Source: Thiobacillus sp.
GTDB lineage: Bacteria; Pseudomonadota; Gammaproteobacteria; Burkholderiales; Thiobacillaceae
Length of the DNA: 45,992 nucleotides
NCBI GenBank assembly: GCA_024709165.1
Contig: JANJXF010000053.1
Location: forward strand, 1 to 45,992
Reading direction: 5' to 3'
The position numbers and the translations under genes were made by a program. This document shows positions 1-45,992 of the stretch, piece by piece. The notes below the pieces were generated by a model, which was not told where the DNA came from, ran no database searches, and saw nothing but the letters and a program-made list of their open reading frames with translations. The stretch's first letter is position 1. Every line of letters starts with the position of its first letter.

Positions 1-1
1 A

Positions 2-304
2 GTGCGCGCGGTGCCTTGGCTACTGAAGGATGCCGACCCGGTCGAGCTCACCCGCACGGTGCTCGCCGAGGCCGCCGAATTCGGAATTTCGCGTCTGCTG
101 GCCGAGCGGCGCAACGAACTTCTGGCGACGCTGGCCTGCCACGGCGCAGTGCGCGCCAACCGGCAGCTGACGGTACCCGAAATGAACGCCCTGCTGCGCG
201 AAATGGAGGCGACCGAGCGTGCGGGGCAGTGCAACCACGGTCGCCCGACCTGGCGTCAGATCGACCTCAAGGAGCTCGATGCGCTGTTCATGCGCGGGCG
301 CTGA
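2..304 (+). CDS. mutL: DNA mismatch repair protein MutL, C-terminal end (5' partial)
   Basis: MutL couples mismatch recognition by MutS to strand processing in DNA repair. Only the last 100 codons are in the window; the frame is open to the left edge, so the GTG at position 2 is not a real start. The C-terminal dimerisation domain is recognisable from [12 protein letters not shown], a segment ending in LLREMEAT, and the closing CNHGRPTW motif, all typical of MutL tails. The stop is at 302-304. The S24-like gene starts 65 bases further on in the same direction. Confidence is high because the CxHGRPT motif is distinctive. Confidence 0.93.
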
Positions 305-310
305 GAGAGT

Positions 311-345
311 TTGCAACGGGCGGTTTTGTATATAAGCTTTGCCTG
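311..345 (+). promoter_or_regulatory. AT-rich promoter-like stretch before the S24-like gene
   Basis: TTGCAA (311-316) is followed by the AT-rich run TATATAAG (329-336) in otherwise GC-rich DNA, between the mutL stop and the S24-like start at 370. The spacing is shorter than the usual 16-18 bases for a sigma-70 promoter, so this is only a candidate. Confidence 0.25.
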
Positions 346-369
346 ATTGAACCTCATTACGAGACTGCC

Positions 370-732
370 ATGAGCGAGACTGCACCGCGCAAGACCATTC
401 CCATTCAGGATATCAACGAGGCCAGCAACTGCGCGGGCTCGGAACCCTACGCCCTGATGGTGCTGGGCGATTCGATGATGCCGGAATTCGAGGAGGGCGA
501 GATCATCGTCGTCGAACCGTCCGGGCTGGTGAAGGACGGCTCCTTCGTCGTCGCTTACGTCAACGATGAATACATTTTCCGCCAGCTGGTGAAGAAGGAC
601 GACGGCTGGATGCTCAAGCCGCTCAACCCTCTGTACGAGAACATCCCGGTCGACAACCTGGACGTCGCGAAGGGTGTCGTCATCATGAAAAAACGCCCCG
701 GCAAGCGTAGCGAACAAAAAAGCTACATCTGA
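370..732 (+). CDS. S24 (LexA/UmuD-like) peptidase-fold protein, no HTH, catalytic Lys replaced
   Basis: A 120-residue protein with the S24 fold used by LexA and UmuD for self-cleavage. The serine motif LGDSMMPEF is present (Ser35), followed by EEGEIIVVEP and a strand reading NDEYIFRQLV. In LexA the matching strand (DDEVTVKRL) carries the general-base lysine; here that position is Arg71, so self-cleavage is doubtful. There is no N-terminal helix-turn-helix and no obvious Ala-Gly cleavage site. ATG 370 was chosen because the protein begins there in family style; the longer open frame upstream is mutL read out of frame. It sits between mutL and the SOR-like gene, which could suggest a regulatory or chaperone-like partner, but its role is unknown. 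Confidence 0.8.
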   Translation: MSETAPRKTIPIQDINEASNCAGSEPYALMVLGDSMMPEFEEGEIIVVEPSGLVKDGSFVVAYVNDEYIFRQLVKKDDGWMLKPLNPLYENIPVDNLDVAKGVVIMKKRPGKRSEQKSYI

Positions 733-754
733 CCGTGGGTACGCCGGGCGCGGA

Positions 755-862
755 ACATTAACCCAACGATCAATTTAATTTATTGATGGCCACATAAACC
801 ATTAGAATAACATGGTTGACTAATATACTCAGGTATCTAGACTGAGGGGCGTAGTACCCCCT
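755..862 (+). promoter_or_regulatory. AT-rich promoter region of the SOR-like gene with inverted repeats
   Basis: This is the most AT-rich stretch seen in the window. It contains TTGACT (816-821) and TATACT (824-829), which are not correctly spaced to each other for a sigma-70 pair. An inverted repeat CTCAG (828-832) / CTGAG (842-846) and a small hairpin GGGG (846-849) / CCCC (857-860) follow, just before a good ribosome site (AAGGAGAGAG, 869-878). It suggests a dedicated, regulated promoter for the gene at 881. Confidence 0.4.
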
Positions 863-880
863 GTCAACAAGGAGAGAGCC

Positions 881-1336
881 ATGAGTGGATTAATCGCCAA
901 CTTCCCGTCCAACGGCATCGTCACGGTCAATCGCGTGATTCTCAAGCCGGAGTACAGTGTGGACGATTTGCAGGAGCGCGTTGCCTTCCTGTGCGAAAAC
1001 GTCAAGACCTATCATTCCGACACCGGCTTCATCGGCGGCTACGTGGCGCTGAACTCCGGGCGGATCTCCAACGAGGGATCGACCATCGGCCAGGCGGTGG
1101 AGAGCCCGCTGAAAGGCCGGGAAGCGCTGATCGTGACCTTCTGGACGGATTTCGACAGTCACGAGCAATCGCACCGTTCGGAGACCTTCCAGCCGCTGTT
1201 CAGGAAAGCGCTGGAGCTCTGCGAAAACGGCAATGAAGAGGTCGTCTACGAGATGCTGTGGTCGGGCAAGGCCTACGCGCCGGAAGAGGTTGAGGCCGCA
1301 CGCAAGGTGAAGGCGCAATACGCGCAGGCGGCCTGA
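881..1336 (+). CDS. SOR-like single-domain protein (ferredoxin-like fold, putative iron site)
   Basis: A 151-residue soluble protein without signal peptide. It resembles the N-terminal half of archaeal and bacterial sulfur oxygenase reductase (SOR, about 310 residues), which disproportionates sulfur with O2 at a mononuclear iron. From memory, Acidianus SOR uses Cys31, His86, His90 and Glu114. The equivalents here appear to be Cys38 (AFLCENV), His94 and His98 (FWTDFDSHEQSHR) and Glu120 (NEEVVYE). Cys38 to His94 is 56 residues, against 55 in SOR. GFIGGY also matches the SOR GFVGF segment. It has its own AT-rich leader, a strong ribosome site and a perfect terminator, so it is probably monocistronic and well expressed. 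The alternative is a generic antibiotic-biosynthesis-monooxygenase (ABM)-like dimeric barrel without iron. The fold call is fairly sure; the activity is inference. Confidence 0.65.
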   Translation: MSGLIANFPSNGIVTVNRVILKPEYSVDDLQERVAFLCENVKTYHSDTGFIGGYVALNSGRISNEGSTIGQAVESPLKGREALIVTFWTDFDSHEQSHRSETFQPLFRKALELCENGNEEVVYEMLWSGKAYAPEEVEAARKVKAQYAQAA

Positions 1337-1356
1337 GTTTCCTCGGTATTCAGGAT

Positions 1357-1387
1357 GCAAAACGGCGGGCATTGCCCGCCGTTTTGC
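1357..1387. terminator. Perfect 14-bp hairpin terminator, bidirectional
   Basis: GCAAAACGGCGGGC (1357-1370) and GCCCGCCGTTTTGC (1374-1387) are exact inverted repeats around a 3-base loop. The T run lies in the distal arm, with matching A bases upstream, so it can work from either side. It lies 21 bases after the SOR-like stop. Confidence 0.85.
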
Positions 1388-1526
1388 TGTCCGTCTTCCC
1401 GTACGCCGTGGCGGACTTGAAATCCGGGGAATTTTCTCCATGTTGAAGTAATGGATTTAGGGCTGGATGCGATGTCGGCGCTCGCGGTCCCCTCAAGCCA
1501 TTTCCGCGCCGCAGGAGGTGCTGTCG

Positions 1527-2885
1527 ATGAATGTCGTTCGCCCCGCCGCCGTCGCCGGGATGTTCTATCCCGACGCGCCGGCTGAATTGCGCCACATGCT
1601 CGACGACATGCTGGCTGCGGCGCGCCCTGCGGCGCGTCCCGCGCACATCAAGGCGCTGATCGTCCCCCACGCGGGCTACATCTATTCGGGGCCGGTGGCG
1701 GCGAGCGCGTATGCGCTCGTCGCCGGCCTGCGCGGCCGCATCCGGCGCGTGGTGATGCTGGGGCCGGCGCATCGCGCCTACGTGCGCGGCCTGGCGCTGC
1801 CGGATGCGCAGCGTTTTGCCACGCCGCTTGGAGAGGTGGAACTCGATCGGGCAGGCATGCGCGCGCTGCAGGATTTGCCACAGGTGGCGGTGAGCGCCGC
1901 GGCGCACCAGACGGAGCACTCGCTGGAAGTGCAGCTGCCGTTCCTGCAGACGGTGCTGGGCGAGTTCAGCCTGCTGCCGCTGGCGGTGGGCGAGGCCACG
2001 GCAGGCGAGGTCGCCGACGTGCTGGAACGTGTATGGGGCGGCGACGAGACGCTGATCGTCATCAGCTCCGATCTGTCGCATTTCCTGCCGGCGGCGCACG
2101 CGCGCCAGGTTGATCGCGACACGGCAAACGCCATTCTGGCGCTCGATGCGCATCTCGGCCCCGAGCAGGCGTGCGGCGCGACGCCGGTCAATGGCCTCCT
2201 GCAGGCGGCGCGGCGGCACGGGCTGCGTGCGGTGGAACTCGACCTGCGCAATTCCGCCGACACGGCGGGCGACCCGCAGCGGGTGGTGGGCTATGCCGCA
2301 TTCGCGTTCGAGGCGGCCGCGGTGACCAAGCAGCCGGACGAGACGGAAAAGGGCGAGACCCTGCTGCAGCTTGCACGCGCGGAAATCGCCGGCAGGTTCG
2401 GCGAAGCGGCGCCACGGCCCACCGAGAAAGCCTGGCTGCACGAGCCCGGTGCAACGTTCGTCACCCTCACGCGCGCGGGCGAGCTGCGCGGCTGCATCGG
2501 CACCCTGGAGGCGCACCGTCCGCTGGGCACCGACGTGCGCGAGAACGCGATGGCGGCAGCGTTTCGCGATCCGCGTTTCATGCCGCTGTCACGCGAGGAG
2601 TTTCCCGGGGTGCGCGTCGAAGTGTCGCTGCTGTCACCGATGCAGCCGATCGAAGCCGCGGACGAGCGCAGCATGCTCGCCACGCTGCGTCCCCATATCG
2701 ACGGTGCGGTGCTGGAATACGGGCAGCACCGCGGTACCTTCCTGCCGCAGGTTTGGGAACAGCTGCCGGAACCGGCCGAGTTCCTTGCCCATCTCAAACG
2801 CAAGGCGGGTCTGCCGATGGATTTCTGGGCAGATGGCATACGCCTGGCGCGCTACACCGTGAGCAAATGGAAGGAGGCGGCATGA
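1527..2885 (+). CDS. AmmeMemoRadiSam system proteins B and A fused (Memo + AMMECR1)
   Basis: A 452-residue fusion. Residues 1-262 are a Memo domain with VPHAGYIYSG (His48), GPAHRAY (His82), HSLEVQLPF, SSDLSHF (Asp182, His185) and QACGATPVNG (Cys216); His48, His82 and Cys216 match the metal ligands known in human MEMO1. Residues about 270-452 are an AMMECR1 domain with the hallmark LRGCIG near residue 332. In many prokaryotes these two proteins and a radical SAM enzyme form the AmmeMemoRadiSam trio; the reaction is not something I can state with certainty. The start was chosen at ATG 1527 because AGGAGG (1513-1518) lies 8 bases upstream; a longer frame from 1467 lacks such a site. The stop overlaps the next start as ATGA. 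Confidence 0.93.
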   Translation: MNVVRPAAVAGMFYPDAPAELRHMLDDMLAAARPAARPAHIKALIVPHAGYIYSGPVAASAYALVAGLRGRIRRVVMLGPAHRAYVRGLALPDAQRFATPLGEVELDRAGMRALQDLPQVAVSAAAHQTEHSLEVQLPFLQTVLGEFSLLPLAVGEATAGEVADVLERVWGGDETLIVISSDLSHFLPAAHARQVDRDTANAILALDAHLGPEQACGATPVNGLLQAARRHGLRAVELDLRNSADTAGDPQRVVGYAAFAFEAAAVTKQPDETEKGETLLQLARAEIAGRFGEAAPRPTEKAWLHEPGATFVTLTRAGELRGCIGTLEAHRPLGTDVRENAMAAAFRDPRFMPLSREEFPGVRVEVSLLSPMQPIEAADERSMLATLRPHIDGAVLEYGQHRGTFLPQVWEQLPEPAEFLAHLKRKAGLPMDFWADGIRLARYTVSKWKEAA

Positions 2886-3973
2886 TCCCCGAATCGCATT
2901 TTCCCGCGCGCTGGTGGCATGCATTGGCGGACGGACGCATCCAGTGCGATCTTTGTCCGCGCGATTGCAAGCTGCACGAAGGCCAGCGCGGATTGTGCTT
3001 CGTGCGCAAGATGCAAGGCGGCAGAATGGTGCTCACCACCTGGGGACGTTCATCCGGCTTCTGCATCGACCCTATCGAGAAGAAGCCACTCAATCACTTC
3101 TATCCCGGCTCGTCGGTGTTCTCCTTCGGTACCGCGGGCTGCAATCTCGCGTGCAAATTCTGTCAGAACTGGGATATTTCGAAGTCGCGTGAAACCGATA
3201 CCATGGTCGACCGCGCCGACCCCGGCGAGATTGCGCGCGCCGCGGAAGAGGGGGGCTGCAAGAGCGTCGCCTTCACCTACAACGACCCGGTCATCTTTGC
3301 GGAATACGCGATGGATGTCGCCGAAGCCTGTCATGCACGCGGCATCAAGACCGTTGCCGTGAGTGCCGGCTACATCCACGACGAGCCACGGCGCGCATTT
3401 TTTGCCACGATGGATGCCGCAAATATCGATCTCAAAGGCTTTTCCGAGGATTTTTACGTCAAGCTCACTGGCGCGCATTTGCAGCCGGTGCTCGACACGA
3501 TCCTGTACCTGAAACGCGAGACCGACGTCTGGCTGGAGCTCACGACGCTGCTGATTCCCGGCCACAACGATTCCGACGCCGAGATCCAGGCCCTCAGCAC
3601 ATGGGTGCTGCAGGAACTCGGCCCCGACGTGCCGCTGCATTTCTCCGCCTTCCACCCCGACTGGAAGATGCTCGACGTGCCGCCGACGCCGCCCGCCACC
3701 CTTGCCCGTGCGCGCGACATCGCGCTGAAAATCGGACTGCGCTATGTCTACACCGGCAACGTGCATGACATCACCGGTGGCACCACGTTCTGCCCGTCCT
3801 GCCGGGAGCCGCTCATCGTGCGCGACGGGTACCGTATCGACGCCTACAGGGTGACGGAGCATGGTGAGTGTCCGTGTTGCGGCACCGCCATCGCCGGCCG
3901 CTTCGGTGCGTTCAGCCACCCCTTCGGCAACCGCCGCATCCCGGTGTCCATGCACCGGACGCATGCGCCATGA
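2882..3973 (+). CDS. amrS: AmmeMemoRadiSam system radical SAM enzyme
   Basis: A 363-residue radical SAM protein, third member of the AmmeMemoRadiSam trio. The 4Fe-4S/SAM motif is CNLACKFC (Cys87, Cys91, Cys94). An N-terminal Cys-rich segment (Cys22, Cys25, Cys29, Cys39) is typical of this family and of pyruvate-formate-lyase-activase relatives. The C-terminus has a zinc-ribbon-like pair, FCPSC and ECPCC. The substrate is not known to me. The start overlaps the previous stop by ATGA and the end overlaps the next start in the same way, so the three genes are translationally coupled. Confidence 0.94.
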   Translation: MIPESHFPARWWHALADGRIQCDLCPRDCKLHEGQRGLCFVRKMQGGRMVLTTWGRSSGFCIDPIEKKPLNHFYPGSSVFSFGTAGCNLACKFCQNWDISKSRETDTMVDRADPGEIARAAEEGGCKSVAFTYNDPVIFAEYAMDVAEACHARGIKTVAVSAGYIHDEPRRAFFATMDAANIDLKGFSEDFYVKLTGAHLQPVLDTILYLKRETDVWLELTTLLIPGHNDSDAEIQALSTWVLQELGPDVPLHFSAFHPDWKMLDVPPTPPATLARARDIALKIGLRYVYTGNVHDITGGTTFCPSCREPLIVRDGYRIDAYRVTEHGECPCCGTAIAGRFGAFSHPFGNRRIPVSMHRTHAP

Positions 3974-4608
3974 ACACACTGGTCCACATTCCCGCAGCGG
4001 GGGCCGTGGTGGAAGGCATGCTGCAGATTCCGGACGATGCGGTCGGGCTCGCGCTGTTCGCTCATGGCAGCGGCTCGTCGCGCCACTCGCCGCGCAACAA
4101 CTACGTCGCCGAGGTGCTGCGCACCGCACGCGTGGGTACGCTGCTGATGGATCTGCTGACGCCCATGGAAGACCGCGATCATGCGCGCCGTTTCGACATC
4201 GACCTGTTGACGCGGCGTCTGCTCGATGCGGCGCGTTGGGCGGCAACAGGGGGTGCGACGCGGATGCTGCCGCTCGGGTTTTTCGGCGCCAGCACGGGCG
4301 CGGCGGCGGCGCTCGAAGCCGCTGCAGAGCTGGGCGAGACGGCACGTGCGGTAGTGTCGCGCGGCGGTCGCCCCGACCTTGCGAGTCCGCAGGCGCTGGC
4401 GCGGGTCACGGCGCCGACCCTGCTGCTGGTGGGCGGCCACGACACCGGTGTGATCGATCTCAACCGGCAGGCCTACGACCGGTTGCGCTGTAAAAAGGAG
4501 CTGGCGATCGTTCCCGGCGCCACCCATCTGTTCGAAGAGCCCGGCACGCTCGATGCGGTGGCGGCACGGGCGGCCGGCTGGTTCGCCGAACACCTGCCGG
4601 TGCGTTGA
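3970..4608 (+). CDS. Dienelactone-hydrolase-like alpha/beta hydrolase
   Basis: A 212-residue cytoplasmic alpha/beta hydrolase. The nucleophile elbow is GASTG (Ser108), the acid is probably Asp158 (LLLVGGHD) and the histidine His186 ([11 protein letters not shown]). [14 protein letters not shown] forms the oxyanion loop. Start ATG 3970 overlaps the amrS stop by ATGA. Proteins of this type are often fused to, or encoded next to, a phosphoribosyltransferase; one is found at 8955-9596 on the other strand, with an ABC exporter between. The substrate is unknown. It could serve the AmmeMemoRadiSam pathway given the coupling. Confidence 0.88.
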
Positions 4609-4636
4609 CGGCTGGCCGCAGGGACGGCGGCATGGC

Positions 4637-5368
<732 letters not shown>

Positions 5369-7738
5369 GTGCGCGCCCTCGACCTCAAACTGCTCCGCGA
5401 CCTGTGGCACCTGCGCGGGCAGGTGCTGGCGATCGCCGCGGTGATCATGGGTGGCGTGGCGACGATGGTGATGTCGCTGTCCACCTACGATTCGCTGGTG
5501 AGCACGCGCGACCGCTTCTATTCCGAATACCGCTTCGCCGACGTGTTCGCCGTCCTGAAGCGCGCGCCGGAGCCGCTGGCGGAACGGCTTGCCGCGATTC
5601 CCGGTGTGGAGCGCATGGAGACACGGGTGAGGGCAGGGGTGAAGCTCGAGGTCGCCGGCTTTTCCGATCCCATCACCGGCCAGTTGCTGTCGTTGCCGGA
5701 TGTCGGCGAAGCCCGGCTGAACCGTCTCCACATCAAGCGTGGTCGCCTGGTGCAGCCGTGGCATGCGGACGAGGTGGTGTTGTCGGACACGTTTGCCGAT
5801 GCCCACGGTTTTCAACCCGGCGATACGCTCGCGGCAATCATTCACGGCAAGCGCAAGCGGCTGGTGGTGGTCGGCGTCGCAGTGTCGCCGGAGTATGTCT
5901 ACCAGATCGCACCGGGCTCGATGTTTCCCGACTTCAGACGCTACGGCGTGCTGTGGATGGGGCGCAGCGCGCTGGCTGCCGCCTACGACATGGATGGCGC
6001 GTTCAATCACGCCAGCCTCACGCTGGCGCGCGGCGCGAACCTGCAGGACGTGATCGATCGCGTCGACGCGATCCTTGCGCCCTATGGCGGCACCGGCGCG
6101 TATGGGCGCCGGCACCAATTCTCCAACCGTTTCCTGACGGAAGAACTGAAGCAGCTGCGCACCATGGCGACGGTGTTCCCCGCGATTTTCCTCGGCGTTG
6201 CGGCGTTCCTGTTGAACATCGTGCTGAGCCGGCTGGTCGCCCTGCAACGTGAACAGATCGCCATCCTCAAGGCCTTCGGCTACAGCTATGCGGCGATCGG
6301 CTGGCACTATGTCAAGCTGGTGCTGGTCATGGCGGCCATCGGTGTGGCGGCCGGCGTGGCGCTCGGCGCCTGGTTTGGCCAGGGTCTGGCGCATGTCTAT
6401 CGGGAAACGACCTTCCGTTTTCCCTATCTCGACTACGAACTTGACGCCGGCGTGATCGCGATCGCGTTTGCCGTCGGTGCACTGGCGGCGGTGAGCGGCA
6501 CGCTGCTCTCCGTTGTTCGCGCGGTACGCCTGTCACCCGCGGAGGGCATGCGCGCGGAGATGCCGGAGATCTATCGCACCACGCTGGTTGAGCGCATGGG
6601 GCTTGCGCGCTGGTTTGCCGCGCCCTCGCGCATGATCGTGCGCCACATCCAGCGGCGGCCGCTGAAATCGTTGTTGACCGTGTTCGGCATCGCCTGCGCG
6701 TGCGGCCTGATGATGGTCGGCAACTACCAGCGCGGGGCCATCGATTTCATGGTCGATGTGCAGTTTCGCCAGGCGGCGCGCGAGGATCTTGCGCTGTCCT
6801 TCATCGAGCCGACCTCGGGCCGTGCGCTGCACGAACTCGCCGCACTGCCCGGTGTCGATCACGTCGAGGGTTTTCGCGACGTGCCGGCGATCCTGCGCTT
6901 TGGTCAGTATCACCACCGTGGCTCGGTGTTCGGCATCCAGCCGGAGGGCGAGTTGCACCGCTCGCTCGACCGCATGCTGCGGCCGGTGGCAGTGCCGCCG
7001 GGTGGCGTGGTGCTCACCGACCATCTGGCGAACGAAATCCTGCACGTGAAACCGGGCGACCTGCTGACGGTGGAAGTGCTCGAAGGCAGCCGGCCGGTGC
7101 GGCAGGTGCCGGTACTCGGCATCACCCGGCAGTACCTGGGCGTGTCCGCCTACATGCAGCAGGACTCGCTGAACACGCTGATGCGCGAGGGCGCGACGGT
7201 GTCGGGCGCCTACCTCGCGGTCGAGCCGGGCACGGAGCGCGAACTCTACGCGCGCCTGAACGACCGCCCGCGCGTGCTCGGCATGGTCGCCAACAAGGCG
7301 GCGATCCAGAGCTTCTACGCGACCATCGGCGAATTCATCCTGTTCTACAATTTCGTCGCCACGCTGCTCGCCGGCGCGATCGGCTTTGGCGTGGTCTACA
7401 ATGCGGCGCGCATCAGCCTGTCCGAGCGCGGACGCGAACTTGCCAGCCTGCGCGTGTTGGGCTTCACCCACGGCGAGATCGCCTATATCCTGCTGGGGGA
7501 GCTGGCGCTCCTGACACTGGCGGCGATTCCGGTCGGCTTCGCGGTCGGTGTGGCGCTCGTCGGCATTCTGGTGGTGGCATTCCAGAGCGAGTTGTATCGC
7601 TTGCCGCTCATCCTTACTCCGGAGAACTACGCGATGGGCGCGAGCGTCGTGATCGTGTCCGCGCTGCTGTCCGGCCTTCTGCTGTGGCGGCGGCTGGGGC
7701 GCCTCGATCTGGTGGCGGTGTTGAAGACCCGGGAATAG
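5369..7738 (+). CDS. ABC exporter permease, FtsX-like, two FtsX domains
   Basis: A 789-residue inner-membrane permease. It has an N-terminal membrane anchor with [17 protein letters not shown] (about 16-32), a large periplasmic domain, a three-helix FtsX block near 270-390, a second anchor and periplasmic region (about 435-650, [15 protein letters not shown]), and a second FtsX block near residues 655-780. This duplicated layout is typical of DevC/LolC-like permeases of about 800 residues in which both halves are in one chain. Start GTG directly abuts the ATPase stop, so translation is coupled. Cargo is unknown; such systems move lipids, lipoproteins or hydrophobic drugs. Confidence 0.92.
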
Positions 7739-7753
7739 GACAGAAGCTTTCGC

Positions 7754-8947
7754 ATGAATCTGCGCGCAAAAATCGGCATCCTGGCGACTGCCGCCGTCGT
7801 GGCGGCAGGGCTCGCCTATGGCTTCATGCCGCGCGCCGTGCCTGTCGATGTCGCCGAGGTGAAACGCGCGCCGCTTGTCGTCACGGTGGAGGAGGAGGGC
7901 AAGACGCGGGTGCGCGAACGTTTTCTGATTGCGGCGCCGGTGACGGGTGTGGTGCGGCGCAGTGTGCTGAAGGCGGGCGATAACGTGGCGACCGGGCAGG
8001 TCGTCGCGGTGATCGATCCGACGCGTGCCGTCGCGCTCGACCCGCGTACCCGCGCGCAGGCCCGGGCGCAGGCGCAGGCCGCGCAGGCAGCGCTCGCGGT
8101 GGCCGAGGCCCAAGCGCGCGCGACGCAGGCGGCGGCACAGCTCGCGCAGCAGGAACGCAGTCGCGCGGAATCGCTGCGCCAGTCGAATTTCGTGTCCGCG
8201 CAGGCGCTCGACAGCGCCCGCACCGTCGAGACACGTGCCCGCGCTGCCGACGCGGCAGCCCGGCACGCTGTGCGGGTAGCCCGCTTCGACCTCGACACGG
8301 CACGCGCCGCGCTTTTGAGCAGCGACCGCCTGCAGGTCGGCGGGGTGGCCGACGCAGTCAGCGTACGCGCGCCGATCGCCGCCCACGTGCTGAAAGTGCT
8401 GCAGGAAAGCGAGGGCCCGGTTGCGACGGGACAGCCACTCCTGGAGATTGGCGATTCGGCCAGCCTCGAAGTCGAGGTCGAAGTGCTGTCGACGCACGCG
8501 GTGAAAATCATGCCCGGTTCGAAAGTTGTCCTCGATCGCTGGGGCGGCGCGCAGGCTGTGGAAGGCCGCGTACGCGTGGTTGAACCGAGCGGATTCACCA
8601 AGATTTCCGCGCTGGGCGTCGAGGAGCAGCGCGTGCGTGTCATCGTCGATTTCAGTTCGCCGCACGAGGCGTGGGCGCGGCTGGGCGACGGCTACCGCGT
8701 CGAGGCGCGCTTCGTGCTGTGGGAAGGTCAGGACGTGCTGCAACTGCCGACCAGTGCGCTGTTCCGTCAGGGCGAGGGCTGGGCGGCGTTCGTCATCGAT
8801 GGCGGGCGGGTGCATCTGAAGCCGGTGGAAATCGGGCAACGTGCCGGACTCGCTACGCAGGTGCTGTCAGGGCTGGCGGCCGGGGAAAAACTGGTGGCGC
8901 ACCCCGACGAACTGATCCGCGATGGCGTCAGGGTGAAGGCGCGCTGA
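7754..8947 (+). CDS. Periplasmic adaptor (membrane fusion) protein, HlyD/RND-type
   Basis: A 397-residue adaptor. A membrane anchor lies at about 7-24 (ILATAAVVAAGLAYGFM). A lipoyl half (VVAVIDPT), a long alanine-rich coiled coil at about 95-185, the second lipoyl half (VRAPIAAHVLKVLQES), a beta barrel and a membrane-proximal domain (VLQLPTSALFR) follow. It lies 15 bases after the permease stop and should link that permease to an outer-membrane channel encoded elsewhere. The stop is 7 bases from the convergent phosphoribosyltransferase stop. Confidence 0.92.
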   Translation: MNLRAKIGILATAAVVAAGLAYGFMPRAVPVDVAEVKRAPLVVTVEEEGKTRVRERFLIAAPVTGVVRRSVLKAGDNVATGQVVAVIDPTRAVALDPRTRAQARAQAQAAQAALAVAEAQARATQAAAQLAQQERSRAESLRQSNFVSAQALDSARTVETRARAADAAARHAVRVARFDLDTARAALLSSDRLQVGGVADAVSVRAPIAAHVLKVLQESEGPVATGQPLLEIGDSASLEVEVEVLSTHAVKIMPGSKVVLDRWGGAQAVEGRVRVVEPSGFTKISALGVEEQRVRVIVDFSSPHEAWARLGDGYRVEARFVLWEGQDVLQLPTSALFRQGEGWAAFVIDGGRVHLKPVEIGQRAGLATQVLSGLAAGEKLVAHPDELIRDGVRVKAR

Positions 8948-8954
8948 ATCGCGC

Positions 8955-9596
8955 TTACCCCTCTCCGCTTCCCGCTTCCCTGAGAATCTCGATCACCTCG
9001 TAATCTTCCACCTGCGGGAAATCCGCATAGAACTGGCCGACCGCGCGAAAAAATTCGGGTGTCGACAGGCATATCACTTCGTCGGCACAGGGGCGAATCT
9101 TCTCCAGCGTGTCGGCGGGCGCCACCGGCACTGCACAGACGAGGCGCGCCGGCTTGCGCTGGCGCAGCCCGTGCAGGGCGGCGATCATGGTCGCGCCGGT
9201 GGCGAGCCCGTCGTCGACGACGATGACGATGCGGCCCGCCGGATCGATCGGTGGTCGCAACGGCGTGTACTGGGCGCGTCGCGCACGGAGGATGTCGAGC
9301 TGGTCCTGTTTTTCGCGTTCGAGGTAGGCAGGGGTGCCGCCTGCCGATTCCGCGTAATCGGCAACGTAGGTCCAGCCGGATTCGTCGATCGAGCCGAGTG
9401 CGAATTCCGGGTTGAACGGCGCACGCAGCTTGCGTACCAGGACTACATCGAGTTCACCGCCCAGTTCGTGTGCGAGATACTGTCCCATGGCGACGGCGCC
9501 GCGCGGGATGGCGAGGATCAGTGGATTGCGCCCCTTGTAGGCGGCAAGCGCCTCGGCGAGGCGTGCGGCGGCGTGCTGGCGGTTGGTGAAGACCAT
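8955..9596 (-). CDS. Type I phosphoribosyltransferase family protein
   Basis: A 213-residue PRTase. The PRPP-binding loop IVIVVDDGLATGATM is clear; LAIPRGAVAMG and VVLVRKLRAPFNPEFALGS are the flanking family motifs seen in the stand-alone or hydrolase-fused predicted phosphoribosyltransferases. The substrate is unknown and it is not a classical purine or pyrimidine salvage enzyme. Single gene, convergent with the exporter operon. The relation to the hydrolase at 3970-4608 is treated as a separate finding. Confidence 0.9.
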   Translation of the reverse strand: MVFTNRQHAAARLAEALAAYKGRNPLILAIPRGAVAMGQYLAHELGGELDVVLVRKLRAPFNPEFALGSIDESGWTYVADYAESAGGTPAYLEREKQDQLDILRARRAQYTPLRPPIDPAGRIVIVVDDGLATGATMIAALHGLRQRKPARLVCAVPVAPADTLEKIRPCADEVICLSTPEFFRAVGQFYADFPQVEDYEVIEILREAGSGEG

Positions 9597-9727
9597 CGGA
9601 TTCCCCCTTGCGCATTTTCAAGTATGCGCCGGGTGACCCTCACTGGCAAAGCGCCGCTCAGTGGCAGAACCGGGCCAGAACACCAGGCAGGGACTGCGTG
9701 CCGACCGGATGGGCGGCACGCGAAAGA

Positions 9728-11341
9728 TCATCCCAATAATTGCCCGTGCTCCCGCGTGTCGTGGAAGGCGACCTTGGGCCAACGTTCCTGCGCCAGCTGG
9801 AGGTTGACGCGGGTGTCGGCCAGATACACCAGGTTGCCGTCGACGTCCTTCGCCAGCCGCAATGAATTCGCCTTGCTGAACTCGGCGAGATGCGGGGCGT
9901 CGGTGCAGGTGACCCAGCGCGCGGTGTGGATCCCGGCGTTCTCGAATACGGCGTCGACGCCGTATTCGCTCTTCAGGCGATGGGCGACGATCTCGAATTG
10001 CAGCGGGCCGACCGCGCCGATCAGCAGCGTGTTGTCGGCGAAGGGTTCGAACACCTGCACCGCACCTTCCTCGCCGAGTTCCAGCAGGCCCTTGTTCAGT
10101 TGCTTGGCGCGCAAGGGATCCTTCAGGCGCGGCTTGGAGAACAGTTCCGGTGCGAAGTAGGGGATGCCCTTGAACTGCAGCGCCTCGCCCTCGGTGAGCG
10201 TGTCGCCGATCTGCAGCTGGCCATGGTTGTGGATGCCGATGATGTCGCCGGCGACGGCGTCGTCCGAGCGCTGCCGCTCGTTGGCCATGAACACCACGGC
10301 GTTGGCGATTTTCATGTCCTTGCCGGTGCGGCGGTGGCGTACCTTCATACCGGGGCTGTAGCGGCCGGAACAGACGCGGAAGAACGCAATGCGGTCGCGA
10401 TGCTGCGGGTCCATGTTGGCCTGGATCTTGAACACGAAGCCGGTGAATTTCGGCTCGGTAGGGTCGACCGTGCGTTCGACCGCCTCGCGTGGCTGCGGCG
10501 GCGGCGCCCAGTCCGCCAGCGCACGCAGCACTTCGCGCACGCCGAAGTTGTTGACGCCGGAGCCGAAGAACACGGGGGTCTGCTTGCCCCTGAGAAAGTC
10601 ATCGAGCTGGAAGCTGGCGCCGGCGCCACGCACGAGCTCGATCTCGGACAGCAAGGCATCGGCTTCGAGCGGAAACAGCTCGCGCAGCCGGGTGTCGCCC
10701 AGTCCCTGCAGCGATTCGAATGCCTGGCTGGCATTTTCCTCGCCGGCCTTGAAGCGCAGGACCTCGTCGTGAAGGAGGTGATACACGCCGTGGAAGCGCT
10801 TGCCCATGCCGATCGGCCAGGTTACCGGTGCGCAGTGGATCTTCAGGATCGACTCGATTTCGTCGAGCAGTTCCAGCGGCTCGCGCACCTCGCGGTCGAG
10901 CTTGTTGATGAAGGTGATGATGGGTGTGTCGCGCAGGCGGCACACTTCCAGCAGCTTGATGGTCTGTTCTTCGACACCCTTGGCGGCATCGACCACCATG
11001 ATGGCAGCGTCGACCGCGGTGAGCACACGGTAGGTGTCCTCCGAGAAGTCCTTGTGGCCGGGGGTGTCGAGCAGGTTGAACACGCAATCGCCGTAGGAGA
11101 ATTGCATGACGGAAGAAGCGACCGAGATGCCGCGTTCCTGTTCAACCGCCATCCAGTCGGAGGTGGCGAACTTGCCGCTCTTCTTCGCCTTCACGGTACC
11201 GGCCATCTGGATCGCGCCGCCGAACAGCAGCAGCTTTTCGGTCAATGTCGTCTTGCCGGCGTCGGGGTGGGCAATGATCGCGAAGGTGCGGCGTTTGGCG
11301 ACGTCGCGCGCCAGGGCAGAGGTGGCGGGCGTGGAATCCAT
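9728..11341 (-). CDS. prfC: Peptide chain release factor 3 (RF3)
   Basis: A 537-residue translational GTPase that recycles RF1/RF2 from the ribosome. G1 is [10 protein letters not shown]3 is [14 protein letters not shown] and G4 is NKLDR, followed by the RF3-specific insert and C-terminal domains ([20 protein letters not shown]). ATG 11341 was chosen since [20 protein letters not shown] has the usual short leader before the G-domain; the open frame extends 52 codons upstream without family similarity. Monocistronic. A stem GCGTGCCG/CGGCACGC at 9698-9723 lies just downstream of the stop but has no T run. Confidence 0.96.
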
Positions 11342-11523
11342 GAAAACGGAGTGGGATTGAGCAACCTGCAATTCTAACCCGGATTCTTCGTCCGCTATGG
11401 CAGGGGATCCGCTTGCCGGCGCAACGGAGTCCCTACGACAGGTTGCGAGAGGGAAGGGCGCACGCTCCGGTACGCGAAGCCGGGCACGGCGCCGCACCCA
11501 TGTGTTGGTGGGTTGCGGGCGTG
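11342..11523. other. Intergenic region upstream of prfC, nothing recognised
   Basis: These 182 bases separate the prfC start from the end of the tiny exported protein. They must carry the prfC promoter, but no convincing -35/-10 pair, hairpin or repeat was recognised. Confidence 0.5.
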
Positions 11524-11718
11524 TCAGGCCTCGGCGCCGACCCGGTCCCAGGCCACGCGTATCACTTCGGATACCGGTGCCGGCTGCGTCTGAACGGTCG
11601 CGGTCGAAGCAGGAACTGCAGGGGCCGGTGCAGCCTGCACCAGGCTGGCGCCGCAGATCGACAGCACGCCTGCCAGCATCGCGCGTCTCGTTCGCAGGAG
11701 GGTTTTCATGCGTTTCAT
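11524..11718 (-). CDS. Tiny exported protein downstream of the XRE regulator
   Basis: A 64-residue product with a clear signal peptide: basic start [12 protein letters not shown], hydrophobic core [14 protein letters not shown], and a likely cleavage after VQA (residue 29). The mature part would be about 35 residues, rich in Ala, Pro and Val and ending [22 protein letters not shown] site precedes ATG 11718; an internal ATG at 11709 is possible. It begins 16 bases after the regulator stop on the same strand, so the two are probably co-transcribed. No family was recognised. It may be a regulatory peptide, or simply a small secreted protein or truncated gene. Confidence 0.55.
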
Positions 11719-11734
11719 GGTGGGTTCCCCTCGC

Positions 11735-12571
11735 TCAGTTGCGCGTCACGGTGTCGTCGAACACCGGGCGCGCAGCCTCGAAGCTTGCTTCCGTGCGGAT
11801 GCGGTGACGCACCGGCGCGACGCCCAGCAGATCCGCCAACGTTTGTGCCAGGCGGAACACATCCACCGCCTCGAGTGTCGCGCGGCAGGCCACCTCCAAC
11901 GCGTTCCACAGGTACGCGGGCTGGCGGTCGCGCTCGTACAGGCGTTCGCAGGCGCGCATCAGGTTTCCACCCTGTTGCCGGCGCGCCTCGCCGGCCGGCA
12001 GGTTCAGCAGATCCTCGAACTGGCTGCCCAGAATCTCGTTCTCGATCGCCGCCGACAGGCGACTGTCGTTGCCGGTCAGCGCTTCCAGCGCCGCGGCGGA
12101 CAGGCTGCGCGCCCGCGGTGAACCCGGCTCGCCGATACTGTAGGCAAGACTCGCCCAGTGCAGCAGGCGCGCGCGGCCCGGATCGTCGGTGGGCATCGTG
12201 CCGATCAGGTACTCTGCCAACGCCTGCGCGCTGTCGTCCTTGCTCGCGCCCATCAGGTCGTACAACGCCTTGATGTAGGGGGGGCAGGGGTCGAGCAGCG
12301 TGACGTGCGCCTTGATCCACAGCTCGCGCTCGATATCGCGCAGGCGCGCCTGGTTGTGGTCCGCAATCGCCTTGACGCTGCGGGGATTTTCCCAGTTCTG
12401 CACCGTTGTCACCGAAACGCTGGCCATCGCCGCCAGTGCTTCCTGCGACACCCGGTAACGCCGACGCAGACAAAAGATCCAGTCCGCTTCGAATTCGCGC
12501 TGGCTGGCATAGCGGCGGACCGGATTGATCTGCCGGGCGTATTCGCTCCATTTGTTCTGCAAGTAAGACAT
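11735..12571 (-). CDS. XRE-type helix-turn-helix regulator with helical C-terminal domain
   Basis: A 278-residue cytoplasmic protein. Residues about 25-65 contain a helix-turn-helix of the XRE/Cro kind: RRRYRVSQEALAAMASVSVT followed by VQNWENPRS, where QNWENPRS matches the usual recognition-helix end. The remaining 210 residues are predicted almost all alpha-helical, with repeated Ala/Leu-rich helices (for example ARLLHWASLAYSIG and LSAAALEALTG), reminiscent of a TPR-like sensor domain. An AGGGAG site lies 7 bases before ATG 12571. A 13-base palindrome lies 72 bases upstream of the start codon. The target and ligand are unknown. Confidence 0.75.
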   Translation of the reverse strand: MSYLQNKWSEYARQINPVRRYASQREFEADWIFCLRRRYRVSQEALAAMASVSVTTVQNWENPRSVKAIADHNQARLRDIERELWIKAHVTLLDPCPPYIKALYDLMGASKDDSAQALAEYLIGTMPTDDPGRARLLHWASLAYSIGEPGSPRARSLSAAALEALTGNDSRLSAAIENEILGSQFEDLLNLPAGEARRQQGGNLMRACERLYERDRQPAYLWNALEVACRATLEAVDVFRLAQTLADLLGVAPVRHRIRTEASFEAARPVFDDTVTRN

Positions 12572-12643
12572 GGGTACTCCCTGAAAACGTGCCCGCAGCG
12601 CGGAACGATGGCTGAAGCGTAGCGGATCCGCCGCACAAATCCA

Positions 12644-12656
12644 CCAACCTGGTTGG
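12644..12656. promoter_or_regulatory. Palindromic operator candidate CCAACC-T-GGTTGG
   Basis: A perfect 6-1-6 palindrome, CCAACC (12644-12649) and GGTTGG (12651-12656), lies 72 bases upstream of the XRE-type regulator start. Short palindromes of this size are typical XRE-family operators, so autoregulation is plausible. A chance occurrence cannot be excluded in GC-rich DNA. Confidence 0.35.
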
Positions 12657-12815
12657 GGCTTGGCCGCACGCGCGTGTGCAGGGGTTTACGGCCAGCGGAG
12701 GCCGGGCTTGAGCGGCAGGGGGTGCGCGAAGATGGCGTGCCCGAAGTGATCGAGATTCTGATCTCGTTTGGCTGGCCGGTCGAATTATCACTCCATTTCC
12801 CATATGGTGCCCGGC

Positions 12816-12995
12816 ATGGCCTCGAAGTCCTTGCTTCAGCAAAATCCCCATCTGCGCAATGCGCAGGACTGCCAGTGCGTCCTGCGTGCGAACGCCCTCT
12901 CTTCGATGGCGATCGAAGGCGTGAAGAAAGCGGCAGAGCGCGCACTTCCGCCTGCCCGGGTCAAGCAGGCAACCCCTCTGGCCAAGACCCGCTAA
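12816..12995 (+). CDS. Possible 59-residue cytoplasmic protein, unknown
   Basis: A short frame starting MASKSLLQQNPHLRN and continuing with a segment SSMAIEGVKKAAERAL. The pattern of a polar N-terminus with NPHLRN and a following AIEG helix recalls small conserved proteins often annotated hypothetical near toxin-antitoxin loci, but this is only an impression. In-frame ATGs at 12768 and 12804 are further options; no strong ribosome site is seen at any. It may be a remnant in the gene-poor accessory stretch. Confidence 0.35.
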   Translation: MASKSLLQQNPHLRNAQDCQCVLRANALSSMAIEGVKKAAERALPPARVKQATPLAKTR

Positions 12996-13112
12996 CCGTT
13001 GGCCTGAACCACCCGTCTGAAAACCGCCTGCATCGGCGTGTGGCGCCTGGCGAGGCCGGCCTGCACGGCTCGAACCGGCCTTCGGTGAGGTGGTCTGTGT
13101 CGTAGCGCGACG

Positions 13113-14093
13113 TCATAGATAGCCTGGCATCAAGTCCACCCGGAACACCTGGTCCGGCTCGTTCGTGCCCGTCGCATTCTGCCGAATCGTCATCACGCGC
13201 CCGTCGTTCTCGCAAAGCAGCGTGACTGGCCACCTGTAGAACTGGTGGCTCGCCAGAACCTTGTCTTGGGTGTCGCCGCTGTTCAGCAGGTGGTCGCCCT
13301 TCATTTCCGCAAGCAGCAAGCCGTCGCCAACGTTACGGCCCTTCACCTTCACCACGAAATCCGGGAAATACTGCGCGCCGTTGGGCAGGATCAGTCCAAC
13401 CGACCAGGGCTTGCGGGGCTCGTTGCGGTGCCACCATTCCACTGTGCCGGACAGGTCGCTGTCCAGCATCTCGGCAAACGTGACTTCGTCGCGGTTGAGG
13501 TCGGCGGGCATCACCCCATAGACGTTGAGGCGCGACGTACGCGCGCCCGGCGCCAGCTCGACGAAATCCGGCAATGGCCGGGCATCGGTCAGCTCGGCGT
13601 ACTTTGCCGCACACTGGCGCGCCGCCAGCCGCACCAGATTGGGAAACGCCACTAGGATCAAATCCAGCGCACGTTCCAGATGTTCGGCATCGTAATCCAG
13701 GCCGCGCGTGTCGTATTCCGACTTCAGGCGCTTGATCAGCGCCGCATGCAGTTCGCGCGGGTCGAGATAATCCGGCTCGAACAGCACCCGCTGCGCACGG
13801 CGGGCGATTTCGACCGCGGACAGCCCGGCCTGATAGGCCGTATCGGACACCGCACGGGTAAAAATCTCCTCTTCCCGCCGCACCACCGTCATCTTCGCGC
13901 GCAGGCCCGCCGCCAGCTCCTTGTCGCCGATGGCGATCGTCGCGCCGATGCAGGCCAGCAAATCATCGGTGCCGATCGGCAGGCGCTCCGTCTTGAAACG
14001 GATGCCCGGCACCTTGAGTGGGAAGCGCACCGTGCCGGGAAGTTTGGCGCGGGCTCCCGACTGTATTCTTCGTATTTGTCTCGCATGATGCAT
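13113..14093 (-). pseudogene. C-terminal remnant of a DEAD/DEAH helicase-nuclease (type III Res-like)
   Basis: The 326-codon open frame encodes only the end of a large restriction or helicase protein. A PD-(D/E)XK-type nuclease signature is visible: YFPDFVVKVKGR followed by LLLAEMKGDHLL. The closing segment EPDQVFRVDLMPGYL is typical of such C-termini. No helicase motifs (Walker A, DEAD) remain, whereas related proteins are about 850-1000 residues. The first 35-40 codons do not look like family sequence; in another frame on the same strand 14086 downward reads MRDKYEEYSREP, hinting at a frameshift at the truncation point. It lies just downstream of the 3' end of tRNA-Arg, a classical integration site, so I regard it as the scar of a lost defence island. 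Confidence 0.7.
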
Positions 14094-14153
14094 GCGATTC
14101 TAGGGGGAATTCCCTCGACCGGATAGGGACGCTGGAAGCGGTGGGGACTTGTT

Positions 14154-14179
14154 CGGCCCGCTCTTGCTTGCGCGGGCCG
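14154..14179. repeat. Inverted repeat between tRNA-Arg and the restriction remnant
   Basis: CGGCCCGC (14154-14161) and GCGGGCCG (14172-14179) form an exact 8-bp stem with a 10-base loop. There is no T run next to it. It may be a secondary transcript-end structure or part of an island boundary. Confidence 0.4.
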
Positions 14180-14202
14180 GCGCCGTGATTCGACTGTGCT
14201 GC

Positions 14203-14239
14203 CCGAAAACGAGAAGGGGCCAGCGTTTGCTGGCCCCTT
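14203..14239 (-). terminator. Terminator of tRNA-Arg
   Basis: AAGGGGCCAGC (14214-14224) and GCTGGCCCCTT (14229-14239) form a perfect 11-bp stem with a GTTT loop. On the minus strand it is followed by CTCGTTTTCG, a short T run. It begins 5 bases after the encoded CCA of tRNA-Arg. Confidence 0.75.
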
Positions 14240-14243
14240 GAAT

Positions 14244-14320
14244 TGGCGCGCCCGAAGAGATTCGAACTCCTGACCCCTTGGTTCGTAGCCAAGTACTCTA
14301 TCCAGCTGAGCTACGGGCGC
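14244..14320 (-). tRNA. tRNA-Arg (anticodon ACG)
   Basis: A 77-base cloverleaf on the minus strand. The acceptor arm GCGCCCG pairs with CGGGCGC and is followed by G and an encoded CCA (14246-14244). The D-arm AGCTCAGCTGGATAGAGT, the anticodon arm CTTGG-CTACGAA-CCAAG with ACG at the centre (decoding CGN, with inosine at the first position), and a T-arm with GTTCGAATC are all present. Its 3' side borders a restriction remnant. Confidence 0.97.
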
Positions 14321-14377
14321 TTTGAAGGTTGCGCATTATACGCAGTTTTTGCGCTGCTGCCACCCATTGAAGTGAAC

Positions 14378-14396
14378 TGGCGGAGGCGGAGGGATT
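14378..14396. repeat. Partial copy of the tRNA-Ser 3' end (18 of 19 bases)
   Basis: TGGCGGAGGCGGAGGGATT at 14378-14396 matches 14559-14577, the 3' terminus of tRNA-Ser(GCT) read on the plus strand, with one mismatch. The copies are direct repeats 181 bases apart. This is either an old att-like duplication or the remains of a second tRNA gene. Confidence 0.6.
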
Positions 14397-14400
14397 GTTC

Positions 14401-14425
14401 GGATTCGCGTTGCCTCCGCGAATCC
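14401..14425. repeat. Hairpin in the inter-tRNA region
   Basis: GGATTCGCG (14401-14409) and CGCGAATCC (14417-14425) are exact inverted repeats with a 7-base loop. They follow the partial tRNA-Ser copy directly. No other gene or motif was recognised in the 238 bases between the two tRNA genes. Confidence 0.45.
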
Positions 14426-14522
14426 TCATCCCTCGCATCGCTCGGGACCGCCCTGCGGGCGTCTTTTGCGAGCCGGGCTCGCTCACCGAACCCTGAGGGG
14501 TCTTACCCTCGAATCTCACCGA

Positions 14523-14558
14523 CCAATTTGGCAAAACCCCTGTGGGGCTTTCCCAAAT
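14523..14558 (-). terminator. Nested hairpin terminator after tRNA-Ser
   Basis: On the minus strand AAGCCCC-ACA-GGGGTTTT forms a short stem followed by T bases. It is nested within a longer inverted repeat, CCAATTTGG (14523-14531) and CCAAATTGG (14553-14561), whose distal part overlaps the tRNA CCA end. Confidence 0.6.
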
Positions 14559-14652
14559 TGGCGGAGACGGAGGGATTCGAACCCTCGATGCAGGTTTAAG
14601 CCCGCATGCTCCCTTAGCAGGGGAGTACCTTCAACCTCTCGGCCACGTCTCC
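14559..14652 (-). tRNA. tRNA-Ser (anticodon GCT)
   Basis: A 94-base class II tRNA on the minus strand with a long variable arm. The acceptor GGAGACG pairs with CGTCTCC, followed by discriminator G and encoded CCA. The anticodon arm reads CTCCC-CTGCTAA-GGGAG with GCT (codons AGU/AGC), the variable arm is GCATGCGGGCTTAAACCTGC, and the T-arm contains GGTTCGAATCCC. It lies 43 bases downstream of the lysC stop, on the same strand. Confidence 0.97.
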
Positions 14653-14695
14653 GAACCGCCGCGCATTGTAGCCGAATGCACGGCGTCGCGCCAGC

Positions 14696-15925
14696 TTAGA
14701 CGCCGGTCTTGTCGAGTTCGAAGCCGTGGTGAAGGGCGCGCACGGCGAGTTCCATGTACTTGTCCTCGACGACGACGGAAATCTTGATCTCGGAAGTGGA
14801 GATCATCTGCAGGTTGATGTTCTCCTTCGACAGCATCTCGAACATCTTGCGTGCGACACCGACGTGGGAGCGCATGCCGACACCGACGATCGACACCTTG
14901 GCGATTTTGTCATCACCCGTGACCGTGCGTGCGCCGATGGCGGCAGCGTGGGCCTTGACGATGTCGAGTGCCTTGTTGAAATCGTTGCGATGGACGGTGA
15001 AGGTGAAGTCGGTGGTGTTCTCGTGGCCGACGTTCTGCACGATCATGTCGACGTCGATGTTGGCGTCGGCGACCGGCCCCAGAATCTTGTAGGCCACACC
15101 GGGCTGGTCGGGCACGCCGACCACGGTGATTTTGGCTTCGTCGCGGTTGAAGGCGATGCCGGAGATGACGGGTTGTTCCATGCTGTCGTTTTCCTCGAAA
15201 GTGATGAGCGTGCCGTCGCCTTCGTCCTGAAAGCTCGACAGTACCCGCAGTTTGACCTCGTACTTGCCGGCGAACTCGACCGCGCGGATTTGCAGCACCT
15301 TGGATCCGAGGCTTGCCATTTCCAGCATTTCCTCGAAGGTGACGGTCTTGAGGCGTCTGGCCTCGGGAACGATGCGTGGATCGGTGGTGTAGACGCCGTC
15401 CACGTCGGTATAGATCTGGCACTCGTCGGCCTTGAGCGCGGCGGCCAGCGCGACGCCGGTGGTGTCGGAGCCGCCGCGTCCGAGCGTGGTGATGTTGCCG
15501 TCGGCGTCGACGCCCTGGAAGCCGGCAACGACGACGACGTGGCCGCTGTCCAGATCGCGCCGCATGTTGCCCTCGTCGATGCTGAGGATGCGCGCCTTGG
15601 TGAAGGCGTTGTCGGTGAGGATGCGCACCTGGCCGCCGGTGTAGCTCCTTGCCTTGAGACCGAGGTCCTTCAGCGCCATCGCCAGCAGGGAGATCGTGAC
15701 CTGCTCGCCGGTGGCGACCAGCATGTCGAGTTCGCGCGGGTCGGGCCGTGCCTGGATGTCCTTGGCCAGGGCGATCAGGCGGTTGGTCTCGCCGGACATG
15801 GCCGAGAGCACGACGACGACCTGATGTCCGAGCATCTTGAATTTGGCGACGCGTTCCGCGACGGCGCGGATACGTTCGACGTTGGCGACCGAGGTGCCGC
15901 CGTATTTTTGTACGATGAGGGCCAT
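14696..15925 (-). CDS. lysC: Aspartate kinase
   Basis: A 409-residue enzyme catalysing ATP-dependent phosphorylation of aspartate, the first step to Lys, Thr, Met and diaminopimelate. The kinase domain begins VQKYGGTSVANVERI and contains GRGGSDTTGVALAAALKADE; two ACT domains at about 265-405 (VVGVPDQPGVAYKILGPVA; SIVGVGMRSHVGVARKMF) give feedback control. The length is standard for the class with alpha and beta subunits from one gene. Start ATG 15925. It is followed on the same strand by tRNA-Ser, 43 bases beyond the stop, so read-through is possible. Confidence 0.96.
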   Translation of the reverse strand: MALIVQKYGGTSVANVERIRAVAERVAKFKMLGHQVVVVLSAMSGETNRLIALAKDIQARPDPRELDMLVATGEQVTISLLAMALKDLGLKARSYTGGQVRILTDNAFTKARILSIDEGNMRRDLDSGHVVVVAGFQGVDADGNITTLGRGGSDTTGVALAAALKADECQIYTDVDGVYTTDPRIVPEARRLKTVTFEEMLEMASLGSKVLQIRAVEFAGKYEVKLRVLSSFQDEGDGTLITFEENDSMEQPVISGIAFNRDEAKITVVGVPDQPGVAYKILGPVADANIDVDMIVQNVGHENTTDFTFTVHRNDFNKALDIVKAHAAAIGARTVTGDDKIAKVSIVGVGMRSHVGVARKMFEMLSKENINLQMISTSEIKISVVVEDKYMELAVRALHHGFELDKTGV

Positions 15926-15976
15926 GTTGGGAGCTGGGGCAGGGGAATCGGGACTGAAACGTGTAAGTTTAAGGGA

Positions 15977-17275
15977 TCAGCGCTCGAAAAGCGCAATCGA
16001 CTCGACGTGGGCGGTGTGCGGGAACATGTTGACGACGCCGGCGGCTTGCAGACGGTAGCCTTTCACGTGCACCAGCACCTCGGTGTCGCGCGCCAGCGTC
16101 GCCGGGTCGCAGGAAACATAGACGATGCGGCGTGGCGTTCCCGATTCCGGTACCGACTTCACGAGTTCGATGGCACCGGAACGAGGCGGATCGATGAGGA
16201 GTTTGTCGAAATGCCCGAGCGCGACGAATTTCTCCGGCGTCATCTCGAACAGGTTGTCGACCTCGAACCTTGCGTTGGACAGATCGTTGCGCGTGGCGTT
16301 GTCGCGCGCGCGGACGACCAGTTCGCGGCTGCCTTCGATGCCGAGTACGTCGGCGCCGTGGCGCGCGATCGGCAGCGTGAAATTGCCCAGACCGCAGAAC
16401 AGGTCGGCGATGCCCTCGCCCGGCTGCGGATCGAGCAGGCGCAACGCACGGCTCACCAGGGCGCGGTTCATCGCGGCGTTGACCTGGGTGAATTCGGTCG
16501 GGCGAAACGGCATGACCAGACCGAATTCGGGCAGGCGATAGCTGAGCTCGGGCGCGATGTCGGGCCAGAACGGGCGTGCGGTGTCCGGGCCTTTTCTCTG
16601 TTCCCAGATCTGCACGCGATGCGCTTCGGCGAACGTGCGCACGTGGGCGGCATCGTCGTCGGTCCAGGGTTCGAGCAGGCGGAACACCAGCACGGCGACG
16701 GCGTCACCCACCGCGACCTCGACCTGCGGAATGCGCTCGGCGTTCGACAGCCTCCCGATCAGTTCGCGCAGCGGCGGGATCAGGGCCGAGACCTCGGGGG
16801 TAAGGACTTCGCAGCTCGCCATGTCGGTGATGTAGCTGGAGCGTTTTTCGCGGAAGCCGACCAGGGCGCCGCCTTTCTTGTCGACCCATCGCGCGGACAG
16901 CCTTGCGCGGTGACGATAGCCCCAGGATGGGCCGTGCAGGGCGGGGAGGATGACCTCGGGGCGCACCTTGCCGATGCGTGCAAGGTTTTCCTCCAGCACG
17001 CGCTGCTTGACGGCGACCTGGGCGCTGGCGTCCAGGTGCTGCATCGAGCAGCCACCGCAGTGGCCAAAATATTTGCAGCGCGGCTCTGCCCGCTGGGCGC
17101 TGGCCTTGAGGATGGCGAGCGCGTTGGCGGAGTTGTACTTGGCGTGCTTGCGATAGACGGCGATCTCGGCACGCTCGCCAGGCAGCGCGCCGTCGACGAA
17201 AGTCACTTTGCCGTCGATGCGTGCGACGCCATGGCCCTCGTGGTCGAGGGAGAGGATGTCGACGGTGTGGATCAT
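15977..17275 (-). CDS. rlmD: 23S rRNA (uracil-1939-C5)-methyltransferase
   Basis: A 432-residue SAM-dependent methyltransferase with an N-terminal TRAM-like segment (about 1-55), a 4Fe-4S cluster motif [10 protein letters not shown] (Cys67, Cys73, Cys76, with a fourth Cys probably near 153, ASCEVL), the SAM site [22 protein letters not shown], and the catalytic cysteine in [15 protein letters not shown] 17275 overlaps the stop of the upstream exonuclease gene by ATGA, so translation is coupled; a longer frame upstream is antisense-like noise. RlmC and TrmA are paralogues, but the Fe-S motif with TRAM favours RlmD. Confidence 0.93.
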
Positions 17276-18048
17276 GCCCAGGCGGCCAGGAATTCCTGCC
17301 AGTGCGGTGCGGAATGGGCTGCGACGCTGCCGCGCGCAAGCTCGATTTCGTCGGCGTAGGCGGCGTCGTTCAGCGTGCCGCGCATTTTCTGGAAACGCAG
17401 GTAGACGAGCCAGGTGTTCATGACGTCGGTTTCGCAATAGTTGCGGATGGCGTCGATCTCGCCGTTCTGGAAGGCTTCCAGCACTTTCGAGCCGTCCATT
17501 CCCAGCTTGCCGGGGAAGCCGCACAGCTTGGCCATGTCGTCGAGCGGCGCGTTGGCGCGCGGCTGATACATGGCAAGCACGTCCATGAGGTCGAGATGAC
17601 GGGTGTGGTAGCGCGACAGATAGTTGTTCCACTTGAATTCCTTGTCGTCGTCGCCCCAGTCCCAGTAGCGTGCCGCCGTGATGCCGTGGATCAGGCTGCG
17701 ATAGTGCAGCACCGGCAGGTCGAAGCCGCCGCCGTTCCACGACACGAGTTGCGGCGTGTAGCGCTCGATCCCGTCATAGAAGCGCTGGATCAGTTCCGCC
17801 TCGCCGCTGTCGGGGTCGCCCAGCGACCACACGCGCAACTGGTCGCCGCTTCGCAGCACGCACGAGATTGCGACGATGCGGTGCAGGTGCAGCGGCATGA
17901 AGTCGTTACCGGTCTTCTGGCGGCGCGCCAGTCTGGCCATGTCGGCGAGCTCGGCAGGCGTTAGTGCGGAAGTGTCGATGCCGTTGACCGATGCGAAACC
18001 GGCCAGGTCGGGGACCGTCTCGATGTCGAAAACCAGGGTGGGCTGCAT
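17272..18048 (-). CDS. PolB-type 3'-5' exonuclease (DEDD family)
   Basis: A 258-residue stand-alone 3'-5' exonuclease of the predicted PolB-like family. Metal-binding acidic residues are visible: FDIETVPD (Asp8, Glu10), [15 protein letters not shown], and [11 protein letters not shown] near the end. [12 protein letters not shown] is the family motif between them. ATG 18048 ([11 protein letters not shown]) was chosen since the DIE motif lies close to the start in this family. The stop overlaps the rlmD start. The pairing with rlmD is common in betaproteobacteria as far as I recall. DNA or RNA substrate is unknown. Confidence 0.88.
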
Positions 18049-18084
18049 GGCGTGGCGATGGACAAAAACCGCCATTTTACGCTG

Positions 18085-19374
18085 TCAGTGCAGTGCGGCG
18101 TCGAGCGCCGAGGCGGCGATCAGGGCGTCCAGGTAGGCAACGGAAATCTGGTGCAGTTCGATGCCGAGTCTGCGCGAGTGCTCGGCGAGCGCGTTGGCGT
18201 CGTTGTTCTCGCAGGCATGGGCCAGTTGCAGCAGGGTGCCTTCCTGCGAGGCGTTGCCGGCAAGTGCGCGTGCGGTGGCGGGGGAAAGCTGCAGCTTGCG
18301 GAGCAGAGTTTCAGCCGGCAGCCCCAGCGCATGTGGGGCGGTGGAGAGCAGACCGATTTCGAACGCGCCCGATGCGTTGACGGCGGACGCTCCCAGACGA
18401 ATGACCTTGCCGAGGAACAAGGCACGGGTCAACGCGGTGATGGCGTAATGGCGCGAGGCGTCGGTGGGGTGACGGCCGGCCAGCGCGAGCAATGTCGCGA
18501 TGCGCGCAGCACGCTGCGGGCCAAGCATGACGAGGGCGTGTGCGGTCGATTCGGCCGGGCGGCTGAGTCCTCCAGCCGACGAATTGGCGATCGCCAGCAG
18601 GCGCGGCTGCAGGTCGGGATTGAGGCGGAAGAAGCGGACCAGGGTTTCGAGCGACTGGCGCTGCGCGAGTGCCAGAAGGTCGAGCTGCATCGCCTGCTCG
18701 TGGCTGATGCCGGGCTGCGTGTCACCCGCGGCGACGGTGCCCTTGAACCAGGTGCCTTTGGGCCACTGGCCAGTCGTGGGTACGTGGCGCAGCCCGTCCA
18801 CGATAAGGTGTGCGCGCACGGCCGGGGGGGGCTCGCCGTCGCGCCAGGCAAGATGACGCCAGGCCGACATGCTGCCGTACACCAGCGGATCGTTGCGATT
18901 GAGGCGGGGGCACAGGATCAGCCCCGTTTCCTGCAGCGCCAGCGCACGCAGCAGGTGCTCCGGATTCTCGATCGGCACCAGCCAGATCAGGCCATCCTGG
19001 TGGAGTTGCTGCAGCAGGTCGCTGAACAGGGTGTCCGGACTGATCTGCACCAGCAGGGGCAGTTCTCCAGTGAGGCTGTCCTGGGCGAGGGAATACAGGC
19101 CCGTCAGCAGCATGTCCTCGTCCATCTGGCGCAGTTCGGGCGGCGCATCCGGCGTGGCCGTCGGCCCGCGCAGCACGAGCTCGTGGGCGACCAGGTTCGA
19201 TTCAGCATCGAACAGGGGGTCGAACGACAGGAAGCGCGCGCGCAGCGTCTCCTCGCGCACCGGTCCGCTGTTGTCCACGCCCAGCATCTGGGTGACGACC
19301 ACCGGTTCCTGCGCATCGCTGGTGTTGATGCCGCCGCCGATGATGCGCGAGGGATTGGGGTCGTTGGAACTCAT
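18085..19374 (-). CDS. EAL/HDOD two-domain signalling protein, degenerate EAL
   Basis: A 429-residue cytoplasmic protein. The first half resembles the degenerate EAL domain of YuxH/CdgJ proteins: FLSFDPLFDAESNLVAHELV replaces the usual ARQPIL...YELLFR block, without the catalytic metal ligands, so no c-di-GMP hydrolysis is expected. The second half (about 200-400) is an HDOD domain, with QRQSLETLVRFFRLNPDLQ and ANSSAGG. Start ATG 19374 was preferred over 19440: the extra 22 codons use AT-rich codons such as TTA, TCA and TTT, unlike the gene. It is divergent from the DUF4139 gene. Confidence 0.8.
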   Translation of the reverse strand: MSSNDPNPSRIIGGGINTSDAQEPVVVTQMLGVDNSGPVREETLRARFLSFDPLFDAESNLVAHELVLRGPTATPDAPPELRQMDEDMLLTGLYSLAQDSLTGELPLLVQISPDTLFSDLLQQLHQDGLIWLVPIENPEHLLRALALQETGLILCPRLNRNDPLVYGSMSAWRHLAWRDGEPPPAVRAHLIVDGLRHVPTTGQWPKGTWFKGTVAAGDTQPGISHEQAMQLDLLALAQRQSLETLVRFFRLNPDLQPRLLAIANSSAGGLSRPAESTAHALVMLGPQRAARIATLLALAGRHPTDASRHYAITALTRALFLGKVIRLGASAVNASGAFEIGLLSTAPHALGLPAETLLRKLQLSPATARALAGNASQEGTLLQLAHACENNDANALAEHSRRLGIELHQISVAYLDALIAASALDAALH

Positions 19375-19477
19375 GCTCGAAAAAGAAACTTGGTATTTTG
19401 ATTCTAACGCGATGAACCAGTTTTCGCGTGATTCGGTCATTATGTGCACTTTCCCTGGAGCGTGCGAGGAGCGTCCC

Positions 19478-20920
19478 ATGTTGCATCACCCGATTTCAAA
19501 AACCGCGCTTGCCGTGCTGCTTGTGCTGTCGTCGGCGTCCGTCAGCGCGGTGCGCGACGAAATGGCCACCACCGCGGCGGACCAGCAGTCGGTGGCGGTC
19601 ACCATCTACAACGATAACCTGGCACTGGTGAAAGATACGCGCCGGATGACGCTCGGGCGCGATGCCAACCGGCTCGCCTGGCGCGAGGTGTCGGCGCAGA
19701 TGCGCCCGGAAACGGCGCAGTTGCGGAATCTCACGAACCCTGCCGGGTTCCGCCTGCTGGAGCAGAATTTCGATTTCGATCTTCTGAGCCCGGACAAGCT
19801 GCTGGAAAAATATGTCGGGCGCGAGGTTTCCGTCATCCGCAGCCATCCGACCACCGGGGCGGAGACGCGCGAGACCGCGACGGTGCTCGCCACCAACGGC
19901 GGGGTCGTGCTGCGCTTCGCCGATCGCATCGAGACGGGTGTGCCAGGGCGTCTGGCTTTTCCCGGCGTGCCGGAGACGCTGCGCGACCGGCCGACGCTGG
20001 TGATGTCGCTGGCGAACGCGGCGGTGGGGCCGCAGAACCTCGAACTGTCCTATCTGACCGGCGGACTGTCGTGGCGCGCCGATTACGTGGCCGAACTGAA
20101 TGCGCGGGACGACCGGCTCGATCTCAATGGCTGGGTCACCCTCACCAACCGCAGCGGCGCTGCGTATCCCAATGCCCGGCTGCAGCTGGTGGCGGGCGAC
20201 GTCAACCGCGTGCGCGACGCGGTACCGCTGCCGCGCGCGATGATGGCGCAGGTGGCGAAGATGGCGGAGGCGGCGGACATGCAGCAGGAGGCGCTGTTCG
20301 AGTATCACCTCTACACCCTGCAGCGGCCGACCACGCTGGCGGAAAACCAGACCAAGCAGGTGGCGCTGCTGTCGGCAGCCGCCGTGCCGGTGAAAAAGGA
20401 ATTCCTGCTGCAGGGTGCCGACTACTACTACTCCGGTCAGCACGGCGAGCTGGGGCAGAAAATCAAGGTTGGCGTGTTTGTCGAGTTCAGCAACAAGGGC
20501 GAGGGACTCGGCGTCCCCCTGCCGCGCGGCATCATCCGCGTATACAAGAAGGATAGCCAGGGCAACGCCCAGTTCGTCGGCGAGGACCGCATCGACCACA
20601 CGCCGAAGAACGAGACGGTGCGTCTGAAGCTGGGCGAAGCGTTCGACCTCACCGCCGACAGGAAACAGACCGCGTTCCAGAAACTGGCGGGCACCAGCCG
20701 CTACAACTACGTGTTCGAGTCGGCCTACGAGATCGTGCTGAAGAACGCCAAATCCGAAGCGGTGACCGTCACCGTCCGCGAGCCGATGCCGGGTGACTGG
20801 GCGATGGTGGCGGAATCGCATCGGCACATCAAGGCGGCATCCGGCACCGCCGAGTGGCAGGTGAACGTGCCCGCCGAGGGCAGCGCGACCCTCGTCTATC
20901 GGGTCCGGGTCAGGTACTGA
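19478..20920 (+). CDS. Exported DUF4139 domain protein
   Basis: A 480-residue protein with a signal peptide (residues 1-24, ending SSASVSA). The N-terminal half has VTIYNDNLALVKDTRRM, the usual opening of DUF4139/DUF4140 proteins; the C-terminal half contains ELSYLTGGLSWRADYVAEL and VYRVRVRY at the end, the DUF4139 hallmarks. Its function is unknown. A GAGGA site lies 7 bases before ATG 19478. The last 11 bases overlap the convergent pgi gene. No terminator is visible between the two. Confidence 0.85.
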   Translation: MLHHPISKTALAVLLVLSSASVSAVRDEMATTAADQQSVAVTIYNDNLALVKDTRRMTLGRDANRLAWREVSAQMRPETAQLRNLTNPAGFRLLEQNFDFDLLSPDKLLEKYVGREVSVIRSHPTTGAETRETATVLATNGGVVLRFADRIETGVPGRLAFPGVPETLRDRPTLVMSLANAAVGPQNLELSYLTGGLSWRADYVAELNARDDRLDLNGWVTLTNRSGAAYPNARLQLVAGDVNRVRDAVPLPRAMMAQVAKMAEAADMQQEALFEYHLYTLQRPTTLAENQTKQVALLSAAAVPVKKEFLLQGADYYYSGQHGELGQKIKVGVFVEFSNKGEGLGVPLPRGIIRVYKKDSQGNAQFVGEDRIDHTPKNETVRLKLGEAFDLTADRKQTAFQKLAGTSRYNYVFESAYEIVLKNAKSEAVTVTVREPMPGDWAMVAESHRHIKAASGTAEWQVNVPAEGSATLVYRVRVRY

Positions 20921-22562
20921 GCCCGCGGCGCCGGCGGATGTCGGCGATCAGACCGAGCGTCGAGGCGTCGTGTTCGCCGATCACGCGCACGGAGCTCAGC
21001 GCGGCGCGGATCGGCGGGGCGAGCTGCTTGCCGAGTTCGACGCCCCACTGGTCGAAGCTGTTGATCTGCCAGATCACGCCCTGCACGAACACTTTGTGCT
21101 CGTAGAGCGCGATGAGCATGCCGAGCGTGTGCGGATCGAGTTTCTGGTAGAGGAGCGTGTTGCTGGGTCGGTTGCCGGGGAAAACCTTGTGCGGGGCAAG
21201 CGCGCGCGCTTCCTCGCGGCTCATGCCCTGGGCGATGAGTTCGGCCTCGATCACCGCGCGCGACTTGCCCTTCAGCAGCGCCTCGGTCTGCGCGAGACAG
21301 TTGGCAAGTAGCCATTCGTGCTGGTCGGCGAGCGGCGTGGGATTGACTGCCGCCACCAGGAAGTCGGTGGGGATGAGGCGCGTGCCCTGGTGTATCAGTT
21401 CGAAAAAGGCGTGCTGCCCGTTGGTGCCGGGCGCGCCCCAGACGATGGGGCCGGTGTTGTAGTTCACCAGCTTGTTGGCGCGATTGACGTTCTTGCCGTT
21501 CGACTCCATGTCGAGCTGCTGCAGGAAAGGCACCAGGAGGCGCAGCCGCTGGTCGTAGGGATAGATGCCATAGGTGTCGGTGCCCCAGAAGTTCGCGTAC
21601 CAGATGCCGAGCATGCCGAGGATGATCGGCATGTTGACTTCCAGCGGCGCTTCCCTGAAATGCACGTCCATCGCGTGCGCACCGGCGAGCAGCGCCTGGA
21701 AGTTGCCCCAGCCGATCTGCAGCGCGATCGACAGGCCGATCGCCGACCATAGCGAATAGCGGCCGCCGACCCAGTCCCAGAAGATGAACATGTTGTCGGG
21801 GTCGATGCCGAAAGCCTCGACCGCCGGCTGGTTGGTCGACAGCGCGACGAAATGGCGCGCCACCGCCGCCGGTGAACGCAGCGCCGCGAGCAGCCAGGCC
21901 TTGGCCGAGTTGGCGTTGGCCAGTGTCTCCAGCGTGGTGAAGGTCTTGGAGGCGACGATGAAGAGCGTGGTTTCCGGGTCGAGCTGCCTCAGCGTGCCGG
22001 CCAGATGCGCGGGGTCGAGGTTGGAGACGAAATGCACACGCAGGCTTTCCAGGGCGTAATGGTCGAGCGCATGGCACACCATGGCCGGGCCGAGATCGGA
22101 ACCGCCGATGCCGATGTTTACCACGTCGCGGATCGGCTTGCCCGTGTGTCCCCGCCAGCTGCCGTCGTGGATGGTCTCGACGAAGTGTTGCATGCGCTTG
22201 AGAACCTTGGCGACCTCGCGCTCCACGTCCATGCCTTCGACGACGAGCGGCGGGCGTACCGGTGCGCGCAGGGCCGTGTGCAGGACCGCACGCTTTTCCG
22301 TGAAGTTGATGCGCTCTCCCACGAACATGGCGGTGCGGTGAATTTCCAGATCGGATTCGCGGGCGAGTTGCATCAGCCGTTGCATCGTCTCCGTGGTGAT
22401 GCGGTTTTTCGAATAATCGAGCAGCAGGTTGCCGCAGCGCAGCGACAACTGGTCGAAACGTTGCGTATTCTCGCGGAACGCCGCGCGCATGTCGAAGCTG
22501 CGCATGGTCTTGAAATGCTGTTCCAGGTCTTTCCAGGCGGGGAGGTGCTTGAGCGGTTTCAT
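20910..22562 (-). CDS. pgi: Glucose-6-phosphate isomerase
   Basis: A 550-residue cytoplasmic enzyme interconverting glucose 6-phosphate and fructose 6-phosphate. Family motifs are present: NIGIGGSDLGPAMV, HFVSNLDPAHLAGTL, FIVASKTFTTLET, GGRYSLWSAIGL, NTGPIVWGAPGTNGQHAFFE and INSFDQWGVELGK. Length is normal. Start ATG 22562, 95 bases from the divergent slyD-like start. It overlaps the convergent DUF4139 gene by 11 bases. Confidence 0.97.
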   Translation of the reverse strand: MKPLKHLPAWKDLEQHFKTMRSFDMRAAFRENTQRFDQLSLRCGNLLLDYSKNRITTETMQRLMQLARESDLEIHRTAMFVGERINFTEKRAVLHTALRAPVRPPLVVEGMDVEREVAKVLKRMQHFVETIHDGSWRGHTGKPIRDVVNIGIGGSDLGPAMVCHALDHYALESLRVHFVSNLDPAHLAGTLRQLDPETTLFIVASKTFTTLETLANANSAKAWLLAALRSPAAVARHFVALSTNQPAVEAFGIDPDNMFIFWDWVGGRYSLWSAIGLSIALQIGWGNFQALLAGAHAMDVHFREAPLEVNMPIILGMLGIWYANFWGTDTYGIYPYDQRLRLLVPFLQQLDMESNGKNVNRANKLVNYNTGPIVWGAPGTNGQHAFFELIHQGTRLIPTDFLVAAVNPTPLADQHEWLLANCLAQTEALLKGKSRAVIEAELIAQGMSREEARALAPHKVFPGNRPSNTLLYQKLDPHTLGMLIALYEHKVFVQGVIWQINSFDQWGVELGKQLAPPIRAALSSVRVIGEHDASTLGLIADIRRRRGLST

Positions 22563-22657
22563 GGGCGGGGAATGTGTGAACCAGGCTTCGAAGGTATCAT
22601 AGGGCGCCGCGCGGTGTCCGTGCGGCAGGTTTACTTTGACGGTTCAGGACAGAAAGC

Positions 22658-23143
22658 ATGGTCAGCGTGACGCGCAACAAACTCGTTTACATCACCTATT
22701 CCATTCTCGATGCGCGCGGCATGGTCGTCGAGCAGCACGACATGCCGGTTGGTTTCGTGCACGGCGCCAACAGCGGCATCCTGCCGGCGATCGAGGCGGC
22801 GGTGGACGGTCGCCAGGTTGGCGACCGTGTAGAGATCACGCTCTCCCCGGAGGAGGGCTATGGCCTGCGCGACGAGAGTCTGGTGGTCGTCGAGGACATC
22901 GACAACGTGCCGCCGCAGTTCCGGCGCGTCGGTGCCGAAGTGCTGTTCGAAAACGAGGCGGGCGAGACCAAGGCGTTCTACGTCACCCGCATCGAGGACG
23001 GCAAGGTGACCATCGACGGCAACCCGTCGCTCGCCGGGCAGAGCGTGACCTGTCTGGTGAACGTGATGGACGTCCGCGACGCCACGCCCGAGGAAATCCG
23101 CAGCGGCCGGCCGCTCGATGCGACGCCGCCGGCGCTGCACTGA
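22658..23143 (+). CDS. SlyD-type FKBP peptidyl-prolyl isomerase
   Basis: A 161-residue cytoplasmic FKBP-type prolyl isomerase and chaperone. The FKBP core reads VTRNKLVYITYSILDARG, PVGFVHGANSGILPAIEAAV and ITLSPEEGYGLRDESLV, followed by an inserted flap domain as in SlyD (VGAEVLFENEAGE... to FNGNPSLAGQ-like INGNPSLAGQ region, here IDGNPSLAGQSV). The His/Cys-rich metal-binding tail of E. coli SlyD is absent. A strong terminator follows the stop directly. Confidence 0.9.
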   Translation: MVSVTRNKLVYITYSILDARGMVVEQHDMPVGFVHGANSGILPAIEAAVDGRQVGDRVEITLSPEEGYGLRDESLVVVEDIDNVPPQFRRVGAEVLFENEAGETKAFYVTRIEDGKVTIDGNPSLAGQSVTCLVNVMDVRDATPEEIRSGRPLDATPPALH

Positions 23144-23172
23144 CAAAAAACCGGGACGCATCCCGGTTTTTG
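23144..23172. terminator. Bidirectional terminator
   Basis: AAAAACCGGGA (23146-23156), loop CGCA, then TCCCGGTTTTT (23161-23171). The stem is perfect and flanked by A and T runs, so it can serve both the slyD-like gene and the convergent SCP2-like gene. Confidence 0.88.
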
Positions 23173-23188
23173 TGGGCGCCGCCGCAGC

Positions 23189-23698
23189 TTACTTGGCGGG
23201 ACAGGCCTTGTCGCCGGGGATCTTGCCCGGCAGGCGCAGGAAGGTCTCGAACGGACCCATCACGCTCATGGCCTCGACTTTCGGACCGCTGAACTTCAGG
23301 CGGCCGAACATCATGGCCTTCATCGGGCCGTATTCGCCGGCGCCCATCTCGTTCCAGCGCTCGGTGGTGGCATGCATGGTGTAGTCGGCCGAGTAATCCA
23401 TGGCCGCATGCTGCACACTGCCGCCATAGGTGCAGATCGCCTTGCCGTCCTTCGATTCGATCTTCATCTCGGTCTGGGTCGCCTCGCCGCAGTCGGTGCG
23501 GTAGAGGTGGATGATCTTGTAGCCGCGGTCCTTGTTGTTCTTGATCCACTTGTCGCCGAGACCGTTGGTCAGGACGGCGTCCTTGTTCCAGGCATCGCAG
23601 GCCTGAGCGGTCCACTCGGCCGACATCAGGGGGGTGGCGGCCTGTGCGGTGGTAGCGGCCATCGCGAGAACGGCCAGGGCGATTGGTGCAAATTTCAT
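23189..23698 (-). CDS. Periplasmic SCP2 sterol-transfer-like protein
   Basis: A 169-residue exported protein: signal peptide residues 1-20 (ending TTAQA) and a mature part with the SCP2-like pattern YSADYTMHATTERWNEMGAG then GPMKAMMFGRLKFSGPKVEAM. Three to four Cys are present (ACDAW, TDCGE, ICTYG, ACPAK), possibly in disulfides. It lies downstream of the YeeE/YedE-type pair on the same strand, separated by 114 bases. SCP2-like periplasmic proteins are recurrent near sulfur oxidation genes, to my recollection. Ligand unknown. Confidence 0.75.
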   Translation of the reverse strand: MKFAPIALAVLAMAATTAQAATPLMSAEWTAQACDAWNKDAVLTNGLGDKWIKNNKDRGYKIIHLYRTDCGEATQTEMKIESKDGKAICTYGGSVQHAAMDYSADYTMHATTERWNEMGAGEYGPMKAMMFGRLKFSGPKVEAMSVMGPFETFLRLPGKIPGDKACPAK

Positions 23699-23812
23699 GG
23701 TACCTCCTCCATTACACGGGTTTTAGAGGCCGGATTCAAAGCCGGCAAATTGGTTTTTATTACGGAGACAAAAAGCTCCGAAACGGCACGGTAAACAGGT
23801 CTGTGCGGATTG
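23699..23812 (-). promoter_or_regulatory. Leader of the SCP2-like gene with two small hairpins
   Basis: This 114-base gap contains GCCGG/CCGGC (about 23731-23747) and CGGAG/CTCCG (23763-23780), and an AT-rich piece with TTGGTTTTTATTA on the plus strand. AGGAGG lies 5-10 bases before the SCP2-like start. Whether it carries its own promoter or is a processed spacer after the YeeE pair is unclear. Confidence 0.35.
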
Positions 23813-24229
23813 TCAATGCGGCAGGCGATTTTTTGCCAACCCATAGAGCCAGGTGCCGTGCAACGCACCGGCCAGTGCGGCGAGCGCGCCGATCGAGCCC
23901 ATTCCCACCAGCGAAAAGATGGGGCCGGGGCACAGACCGATGATGCCCCAGCCGAGCCCGAAAATCAGGCCGCCGAGCAGGTAGTTGTATCGGCCGGGCG
24001 CCTTCTGTGGAATGACGATCGATTCGCCTTCCAGTGTGCGCGGATGCCAGAAACGCTTGAGCAGGATGACGCCGGTGAGCCCGGTGGCGATGGCGCTCAT
24101 CATGATGCCGAACATGTGGAAGGACTGGAAATAGAACATTTCCATGATGCGGTACCAGGACGCGGCCTCGGACTTGATCATCACGAAGCCGAAGGCCAGA
24201 CCGGCGAGAAAATAGGGCAGGAAGCGCAT
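23813..24229 (-). CDS. YeeE/YedE-family membrane protein, small half (DUF6691-type)
   Basis: A 138-residue membrane protein with about four helices. The hallmark is GLCPGPIFSLVGMGS near residue 100, preceded by YLLGGLIFGLGWGIIGLCPG, matching the second half of YeeE-type transporters. E. coli YeeE and relatives import thiosulfate or other sulfur species through conserved Cys residues. Here the family is split over two genes; this one follows the larger half after 6 bases. Start ATG 24229. Confidence 0.88.
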   Translation of the reverse strand: MRFLPYFLAGLAFGFVMIKSEAASWYRIMEMFYFQSFHMFGIMMSAIATGLTGVILLKRFWHPRTLEGESIVIPQKAPGRYNYLLGGLIFGLGWGIIGLCPGPIFSLVGMGSIGALAALAGALHGTWLYGLAKNRLPH

Positions 24230-24235
24230 GGCGGG

Positions 24236-24808
24236 TCACCAGAAGATGGAAAACAGGTGCGGCGTGATGACGTGGGCGGAAAACAGGCCGCCGGCGAAGA
24301 TGCCGAGCACTGCGAGCAGGGACTGCGGCTGCAGCGTGGACAGGCCGGTGATCGCATGGCCGGAGGTACAGCCGCTGGCATAGCGCGTGCCGAAGCCGAC
24401 CAGGATGCCGCCGCCGAACATGACCAGCAGGCTCAGCCAGTTGAAGTCGAACAGCACCGGCGGCAGGAAGCCGCCGCCGATCGGCACGTTCCAGTAGGAA
24501 AACATCGTCAGCGCGTCGATCGAGAGCTGGATCGGCTGCGGGTTGGCAAACACCACGCCGGCCAAAAAGCCGCCGAGCACCGCGCCGCCAGCGAATACCA
24601 GGCTCCAGCTGTGCTCGCGCCAGTTGTACTGGAAGAAATCGACGCCCACCGCGCGGGGCTGGACGATGGCGCACAGGTGCCTGAGGTTGTTCGAAATGCC
24701 GAACGAACGGTTGCCGATCCATAGCATGAGCGGAACCATCGCACCAATCAGGGGCCCGGAGACGTACCAGGGCCATGGGGCATGCAGCCAGGCAAGCAGG
24801 GTGTTCAT
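24236..24808 (-). CDS. YeeE/YedE-family membrane protein, large half
   Basis: A 190-residue membrane protein with about five helices. The family signature GTRYASGCTSGHAITGLSTL carries the conserved cysteine that relays sulfur in YeeE. ATG 24808 was taken; a GTG one codon upstream has a better distance (7 bases) to the AGGAGG site, so either is possible. With the small half downstream it is the likely sulfur-compound importer or exporter. Position next to the SCP2-like gene and in a genome with fccAB supports a role in sulfur oxidation. Confidence 0.88.
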   Translation of the reverse strand: MNTLLAWLHAPWPWYVSGPLIGAMVPLMLWIGNRSFGISNNLRHLCAIVQPRAVGVDFFQYNWREHSWSLVFAGGAVLGGFLAGVVFANPQPIQLSIDALTMFSYWNVPIGGGFLPPVLFDFNWLSLLVMFGGGILVGFGTRYASGCTSGHAITGLSTLQPQSLLAVLGIFAGGLFSAHVITPHLFSIFW

Positions 24809-24865
24809 CACGTTTTTTCCTCCTCGGTGTTGTAGGTGGTATGTGTGGGCGTGGCGCTTTCGGCT

Positions 24866-25549
24866 TCAGGGCGGACCGGCAGGCGCAGGCAGGAGCTGCG
24901 CTTCCACGAGACGGATGCGCAGCCGCAGTCGCGTGAGCGTATCGGCATCGCCGGCGGTCGCGGCCTGGGCTTCCTGTAGTTTGAGGTAAGCGAGCAGCGG
25001 CTGGCGCCAGCCGCGTTCGGATGCGGTTTCGGCCGCCAGCGCGAGAATCCCGGCATCGGCCTCGCGCCGCATCACCAGGAGGCTGGCGGCGAGCAGGCGC
25101 GCGAGCGGATCTTCGATGCGTGCGGGCGCCGCTTGCCGTGTGTCGGTCGATGCGTGCACGAGTTCGCGGTGCTGCGGCGGCAACAGGCCGGGATCGAGCT
25201 TCTCCCACTGCAGGGTGAGGAAGCGGTGGTAGGCGTCGCTGGCCGGGTCGGGTGCGGTGCCAGCGAGTTCGGCGTATTCGGCGCAGCTGTCGTCGATGAG
25301 CATGGCGCGTCGCGTCGCGCAGCGTACCAGCCACAGGCGTGCGGTCTCTGCGACGCGGCCGGCGCCGCCCGTAGCGGCGACCGCTTCGCGGAAATAGCGC
25401 TCGGCGAGCCTGTTCTCGCCCATGAGCGCGTGTTTCTGGTAACGCGCGATGAGGTCGGCGGCGTCGGTCTTCCAGTCGGGCGGCGGCGGGCCGCCGCTGC
25501 CGCAGGCGACAAGCAGGCCGAGGGCGGCTGCGGCAAGCAGGCGCGTCAT
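24866..25549 (-). CDS. Lipoprotein of the MCE operon, unknown auxiliary
   Basis: A 227-residue predicted lipoprotein: MTRLLAAAALGLLVACGSGG contains the lipobox LVAC, with Gly after the cysteine. The mature part is alpha-helical, Ala/Arg-rich, with TPR-like helices (ADLIARYQKHALMGENRLAE, RYFREAV). It is the last gene of the MCE operon; its start overlaps the MlaD-like stop by ATGA, so it is coupled. In other MCE operons an ABC-type auxiliary lipoprotein takes this place, but sequence similarity to those was not evident. Confidence 0.75.
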   Translation of the reverse strand: MTRLLAAAALGLLVACGSGGPPPPDWKTDAADLIARYQKHALMGENRLAERYFREAVAATGGAGRVAETARLWLVRCATRRAMLIDDSCAEYAELAGTAPDPASDAYHRFLTLQWEKLDPGLLPPQHRELVHASTDTRQAAPARIEDPLARLLAASLLVMRREADAGILALAAETASERGWRQPLLAYLKLQEAQAATAGDADTLTRLRLRIRLVEAQLLPAPAGPP

Positions 25550-26493
25550 GGCAATTTCACCTCGGGGTCGCGGGCGAAGGGCCACATCTTGTTGATCTCA
25601 TTGACCAGCGCGTTGGCGCGCCGCACCGCATCGTCGATTTCTGCGCGCAGCGCGGCGATGTCCTGGGTGCCTTCCTTGACATCCGCCGAGATCGCCACCG
25701 CATTGGCCATGAGCGCATCGGCCTTCTGCAGGCTGGAGCGTGCATCGTCCAGCAGCACGCCGATCTGCCTGAGGGACGCCCGTGCGCTGTCCGCCACGCC
25801 ATCCTTGGCGAACAGCCACTGGTCGGCCTTGCCCGCCATGCCGTCCATCTTGAGCGCCAGGCCGTCGAGGCGGGTCATGAGCGAGCGTGTTTTGTCCAGT
25901 GTTTCGGTCACCGCGCGGGCTTTCTCGGGGCTGCCGAGCACGCCTTCGAGCACACCGTATTCGCCGGTCATGCGTCCGGTCATGGTCTGCACGTTGGCAA
26001 GCGTGCTGACGATTTCACCGTCCTTGCGCGTGAGGTGCTCGACATTGGCGAGAATCGCCTTGACCCGCTCGACGAGCACGGGGATTTCCTTGCTGATATC
26101 GGAGGACAGCAGCAGCATGGTGGCGTGGTTGGGGAGTGCGGGAGCGTCGAGGTCGGACGAATCGACGCGGATGCGCGCGCCGCCGACGATCGGTTTGTCC
26201 AGGGTGAAGCTGCTGTTTTCCTTCAACCAGCGCGCGTTGCGCTGCATGAATTCAGCGTGGATGACGATGCCGCCGTTGTCGTTGAGTCCGAGCGTGGTGA
26301 CGCGGCCGATCTCGATCCCCGAAAACACCACCGGTACGCCGGGTGCGACGTTGTCGGCGCTGGCCGCGGCCAGTTGCAGATGGAACGTGTCCTCGAAAAA
26401 TCCGCGCGCATGCAGCAGGTAGACGAGAAACGCGGCACCCAGCAAGAGCGAGGCGAGGGCAAACAGTCCGACCTTGAAATGCATTCCGTTCAT
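25546..26493 (-). CDS. MlaD-like MCE domain protein
   Basis: A 315-residue inner-membrane-anchored substrate-binding protein. A single helix at about 5-27 (KVGLFALASLLLGAAFLVYL) is followed by an MCE domain (about 38-115: NVAPGVPVVFSGIEIGRVTT) and a long helical tail with heptad-like repeats (about 140-300). MCE proteins form hexamers that shuttle phospholipids between membranes. It overlaps the preceding ATPase-like gene by 4 bases and the lipoprotein gene downstream by 4 bases. Confidence 0.9.
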   Translation of the reverse strand: MNGMHFKVGLFALASLLLGAAFLVYLLHARGFFEDTFHLQLAAASADNVAPGVPVVFSGIEIGRVTTLGLNDNGGIVIHAEFMQRNARWLKENSSFTLDKPIVGGARIRVDSSDLDAPALPNHATMLLLSSDISKEIPVLVERVKAILANVEHLTRKDGEIVSTLANVQTMTGRMTGEYGVLEGVLGSPEKARAVTETLDKTRSLMTRLDGLALKMDGMAGKADQWLFAKDGVADSARASLRQIGVLLDDARSSLQKADALMANAVAISADVKEGTQDIAALRAEIDDAVRRANALVNEINKMWPFARDPEVKLP

Positions 26494-26945
26494 TCGCGAT
26501 AGAGCGGCTGGTTCCAGCTGAAGTCGAAGATTTCCCAGGTGCCGGTCATGTCGGCCTTGTCGGCGAGTTGACGCAGGAATACGGGATAGGGCACATCGTA
26601 AAGCATGGCGCCGGGGCGGTCGATGACCAGGCGCGGGCGGTGCAGGATGAGGGCGCGCGCCAGCTTGGTGACGAAACGCTGCGCGGCGCTCATGTCGGGG
26701 TCGCGCAGCGGCGCGATCGCGGCGTGACCGAGCTGCTCCAGGAGATGCAGGGCCTGGCGGTTCGACTCTGCGACGTTGAAGTGCCCGCGATAGATGGGGA
26801 TGAGGGCGATGTTGTCCAGCGCCGACAGATTGGCGCGCAGCGGCAATTCGTGCGACACGCGTGCGATGTCCTCGGGCAGCGCTGCGAGAGCGTTGGCGAG
26901 TGCGTCGCGGTCGGCAAACGTGGTCAGATGTACTTGAGCGCTAAT
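26490..26945 (-). CDS. Degenerate ABC ATPase-like subunit without P-loop (MlaF position)
   Basis: A protein of about 151 residues between the permease and MlaD-like genes, where MlaF is expected. It keeps the shape of the second half of an ABC ATPase: LRANLSALDNIALIP (as in the region after the Q-loop), DMSAAQRFVTKLARALILHR in place of LSGGQ-x-R-ALARAL, and RLVIDRPGAML in place of Walker B LLLDEPxxxLD, so the catalytic Glu is Arg. No Walker A is present in any upstream frame. There is no ATG near the likely beginning. I take ATT 26945, preceded 5 bases upstream by GAGGTG; CTG 26927 (overlapping the permease stop) and GTG 26858 are alternatives. It likely is a non-hydrolysing subunit or works with an ATPase in trans. 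Confidence 0.6.
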   Translation of the reverse strand: MSAQVHLTTFADRDALANALAALPEDIARVSHELPLRANLSALDNIALIPIYRGHFNVAESNRQALHLLEQLGHAAIAPLRDPDMSAAQRFVTKLARALILHRPRLVIDRPGAMLYDVPYPVFLRQLADKADMTGTWEIFDFSWNQPLYRE

Positions 26946-27718
26946 GACACCACCTCGATGGCAAAGATGGCGAAAAATACCCGCATCATGCCGCGCAGCA
27001 CGGAAACCGGGACCATGAACAGCTTTTTTGGGGTTTCCAGGCCGGCGGTAACCGGGATGAGCGTGACCGCGAGGCCGAACAGGGCGCACTTGGCGAGCAG
27101 GCCGGCGACGATCGTGAAGTCGAAAATATTGGCGATGGTCCGCGTGTAGGAGTCGAATCCGGCCGTGCCGGCACCGTGGATGGCGAGATAGCCCATCGCC
27201 AGGGCCAGCAGTCCGGCGAGTCCGGCGAGCGTGATCACCGAAATGACCCCGCCGATGAGCCGCGGCAGAAATTCGAACTGCATTGGCGGAACCTTGCAGT
27301 GCGCCAGCGCATCCAATTCATTGTTGACCTGCATCAGCGCCACCTCGGTATTGATCGCGCTGCCGGAGCGCAGGGCGATGAACAGCGCGGTAAGGAAAGG
27401 CAGCAGTTCCAGCACCAGCACACGGATGGTCATTTCGCTGGCGAATTCGGCGAGGCCGAAATCGCGTGCGGTGGTGACGATGATGCTGATGATGAGCCAG
27501 GAGATTACCAGCGCATAACCGAGAAAGACGTGCAGGATCTGTACCGCGGTGAAGTACACCTGCTTGATGACGACATCGAAGGTGGCGCGGTTCCAGGTGG
27601 CAGGCTCGATCAGCAACAGCAGCGCGCGGGCAAGGAAGGCGAAGATGCCGTATCCGACGGTGAACCAGCCGACCAGCTTGGCGCCGAGCGATTCGATGGA
27701 GGCGGCGAGAGCGTTCAT
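26924..27718 (-). CDS. MlaE-like permease of the MCE transport system
   Basis: A 264-residue inner-membrane permease with about five to six helices (for example ILHVFLGYALVISWLIISII, LAGLAGLLALAMGYLAI, VSVLRGMMRVFFAIFAIEVV). The MlaE-type segments LELLPFLTALFIALRSGSAI and MQVNNELDALAHCKVPPMQF correspond to the conserved EExDAL-type coupling region. First gene of the operon; its start faces the SH3 gene with an 85-base divergent promoter region between. Its 3' end overlaps the ATPase-like gene. Confidence 0.88.
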   Translation of the reverse strand: MNALAASIESLGAKLVGWFTVGYGIFAFLARALLLLIEPATWNRATFDVVIKQVYFTAVQILHVFLGYALVISWLIISIIVTTARDFGLAEFASEMTIRVLVLELLPFLTALFIALRSGSAINTEVALMQVNNELDALAHCKVPPMQFEFLPRLIGGVISVITLAGLAGLLALAMGYLAIHGAGTAGFDSYTRTIANIFDFTIVAGLLAKCALFGLAVTLIPVTAGLETPKKLFMVPVSVLRGMMRVFFAIFAIEVVSLALKYI

Positions 27719-27803
27719 CGGCGCATCTTAACGCCGGAAGCGATGCTTGCGCCATGGGCGCGCAGGCCATACAGTTTTGCCGTTCGACTCCGGGGGAGAA
27801 ACC
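27719..27803. promoter_or_regulatory. Divergent promoter region, MCE operon and SH3/M48/cyclase operon
   Basis: The only non-coding DNA between two divergent operons, 85 bases. A GGGGGAG ribosome site precedes the SH3 gene start. No clear -35/-10 pair stands out on either strand. Confidence 0.35.
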
Positions 27804-28334
27804 ATGCGAAAGATTCTGATCGGCACACTCGCGGCGCTGGGCTGGGCAGTGGCGTCTGTCGCGTCCGCGGCCACCGGCACCGTGTTGCGCGACGAGAAAC
27901 TGCTCACGCAGCCGAGCGCGACGGCCGGTGTGGCGGGCAGCGTCGCCCGTGGTGCGAACGTCACCATCCTGTCCAAAGACGGCGGTTGGCTGCGCGTCAC
28001 CGCCGGCAAGACCACCGGCTGGGTGCGCCTGCTGTCGGTGCGTGCCGGTGCGGGGGGACTGGGCGGTGCCGGCATCGGCGATGTCGTGGGTGCGGCCACC
28101 ACGCGCTCCGACCCCACGCGGGTCGTGGCGGTGGCGGGCCTGCGCGGTCTCAATGACGAGCAACTCAAGCAGGCGAAGTTCAATGCCGACGAGCTGGCGC
28201 GCATGGAGACGCATGGCGTGACCACGGCGCAGGCGAGCGGTTTCGCCGCCCAGTCGGGGCTCGCAGCGGTCAAGATTGCGGATCTGCCGAAACCGAAGGC
28301 CGAACAGTCGACTTCGCCGTGGGGAGGAGAGTGA
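27804..28334 (+). CDS. Exported SH3-domain protein
   Basis: A 176-residue exported protein. Signal peptide residues 1-23 (ending SVASAA), then a bacterial SH3 domain at about 24-80 (TGTVLRDEKLLTQPSAT, VAGSVARGANVTILSKDGGW, LRVTAGKTTGWVRL). The C-terminal half contains repeats around GLRGLNDEQLKQAKFNADEL and no known domain. The stop overlaps the next start as TGATG, so translation is coupled with the M48 protease. A role in binding cell wall or protease partners is likely but not shown. Confidence 0.85.
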   Translation: MRKILIGTLAALGWAVASVASAATGTVLRDEKLLTQPSATAGVAGSVARGANVTILSKDGGWLRVTAGKTTGWVRLLSVRAGAGGLGGAGIGDVVGAATTRSDPTRVVAVAGLRGLNDEQLKQAKFNADELARMETHGVTTAQASGFAAQSGLAAVKIADLPKPKAEQSTSPWGGE

Positions 28335-29299
28335 TGAAAACGAAGCACCTCATTCTGGCTGCCCTGCTGGCGGTGACCAGCGTCCCGGCAAGTGCCTTCG
28401 ATCTCGGCAAGTTTCTCGAAGACCGCGTCAACCGCGAACTGAACAAGGGCAAACCGGCACAAACCGCACCGGAGCAGTCTGCGCCCGCACAGCCTCCTCC
28501 GGCACCCGCGCAGACCGCACCGGTGCCTGCACAGACTGCCGCAGCGCCGCAACCTGCCAAGCAGAAGGTCGACCCGACGCAACTCGGTTTCGCGTTGTTC
28601 GGCGATTACTCTCTCGACGAGGAGATTCGCATCGGGCGCCAGATCGCCGGCAACCTGCTGGGCGCCGTGCCGCTGGTGCGCGACGATACCCTGCAGCGCT
28701 ATGTCAACCTGGTGGGGCACTGGGTGGCGCAGCAAAGCGGCCGCAGCGAAGTTCCCTGGCGCTTCGGCGTGATCGACACCGAAGCCATCAACGCCTTCGC
28801 CGCGCCGGGTGGCTACGTGTTCATTACCAAGGGCCTGTATCGCATGCTCGACAACGAAGCCGAACTCGCTGGCGTGCTCGGGCACGAGATCGCGCATGTC
28901 ACGAAAAAGCATCACCTCAAGGTGCTGAAGCAGTCGACCCTGATCAGTGCCCTGGGCCAGGCCGCAAGCCGCAAGGTACAGGGCAGCGACCCGGCGGTGC
29001 AGAATCTGATCGGCAACGGAGCCGAGATCATGGCGCGCGGCCTGGACAAGAGCGCTGAATACGAGGCGGACCGCGTCGGCATCGTGTTCGCCGCGCGCGC
29101 CGGTTACGATCCGTGGGGGCTGCCCAACGTGTTGCAGGGACTTGCCGGTCTGCCGAGCGGCGACAACCGCACCAGCCTGCTGTACAAGACCCATCCGCAT
29201 GCGGCCGACCGCCTGGCCGAGCTGGGCGAGGCGGTGGGGGACCGGTTCGACGGCCTTGGTGGCAGGGACGTTGCCAACCGTTTCTACCGCTTGCGGTGA
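28334..29299 (+). CDS. M48-family periplasmic metalloprotease
   Basis: A 321-residue zinc protease with signal peptide (1-21, ending SVPASA). A Pro/Ala/Gln-rich linker (about 40-77) precedes the M48 domain. The zinc site is HEIAH (184-188) with the third ligand in SAEYEADRVG. Similar to BepA/LoiP-type quality-control proteases but lacks a TPR tail. The stop overlaps the cyclase GTG start (GTGA). Confidence 0.9.
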   Translation: MKTKHLILAALLAVTSVPASAFDLGKFLEDRVNRELNKGKPAQTAPEQSAPAQPPPAPAQTAPVPAQTAAAPQPAKQKVDPTQLGFALFGDYSLDEEIRIGRQIAGNLLGAVPLVRDDTLQRYVNLVGHWVAQQSGRSEVPWRFGVIDTEAINAFAAPGGYVFITKGLYRMLDNEAELAGVLGHEIAHVTKKHHLKVLKQSTLISALGQAASRKVQGSDPAVQNLIGNGAEIMARGLDKSAEYEADRVGIVFAARAGYDPWGLPNVLQGLAGLPSGDNRTSLLYKTHPHAADRLAELGEAVGDRFDGLGGRDVANRFYRLR

Positions 29300-31512
29300 G
29301 CGCAGCCTCGACGCGGCTGGCGCAGGCGGCACTGTCCGCCCTGTTCGTCCTGCTGCTTGCCGCGCACGCCGGAGGCTGGCTCGCGCTGCCGCCGATACAG
29401 CGTGCGGAAACTTGGCTGTATGACGCCTGGCTCAGACACACGGCGCCGACGGGAGTGGACGACCGTATCGCCATCCTCGACATCGACGAGGCCAGCCTGA
29501 AGAGCGTCGGCCGCTGGCCCTGGAACCGGGCCATCATGACGGCGATGCTGGACCAATTGTTCGACCGCTATGGCGTGGCGGCGGTAGGCTTCGACGTGGT
29601 GTTCGCGGAGCCGGACACGAGTTCCGGACTTGTCACGCTTGACCAGATGGCACGCAGCGAACTGGCGGGCAACCACGAGTTCCAGGCGGCCTTGCGGCGT
29701 CTGTCGCCGCAGCTGGATTACGACGCGCGCTTCGCGCGGGCGCTCGCCGGGCGCCCGGTGTCGCTCGGCTATTACTTCAACCCGGCAGGCTTTGGCGGCG
29801 CGCGCAGCGGCGAACTGCCTTCCCCCGCACTGCCTGCCGGCACCTTCGATCCGCTGCGCCCCGGTCGGCCTGCGGCAACGGGTTTCGGCGCCAACCTGGC
29901 GGTTTTCCAGCAGGCCGCGCAGGGAGCGGGTTTCTACAACATGCGCGCCGACGAGGATGGCACGGCACGGCGCATGGCGCTGGTGAGTCCCTTTGGTGAT
30001 GGCTATTACCTCTCCCTGTCGGCATCCACCCTGCGTGTGGCGTTCGGTGCCGAGCCGGCGGCCGGTGGCGTCGGCCCGGTGCGCGTGCTGGGGCGCGAAT
30101 ATCAGACGCCATGGCTGGAGGTCGGCGGCATGCGCATGCCGCTCGATACCGACGGCCACGTTCATGTGCCTTATCGCGCGGGCGCGCCCTTTCCCTATCT
30201 TTCCGCAGCGGATGTGCTGGCCGGCAAGGCGCCGGTGGCGCAGCTGGAAAACCGCATCGTGCTGGTCGGCTCAACCGCGCCGGGCCTGGCCGACCTGCGC
30301 GTGACGCCGTTTTCCAGCACCTTTCCGGGCGTCGAGATTCATGCGCACCTGATCGCCGGCATGCTCGACGGCACGCTGCGCGCCGTGCCGCCGTGGGCGG
30401 ACGACGCACGGGTGCTGGCGGTGCTGGTGGCGAGCGTACTACTTGTGGTCGTGCTGCTGCGCTTCGGTCCAGCGGTGGGACTGATTGCCACGCTGACCCT
30501 GCTTGGCTTGCTGCTTGCAGCTTACGCTGCCGCGTGGTCGCGTTTTTTGGTCGTGCCGATGGCGGCGCCCATGCTGACGGTGTTCGGTCTGTATGCGCTC
30601 AACACCGCCTGGGGTTTCTTCGCCGCCACGCGCAGCAAGCGCCAGATCACCCGCCTGTTCGGCCAGTACGTGCCGCCGGAACTGGCCGCGGAAATGAGCC
30701 GCGATCCGGCGCACTACACCATGGAGGGCCAGTCGCGCGACATGACCGTGCTGTTCTCCGATATCCGCGGCTTCACCAACTTCTCCGAAAAGCTCCCTCC
30801 CGCCGAACTCGCGGAAGTGCTCAACGCCTACCTGTCGACCATGACACGTATCGTGCAGCAGCATCAGGGCACCATCGACAAGTACATTGGCGACGCCATC
30901 ATGGCGTTCTGGAACGCGCCGGTCGATCTCGCCGACCACGCCACGCGGGCGGTCGCCACCGCACTCGACATGCAGGCGGCGCTGCCGCAGCTCAACCGGG
31001 AATTCGCCGAACGTGGCTGGCCGGAAGTGAAGATCGGCGTCGGCGTCAACACCGGGCGCATGAGCGTGGGCAACATGGGTTCTGAATTCCGCATGTCGTA
31101 CACGGTGATGGGCGACGCGGTGAATCTCGGTTCGCGCCTCGAAGGCATCACAAAACAGTATGGCGTAGGGATCCTCGCCACCCAGCCCACGGTCGACGCC
31201 GATCCGGTGCATGCCTACATGAAAATCGATGTGGTACGCGTCAAGGGCAAGGAAACGCCGGTCACGATCCACGAGCCGCTCGGTGCCCGCGCGGGACTCG
31301 ACGCGTCATTGCAACAGGCAGCCGCCGAATTCGGGCTCGCTTTTGCGGCTTACCAGAGGCAGGAGTGGGATGTCGCCGAAGCCGCGCTCGGCGCACTCAA
31401 CGCCCGCGCGCCGCGTGCGTTGTACGATATCTACCTCGAACGCATCGCGCACTTCCGCGAAGCACCGCCACCGGGCGACTGGGACGGCGTGTTCGTCTAT
31501 ACGACCAAGTGA
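29296..31512 (+). CDS. CHASE2-domain adenylate cyclase (class III)
   Basis: A 738-residue membrane receptor cyclase. Domains: N-terminal helix (about 10-30), periplasmic CHASE2 (about 35-360; DDRIAILDIDEASLKSVGRW, FDVVFAEPD), three helices (about 370-455) and a class III cyclase domain (about 475-645). Metal-binding Asp residues are in FSDIRGF and GDAIMAF; DKYIGDA has the Lys and YTVMGDAVNLGSRLE the Asp that specify adenine, plus the transition-state Asn and Arg. It should make cAMP in response to an extracytoplasmic signal. The GTG start at 29296 overlaps the M48 stop. A helical tail (about 670-738) follows. Confidence 0.92.
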   Translation: MSAASTRLAQAALSALFVLLLAAHAGGWLALPPIQRAETWLYDAWLRHTAPTGVDDRIAILDIDEASLKSVGRWPWNRAIMTAMLDQLFDRYGVAAVGFDVVFAEPDTSSGLVTLDQMARSELAGNHEFQAALRRLSPQLDYDARFARALAGRPVSLGYYFNPAGFGGARSGELPSPALPAGTFDPLRPGRPAATGFGANLAVFQQAAQGAGFYNMRADEDGTARRMALVSPFGDGYYLSLSASTLRVAFGAEPAAGGVGPVRVLGREYQTPWLEVGGMRMPLDTDGHVHVPYRAGAPFPYLSAADVLAGKAPVAQLENRIVLVGSTAPGLADLRVTPFSSTFPGVEIHAHLIAGMLDGTLRAVPPWADDARVLAVLVASVLLVVVLLRFGPAVGLIATLTLLGLLLAAYAAAWSRFLVVPMAAPMLTVFGLYALNTAWGFFAATRSKRQITRLFGQYVPPELAAEMSRDPAHYTMEGQSRDMTVLFSDIRGFTNFSEKLPPAELAEVLNAYLSTMTRIVQQHQGTIDKYIGDAIMAFWNAPVDLADHATRAVATALDMQAALPQLNREFAERGWPEVKIGVGVNTGRMSVGNMGSEFRMSYTVMGDAVNLGSRLEGITKQYGVGILATQPTVDADPVHAYMKIDVVRVKGKETPVTIHEPLGARAGLDASLQQAAAEFGLAFAAYQRQEWDVAEAALGALNARAPRALYDIYLERIAHFREAPPPGDWDGVFVYTTK

Positions 31513-31514
31513 CC

Positions 31515-32282
31515 ATGAAACTCACCGTATTGGGCTGTAGCGGCGGTATCGGCAGCGGGCGGCATACCACTTGCCTCAGGATCGACGACGACGTCCTGAT
31601 CGACGCCGGCAGCGGCATCACCACGCTCGACTTCGAGCAGCTGGCCATGATCGATCATGTCTTCCTGACCCACGCCCATCTCGATCATGTGCTCGGCCTG
31701 CCGCTGCTGCTCGACAGTGTCGGCGACCTGCGCACTGAACCGGTGACCGTGCACGCGCTGCCAGCGGTGCTCGACGTGCTGGCGAACCACCTCTTCAACT
31801 GGCAGCTGTGGCCCGATTTCCGCGAAATTCCGAGCAAGGAGGCGCCCTGGTTGCGTTTCGAGGCGCTGGATTTCGGCGACGCCTTGACACTCAAGGGCCG
31901 CACCGTGCGTCCGCTGCCAGTCGAACACGTGGTGCCGGCGTGCGGACTGCACGTCGCCACGCAGGCCGGGAGTCTTGTCTTCAGCGGCGATACCACGCAC
32001 AGCGACGACTTCATCCGTGCGCTCAACGCCATTCCCGACCTGCGTCACCTCATCGTCGAGGCTTCGTTCGAAAATGTGCTGTGCGAGGTCGCCAAGGTAT
32101 CGAAGCATCACTGGCCCGATTCTCTCGCGGCCGAACTTGCGGCGCTGAGCGTGCAGCCCCGGGTGTGGATCACCCACCTGAAACCGGGCAATGAGGGGGC
32201 GATCATGAACGAACTGCGCGCGGCTGCGCCGGAATGGGGGGTGGAGGCGTTGATGCAGGGGCAGCTGATCGAGTTGGGATGA
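31515..32282 (+). CDS. Class II 3',5'-cyclic nucleotide phosphodiesterase (MBL fold)
   Basis: A 255-residue metallo-beta-lactamase-fold hydrolase without signal peptide. The metal site HAHLDHVLGLP matches the class II cyclic-nucleotide phosphodiesterase signature (HxHLDHxxGL). Further ligands are in EHVVPACGLHV, FSGDTTHSDD and ITHLKPGNEGAI. It begins 2 bases after the cyclase stop and is almost certainly co-expressed, giving a synthesis-plus-degradation cAMP pair. Substrate preference (cAMP) is inferred from the context. Confidence 0.88.
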   Translation: MKLTVLGCSGGIGSGRHTTCLRIDDDVLIDAGSGITTLDFEQLAMIDHVFLTHAHLDHVLGLPLLLDSVGDLRTEPVTVHALPAVLDVLANHLFNWQLWPDFREIPSKEAPWLRFEALDFGDALTLKGRTVRPLPVEHVVPACGLHVATQAGSLVFSGDTTHSDDFIRALNAIPDLRHLIVEASFENVLCEVAKVSKHHWPDSLAAELAALSVQPRVWITHLKPGNEGAIMNELRAAAPEWGVEALMQGQLIELG

Positions 32283-32365
32283 GCTCGGATTGTCCGTTGC
32301 CACACGTCGATTGTTCTGCGGATTATCGTGTAGTCTGACGTGGCAACCATCGATGAGGATCCGAC

Positions 32366-32623
32366 ATGACTGTTCGCAATACCGGAAAGAAAATTGCCCT
32401 GGGCTTCGCTGTCGCGTGTCTGCCGCTGGTGGCGGCCAGCTTCGCAGCCTTTGTCTATCTGGTGATCGAGAAGGGTATGCAGCATGTGTTGACGGGGAGC
32501 GCGCTGGCGACGACGCTGTTCTTCGTCAGTTGCGCGATCGTGCTGTTTTTCATGAGCAAACCGCCGCGCTACGCGCTGCGGCCGTGGCACGAAAAGGAAG
32601 ACGCGGACGTCGGGCCGACGTGA
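32366..32623 (+). CDS. Small two-helix membrane protein, unknown
   Basis: An 85-residue protein with two predicted membrane helices (about 10-33, ALGFAVACLPLVAASFAAFV; and 44-62, GSALATTLFFVSCAIVLFF) and a charged C-terminal tail (RPWHEKEDADVG). A GAGGA site precedes ATG 32366. It lies 83 bases after the phosphodiesterase stop and converges on the HIT-like gene. No family recognised. Confidence 0.6.
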   Translation: MTVRNTGKKIALGFAVACLPLVAASFAAFVYLVIEKGMQHVLTGSALATTLFFVSCAIVLFFMSKPPRYALRPWHEKEDADVGPT

Positions 32624-32651
32624 TCCGGTGTGCTGTGACGGGAAGGTGCGC

Positions 32652-33677
32652 TTACGGCGCGAACCGTGCCAGCATTGCCTCGAATGCCGGTGCTTCCAGC
32701 GCTTCCCAGGCTTCGCGACCGAACAGTGTGACCGCGCCGGCCATTTCGCTCCAGCCATAGCTTCGGCTCGCGGTGTCGAGGTGTGCGCTGTCCTGCGGTA
32801 CGCGGGGGATCAGGTAGAGGCCGTCGCTGGTATAGACGAGGTTGTACGGTACGCCGGCCTGGTGCAGGCGGTCGATTTCGACCCAGGCCGCGCGCGGGTC
32901 ATTGATGCGCCGGCACGGCAGCGGATAGGGCTCGGTACCGCCGTTGTGGGCGAAGCGCGGATCCTGCACGGGCAGGCGCTCGGACAGGAGAAAGCTCTGG
33001 AAGTGCAGGTGATTGACCGATGCGCCGGCGCCCGCACTGTTATAGCCGAGGCACAGGCCGGACACACCGGATTGCGCGCGCACATCCCAAGCCCAGCCGT
33101 GAAGTTCGGGTGTGAGGTGCTGCGGCAGTTCGTGCGAGGGTTCCGGTACCACAAGGCCGTGCAGGCGGGCGAAGGGAAACTTGTTGTAAAGCAGGCGCGT
33201 GGCCTTGCCTTCGAGTTCGCCTTCCCACAACACTTCCCTGGTGAGGAAGGGCTTGTTGAAATGGAATCCTGCGGGATCGAAGGCTCGCAGCAGGCCGTCG
33301 AAGCGCTGGCCGCTGATGCGGGGTGGACGCAGGGCGCGCAGGGGATTGAATGTCACCTGCCATGGTCCCGCGTGCCGTGTTACCACGAGCCCCAGTTGCT
33401 CGAAGCCGATCGTGTGCAGCTTGAGGAATACCATCAGATCGTCATCGGGTTCCGTGAGTGCCGTGCCGTGCCGCAGTTCGCCAGCGATGCGCTCGGCGAG
33501 TTCGCCATGACGGCGGGCGAGCGCGGGGGCGAGCTGCGGCCACAGGCTGTCGTCGTAGGCTGCATTGGCGAGTACGAGGATATAGACACCCAGATTGGGA
33601 TAGGTGGCCAGCATGCCGGCGAGGCCGTCGGCGAAGTCCTGCTGCAAGACGGCGACGGAAGCGAAGGGGGTGGTCAT
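32652..33677 (-). CDS. HIT-superfamily nucleotide(-sugar) phosphorylase-like protein
   Basis: A 341-residue cytoplasmic protein of the GalT/Ap4A-phosphorylase branch. The catalytic motif is NHLHFQ (His223, His225, Gln227) preceded by GYNSAGAGAS, the form used by plant VTC2 GDP-L-galactose phosphorylase and GDP-glucose phosphorylases rather than the HPHPQ of GalT. LLYNKFPFARLHGLVVPEP is the upstream strand. It could phosphorolyse GDP-hexoses or diadenosine polyphosphates; the exact substrate is uncertain. ATG 33677 was chosen; a TTG at 33689 is in frame. Confidence 0.7.
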   Translation of the reverse strand: MTTPFASVAVLQQDFADGLAGMLATYPNLGVYILVLANAAYDDSLWPQLAPALARRHGELAERIAGELRHGTALTEPDDDLMVFLKLHTIGFEQLGLVVTRHAGPWQVTFNPLRALRPPRISGQRFDGLLRAFDPAGFHFNKPFLTREVLWEGELEGKATRLLYNKFPFARLHGLVVPEPSHELPQHLTPELHGWAWDVRAQSGVSGLCLGYNSAGAGASVNHLHFQSFLLSERLPVQDPRFAHNGGTEPYPLPCRRINDPRAAWVEIDRLHQAGVPYNLVYTSDGLYLIPRVPQDSAHLDTASRSYGWSEMAGAVTLFGREAWEALEAPAFEAMLARFAP

Positions 33678-33725
33678 GGGCGGTGGCAAGATCGGGAATC
33701 GCCGCGACTATAGCAAGCCCTGCGC

Positions 33726-33756
33726 AAAAAGGGCCGCCGTCCTGCGACGGCGGCCC
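33726..33756 (-). terminator. Terminator of the fcc genes
   Basis: GGGCCGCCGTC (33731-33741) and GACGGCGGCCC (33746-33756) form a perfect 11-bp stem with a 4-base loop. On the minus strand a TTTTT run follows. It lies 26 bases downstream of the fccB stop. Confidence 0.88.
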
Positions 33757-33782
33757 CTGCGGACCGCGTGGCAATGGGGCGA

Positions 33783-35099
33783 TCAGCCGAACGAGTCGGC
33801 GACGATGCCCTTGTGCCACCCCATCGCGTAGCCGGCTTCCTGGGCGCGCTGTTGCGCGCTTGCGTTCGCCGGACTCAGACCGCCCGCGCCCTTGACGCCC
33901 TGCAGCTGCCCGTCTTCACCCAGACGGTATACGGCGGCGATGCTGATGCCGAAGTCCGGGCTGACCAGGCTGTAACAGGTATTGACATGGGAAGGCTGCG
34001 GCGGCGTCACCCCGCGGAACAGGGAGACAATCGCCGCGGCGGTCATCTTGGCGATGTTGTTCGCGGTATGGCCGGATTTCGGCATGGCGCCCGCGACCGA
34101 GGCGTCGCCGATGACGTGGACATTCGGCACCTTGGTCGATTCGAAAGTGAGCTGGTTGACCGGACACCATCCGGCGTCGTTGGCAAGACCCGTGGCGACC
34201 GCGAGCGGCGCTGCGCGCTGCGCCGGGATGATGTTGATGACGTCGCCCTTCTCCATGCCGCCGCTGGCGGTGTGAACGGTGCGTGCCGAAGGATCGACGC
34301 GTACGACCTTGCCGGCACTGGTGACCGGAACCCATTCGATCATGCCCGGATAGAGCTGGTCCCAGGCCTGCATGAACAAGGCCTGTTTGGAGAAATTGTC
34401 CTTGGCGTCGAGGATGAGGATCTTCGATTTCGGTTTGTGGGTCTTGAAATAGTGGGCAACCATGCTTGCCCGTTCCGGCGGGCCGGGCGGGCAGCGGAAC
34501 GGCATCGGCGGTGCGGTCATGATGAAGGTACCGCCGTCGGGCATGGCGTGCAGCTGCTTATGCAGCAGCACGGTCTGCGCTCCGGCCTTCCAGGCGTGGG
34601 GCATGTGCAGCGTGGCGGCTTCGTCGTAGCCTTCGATCTCGCCCCAGCGGAAGTCGATGCCGGGCGACATCACCAAGCGGTCATAGGCGAGAGACTTGCC
34701 GCTGGCGAGGGCGACCAGGCGTTTGTCCGGGTCGACACCGACGACGCGGTCGATCACCACGTTGACGCCATGCTTGTCGCGCAGCGCATCGTAACCCTGC
34801 GTCAGGTCCTCGATCTTGCGCAGCCCGCCCAGCATCCAGTTGCTGCCGGGACAGGTCACGTAGCTGGCGTTCTGCTCCACCAATGTGACGCTGAGCCCGG
34901 GATCGTACATCCGCAGATACTTGGCGCAGGTGGCGCCACCGAAGCCACCGCCGATCACCACCACGCGTGGCGCAGCCTTGGCGGGCGACGCGCCGGACGA
35001 CCTGCTGGGGGCGGTTTCACAGCCCGTGAGGCCGAACAGCGACAGGGCGCCGCCTGCACCCATCAGCTTGACGAAATTTCTGCGTGAAATCCTGGACAT
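33783..35099 (-). CDS. fccB: Flavocytochrome c sulfide dehydrogenase, flavoprotein subunit
   Basis: A 438-residue FAD enzyme that oxidises sulfide to sulfur and passes electrons to the cytochrome subunit. A twin-arginine signal SRRNFVK opens the protein; the Rossmann motif is VVVIGGGFGG (47-56). Redox cysteines match the family: VTCPGSN (Cys83) and AGWCPVNQLTFES (Cys312). A lipobox-like LTGC (Cys27) at the end of the signal is unusual. ATG 35099 is 8 bases after GAAGGGG; ATG 35105, which overlaps the fccA stop as ATGA, is the alternative. The C-terminal FCSD domain (HVNTCYSLVSPDFGISIAAV) is complete. Confidence 0.93.
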   Translation of the reverse strand: MSRISRRNFVKLMGAGGALSLFGLTGCETAPSRSSGASPAKAAPRVVVIGGGFGGATCAKYLRMYDPGLSVTLVEQNASYVTCPGSNWMLGGLRKIEDLTQGYDALRDKHGVNVVIDRVVGVDPDKRLVALASGKSLAYDRLVMSPGIDFRWGEIEGYDEAATLHMPHAWKAGAQTVLLHKQLHAMPDGGTFIMTAPPMPFRCPPGPPERASMVAHYFKTHKPKSKILILDAKDNFSKQALFMQAWDQLYPGMIEWVPVTSAGKVVRVDPSARTVHTASGGMEKGDVINIIPAQRAAPLAVATGLANDAGWCPVNQLTFESTKVPNVHVIGDASVAGAMPKSGHTANNIAKMTAAAIVSLFRGVTPPQPSHVNTCYSLVSPDFGISIAAVYRLGEDGQLQGVKGAGGLSPANASAQQRAQEAGYAMGWHKGIVADSFG

Positions 35100-35101
35100 G
35101 G

Positions 35102-35422
35102 TCATTTCCCCTTCTTCTGCAGGCTGGCGAGGTAGTTCGCGGTCTCGGCGATTTCCTCGTCGCTGTAGCCGCTGGAGTGACGTCCCATGACGGTCGAGAA
35201 GCGTGCACCGGTTTTGTAGGCGCTCAGCGTCTGGATCATGCGGTCGGCCGGGATGTAGTCGATACTCGGAATGTCGCTCGGGCTGATGCCGTGGGTGCCG
35301 TGGCAGGTGTAGCAGGTGGCGGCGATCACCTGCCCGCGGGAAATGGTCTGTGCGTTCGCGGCAGCGGCGCCGAACAAGGCGAAGCCGGCGGCGCAACACG
35401 CGGCGATGTGTATCCCGTTCAT
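35102..35422 (-). CDS. fccA: Monohaem cytochrome c subunit of sulfide dehydrogenase
   Basis: A 106-residue periplasmic cytochrome c. Signal peptide residues 1-24 (ending AAANA), then one CYTCH haem motif (Cys37, Cys40, His41) and a likely axial Met79 in FSTVMGRHSSG. Some FccA proteins are dihaem; this is the monohaem form. Directly upstream of fccB with overlapping or near-overlapping ends. The AGTCTCC region before ATG 35422 on the plus strand reads GGAGAC on the coding strand, a usable ribosome site. Confidence 0.9.
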   Translation of the reverse strand: MNGIHIAACCAAGFALFGAAAANAQTISRGQVIAATCYTCHGTHGISPSDIPSIDYIPADRMIQTLSAYKTGARFSTVMGRHSSGYSDEEIAETANYLASLQKKGK

Positions 35423-35462
35423 ACTTGCAGTCTCCTTCGTGGTGGGTGGGTGAACCGGTGTG

Positions 35463-35990
35463 TCACAAATCGACGCCGAACTGGAGCTGCGTACCGAGTT
35501 TCTGCTGCTTCGCACCGGCCTTGTAGGCGTCGAGCGATTCCTTCTGTGCGCGTTCCAGCGCGGCTTCTTCTTCTTCCTTGGCCTTCAGCTCCGCCTGGTG
35601 GGCGCGTTCGATCTCGGCGGCGCGCTCGGTTGCTTCGCGGCGCGCTTTTTCCTGGGACGCGAGCAGCGCTTCGCGTTGTCGCGCTTCCTTGGTGGCGGCC
35701 AGTGCGGCACGATCCTTTTCGGCCTGCTGGCGTGCGCGCTCGGCTTCCTGCTTGCGCTCGGCGGCCTGACGGGCCGTCAGTGCCGCGCGCTCCTTGCGCA
35801 GATGCTCCAGTTTTTCCTGGATGTCTTTCTGCAGTTGCTGCCCGGTCTGGCGAATACGTTCTCCCGCCGCCTTCAGACCGTCGTCGGAGACGCTGGAGGC
35901 GTCACTCTCTTCCGCCCGGACACCATTGGCGGCCAACAGGAGAGCCGCCAGACAGCCGGCGACGAGGTATGGGGCGCGAATGACTTTCAT
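35463..35990 (-). CDS. Periplasmic coiled-coil protein upstream of fccAB
   Basis: A 175-residue exported protein: signal peptide residues 1-26 (ending ANGVRA), followed by a continuous charged helix from about 40 to 155 rich in Ala, Glu, Lys, Arg and Gln (ERKQEAERARQQAEKDRAAL, AEIERAHQAELKAKEEEE), predicted coiled coil similar to TolA-like stalks. The C-terminus KLGTQLQFGVDL is short. It ends 40 bases before fccA on the same strand, so it may be co-transcribed. Start ATG 35990 follows the signal-peptide logic; upstream frame codons are not supported. Function unknown. Confidence 0.75.
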   Translation of the reverse strand: MKVIRAPYLVAGCLAALLLAANGVRAEESDASSVSDDGLKAAGERIRQTGQQLQKDIQEKLEHLRKERAALTARQAAERKQEAERARQQAEKDRAALAATKEARQREALLASQEKARREATERAAEIERAHQAELKAKEEEEAALERAQKESLDAYKAGAKQQKLGTQLQFGVDL

Positions 35991-36272
35991 GGTGAATCCC
36001 TTTGGCGAGTGAACGCGAGGCAGCGCAGGCTGCTTCAGGTTCATCAGGCAAAACCCTTCCCAACATTGTGCCTATTACGGAGGGATTCACGACTTCTTTA
36101 GCCGAATCTTCGCGGGGATGCGCAGCGCCCCAGCACCGGGTATTTTCCCGGGGGAACCGCCAAGTCAAGCGCATACCGGGGAGTGGCTGGCGGGCCAAGG
36201 CAGGGCTGGGCTGGATGAGGGCGGCGTGGGGGCTCCGTCGAGGCACCATGCGCGGTGCCGCAGCACACCAAT
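35991..36272. other. Intergenic region between coiled-coil and DUF302 genes
   Basis: The 282 bases carry the presumed promoter of the coiled-coil/fccAB genes. An AT-richer piece at 36060-36110 (around TATTACGGAGGGATTCACGA) stands out from the GC-rich background. No gene, strong hairpin or repeat was recognised. Confidence 0.4.
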
Positions 36273-37001
36273 TCAGAGATCGCCGTTGGCGCCGGCGCGC
36301 ATGACGCTGTCCATCTTGTCGCGGATTTCGAGGCCGCCCTGGCGAAGTTCCGGCGTGATCCCCATCTGCTTGCCGGCGAGGTCGAGCCAGGTGACGTCCC
36401 AGTCGAGCATGAGCAGCCAGATGTTCTTGTCGGCATCTTCCATGACCGCGATGCGGCAAGGCAGGAAAACCACCATTTCGGGAATGACCTTCAGCAGTTC
36501 GCGGCCGATTGCGATGTCGCAGAAGCTGAACACTTCGACGCGCGGGGCGGTGGTGTCGCCGAGCACGGCCTGGAAATCCTTCCACATCAGGTTGCTGCCG
36601 ACGAACTTCAGGTTGACCTGGTTGGCGCGCAGCATCATGGATTCGACGACTTCGTCGAATTTCAGACCGGGCCTGGCCTTGTACTTGACGGCGAAGTAGT
36701 TCATCGCCTCGCGGGCGTCCATGCGCATCATGTTGGCCATCATCGGCATCGCCAGTTGCAGCCAGCGCTTCTTCTCCTCTGGTGCAAGGATGCGATTCAT
36801 CTGGTAGTCGCGGTATGGCGGCGGCATTGCCTGCTGCAGCAGCACCGGGCCGTAAGGGGTCGGGGTGAAGCCGATCCAGCCCTGTGCGGGGGCGGACTGC
36901 AAATAGGGATTGACGGGAACCGGGTCCGGTGCGGGGGGGGTGGCCGCGAAGGCGGGCACGCTCGCCAGTGTGGCAGCGGCATACAGGATACGGCGCATCA
37001 T
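36273..37001 (-). CDS. Exported DUF302 domain protein
   Basis: A 242-residue protein with a signal peptide (residues 1-19, ending SVPAFA). The C-terminal half is DUF302: PRVEVFSFCDIAIGRELLKV, FLPCRIAVMED and WLLMLDWDVTWLDL. DUF302 proteins occur near sulfur and haem electron-transfer genes; two Cys are kept here. AGGAG lies 6 bases before ATG 37001, and a second ATG follows directly. Single gene; no partner is coupled to it. Confidence 0.82.
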   Translation of the reverse strand: MMRRILYAAATLASVPAFAATPPAPDPVPVNPYLQSAPAQGWIGFTPTPYGPVLLQQAMPPPYRDYQMNRILAPEEKKRWLQLAMPMMANMMRMDAREAMNYFAVKYKARPGLKFDEVVESMMLRANQVNLKFVGSNLMWKDFQAVLGDTTAPRVEVFSFCDIAIGRELLKVIPEMVVFLPCRIAVMEDADKNIWLLMLDWDVTWLDLAGKQMGITPELRQGGLEIRDKMDSVMRAGANGDL

Positions 37002-37066
37002 GGAAGACTCCTGGCAGACGGCTGTGCTCATGCTACGCACGCAGATGGGCGGACGTCAATGCGTTG

Positions 37067-39616
37067 TCAGGCGCAGTCGCGCACGAGCCGTTCCAGCACG
37101 GCATGTTCCGTGGCGGCGGCGATGAAGTCGCCTGCACGTACCGCGGTTTCGATGCGTGCCGCGGCAGCCTGGATGTCGTGCGCCAGAACGCTGGCCGCCG
37201 CCCCCTTCAGGGCGTGCGCTTCCTTGCCGCAACGTTCGATGTCGCGCTGCGCGATGCCCAGCCGCAGGGTTTCGAGGCTCGCCTCGGTGGTCTGGCGGAA
37301 CACTGTTGCCAGTTCGTCGACCAGTTCCGGGTTGCCGGGGTAGCGTGTGCGCAGCGTGTCGCGGTCGAACAGCGCCTGCGGCAGGGTGCGCTCCGCAAGG
37401 CTTTGCATCGCGGCGGCGTCGCACACGCTCTCTGGCAGCCACTGCGCGAGCATGGCGGCAAGGGCGGTCTCGGTGTAGGGCTTGCTCAGATAATCGTTGG
37501 CACCGGCCGCCAGACAGGTCTCCCGGAAACCGCTGTCGGCGTTGGCGGTGACGGCGACGATGGGAATGCGTCCGGTGGCACCGGGCAGCGCACGAATGCG
37601 ACGGGTTGCTTCGAGACCGTCCATCTCGGGCATCTGCCAGTCCATCAGCACGAGATCGAAGCCGTTGTCCGCCAGTATCGCAAGCGCTTTGACGCCGCTG
37701 TCCGCCAGTGCGTGCTGAAGGCCCATTTCGCGCAACTGGTGGACGACCAGCTTCTGGTTGACCGGGTGGTCTTCCACGACCAGGACGCGACCGCGCAACT
37801 GAACGATGGCCGGTGCGGCGAGTTCCACCGGGGTGAGCGTGGTCGGTTTCAACAGCAGCATGAGGGTGAAGCGGCTACCCTGCCCAGGCGTGCTTTCTAC
37901 GAGAATGCGACCGCGCATCAAGGTGGCAAGTTCGCGGCTGACTACGAGGCCCAGACCGGTACCGCCATAACGGCGCGTCGTCGAGCTGTCGGCCTGGGTG
38001 AACGCCTGAAACAGGCGCTGCTGGGTTTCCGGGCTCATGCCGATGCCGGTGTCGGTGACACTGAAGCGGCAGCCGGTTTCACCGCGCAGCCTGTCGAACT
38101 GCACGCGCAGCTTGACTTCGCCGGTATGGGTGAACTTGATCGCGTTGTCGACCAGGTTCAACAGGATCTGGCGGATGCGGGTGGGATCCCCGAGCAGTAC
38201 CGCGGGAGTGTCCTTGGGCAAGGCCAGCTTCAGGATCAGATTTTTTTCCAGGGCGCGCGCCTGGAACAGCGCGACGACACTGCGCAGCAGCGCCTTCGGC
38301 GCGAAAGGAATTTCCTCGAGTGTGAGTTTCCCCGCTTCGATCTTGGAAAAATCAAGGATGTCGTTGATGATCGTAAGCAGACTTTCGGCGGAGCTTTTCA
38401 GCGTAGCGGCATAATCGCGCTGGCGGCCGTCGAGCGGGGTTTTCAGCAGCAGGTTGCTCATGCCGAGGATGCCGTGCATGGGCGTGCGGATTTCATGGCT
38501 GACGTTGGCGACGAATTCCGACTTGGCGCGTGCCATCTGTACCGCTGCGTCGCGCGCGGCTTCGCGTGCAGCCTCTGCGGCGTACCGTTCCGACACGTCG
38601 CGCATGATGGCCTGGATCACGGGCCTGCCCTCGAGCCGCATCGCGTGCAGGGCGATCTCGCTCGGGAAGGTGCTGCCGTCGACGCGGCGTGCCTGCCAAT
38701 CCATTGTCGCGTGTCCCGTTTCGCGCGCCTTGCCAATCGCCTCCATTGCGTGTTCCAGTGCGGGCTTGCCGCTGGACTGGGTGGGTGTGCCGAGCTGCGG
38801 AATCGGGCTGCGCAGGAACTCGGCCACGCTGTGCATGCGGAACAGCGACAGGGTGGCCGGGTTGCAGTCGGTAAAACCGTGGTCGTCGAGGATGACGACG
38901 GCGTCGGAGTTGGTTTCGAACAGGGTCTGGTATTTCTGCTTCTCGGTCTCGAGCTGGTGCGTTTGCGACAGGAGGCGGCGCGTCACCAGCACCGCGACGA
39001 TCGTGGCGAGGAACGCGGCGGAGATGCCCAGCACCAGCATCAGGTTGCGCGTCGCCTGGTAGGCGCTGAAGGTGTTGCCGAGGGCGACTTCGTTGGCCTC
39101 ACGCTGGAGACTGGTCATGCTGTCGAGCGCCTCGACCAGGCGGTCCTGCAAGGGGATCGCTTCGTCCTGCATGAGCGTGAGCGCCATGGGCGTGTCGTTT
39201 TCCACCGCGGCGTCGACGACCTTGAATGCAACCGGCTGGTTGAGCTGGGTGATGAGGTCGAGGTCCTGCATCACCAGGTGCTCCACCGGCGAATCGAGCA
39301 TTTCGAACAGCTGGTTGCGATCCTTGGCGTAACGCTCGCCCATTCCCAGAAAGCGCATGAACTGGTCGTCTTTTTCCCAGGGATCGATGGTGACGACGAT
39401 GGTGTGCATCAGCACGGCACGGTCGCGCAGAGTGTCGCGCATGCGCGAAGCGAGGCGGGCCTTGAGGTTGTTGACCGACACCACGCGCTCCAGCTCGGCG
39501 TTCAGATCGGCCATCTGTGTCACGCCCAGACCGATGACGGCGAGCAACAGGAGCATCGTTGCCGTGAAACCGAGGCCGACGTTGAACAGCAGGCCGCGTA
39601 GCGGAGAAGGCAGCAT
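37067..39616 (-). CDS. Hybrid sensor histidine kinase (PAS-HisKA-HATPase-REC-HPt)
   Basis: An 849-residue membrane kinase. Helices at about 12-34 and 207-230 enclose a helical periplasmic sensor (about 35-205) of the four-helix-bundle type. A PAS domain follows (about 245-350; FETNSDAVVILDDHG). The phosphoacceptor His is near 375 in NVSHEIRTPMHGILG. The HATPase has NLVDNAIKFTHTG and GTGLGLVVSREL, the receiver domain has the Asp near 657 in LVLMDWQMPEMDG, and an HPt domain (His near 800, AHALKGAAASV) ends the chain, so the full phosphorelay is in one protein. No response regulator gene is adjacent. The start is 9 bases from the fbpC-like stop, so it may be transcribed independently or receive read-through from the iron operon. 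Confidence 0.92.
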   Translation of the reverse strand: MLPSPLRGLLFNVGLGFTATMLLLLAVIGLGVTQMADLNAELERVVSVNNLKARLASRMRDTLRDRAVLMHTIVVTIDPWEKDDQFMRFLGMGERYAKDRNQLFEMLDSPVEHLVMQDLDLITQLNQPVAFKVVDAAVENDTPMALTLMQDEAIPLQDRLVEALDSMTSLQREANEVALGNTFSAYQATRNLMLVLGISAAFLATIVAVLVTRRLLSQTHQLETEKQKYQTLFETNSDAVVILDDHGFTDCNPATLSLFRMHSVAEFLRSPIPQLGTPTQSSGKPALEHAMEAIGKARETGHATMDWQARRVDGSTFPSEIALHAMRLEGRPVIQAIMRDVSERYAAEAAREAARDAAVQMARAKSEFVANVSHEIRTPMHGILGMSNLLLKTPLDGRQRDYAATLKSSAESLLTIINDILDFSKIEAGKLTLEEIPFAPKALLRSVVALFQARALEKNLILKLALPKDTPAVLLGDPTRIRQILLNLVDNAIKFTHTGEVKLRVQFDRLRGETGCRFSVTDTGIGMSPETQQRLFQAFTQADSSTTRRYGGTGLGLVVSRELATLMRGRILVESTPGQGSRFTLMLLLKPTTLTPVELAAPAIVQLRGRVLVVEDHPVNQKLVVHQLREMGLQHALADSGVKALAILADNGFDLVLMDWQMPEMDGLEATRRIRALPGATGRIPIVAVTANADSGFRETCLAAGANDYLSKPYTETALAAMLAQWLPESVCDAAAMQSLAERTLPQALFDRDTLRTRYPGNPELVDELATVFRQTTEASLETLRLGIAQRDIERCGKEAHALKGAAASVLAHDIQAAAARIETAVRAGDFIAAATEHAVLERLVRDCA

Positions 39617-39625
39617 CGGCGGCGG

Positions 39626-40693
39626 CTAGGAACGTGGAAAGGCGACGACGTGGTCGGCAGCGAGGCGAATGCCGATCTTTTCGCCGATGGCGTGGTCGTG
39701 GTGCGAGGGCACCAGCGACAGGGCGCGCTGGCCGCTGGGCAACCTCAGTGTGTAGAGAAAATCGGCTCCGCGGAAGGCCTTGTTCTCGACTTCGGCGAGC
39801 AGCAGGCTGTCGTCGTCGTGGATGATGTCGTCCGGGCGCAGCAGTACATCGACGGTGCAGTGGCGCATGCAGGCCGCGCAGCCGCCGGTGCCGCAGTCGA
39901 TGGGAATGTGGCCGTCGAGAACGCCGAGTTCGATTTCCACCTGATGGTCGTTGATGACCTCGCCGGGCAGCAGCGCCCCCTGGCCGACGAAGTCGGCGAC
40001 GAAACGGTTGGCTGGCTCGTGGTACAGGTTGTAGGGCGTGTCCCATTGCTGGATGCGGCCCTCGTGCATCACGCCGACCCAGTCGGCGAGCGCGAACGCC
40101 TCGTGCTGGTCATGGGTGACGATGAGCGCGGTGGTCGCTTCGCGGTGGAGGATGTCGCGCACTTCGAGGGAAAGCCGTTCGCGCAGCTCGACGTCGAGGT
40201 TGGAAAACGGCTCATCCATCAGGATGAGGCGCGGTCGCGGCGCCAGGGCGCGGGCCAGTGCGACCCGCTGCTGCTGGCCGCCGGAGAGCTGATGCGGGTA
40301 GTGCTGCGCCTGTCCGGCCAGGCCGACCAGTTCGAGCAGCTCCGTAACGCGGGTTTCGCGCGTTGGGCGCGGCGCATCGCGCAGCCCGAAGCCGACGTTG
40401 CCCGCAACCGTGAGATGCGGGAACAGTGCGTAATCCTGGAACACCATGCCGATGCGGCGTTTTTCCGCAGCCAGCATCCAGCCGGGGCGGCTGACGGTTT
40501 CGCCGCCGATGCGGATGCTGCCCGACTGGATTGGCTCGAAACCGGCGATACAGCGTAATGCCGTGGTCTTGCCGCAGCCGGACGGGCCGAGCAGGCAGCC
40601 GATCGCGCCTTCCGGCAGAGTGAAGGAGAGGTCGGCGATGATCTGCCGGCGGGCGTAGGCCTGCGAGACCGAATCGAGCACCAGCTCAGCCAT
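39626..40693 (-). CDS. fbpC: Fe(III) ABC transporter ATPase (FbpC-like) with four-Cys cluster
   Basis: A 355-residue ABC ATPase of the ferric-ion importer. Walker A is GPSGCGKTT (36-44), signature LSGGQQQR (136-143), Walker B LILMDEP (157-163), switch VTHDQ (192-196). The C-terminal regulatory (TOBE) part is present (VLLRPDDI). An insert CGTGGCAACMRHC (Cys267, Cys272, Cys275, Cys279) sits just before the TOBE strand and is not seen in the classic FbpC I recall. ATG 40693 overlaps the permease stop by 8 bases. Confidence 0.88.
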   Translation of the reverse strand: MAELVLDSVSQAYARRQIIADLSFTLPEGAIGCLLGPSGCGKTTALRCIAGFEPIQSGSIRIGGETVSRPGWMLAAEKRRIGMVFQDYALFPHLTVAGNVGFGLRDAPRPTRETRVTELLELVGLAGQAQHYPHQLSGGQQQRVALARALAPRPRLILMDEPFSNLDVELRERLSLEVRDILHREATTALIVTHDQHEAFALADWVGVMHEGRIQQWDTPYNLYHEPANRFVADFVGQGALLPGEVINDHQVEIELGVLDGHIPIDCGTGGCAACMRHCTVDVLLRPDDIIHDDDSLLLAEVENKAFRGADFLYTLRLPSGQRALSLVPSHHDHAIGEKIGIRLAADHVVAFPRS

Positions 40694-42356
40694 GAGTGTG
40701 CGTTCCGCGCCAGGTGAGAAGAATGATGGGAATGATACCGGCAACCACGATGGCGAGCGACGGCAGCGCGGCGCGCGTCCATTCGCCTTCCGATGTCATT
40801 TCGAACACGCGTACGGCCAGCGTGTCCCATCCGAACGGGCGGGTCATCAGGGTGATCGGCATTTCTTTCATGATGTCGACGAAGGCGAGCGTCGCCGCGG
40901 TGAACAGACTCGCGCGCAGCATGGGCAGATGCACGCGTGCGAGCAGTTCGCCGGTGCCGGCGCCAAGGCTGCGCGCGCCCTCGTCGATCGAGCGGGTGAT
41001 GCGATGCAGGCCGCTGTCGACGGGCCCGAAGCCCACCGCGAGGAAGCGTACCAGATAGGCCAGCAGCATCACCAGCAGCGTTCCCTTGAGGATGTCCGTG
41101 CCGTCGAAGCCGAACCAGGTCTGGCCGATGCCGATCACCCAGTTGTCGAGCGCGGCCACCGGAATGAACAAGCCGACCGCCAGCACCGCGCCGGGAAAGG
41201 CATAGCCGAGAGTGGCGACGCGCTGGGTCCACATCATCGCGGGGCCGGGACGCTGGCGTCCGGCGTAGGCGAGCAGCAGCGCGACCGCCACCACACCTGC
41301 CGCCCCCATGCCGGCCAGCAACAGGGAGTGCCAGGCGAATTCCCAGTAGCGTGTATCGAGATCCGTTGCGATGACCTCGCGCGCCCACAGCGCGAGCTGG
41401 ACGACCGGGATGACGAATGCCACCGCCAGCACCGTTCCCGCATACAGCAGGGCGAGCGCGGCAAATGGCGGGGCGAGGCGGATGCGGCGTGTCGCCGCGC
41501 TGCGGCCGACCGCCCCGTAGCGCATTTTCGCGCGCGAACGCTGCTCGAACACCACTGCGACCAGCACCAGCAGAATCAGGATGGAGGCGAGCTGCGCCGC
41601 GGCCGGCAGGGAGAACAGGCTGTACCAGGCTTTGTAGATGGCGGTGGTGAACGTGTCGTAGTTGAACACCGCCATGGTGCCGAAGTCGGCCAGCGTTTCC
41701 ATCAGCGCCAGCATCAGGCCGGCGGCGATCCATGGCCGCGCCATCGGCAGCGCCACCCGAAAGAACCCTCGCCACCGCGACAGGCCCAGCGACTGGGCCG
41801 CCTCCAGGGCGATCGCCCCTTGTGTGGCGAAGGCGTTTTTCGCGATCAGGTAGACGTAAGGATAGAGCGCCAGCGACATCACCAGGATCACGCCGCCGCG
41901 CGAGCGGATTTCCGGCAGGCCGGTCAGATTCCAGTTTGCGCGCAGCCAGGTTTGCAACGGACCGGTGAAATCGAGCAAGCCGATCGCCACGAAGGCGGTG
42001 ACGTAGGCCGGCAGCGCCAGCGGCAGCAACAATGCCCAGTCGAACAGGCGTCGACCGGGAAATTCGCACATCGCGGTCAGCCAGGCCAGCGACACGCCGA
42101 GCACGCTCACCCCAAGGCCGACACCGAGCACGAGCCAGAAGGTGTTGGCCAGGAGGTCGGGCAGCACGAATTCGGCGAGGTGGGCGAGGATCTCGCCTTC
42201 GATGTCGAGGAAGGCGGAGAAGGTCACCACTACCGGCACCAGCACTAGGGCAGCGATGGCAAGGGCGCTCAGCAGCCAGGCCCGGCGTCCGGCCCAAACA
42301 AAAGCGCCCCCGAGGGGCGCTTTTACGGGAGGATTGGGGTCAACGGTAGCCGGCAC
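40686..42356 (-). CDS. fbpB: Fe(III) ABC transporter permease (FbpB-like), fused double permease
   Basis: A permease of up to 556 residues with about 12 helices in two BPD-type halves, as in FbpB/SfuB; EAA-type loops are AAQSLGLSRWRGFFRVALPM and GARSLGAGTGELLARVHLPM. The full open frame starts at GTG 42356, overlapping the fbpA end by 17 bases; the first approximately 20 codons then run through a perfect hairpin (42300-42324), so the true start could lie downstream. No ATG exists there, and the first membrane helix (WLLSALAIAALVLVPVVV) begins about codon 28. Start confidence is low, function confidence high. Confidence 0.88.
   Translation of the reverse strand: MPATVDPNPPVKAPLGGAFVWAGRRAWLLSALAIAALVLVPVVVTFSAFLDIEGEILAHLAEFVLPDLLANTFWLVLGVGLGVSVLGVSLAWLTAMCEFPGRRLFDWALLLPLALPAYVTAFVAIGLLDFTGPLQTWLRANWNLTGLPEIRSRGGVILVMSLALYPYVYLIAKNAFATQGAIALEAAQSLGLSRWRGFFRVALPMARPWIAAGLMLALMETLADFGTMAVFNYDTFTTAIYKAWYSLFSLPAAAQLASILILLVLVAVVFEQRSRAKMRYGAVGRSAATRRIRLAPPFAALALLYAGTVLAVAFVIPVVQLALWAREVIATDLDTRYWEFAWHSLLLAGMGAAGVVAVALLLAYAGRQRPGPAMMWTQRVATLGYAFPGAVLAVGLFIPVAALDNWVIGIGQTWFGFDGTDILKGTLLVMLLAYLVRFLAVGFGPVDSGLHRITRSIDEGARSLGAGTGELLARVHLPMLRASLFTAATLAFVDIMKEMPITLMTRPFGWDTLAVRVFEMTSEGEWTRAALPSLAIVVAGIIPIILLTWRGTHTHG
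42297..42324 (-). terminator. Terminator-like hairpin at the fbpA-fbpB junction
   Basis: AAAAGCGCCCC (42300-42310) and GGGGCGCTTTT (42314-42324) form a perfect 11-bp stem with a 3-base loop. On the minus strand the T bases follow (TTTTGTTTGG). It begins 16 bases after the fbpA stop, inside the predicted 5' part of fbpB. Confidence 0.75.
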
Positions 42357-43347
42357 GGTCCATCAATTTTACGGCCTTCGTCTGCAGGCGGCCAGCCTCC
42401 TTCACGTTGACGAGATTCTGCCTGAAGCTGCCCCACGCGGCGACCTGCTTGTCCGGTGCGACGCGCGGATTGACCGGGTACTCCATGTTGACGTCGGCAA
42501 ACATGTTCTGTGCTTTCTCGGACGCCAGCCATTCGATGAGTTTTTGCGCACCCTCGGGATTGTGTGCGTGACGAGTGACGCCGGCACCGGAAATGTTCAC
42601 GTGCACGCCGGCCGTCGGGCCGCTCGCATTCTGGTTGGGCCAGAAGATTTCCAGCGGCAGATTGGGACTTTTTTGCATCAGACGGCCGAAGTAATAGGTA
42701 TTGACCAGCGTGACGTCGCACTGGCCGGCGGCGACCGCCTCCATCGCCTTCGTGTCGTCTGGAAATGGTGCCGTGGCGAGGTTGGCGACCCAGCCCCTGA
42801 CGATGTTTTCGGTTTTGTCCTCGCCGTAGGCGTGGATCATCATCGCCACCAGGCTCTGATTGTAGACCTTCTTCGAGGTGCGCAGGCAGAGGCGGTTCTT
42901 CCATTTCGGCTGCGCCAGGTCCTCGTAGGTCGTCAGCTCGCCCGGTTTCACGCGGTTGGGGTTGTACACCAGCGTGCGCGCGCGTACCGAGAGGCCGAAC
43001 CATTCGTTGTCCGGATCGCGCAAATGCGGCGGAATGGCGGTTTCGAGCGCCTTCGAATGCACCGGACGCAGGAGGCCTTCTTCCGCCGCCTGCCACAGGT
43101 TGCCTGCGTCGACCGTCAGCAGCATGTCCGCCGGCGTATTTTTGCCTTCCGCCTTCAGGCGCGCCATCAATGGACCTTCCTTGTCGGTGATGAACCGGAT
43201 GGAGGTGCCGGTTTCCCGGGTGTAGGCATCGAACAGCGGCTTGATCAACTGTTCGTTGCGCGCCGAGTAGACGACGACTTCCTGCGCCAGGGCGGGCAGG
43301 GCGGCAGCGGCGAGGGCGATTGCTGCGACGAAACGGGCGATTGACAT
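42340..43347 (-). CDS. fbpA: Fe(III) ABC transporter periplasmic binding protein
   Basis: A 335-residue ferric-ion binding protein. Signal peptide residues 1-21 (ending ALPALA), then VVVYSARNEQLIKPLFDAY, the standard opening of the FbpA/FutA family. The paired iron-binding tyrosines are Tyr218-Tyr219 in NTYYFGR. Length is normal. It is the first gene of the operon and the promoter in front overlaps a Fur-type box. Start ATG 43347. The downstream hairpin may keep its transcript more abundant than that of fbpBC. Confidence 0.95.
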   Translation of the reverse strand: MSIARFVAAIALAAAALPALAQEVVVYSARNEQLIKPLFDAYTRETGTSIRFITDKEGPLMARLKAEGKNTPADMLLTVDAGNLWQAAEEGLLRPVHSKALETAIPPHLRDPDNEWFGLSVRARTLVYNPNRVKPGELTTYEDLAQPKWKNRLCLRTSKKVYNQSLVAMMIHAYGEDKTENIVRGWVANLATAPFPDDTKAMEAVAAGQCDVTLVNTYYFGRLMQKSPNLPLEIFWPNQNASGPTAGVHVNISGAGVTRHAHNPEGAQKLIEWLASEKAQNMFADVNMEYPVNPRVAPDKQVAAWGSFRQNLVNVKEAGRLQTKAVKLMDRAGYR

Positions 43348-43379
43348 GACGGAAAACCCTGTGACTGGGAAAGGGGGCC

Positions 43380-43408
43380 AGTATATAACAAATGAGAATG
43401 GGTATCAA
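43380..43408 (-). promoter_or_regulatory. Strong sigma-70 promoter for fbpABC
   Basis: On the minus strand TTGATA (plus 43403-43408) and TATACT (plus 43380-43385) are 17 bases apart, matching the consensus at five of six positions each. This is 33 bases before the fbpA start and is overlapped by the Fur-type box. Confidence 0.75.
43393..43407. promoter_or_regulatory. Fur-type operator overlapping the fbpA promoter
   Basis: TGAGAAT-G-GGTATCA at 43393-43407 fits the 7-1-7 Fur inverted repeat TGATAAT-N-ATTATCA with three mismatches in 14. It lies over the -35 and spacer of the fbpA promoter, as expected for iron-dependent repression. Confidence 0.75.
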
Positions 43409-43558
43409 TCACGAACTCTGATCCCGGATCGCGCCGCCGACTCCGCGGCGGCCCATTGCCTTGCAAAAATGGCACTGAAAAAAGACAGGCCGCGATTCGA
43501 CCGCGCACGCGAACCCTCTGCCGGTGATGGCCCCGGGATCCAATGGAACTCACAGCGC
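43409..43558. other. Intergenic region upstream of fbpA and downstream of an exported protein
   Basis: 150 bases. A stem GCCGCC/GGCGGC near 43434-43454 has no T run. Nothing else was recognised. Confidence 0.4.
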
Positions 43559-44206
43559 TCATTCGCGGCGAAACTGGATCAGGGTGGTGAGTGCTCCCTC
43601 GAACAACGCTTCCAGCCGCACGGTGCCCGGGTGTTCCTCGATCGTGAGTCCGGGCTGTGAGGGGGGCGACACGTCGACCACGCTGATCAGGGCAGCCGGA
43701 TAGTCGACCTGCAGGCTTACGTGCATCGGGTAATAGCCATCGAGAAACTTGCGCAGGTAGGGGCCGTTCTGCAGCACGAAGAATCCCTCGCCGCGGTCGC
43801 GCAGTGCACGTGTTTCGGCGCCGAGGCACAGGCGCGCGTCGGGTGTGATCCCCGCCAGCTGCACACTTGCACCGTCTACCCAGGTGGACTCGATGTGTGT
43901 GGCCTCCAGCACGCGCAGGCTGCGAACGTGACCCTCGCGGAAGGTGATCTGGGCGCGCGGCACGGCGTCCAGGCGATCGTGACATTGCGTCAGCCGCACC
44001 CAGCCGTTTTCCAGGCTCGCGGCATCGATGCGGATGCGGTTCTGGTGATGGTGCGGCGCGCGCGTGGGCGGCGCGGTCAGGAAGTGCAGGGCGCCTTCGT
44101 TGACGCTGCCTGCGCTGGCAAATTCGGCGTCTGCCTCGGCGTGCGCGGGCGGCGCTGCCAGCAACGCGAGCAACAGTAAGCTAGTCCGCAGCCGCCATGG
44201 CGACAC
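43559..44206 (-). CDS. Exported protein of unknown function next to NlpC/P60
   Basis: A 215-residue product from GTG 44206: the resulting N-terminus has an ideal signal peptide (SPWRLRTSLLLLALLAAPPAHA, residues 2-23, in two parts: basic WRLR and a Leu-rich core) cleaved before EADAEF. ATG codons further upstream (44242, 44254) would bury this signal inside 12 or more extra residues, so they were rejected. The mature protein has RAPHHHQNRIRIDAASLENG, a single pair of Cys (LTQCHD, ARLCLGAE), and ends with EGALTTLIQFRRE; no family recognised. It overlaps the NlpC/P60 stop by 26 bases, so is probably translated from the same transcript. Confidence 0.7.
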   Translation of the reverse strand: MSPWRLRTSLLLLALLAAPPAHAEADAEFASAGSVNEGALHFLTAPPTRAPHHHQNRIRIDAASLENGWVRLTQCHDRLDAVPRAQITFREGHVRSLRVLEATHIESTWVDGASVQLAGITPDARLCLGAETRALRDRGEGFFVLQNGPYLRKFLDGYYPMHVSLQVDYPAALISVVDVSPPSQPGLTIEEHPGTVRLEALFEGALTTLIQFRRE

Positions 44207-44660
44207 GGTCGTCCCCAGGCGAGGCGACACGCCGCGCGCCATCGAAGCGTTCATGCCAGTAACGCTCGTCGAGGCTGGAAACCATGACTCGACCGGTGCG
44301 GCTGCTCGTCGCATGCACGAAACGCCGGTCGCCCAGATAGATGCCGACATGGGAAAACGCCCGGTTGAGGGTGTTGAAGAAGACCAGGTCGCCGGGACGA
44401 AGTTCGGCGGATTCGAGGATTTGTGTCGATTCGCTGAGGGCGCGGGTGTCGCGTGGCAGAGCGAGGCCGGCAACCTGGCGGAAGACGTGGCCGACGAAGC
44501 CGCTGCAGTCCAGCCCGGTCTCCGGCGCGTCGCCGCCCAGCCGGTAGGGGCTGCCGACCAGGCTCACCGCGTACATCGGCACGTCTTCGGCGGATGTTTC
44601 GGCGTGTGCGACCGGCAGCCACAGCAGACAGGACAGGAACAGGCTGGCAGGGAATTTCAT
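44181..44660 (-). CDS. NlpC/P60-family peptidoglycan hydrolase
   Basis: A 159-residue exported cell-wall hydrolase. Signal peptide residues 1-20 (ending LPVAHA), then SLVGSPYRLGGDAPETGLDC with catalytic Cys52 (DCSGFV) and His104 (FSHVGIYLG); the third polar residue is probably His116 (FVHATSS). Such enzymes cut gamma-D-Glu-diaminopimelate bonds in murein. ATG 44660 was chosen; a TTG three codons upstream is possible. Divergent from the DUF6781-like gene, 71 bases between starts. Confidence 0.9.
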   Translation of the reverse strand: MKFPASLFLSCLLWLPVAHAETSAEDVPMYAVSLVGSPYRLGGDAPETGLDCSGFVGHVFRQVAGLALPRDTRALSESTQILESAELRPGDLVFFNTLNRAFSHVGIYLGDRRFVHATSSRTGRVMVSSLDERYWHERFDGARRVASPGDDRVAMAAAD

Positions 44661-44731
44661 GTGGGCCAATGTACTCTATTATTCAAGAAGGAACGGCCAA
44701 TCAACGTGAATCTTCTGACGAGGACCTTACC

Positions 44732-45421
44732 ATGAACGATACCGTGACATCGGCAGGCGGCGATTCGAACACCCCGGAAACCACCCAGCTCGTGCAATGG
44801 CAGGCCGAGGCCGCACAGGCCGCAAACGAGGCTGACCTGCGCGAACGCGTGCGCGATCTGACTGCGCGGGCGCTGCACGAGCGGCGCATGGCGTTCGCCG
44901 ACATGCGCGCGATCGTGTCGGCGATCGTGTCGGGCGTGGGCAGCGGCCTGACGGCGCGAGGTGGAGAGATTCGCGCGCATCTGAAAGAGGCGGTAGCGGG
45001 GGTGGACGAAGCCGTAGGCAGCGCCGCCCAGCGGGCATCGTACACGCTGCAGGAAGCTGCGGAGGCGGGGCGTGCATTCAAGGAGAACGAACTGAAAACC
45101 AGCCTGGAGCAGCTGCGCGATCTCGAAGGGCAGCTGGTCGACACGCTGAAGGACACGGCCGCGCAGTCGGGCGGCAAGCTGAAGGAGGAACTCGGCTATT
45201 TGAGCGATCACCTGCGGCACAGTGGCACCCACACGGGTGAGCAGGTACGCGCGGCGCTGGAGCGCCTGGCGCGCGGCCTCAAGGCAAGCGGTGCGGCGGG
45301 GCGGGCCGGACTGAGCGAATCCGCACACACCGCGACGGATCGTCTCGCGCAGGTGGCGAGCGGCATGCTCGAGGCGCTGGCGGATTCGCTCAAACGGCAG
45401 AGTGAAAGGCTGCGATCCTGA
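44732..45421 (+). CDS. Cytoplasmic helical protein (DUF6781-like)
   Basis: A 229-residue, almost entirely alpha-helical protein with no signal peptide. Residues about 50-130 read RALHERRMAFADMRAIVSAI and AVGSAAQRASYTLQEAAEAG, and the rest contains Ala-rich amphipathic repeats (ESAHTATDRLAQVASGMLEA). It resembles proteins grouped as DUF6781 in betaproteobacteria. GAGGA lies 8 bases before ATG 44732. Possible roles include phasin-like granule binding or stress protection, but this is guesswork. Confidence 0.65.
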   Translation: MNDTVTSAGGDSNTPETTQLVQWQAEAAQAANEADLRERVRDLTARALHERRMAFADMRAIVSAIVSGVGSGLTARGGEIRAHLKEAVAGVDEAVGSAAQRASYTLQEAAEAGRAFKENELKTSLEQLRDLEGQLVDTLKDTAAQSGGKLKEELGYLSDHLRHSGTHTGEQVRAALERLARGLKASGAAGRAGLSESAHTATDRLAQVASGMLEALADSLKRQSERLRS

Positions 45422-45498
45422 GCAAAGGCAATTCTGCCGGCCCAGCATGGGCCGCTTGCGGCTAAACTCCCGGCATTGCCGCTTCCAACGCCACCACG

Positions 45499-45992
45499 AT
45501 GCTCTGGGAAACCCTGTCGATCGTTCGCGACCTGCCGCGCCTGCACGAAATCGCCTCGGTGATGATCCGCTATGGCTGGGGCGATCTGGTGCGGGTGCTC
45601 GGCATCGGCGGTGTGCTGGAGCGGGCCGGGCGCGTGCTGCACTGGCAAAGCACCAGCGAGATCGCGCAGCTCGACGCGCCAGTGCGCATTCGCCGCGCGC
45701 TGCAGGAACTCGGGCCGACCTTCGTCAAGCTGGGGCAGGTGCTGGCGACACGGGTCGATCTGTTTCCGCCGCACTGGATCGTCGAATTCGAAAAAATGCA
45801 CAACCAGGTGCCGGCGGTGCCCTACGCGACACTGCGCCCGGAATTGCTGCGCGCGCTGAAGGGCGATCCCGAGACGCTGTTCGCGACATTCGATCCGGTG
45901 CCGCTCGCCGCCGCATCGATCGCCCAGGTGCACCGCGCCACCCTGCACGATGGCACGCCGGTGGTGGTGAAGGTGCGCCGACCCGGAATCGA
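45499..45992 (+). CDS. UbiB/AarF (ABC1) family kinase-like protein, 5' part
   Basis: The first 164 codons are in the window and the frame runs off the right edge. An N-terminal helical segment (LSIVRDLPRLHEIASVMIRY) precedes the family motifs ALQELGPTFVKLGQVLATR (the KxGQ motif) and AAASIAQVHRATLHDG (the A-rich loop with QVH), then VVVKVRRPGI with the ATP-binding Lys. UbiB/AarF proteins assist ubiquinone biosynthesis. The gene lies downstream of the DUF6781-like gene with a 77-base gap. It may be a UbiB paralogue rather than UbiB itself, since the C-terminus with membrane helices is not visible. Confidence 0.85.
   Translation, partial: MLWETLSIVRDLPRLHEIASVMIRYGWGDLVRVLGIGGVLERAGRVLHWQSTSEIAQLDAPVRIRRALQELGPTFVKLGQVLATRVDLFPPHWIVEFEKMHNQVPAVPYATLRPELLRALKGDPETLFATFDPVPLAAASIAQVHRATLHDGTPVVVKVRRPGI

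Follow-up and report, generated by a model that had tools for sequence, protein, structure and literature searches.

We describe a family of single-domain proteins related to the catalytic N-terminal half of sulfur oxygenase reductase (SOR), represented by a gene in a 45,992-nucleotide stretch of DNA from Thiobacillus sp. (GenBank assembly GCA_024709165.1, contig JANJXF010000053.1), which as a whole we call the window. The analysis shows the gene, its family, a set of invariant residues, the relationship to the SOR N-terminal half, the predicted fold, a conserved operator-like site of the IscR type, and further genes preceded by the same motif. The encoded protein is a member of this SOR-related family and not a SOR, because it fails the length and cut-off tests for the latter. 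Our main reading, to which we assign a probability of about 0.55, is that it is a mononuclear-iron, persulfide-handling protein under the control of Fe-S status; the iron, the persulfide, the dimer, the reaction, and the binding of IscR are all inferred.

Gene structure and genomic context

The features of the locus are collected in Table 1. The G+C content at the three codon positions of the reading frame (0.58, 0.40, and 0.83) is gene-like, and the gene stands alone, with an S24-peptidase-like gene upstream and a Memo/AMMECR1 gene downstream. It is present in one copy in the window's genome (G000, 87% complete). The -35 element of the promoter sits within the operator-like site, and the first promoter hexamer is kept across the alignment of orthologue upstream sequences. 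The terminator region (1340-1400) has a folding energy of -34 kcal/mol (z -6.2).

Table 1. Sequence features at the locus of the SOR-like gene (window coordinates)
Feature	Position	Strand	Basis
Coding sequence, single-domain SOR-like protein, 151 aa	881-1336	+	ORF call and translation, ATG start
Ribosome-binding site AAGGAG	869-874	+	read from sequence; AGGAG in most rows of the upstream alignment
Sigma-70-like promoter TTGACT-16-TAGACT	816-843	+	pattern scan, 1 found against a shuffle mean of 0.5
IscR type-1 operator-like site ATGGTTGACTAATATACTCAGGTAT	812-836	+	23/25 match to E. coli consensus
Intrinsic-terminator-like hairpin GCAAAACGGCGGGC-ATT-GCCCGCCGTTTTGC, 14 bp	1357-1387	+	folding z -6.2

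An earlier reading, made from the sequence alone, had described this 151-residue frame with a dedicated leader and a perfect terminator, and suggested strong expression on that basis. The frame held exactly, the leader held insofar as it contains the conserved promoter/operator block, and the hairpin was found, though it is absent from the output of the terminator pattern scan. Strong expression remains an inference without expression data.

Relationship to SOR and to the ABM superfamily

The evidence for a relationship to SOR that can be drawn from the single protein sequence is weak. The window protein alone matches Pfam SOR (PF07682) with E 0.034 and 13.4 bits, short of the gathering score of 25 bits, and NCBIfam SulOxRed (NF047630) with E 0.0051 and 15.9 bits, short of the cut-off of 400 bits. 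These SOR models are its sole matches in Pfam and NCBIfam; both are far under the cut-off, and none is above it. The SOR-like proteins constitute an unnamed family. In a PDB search with the single sequence, triosephosphate isomerase (0.12) was on par with SOR (0.15). We judged the triosephosphate isomerase matches to be due to chance, as they align a C-terminal stretch and concern a different fold.

Besides the main subfamily, the family contains a second subfamily drawn from cells and from IMG/VR viral contigs, with 30-39% identity to the window protein. When a profile of 45 aligned sequences (25 from the main subfamily and 20 from viral contigs) was compared with the PDB, SORs ranked first (6m35, E 2.3e-4); a HMMER search of the PDB with the profile of the second subfamily alone found no SOR. 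Profile-profile comparison (hhalign) of the 45-sequence alignment with the N-terminal half of five SOR sequences gave a score of 55.1; for 100 column shuffles the mean was 12.8 and the highest score 19.8. Comparison with the C-terminal half of three SOR sequences gave 14.9. The score with ABM domains from related genomes was 34.0, with 50 shuffles reaching at most 17.5; this control used exact domain borders at 17 of 19 loci, L225 and L239 being left out as cut loci. The SOR N-terminal half scored higher than ABM in all three alignments compared, that is, with both subfamilies, with the main subfamily alone (37.2 versus 31.9), and with the second alone (41.5 versus 30.9), while the SOR N-terminal half and ABM compared directly gave 30.6. 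The margin over ABM is clear when the subfamilies are pooled and small for the main subfamily alone. These profile-profile scores place the family within the ABM superfamily, nearest to the catalytic N-terminal half of SOR.

The comparison with the SOR and ABM families, structure prediction, and a survey of gene neighbourhoods were among the checks proposed by the sequence-only reading, and all of these were run. Its claim of a half-length SOR-like protein that aligns with the N-terminal half of SOR held by profile-profile comparison, and its numbering of Cys38, His94, His98, and Glu120 is correct. It would have been refuted had a non-metal ABM family been the best match and these residues not been conserved; this is not the case, because all four are invariant, as described below, and the SOR N-terminal half outscores ABM.

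Although the iron-bearing N-terminal half of SOR is homologous and its Cys, HxxxH, and Glu are in register, the protein does not qualify as a SOR: it has 151 residues and one domain, as opposed to ~310 residues and two fused domains, and stays under both family cut-offs. In the global hhalign alignment Cys38 is opposite the SOR Cys, HEQSH is opposite HEEMH, and Glu120 is opposite the SOR Glu. Where SOR has the pair Cys101/Cys104, the SOR-like protein has just Cys114, opposite the first of the pair and not present in all viral members. Another difference is that an IscR-type operator belongs to the SOR-like gene. SOR forms a 24-subunit cage and has bound iron and an O2-dependent disproportionation of S0; the structure of the SOR-like protein is predicted as a single chain only, and its iron and activity are inferred.

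AlphaFold2 predicts a single ferredoxin-like domain in both subfamilies (pLDDT 89.0 and 87.7). In the predicted model Cys38 lies in the first long helix; helix 91-99 carries both His94 and His98, and strand 119-124 carries Glu120. A Foldseek search returned ABM-type proteins, including IsdG/IsdI, and SOR was not among the 50 top rows. The fold is thus predicted to be one ABM-type domain; the geometry of the four residues stays inferred. ABM-type domains can homodimerise into barrels (PMC4835899). The likeness to the ABM or dimeric alpha+beta barrel proteins (PF03992; for example, IsdG and SnoaB) consists of the predicted fold, which meets the domain test for that family, and of the profile score given above; the protein differs in its SOR-type Cys/His/His/Glu set and fails the test of a single-sequence Pfam match. 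Pfam ABM was not among its matches at a maximum E of 10; HMMER filters drop most weak matches. The one BFVD match below 0.001 is an ABM-named protein (4.6e-4).

The rival explanation that bears most directly on these results is that the protein is an ordinary member of the ABM family, namely a cofactor-free monooxygenase, a cyclase, or a haem-binding protein, and that the resemblance to SOR is accidental. The Foldseek rows and the ABM scores for the 45 sequences and for the main subfamily speak for it. Against it stand the missing Pfam ABM match, the higher SOR scores in three alignments, and the low chance (~3.5e-4) that all four positions would be invariant, the residues also being the right ones. 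We regard this explanation as very improbable.

Conserved residues

The chance just quoted refers to four given positions all falling among the 22 invariant columns, out of 151, of the 45-sequence alignment. These columns include Cys38, His94, Glu95, Ser97, His98, Glu120, and Trp127, so that the four positions are identical in 45 of 45 sequences at identities down to ~31%. Among close relatives (the window protein and the proteins of 78 of the best 80 loci; L085 and L101 lack an ATG and were left out) the same four residues and Cys114 are identical in 79 of 79 proteins. Cys114 is not invariant in the wider alignment, since some viral members lack it. In StSOR, neither activity was detected in the mutants H86A, H90A, E114A, and C31A, and roughly one-tenth of the activity remained in C101A and C104A (PMC7398979). 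The conservation in the SOR-like family resembles this pattern, with four positions fixed and a further cysteine variable.

Distribution and co-occurrence with sulfur oxidation

A scan of GTDB genomes returned at least 589 pattern stretches, of which at least 570 encode a relative. Close comparison was limited to the best 80, and taxon labels are known for these only; they include Thiobacillus, Sulfuriferula, Sedimenticola, Thioalkalivibrio, Thiohalophilus, and Thiogranum, together with unspecific MAG names. Within the window's genus 32 of 36 genomes match the family, four of them through the second subfamily only, and the overall count for near-relative genomes is 34 of 60. An even sample of the phylum yielded nine genomes out of 398; in eight the match is to the main subfamily, in G364 to the second. 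The neighbourhood survey, in which 92 loci were inspected by eye, found no partner gene conserved across groups; neighbours are common only within sets of near relatives. The plasmid search gave no match to the window protein or to one viral member, and PADLOC reported nothing. In the titles and opening lines of abstracts that we searched, which exclude most subscription journals and bioRxiv, we found nothing on a single-domain SOR family or on a SOR-like target of IscR.

No full-length SOR was found above cut-off in 20 genomes bearing the SOR-like family. Two genomes of the window's genus carry a full-length SOR-related gene at ~270 bits (L214, G416:C195, and L215, G424:C26). The G416 protein scores 515 bits against PDB 6qpa, the G424 frame has an in-frame TAG close to its end, and both genomes match the SOR-like family through the second subfamily only, with none of the main type. 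Two further observations concern gene copies. Several Thiobacillus genomes have a second main-type paralogue in a different context and without the operator-like site (L086, L093, L095, L097), and in G219 (L048/L010) an open frame right behind the main gene repeats just its C-terminal 38 residues, with 63% identity to the window protein.

SoxB was found above cut-off in eight of the nine family-bearing sample genomes, compared with 60 of 398 overall (Fisher 1.4e-6), and dsrA at E 1e-30 in nine of nine, compared with 53 of 398 (7e-9). Both values ignore shared descent, and because related genomes are not independent the co-occurrence serves as an indication only. The family is absent from 44 of the 53 dsrA genomes, and in the window's genome dsrA appears as two pieces under the cut-off. 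In published work, SOR has been called absent from certain Sulfuriferula isolates (PMC12285272) and was found in 3 of 75 Thioalkalivibrio strains surveyed (PMC6382920). The single-domain gene is present at loci labelled Sulfuriferula or Thioalkalivibrio (L111, L134, L136); the main text of PMC6382920 does not mention the strains named for L134 and L136, and an overlap with that strain set is unconfirmed.

This co-occurrence, together with the homology to the SOR N-terminal half and the shared residues, could be taken to favour a second rival, a minimal SOR of energy metabolism with which sulfur-oxidising bacteria would oxidise elemental sulfur in bulk. The solitary gene, the operator of Fe-S type, the missing second SOR domain, and the viral copies count against it, and we consider it unlikely.

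An operator-like site of the IscR type

An alignment of 13 loci yielded a conserved upstream block, GTTGACTAATnTACTCnGGTATnTAGACT, which fits the IscR type-1 consensus ATASYYGACTRWWWYAGTCRRSTAT (PMC6599224, PMC3899308). The site in the window is the sole match to this consensus with at most three mismatches in 46 kb, and no such match occurred in 100 shuffles. Among the upstream sequences of 79 orthologues, 53 have a site with at most five mismatches, two have one with six, and 24 have eight or more. None of 395 shuffled controls reached five mismatches, the best being six, once; of 395 segments drawn at random from these loci, clear of the gene, three did so. By genus label the site is present at 42 of 46 Thiobacillus-type loci and 11 of 33 others; the four Thiobacillus-type loci without it are the second paralogues listed above. 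It was not found, at five mismatches or fewer, in seven further main-subfamily genes or in six cellular genes of the second subfamily, and the operator is thus not universal in the family.

The sequence criterion for membership in an IscR regulon, a type-1 site at the promoter that is conserved in orthologues, is satisfied (23/25; 53/79). The likeness to the regulons of E. coli and Pseudomonas aeruginosa extends to the overlap with the -35 element and to the occurrence of the same motif before iscR in the genus. Site B of the P. aeruginosa iscR promoter, which was studied by EMSA, has 76% identity and also lies at the -35/-10 region (PMC6599224). In E. coli, type-1 sites are where IscR acts as a repressor in its cluster-loaded form, and this form is proposed to be lost when iron is limiting or under oxidative stress (PMC3899308). 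It follows from the E. coli repression that the SOR-like gene is most likely on when Fe-S clusters are short, an inference from sequence for which there are no IscR-binding or expression data.

A pattern built from the upstream sequences of SOR-like genes was searched in 17 genomes with at most two mismatches. It gave 28 sites in ten of the genomes, from two genera, and none in the other seven; a control with the reversed pattern gave two. By construction seven of the sites precede a SOR-like gene. The rest lie before iscR (six), cysE beside iscR (two), genes of the dsrC/tusE family (six, one of them in the window's genome), trpD-like genes (three), and clpX (one), with three unassigned. One example each of IscR, cysE, the DsrC/TusE family, and ClpX passed the NCBIfam cut-off, while the trpD-like gene has an NCBIfam match under the cut-off only. 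The SOR-like and dsrC/tusE-family targets in Thiobacillus set this inferred regulon apart from those of E. coli and P. aeruginosa; neither was found in the passages of the IscR literature that we examined.

Two groups of co-targets may be noted in their own right. A type-1-like site precedes the dsrC/tusE-family gene at L325, L333, L338, L341, L344, and L347, all in genomes of the genus Thiobacillus, and if real would couple a protein of sulfur relay to the Fe-S status of the cell. The same operator-like site lies before the trpD-like gene, which is related to anthranilate phosphoribosyltransferase, at L334, L336, and L345.

Viral members

The SOR-like gene is carried by 32 viral contigs in IMG/VR, and the profile of the second subfamily finds 42 viral loci, largely the same ones; examples are L138:4983-5369, L145:4980-5375, and L146:4980-5375, with others in L138-L169 and L179-L213. 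Many of these contigs seem to be marine, judging from sample numbers. Some copies adjoin T4-like genes, for example gp32. An iscU-like gene is found within 200 nt in 4 of the 32 viral loci, two of which are near-identical to each other. Of the 32, 14 have an iscA-like gene, and the arrangements of these neighbours are several. The reverse check weakens this association, because the SOR-like gene occurs at just 1 of 80 viral iscU loci (61 of the 80 have an iscA-like gene); the link is probably recurrent but loose. INPHARED phages contained no match to the window protein or to one viral member, a different one from that searched in plasmids. PHROGs gave nothing at E 0.1 for the window protein and two viral members, phrog_28961 at 0.088 for one viral member, and nothing at E 0.001 for three viral members. 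As a separate observation, a Rieske-oxygenase-like protein (L147:5352-6467 and relatives) is encoded close to the SOR-like gene in eight viral loci; it matches Pfam Rieske with just E 0.084, on its first 170 residues.

The viral neighbours bear on a third rival, a factor for Fe-S assembly without oxygenase turnover, which would bring iron (bound by His94/His98/Glu120) and/or the persulfide of Cys38 to the Isc machinery. This is supported by the IscR-type operator common to the SOR-like gene and iscR, by the viral copies near iscU-like and iscA-like genes, and by the single invariant cysteine, Cys114 being missing in some viral members. However, all four SOR catalytic positions are retained, which suggests chemistry, no conserved isc neighbour was seen at the cellular loci inspected, and the reverse check is nearly empty. 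We leave this explanation as a possibility.

Proposed function

In our main reading, that of the persulfide-handling iron protein, a single ferredoxin-like (ABM-type) domain of common ancestry with the catalytic N-terminal half of SOR would form a homodimer closing into an alpha+beta barrel, by analogy with SOR and ABM proteins. Each subunit would hold one mononuclear non-haem iron through His94, His98, and Glu120, and sulfane sulfur would be held as a persulfide on Cys38, both by analogy with SOR. When Fe-S clusters are short, the protein would convert or mobilise persulfide or zero-valent sulfur, by oxidising it to sulfite and/or releasing sulfide. Because the promoter carries the type-1-like site, cluster-loaded IscR is proposed to repress the gene, and iron limitation or oxidative stress would induce it along with iscR, cysE, and the dsrC/tusE-family gene. 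The likeness to persulfide dioxygenase (ETHE1/PDO), which converts persulfide and O2 to sulfite, is the proposed type of reaction; ETHE1/PDO has a metallo-beta-lactamase fold, unlike the SOR-like protein.

The sequence-only reading had left two alternatives, of which the first was a minimal SOR and the second a sulfur-binding non-haem iron protein not yet described. We favour the second because of the IscR-type operator, the solitary gene, and, for some viral copies, the nearby iscU-like and iscA-like genes, with iron binding and activity still inferred. That the protein works with the SOR set of an iron site and a sulfur-holding cysteine is probable, although metal and activity are inferences. 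In view of the operator, with regulation likewise inferred, the likely role is less bulk sulfur oxidation than the handling of sulfur and iron under Fe-S stress.

A bolder reading, which is no more than possible, is that the protein is a minimal iron/persulfide enzyme of SOR type whose task is Fe-S homeostasis. In sulfur oxidisers it would be repressed by cluster-loaded IscR and would supply or clean up the sulfur, perhaps also the iron, that goes into cluster assembly; in some T4-like phages it would form, together with the neighbouring IscU/IscA, a module for Fe-S assembly. If this were true, SOR would be a duplicated offshoot of such a single-domain family, adapted to energy metabolism.

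Conclusions

SOR is commonly seen as a rare enzyme, mostly of thermoacidophiles. Public genomes contain at least 570 stretches that encode a relative of half the size in which the four residues are the same; within the window's genus it is found in 32 of 36 genomes, and it occurs on viral contigs as well. The IscR-type operator suggests a connection of sulfur oxidation with Fe-S homeostasis that can be tested directly. With its single domain, the protein can serve as a compact model of the SOR active site and of how SOR may have arisen by duplication. For the cell, the gene may be not an ordinary orphan but one whose product handles sulfur and iron.
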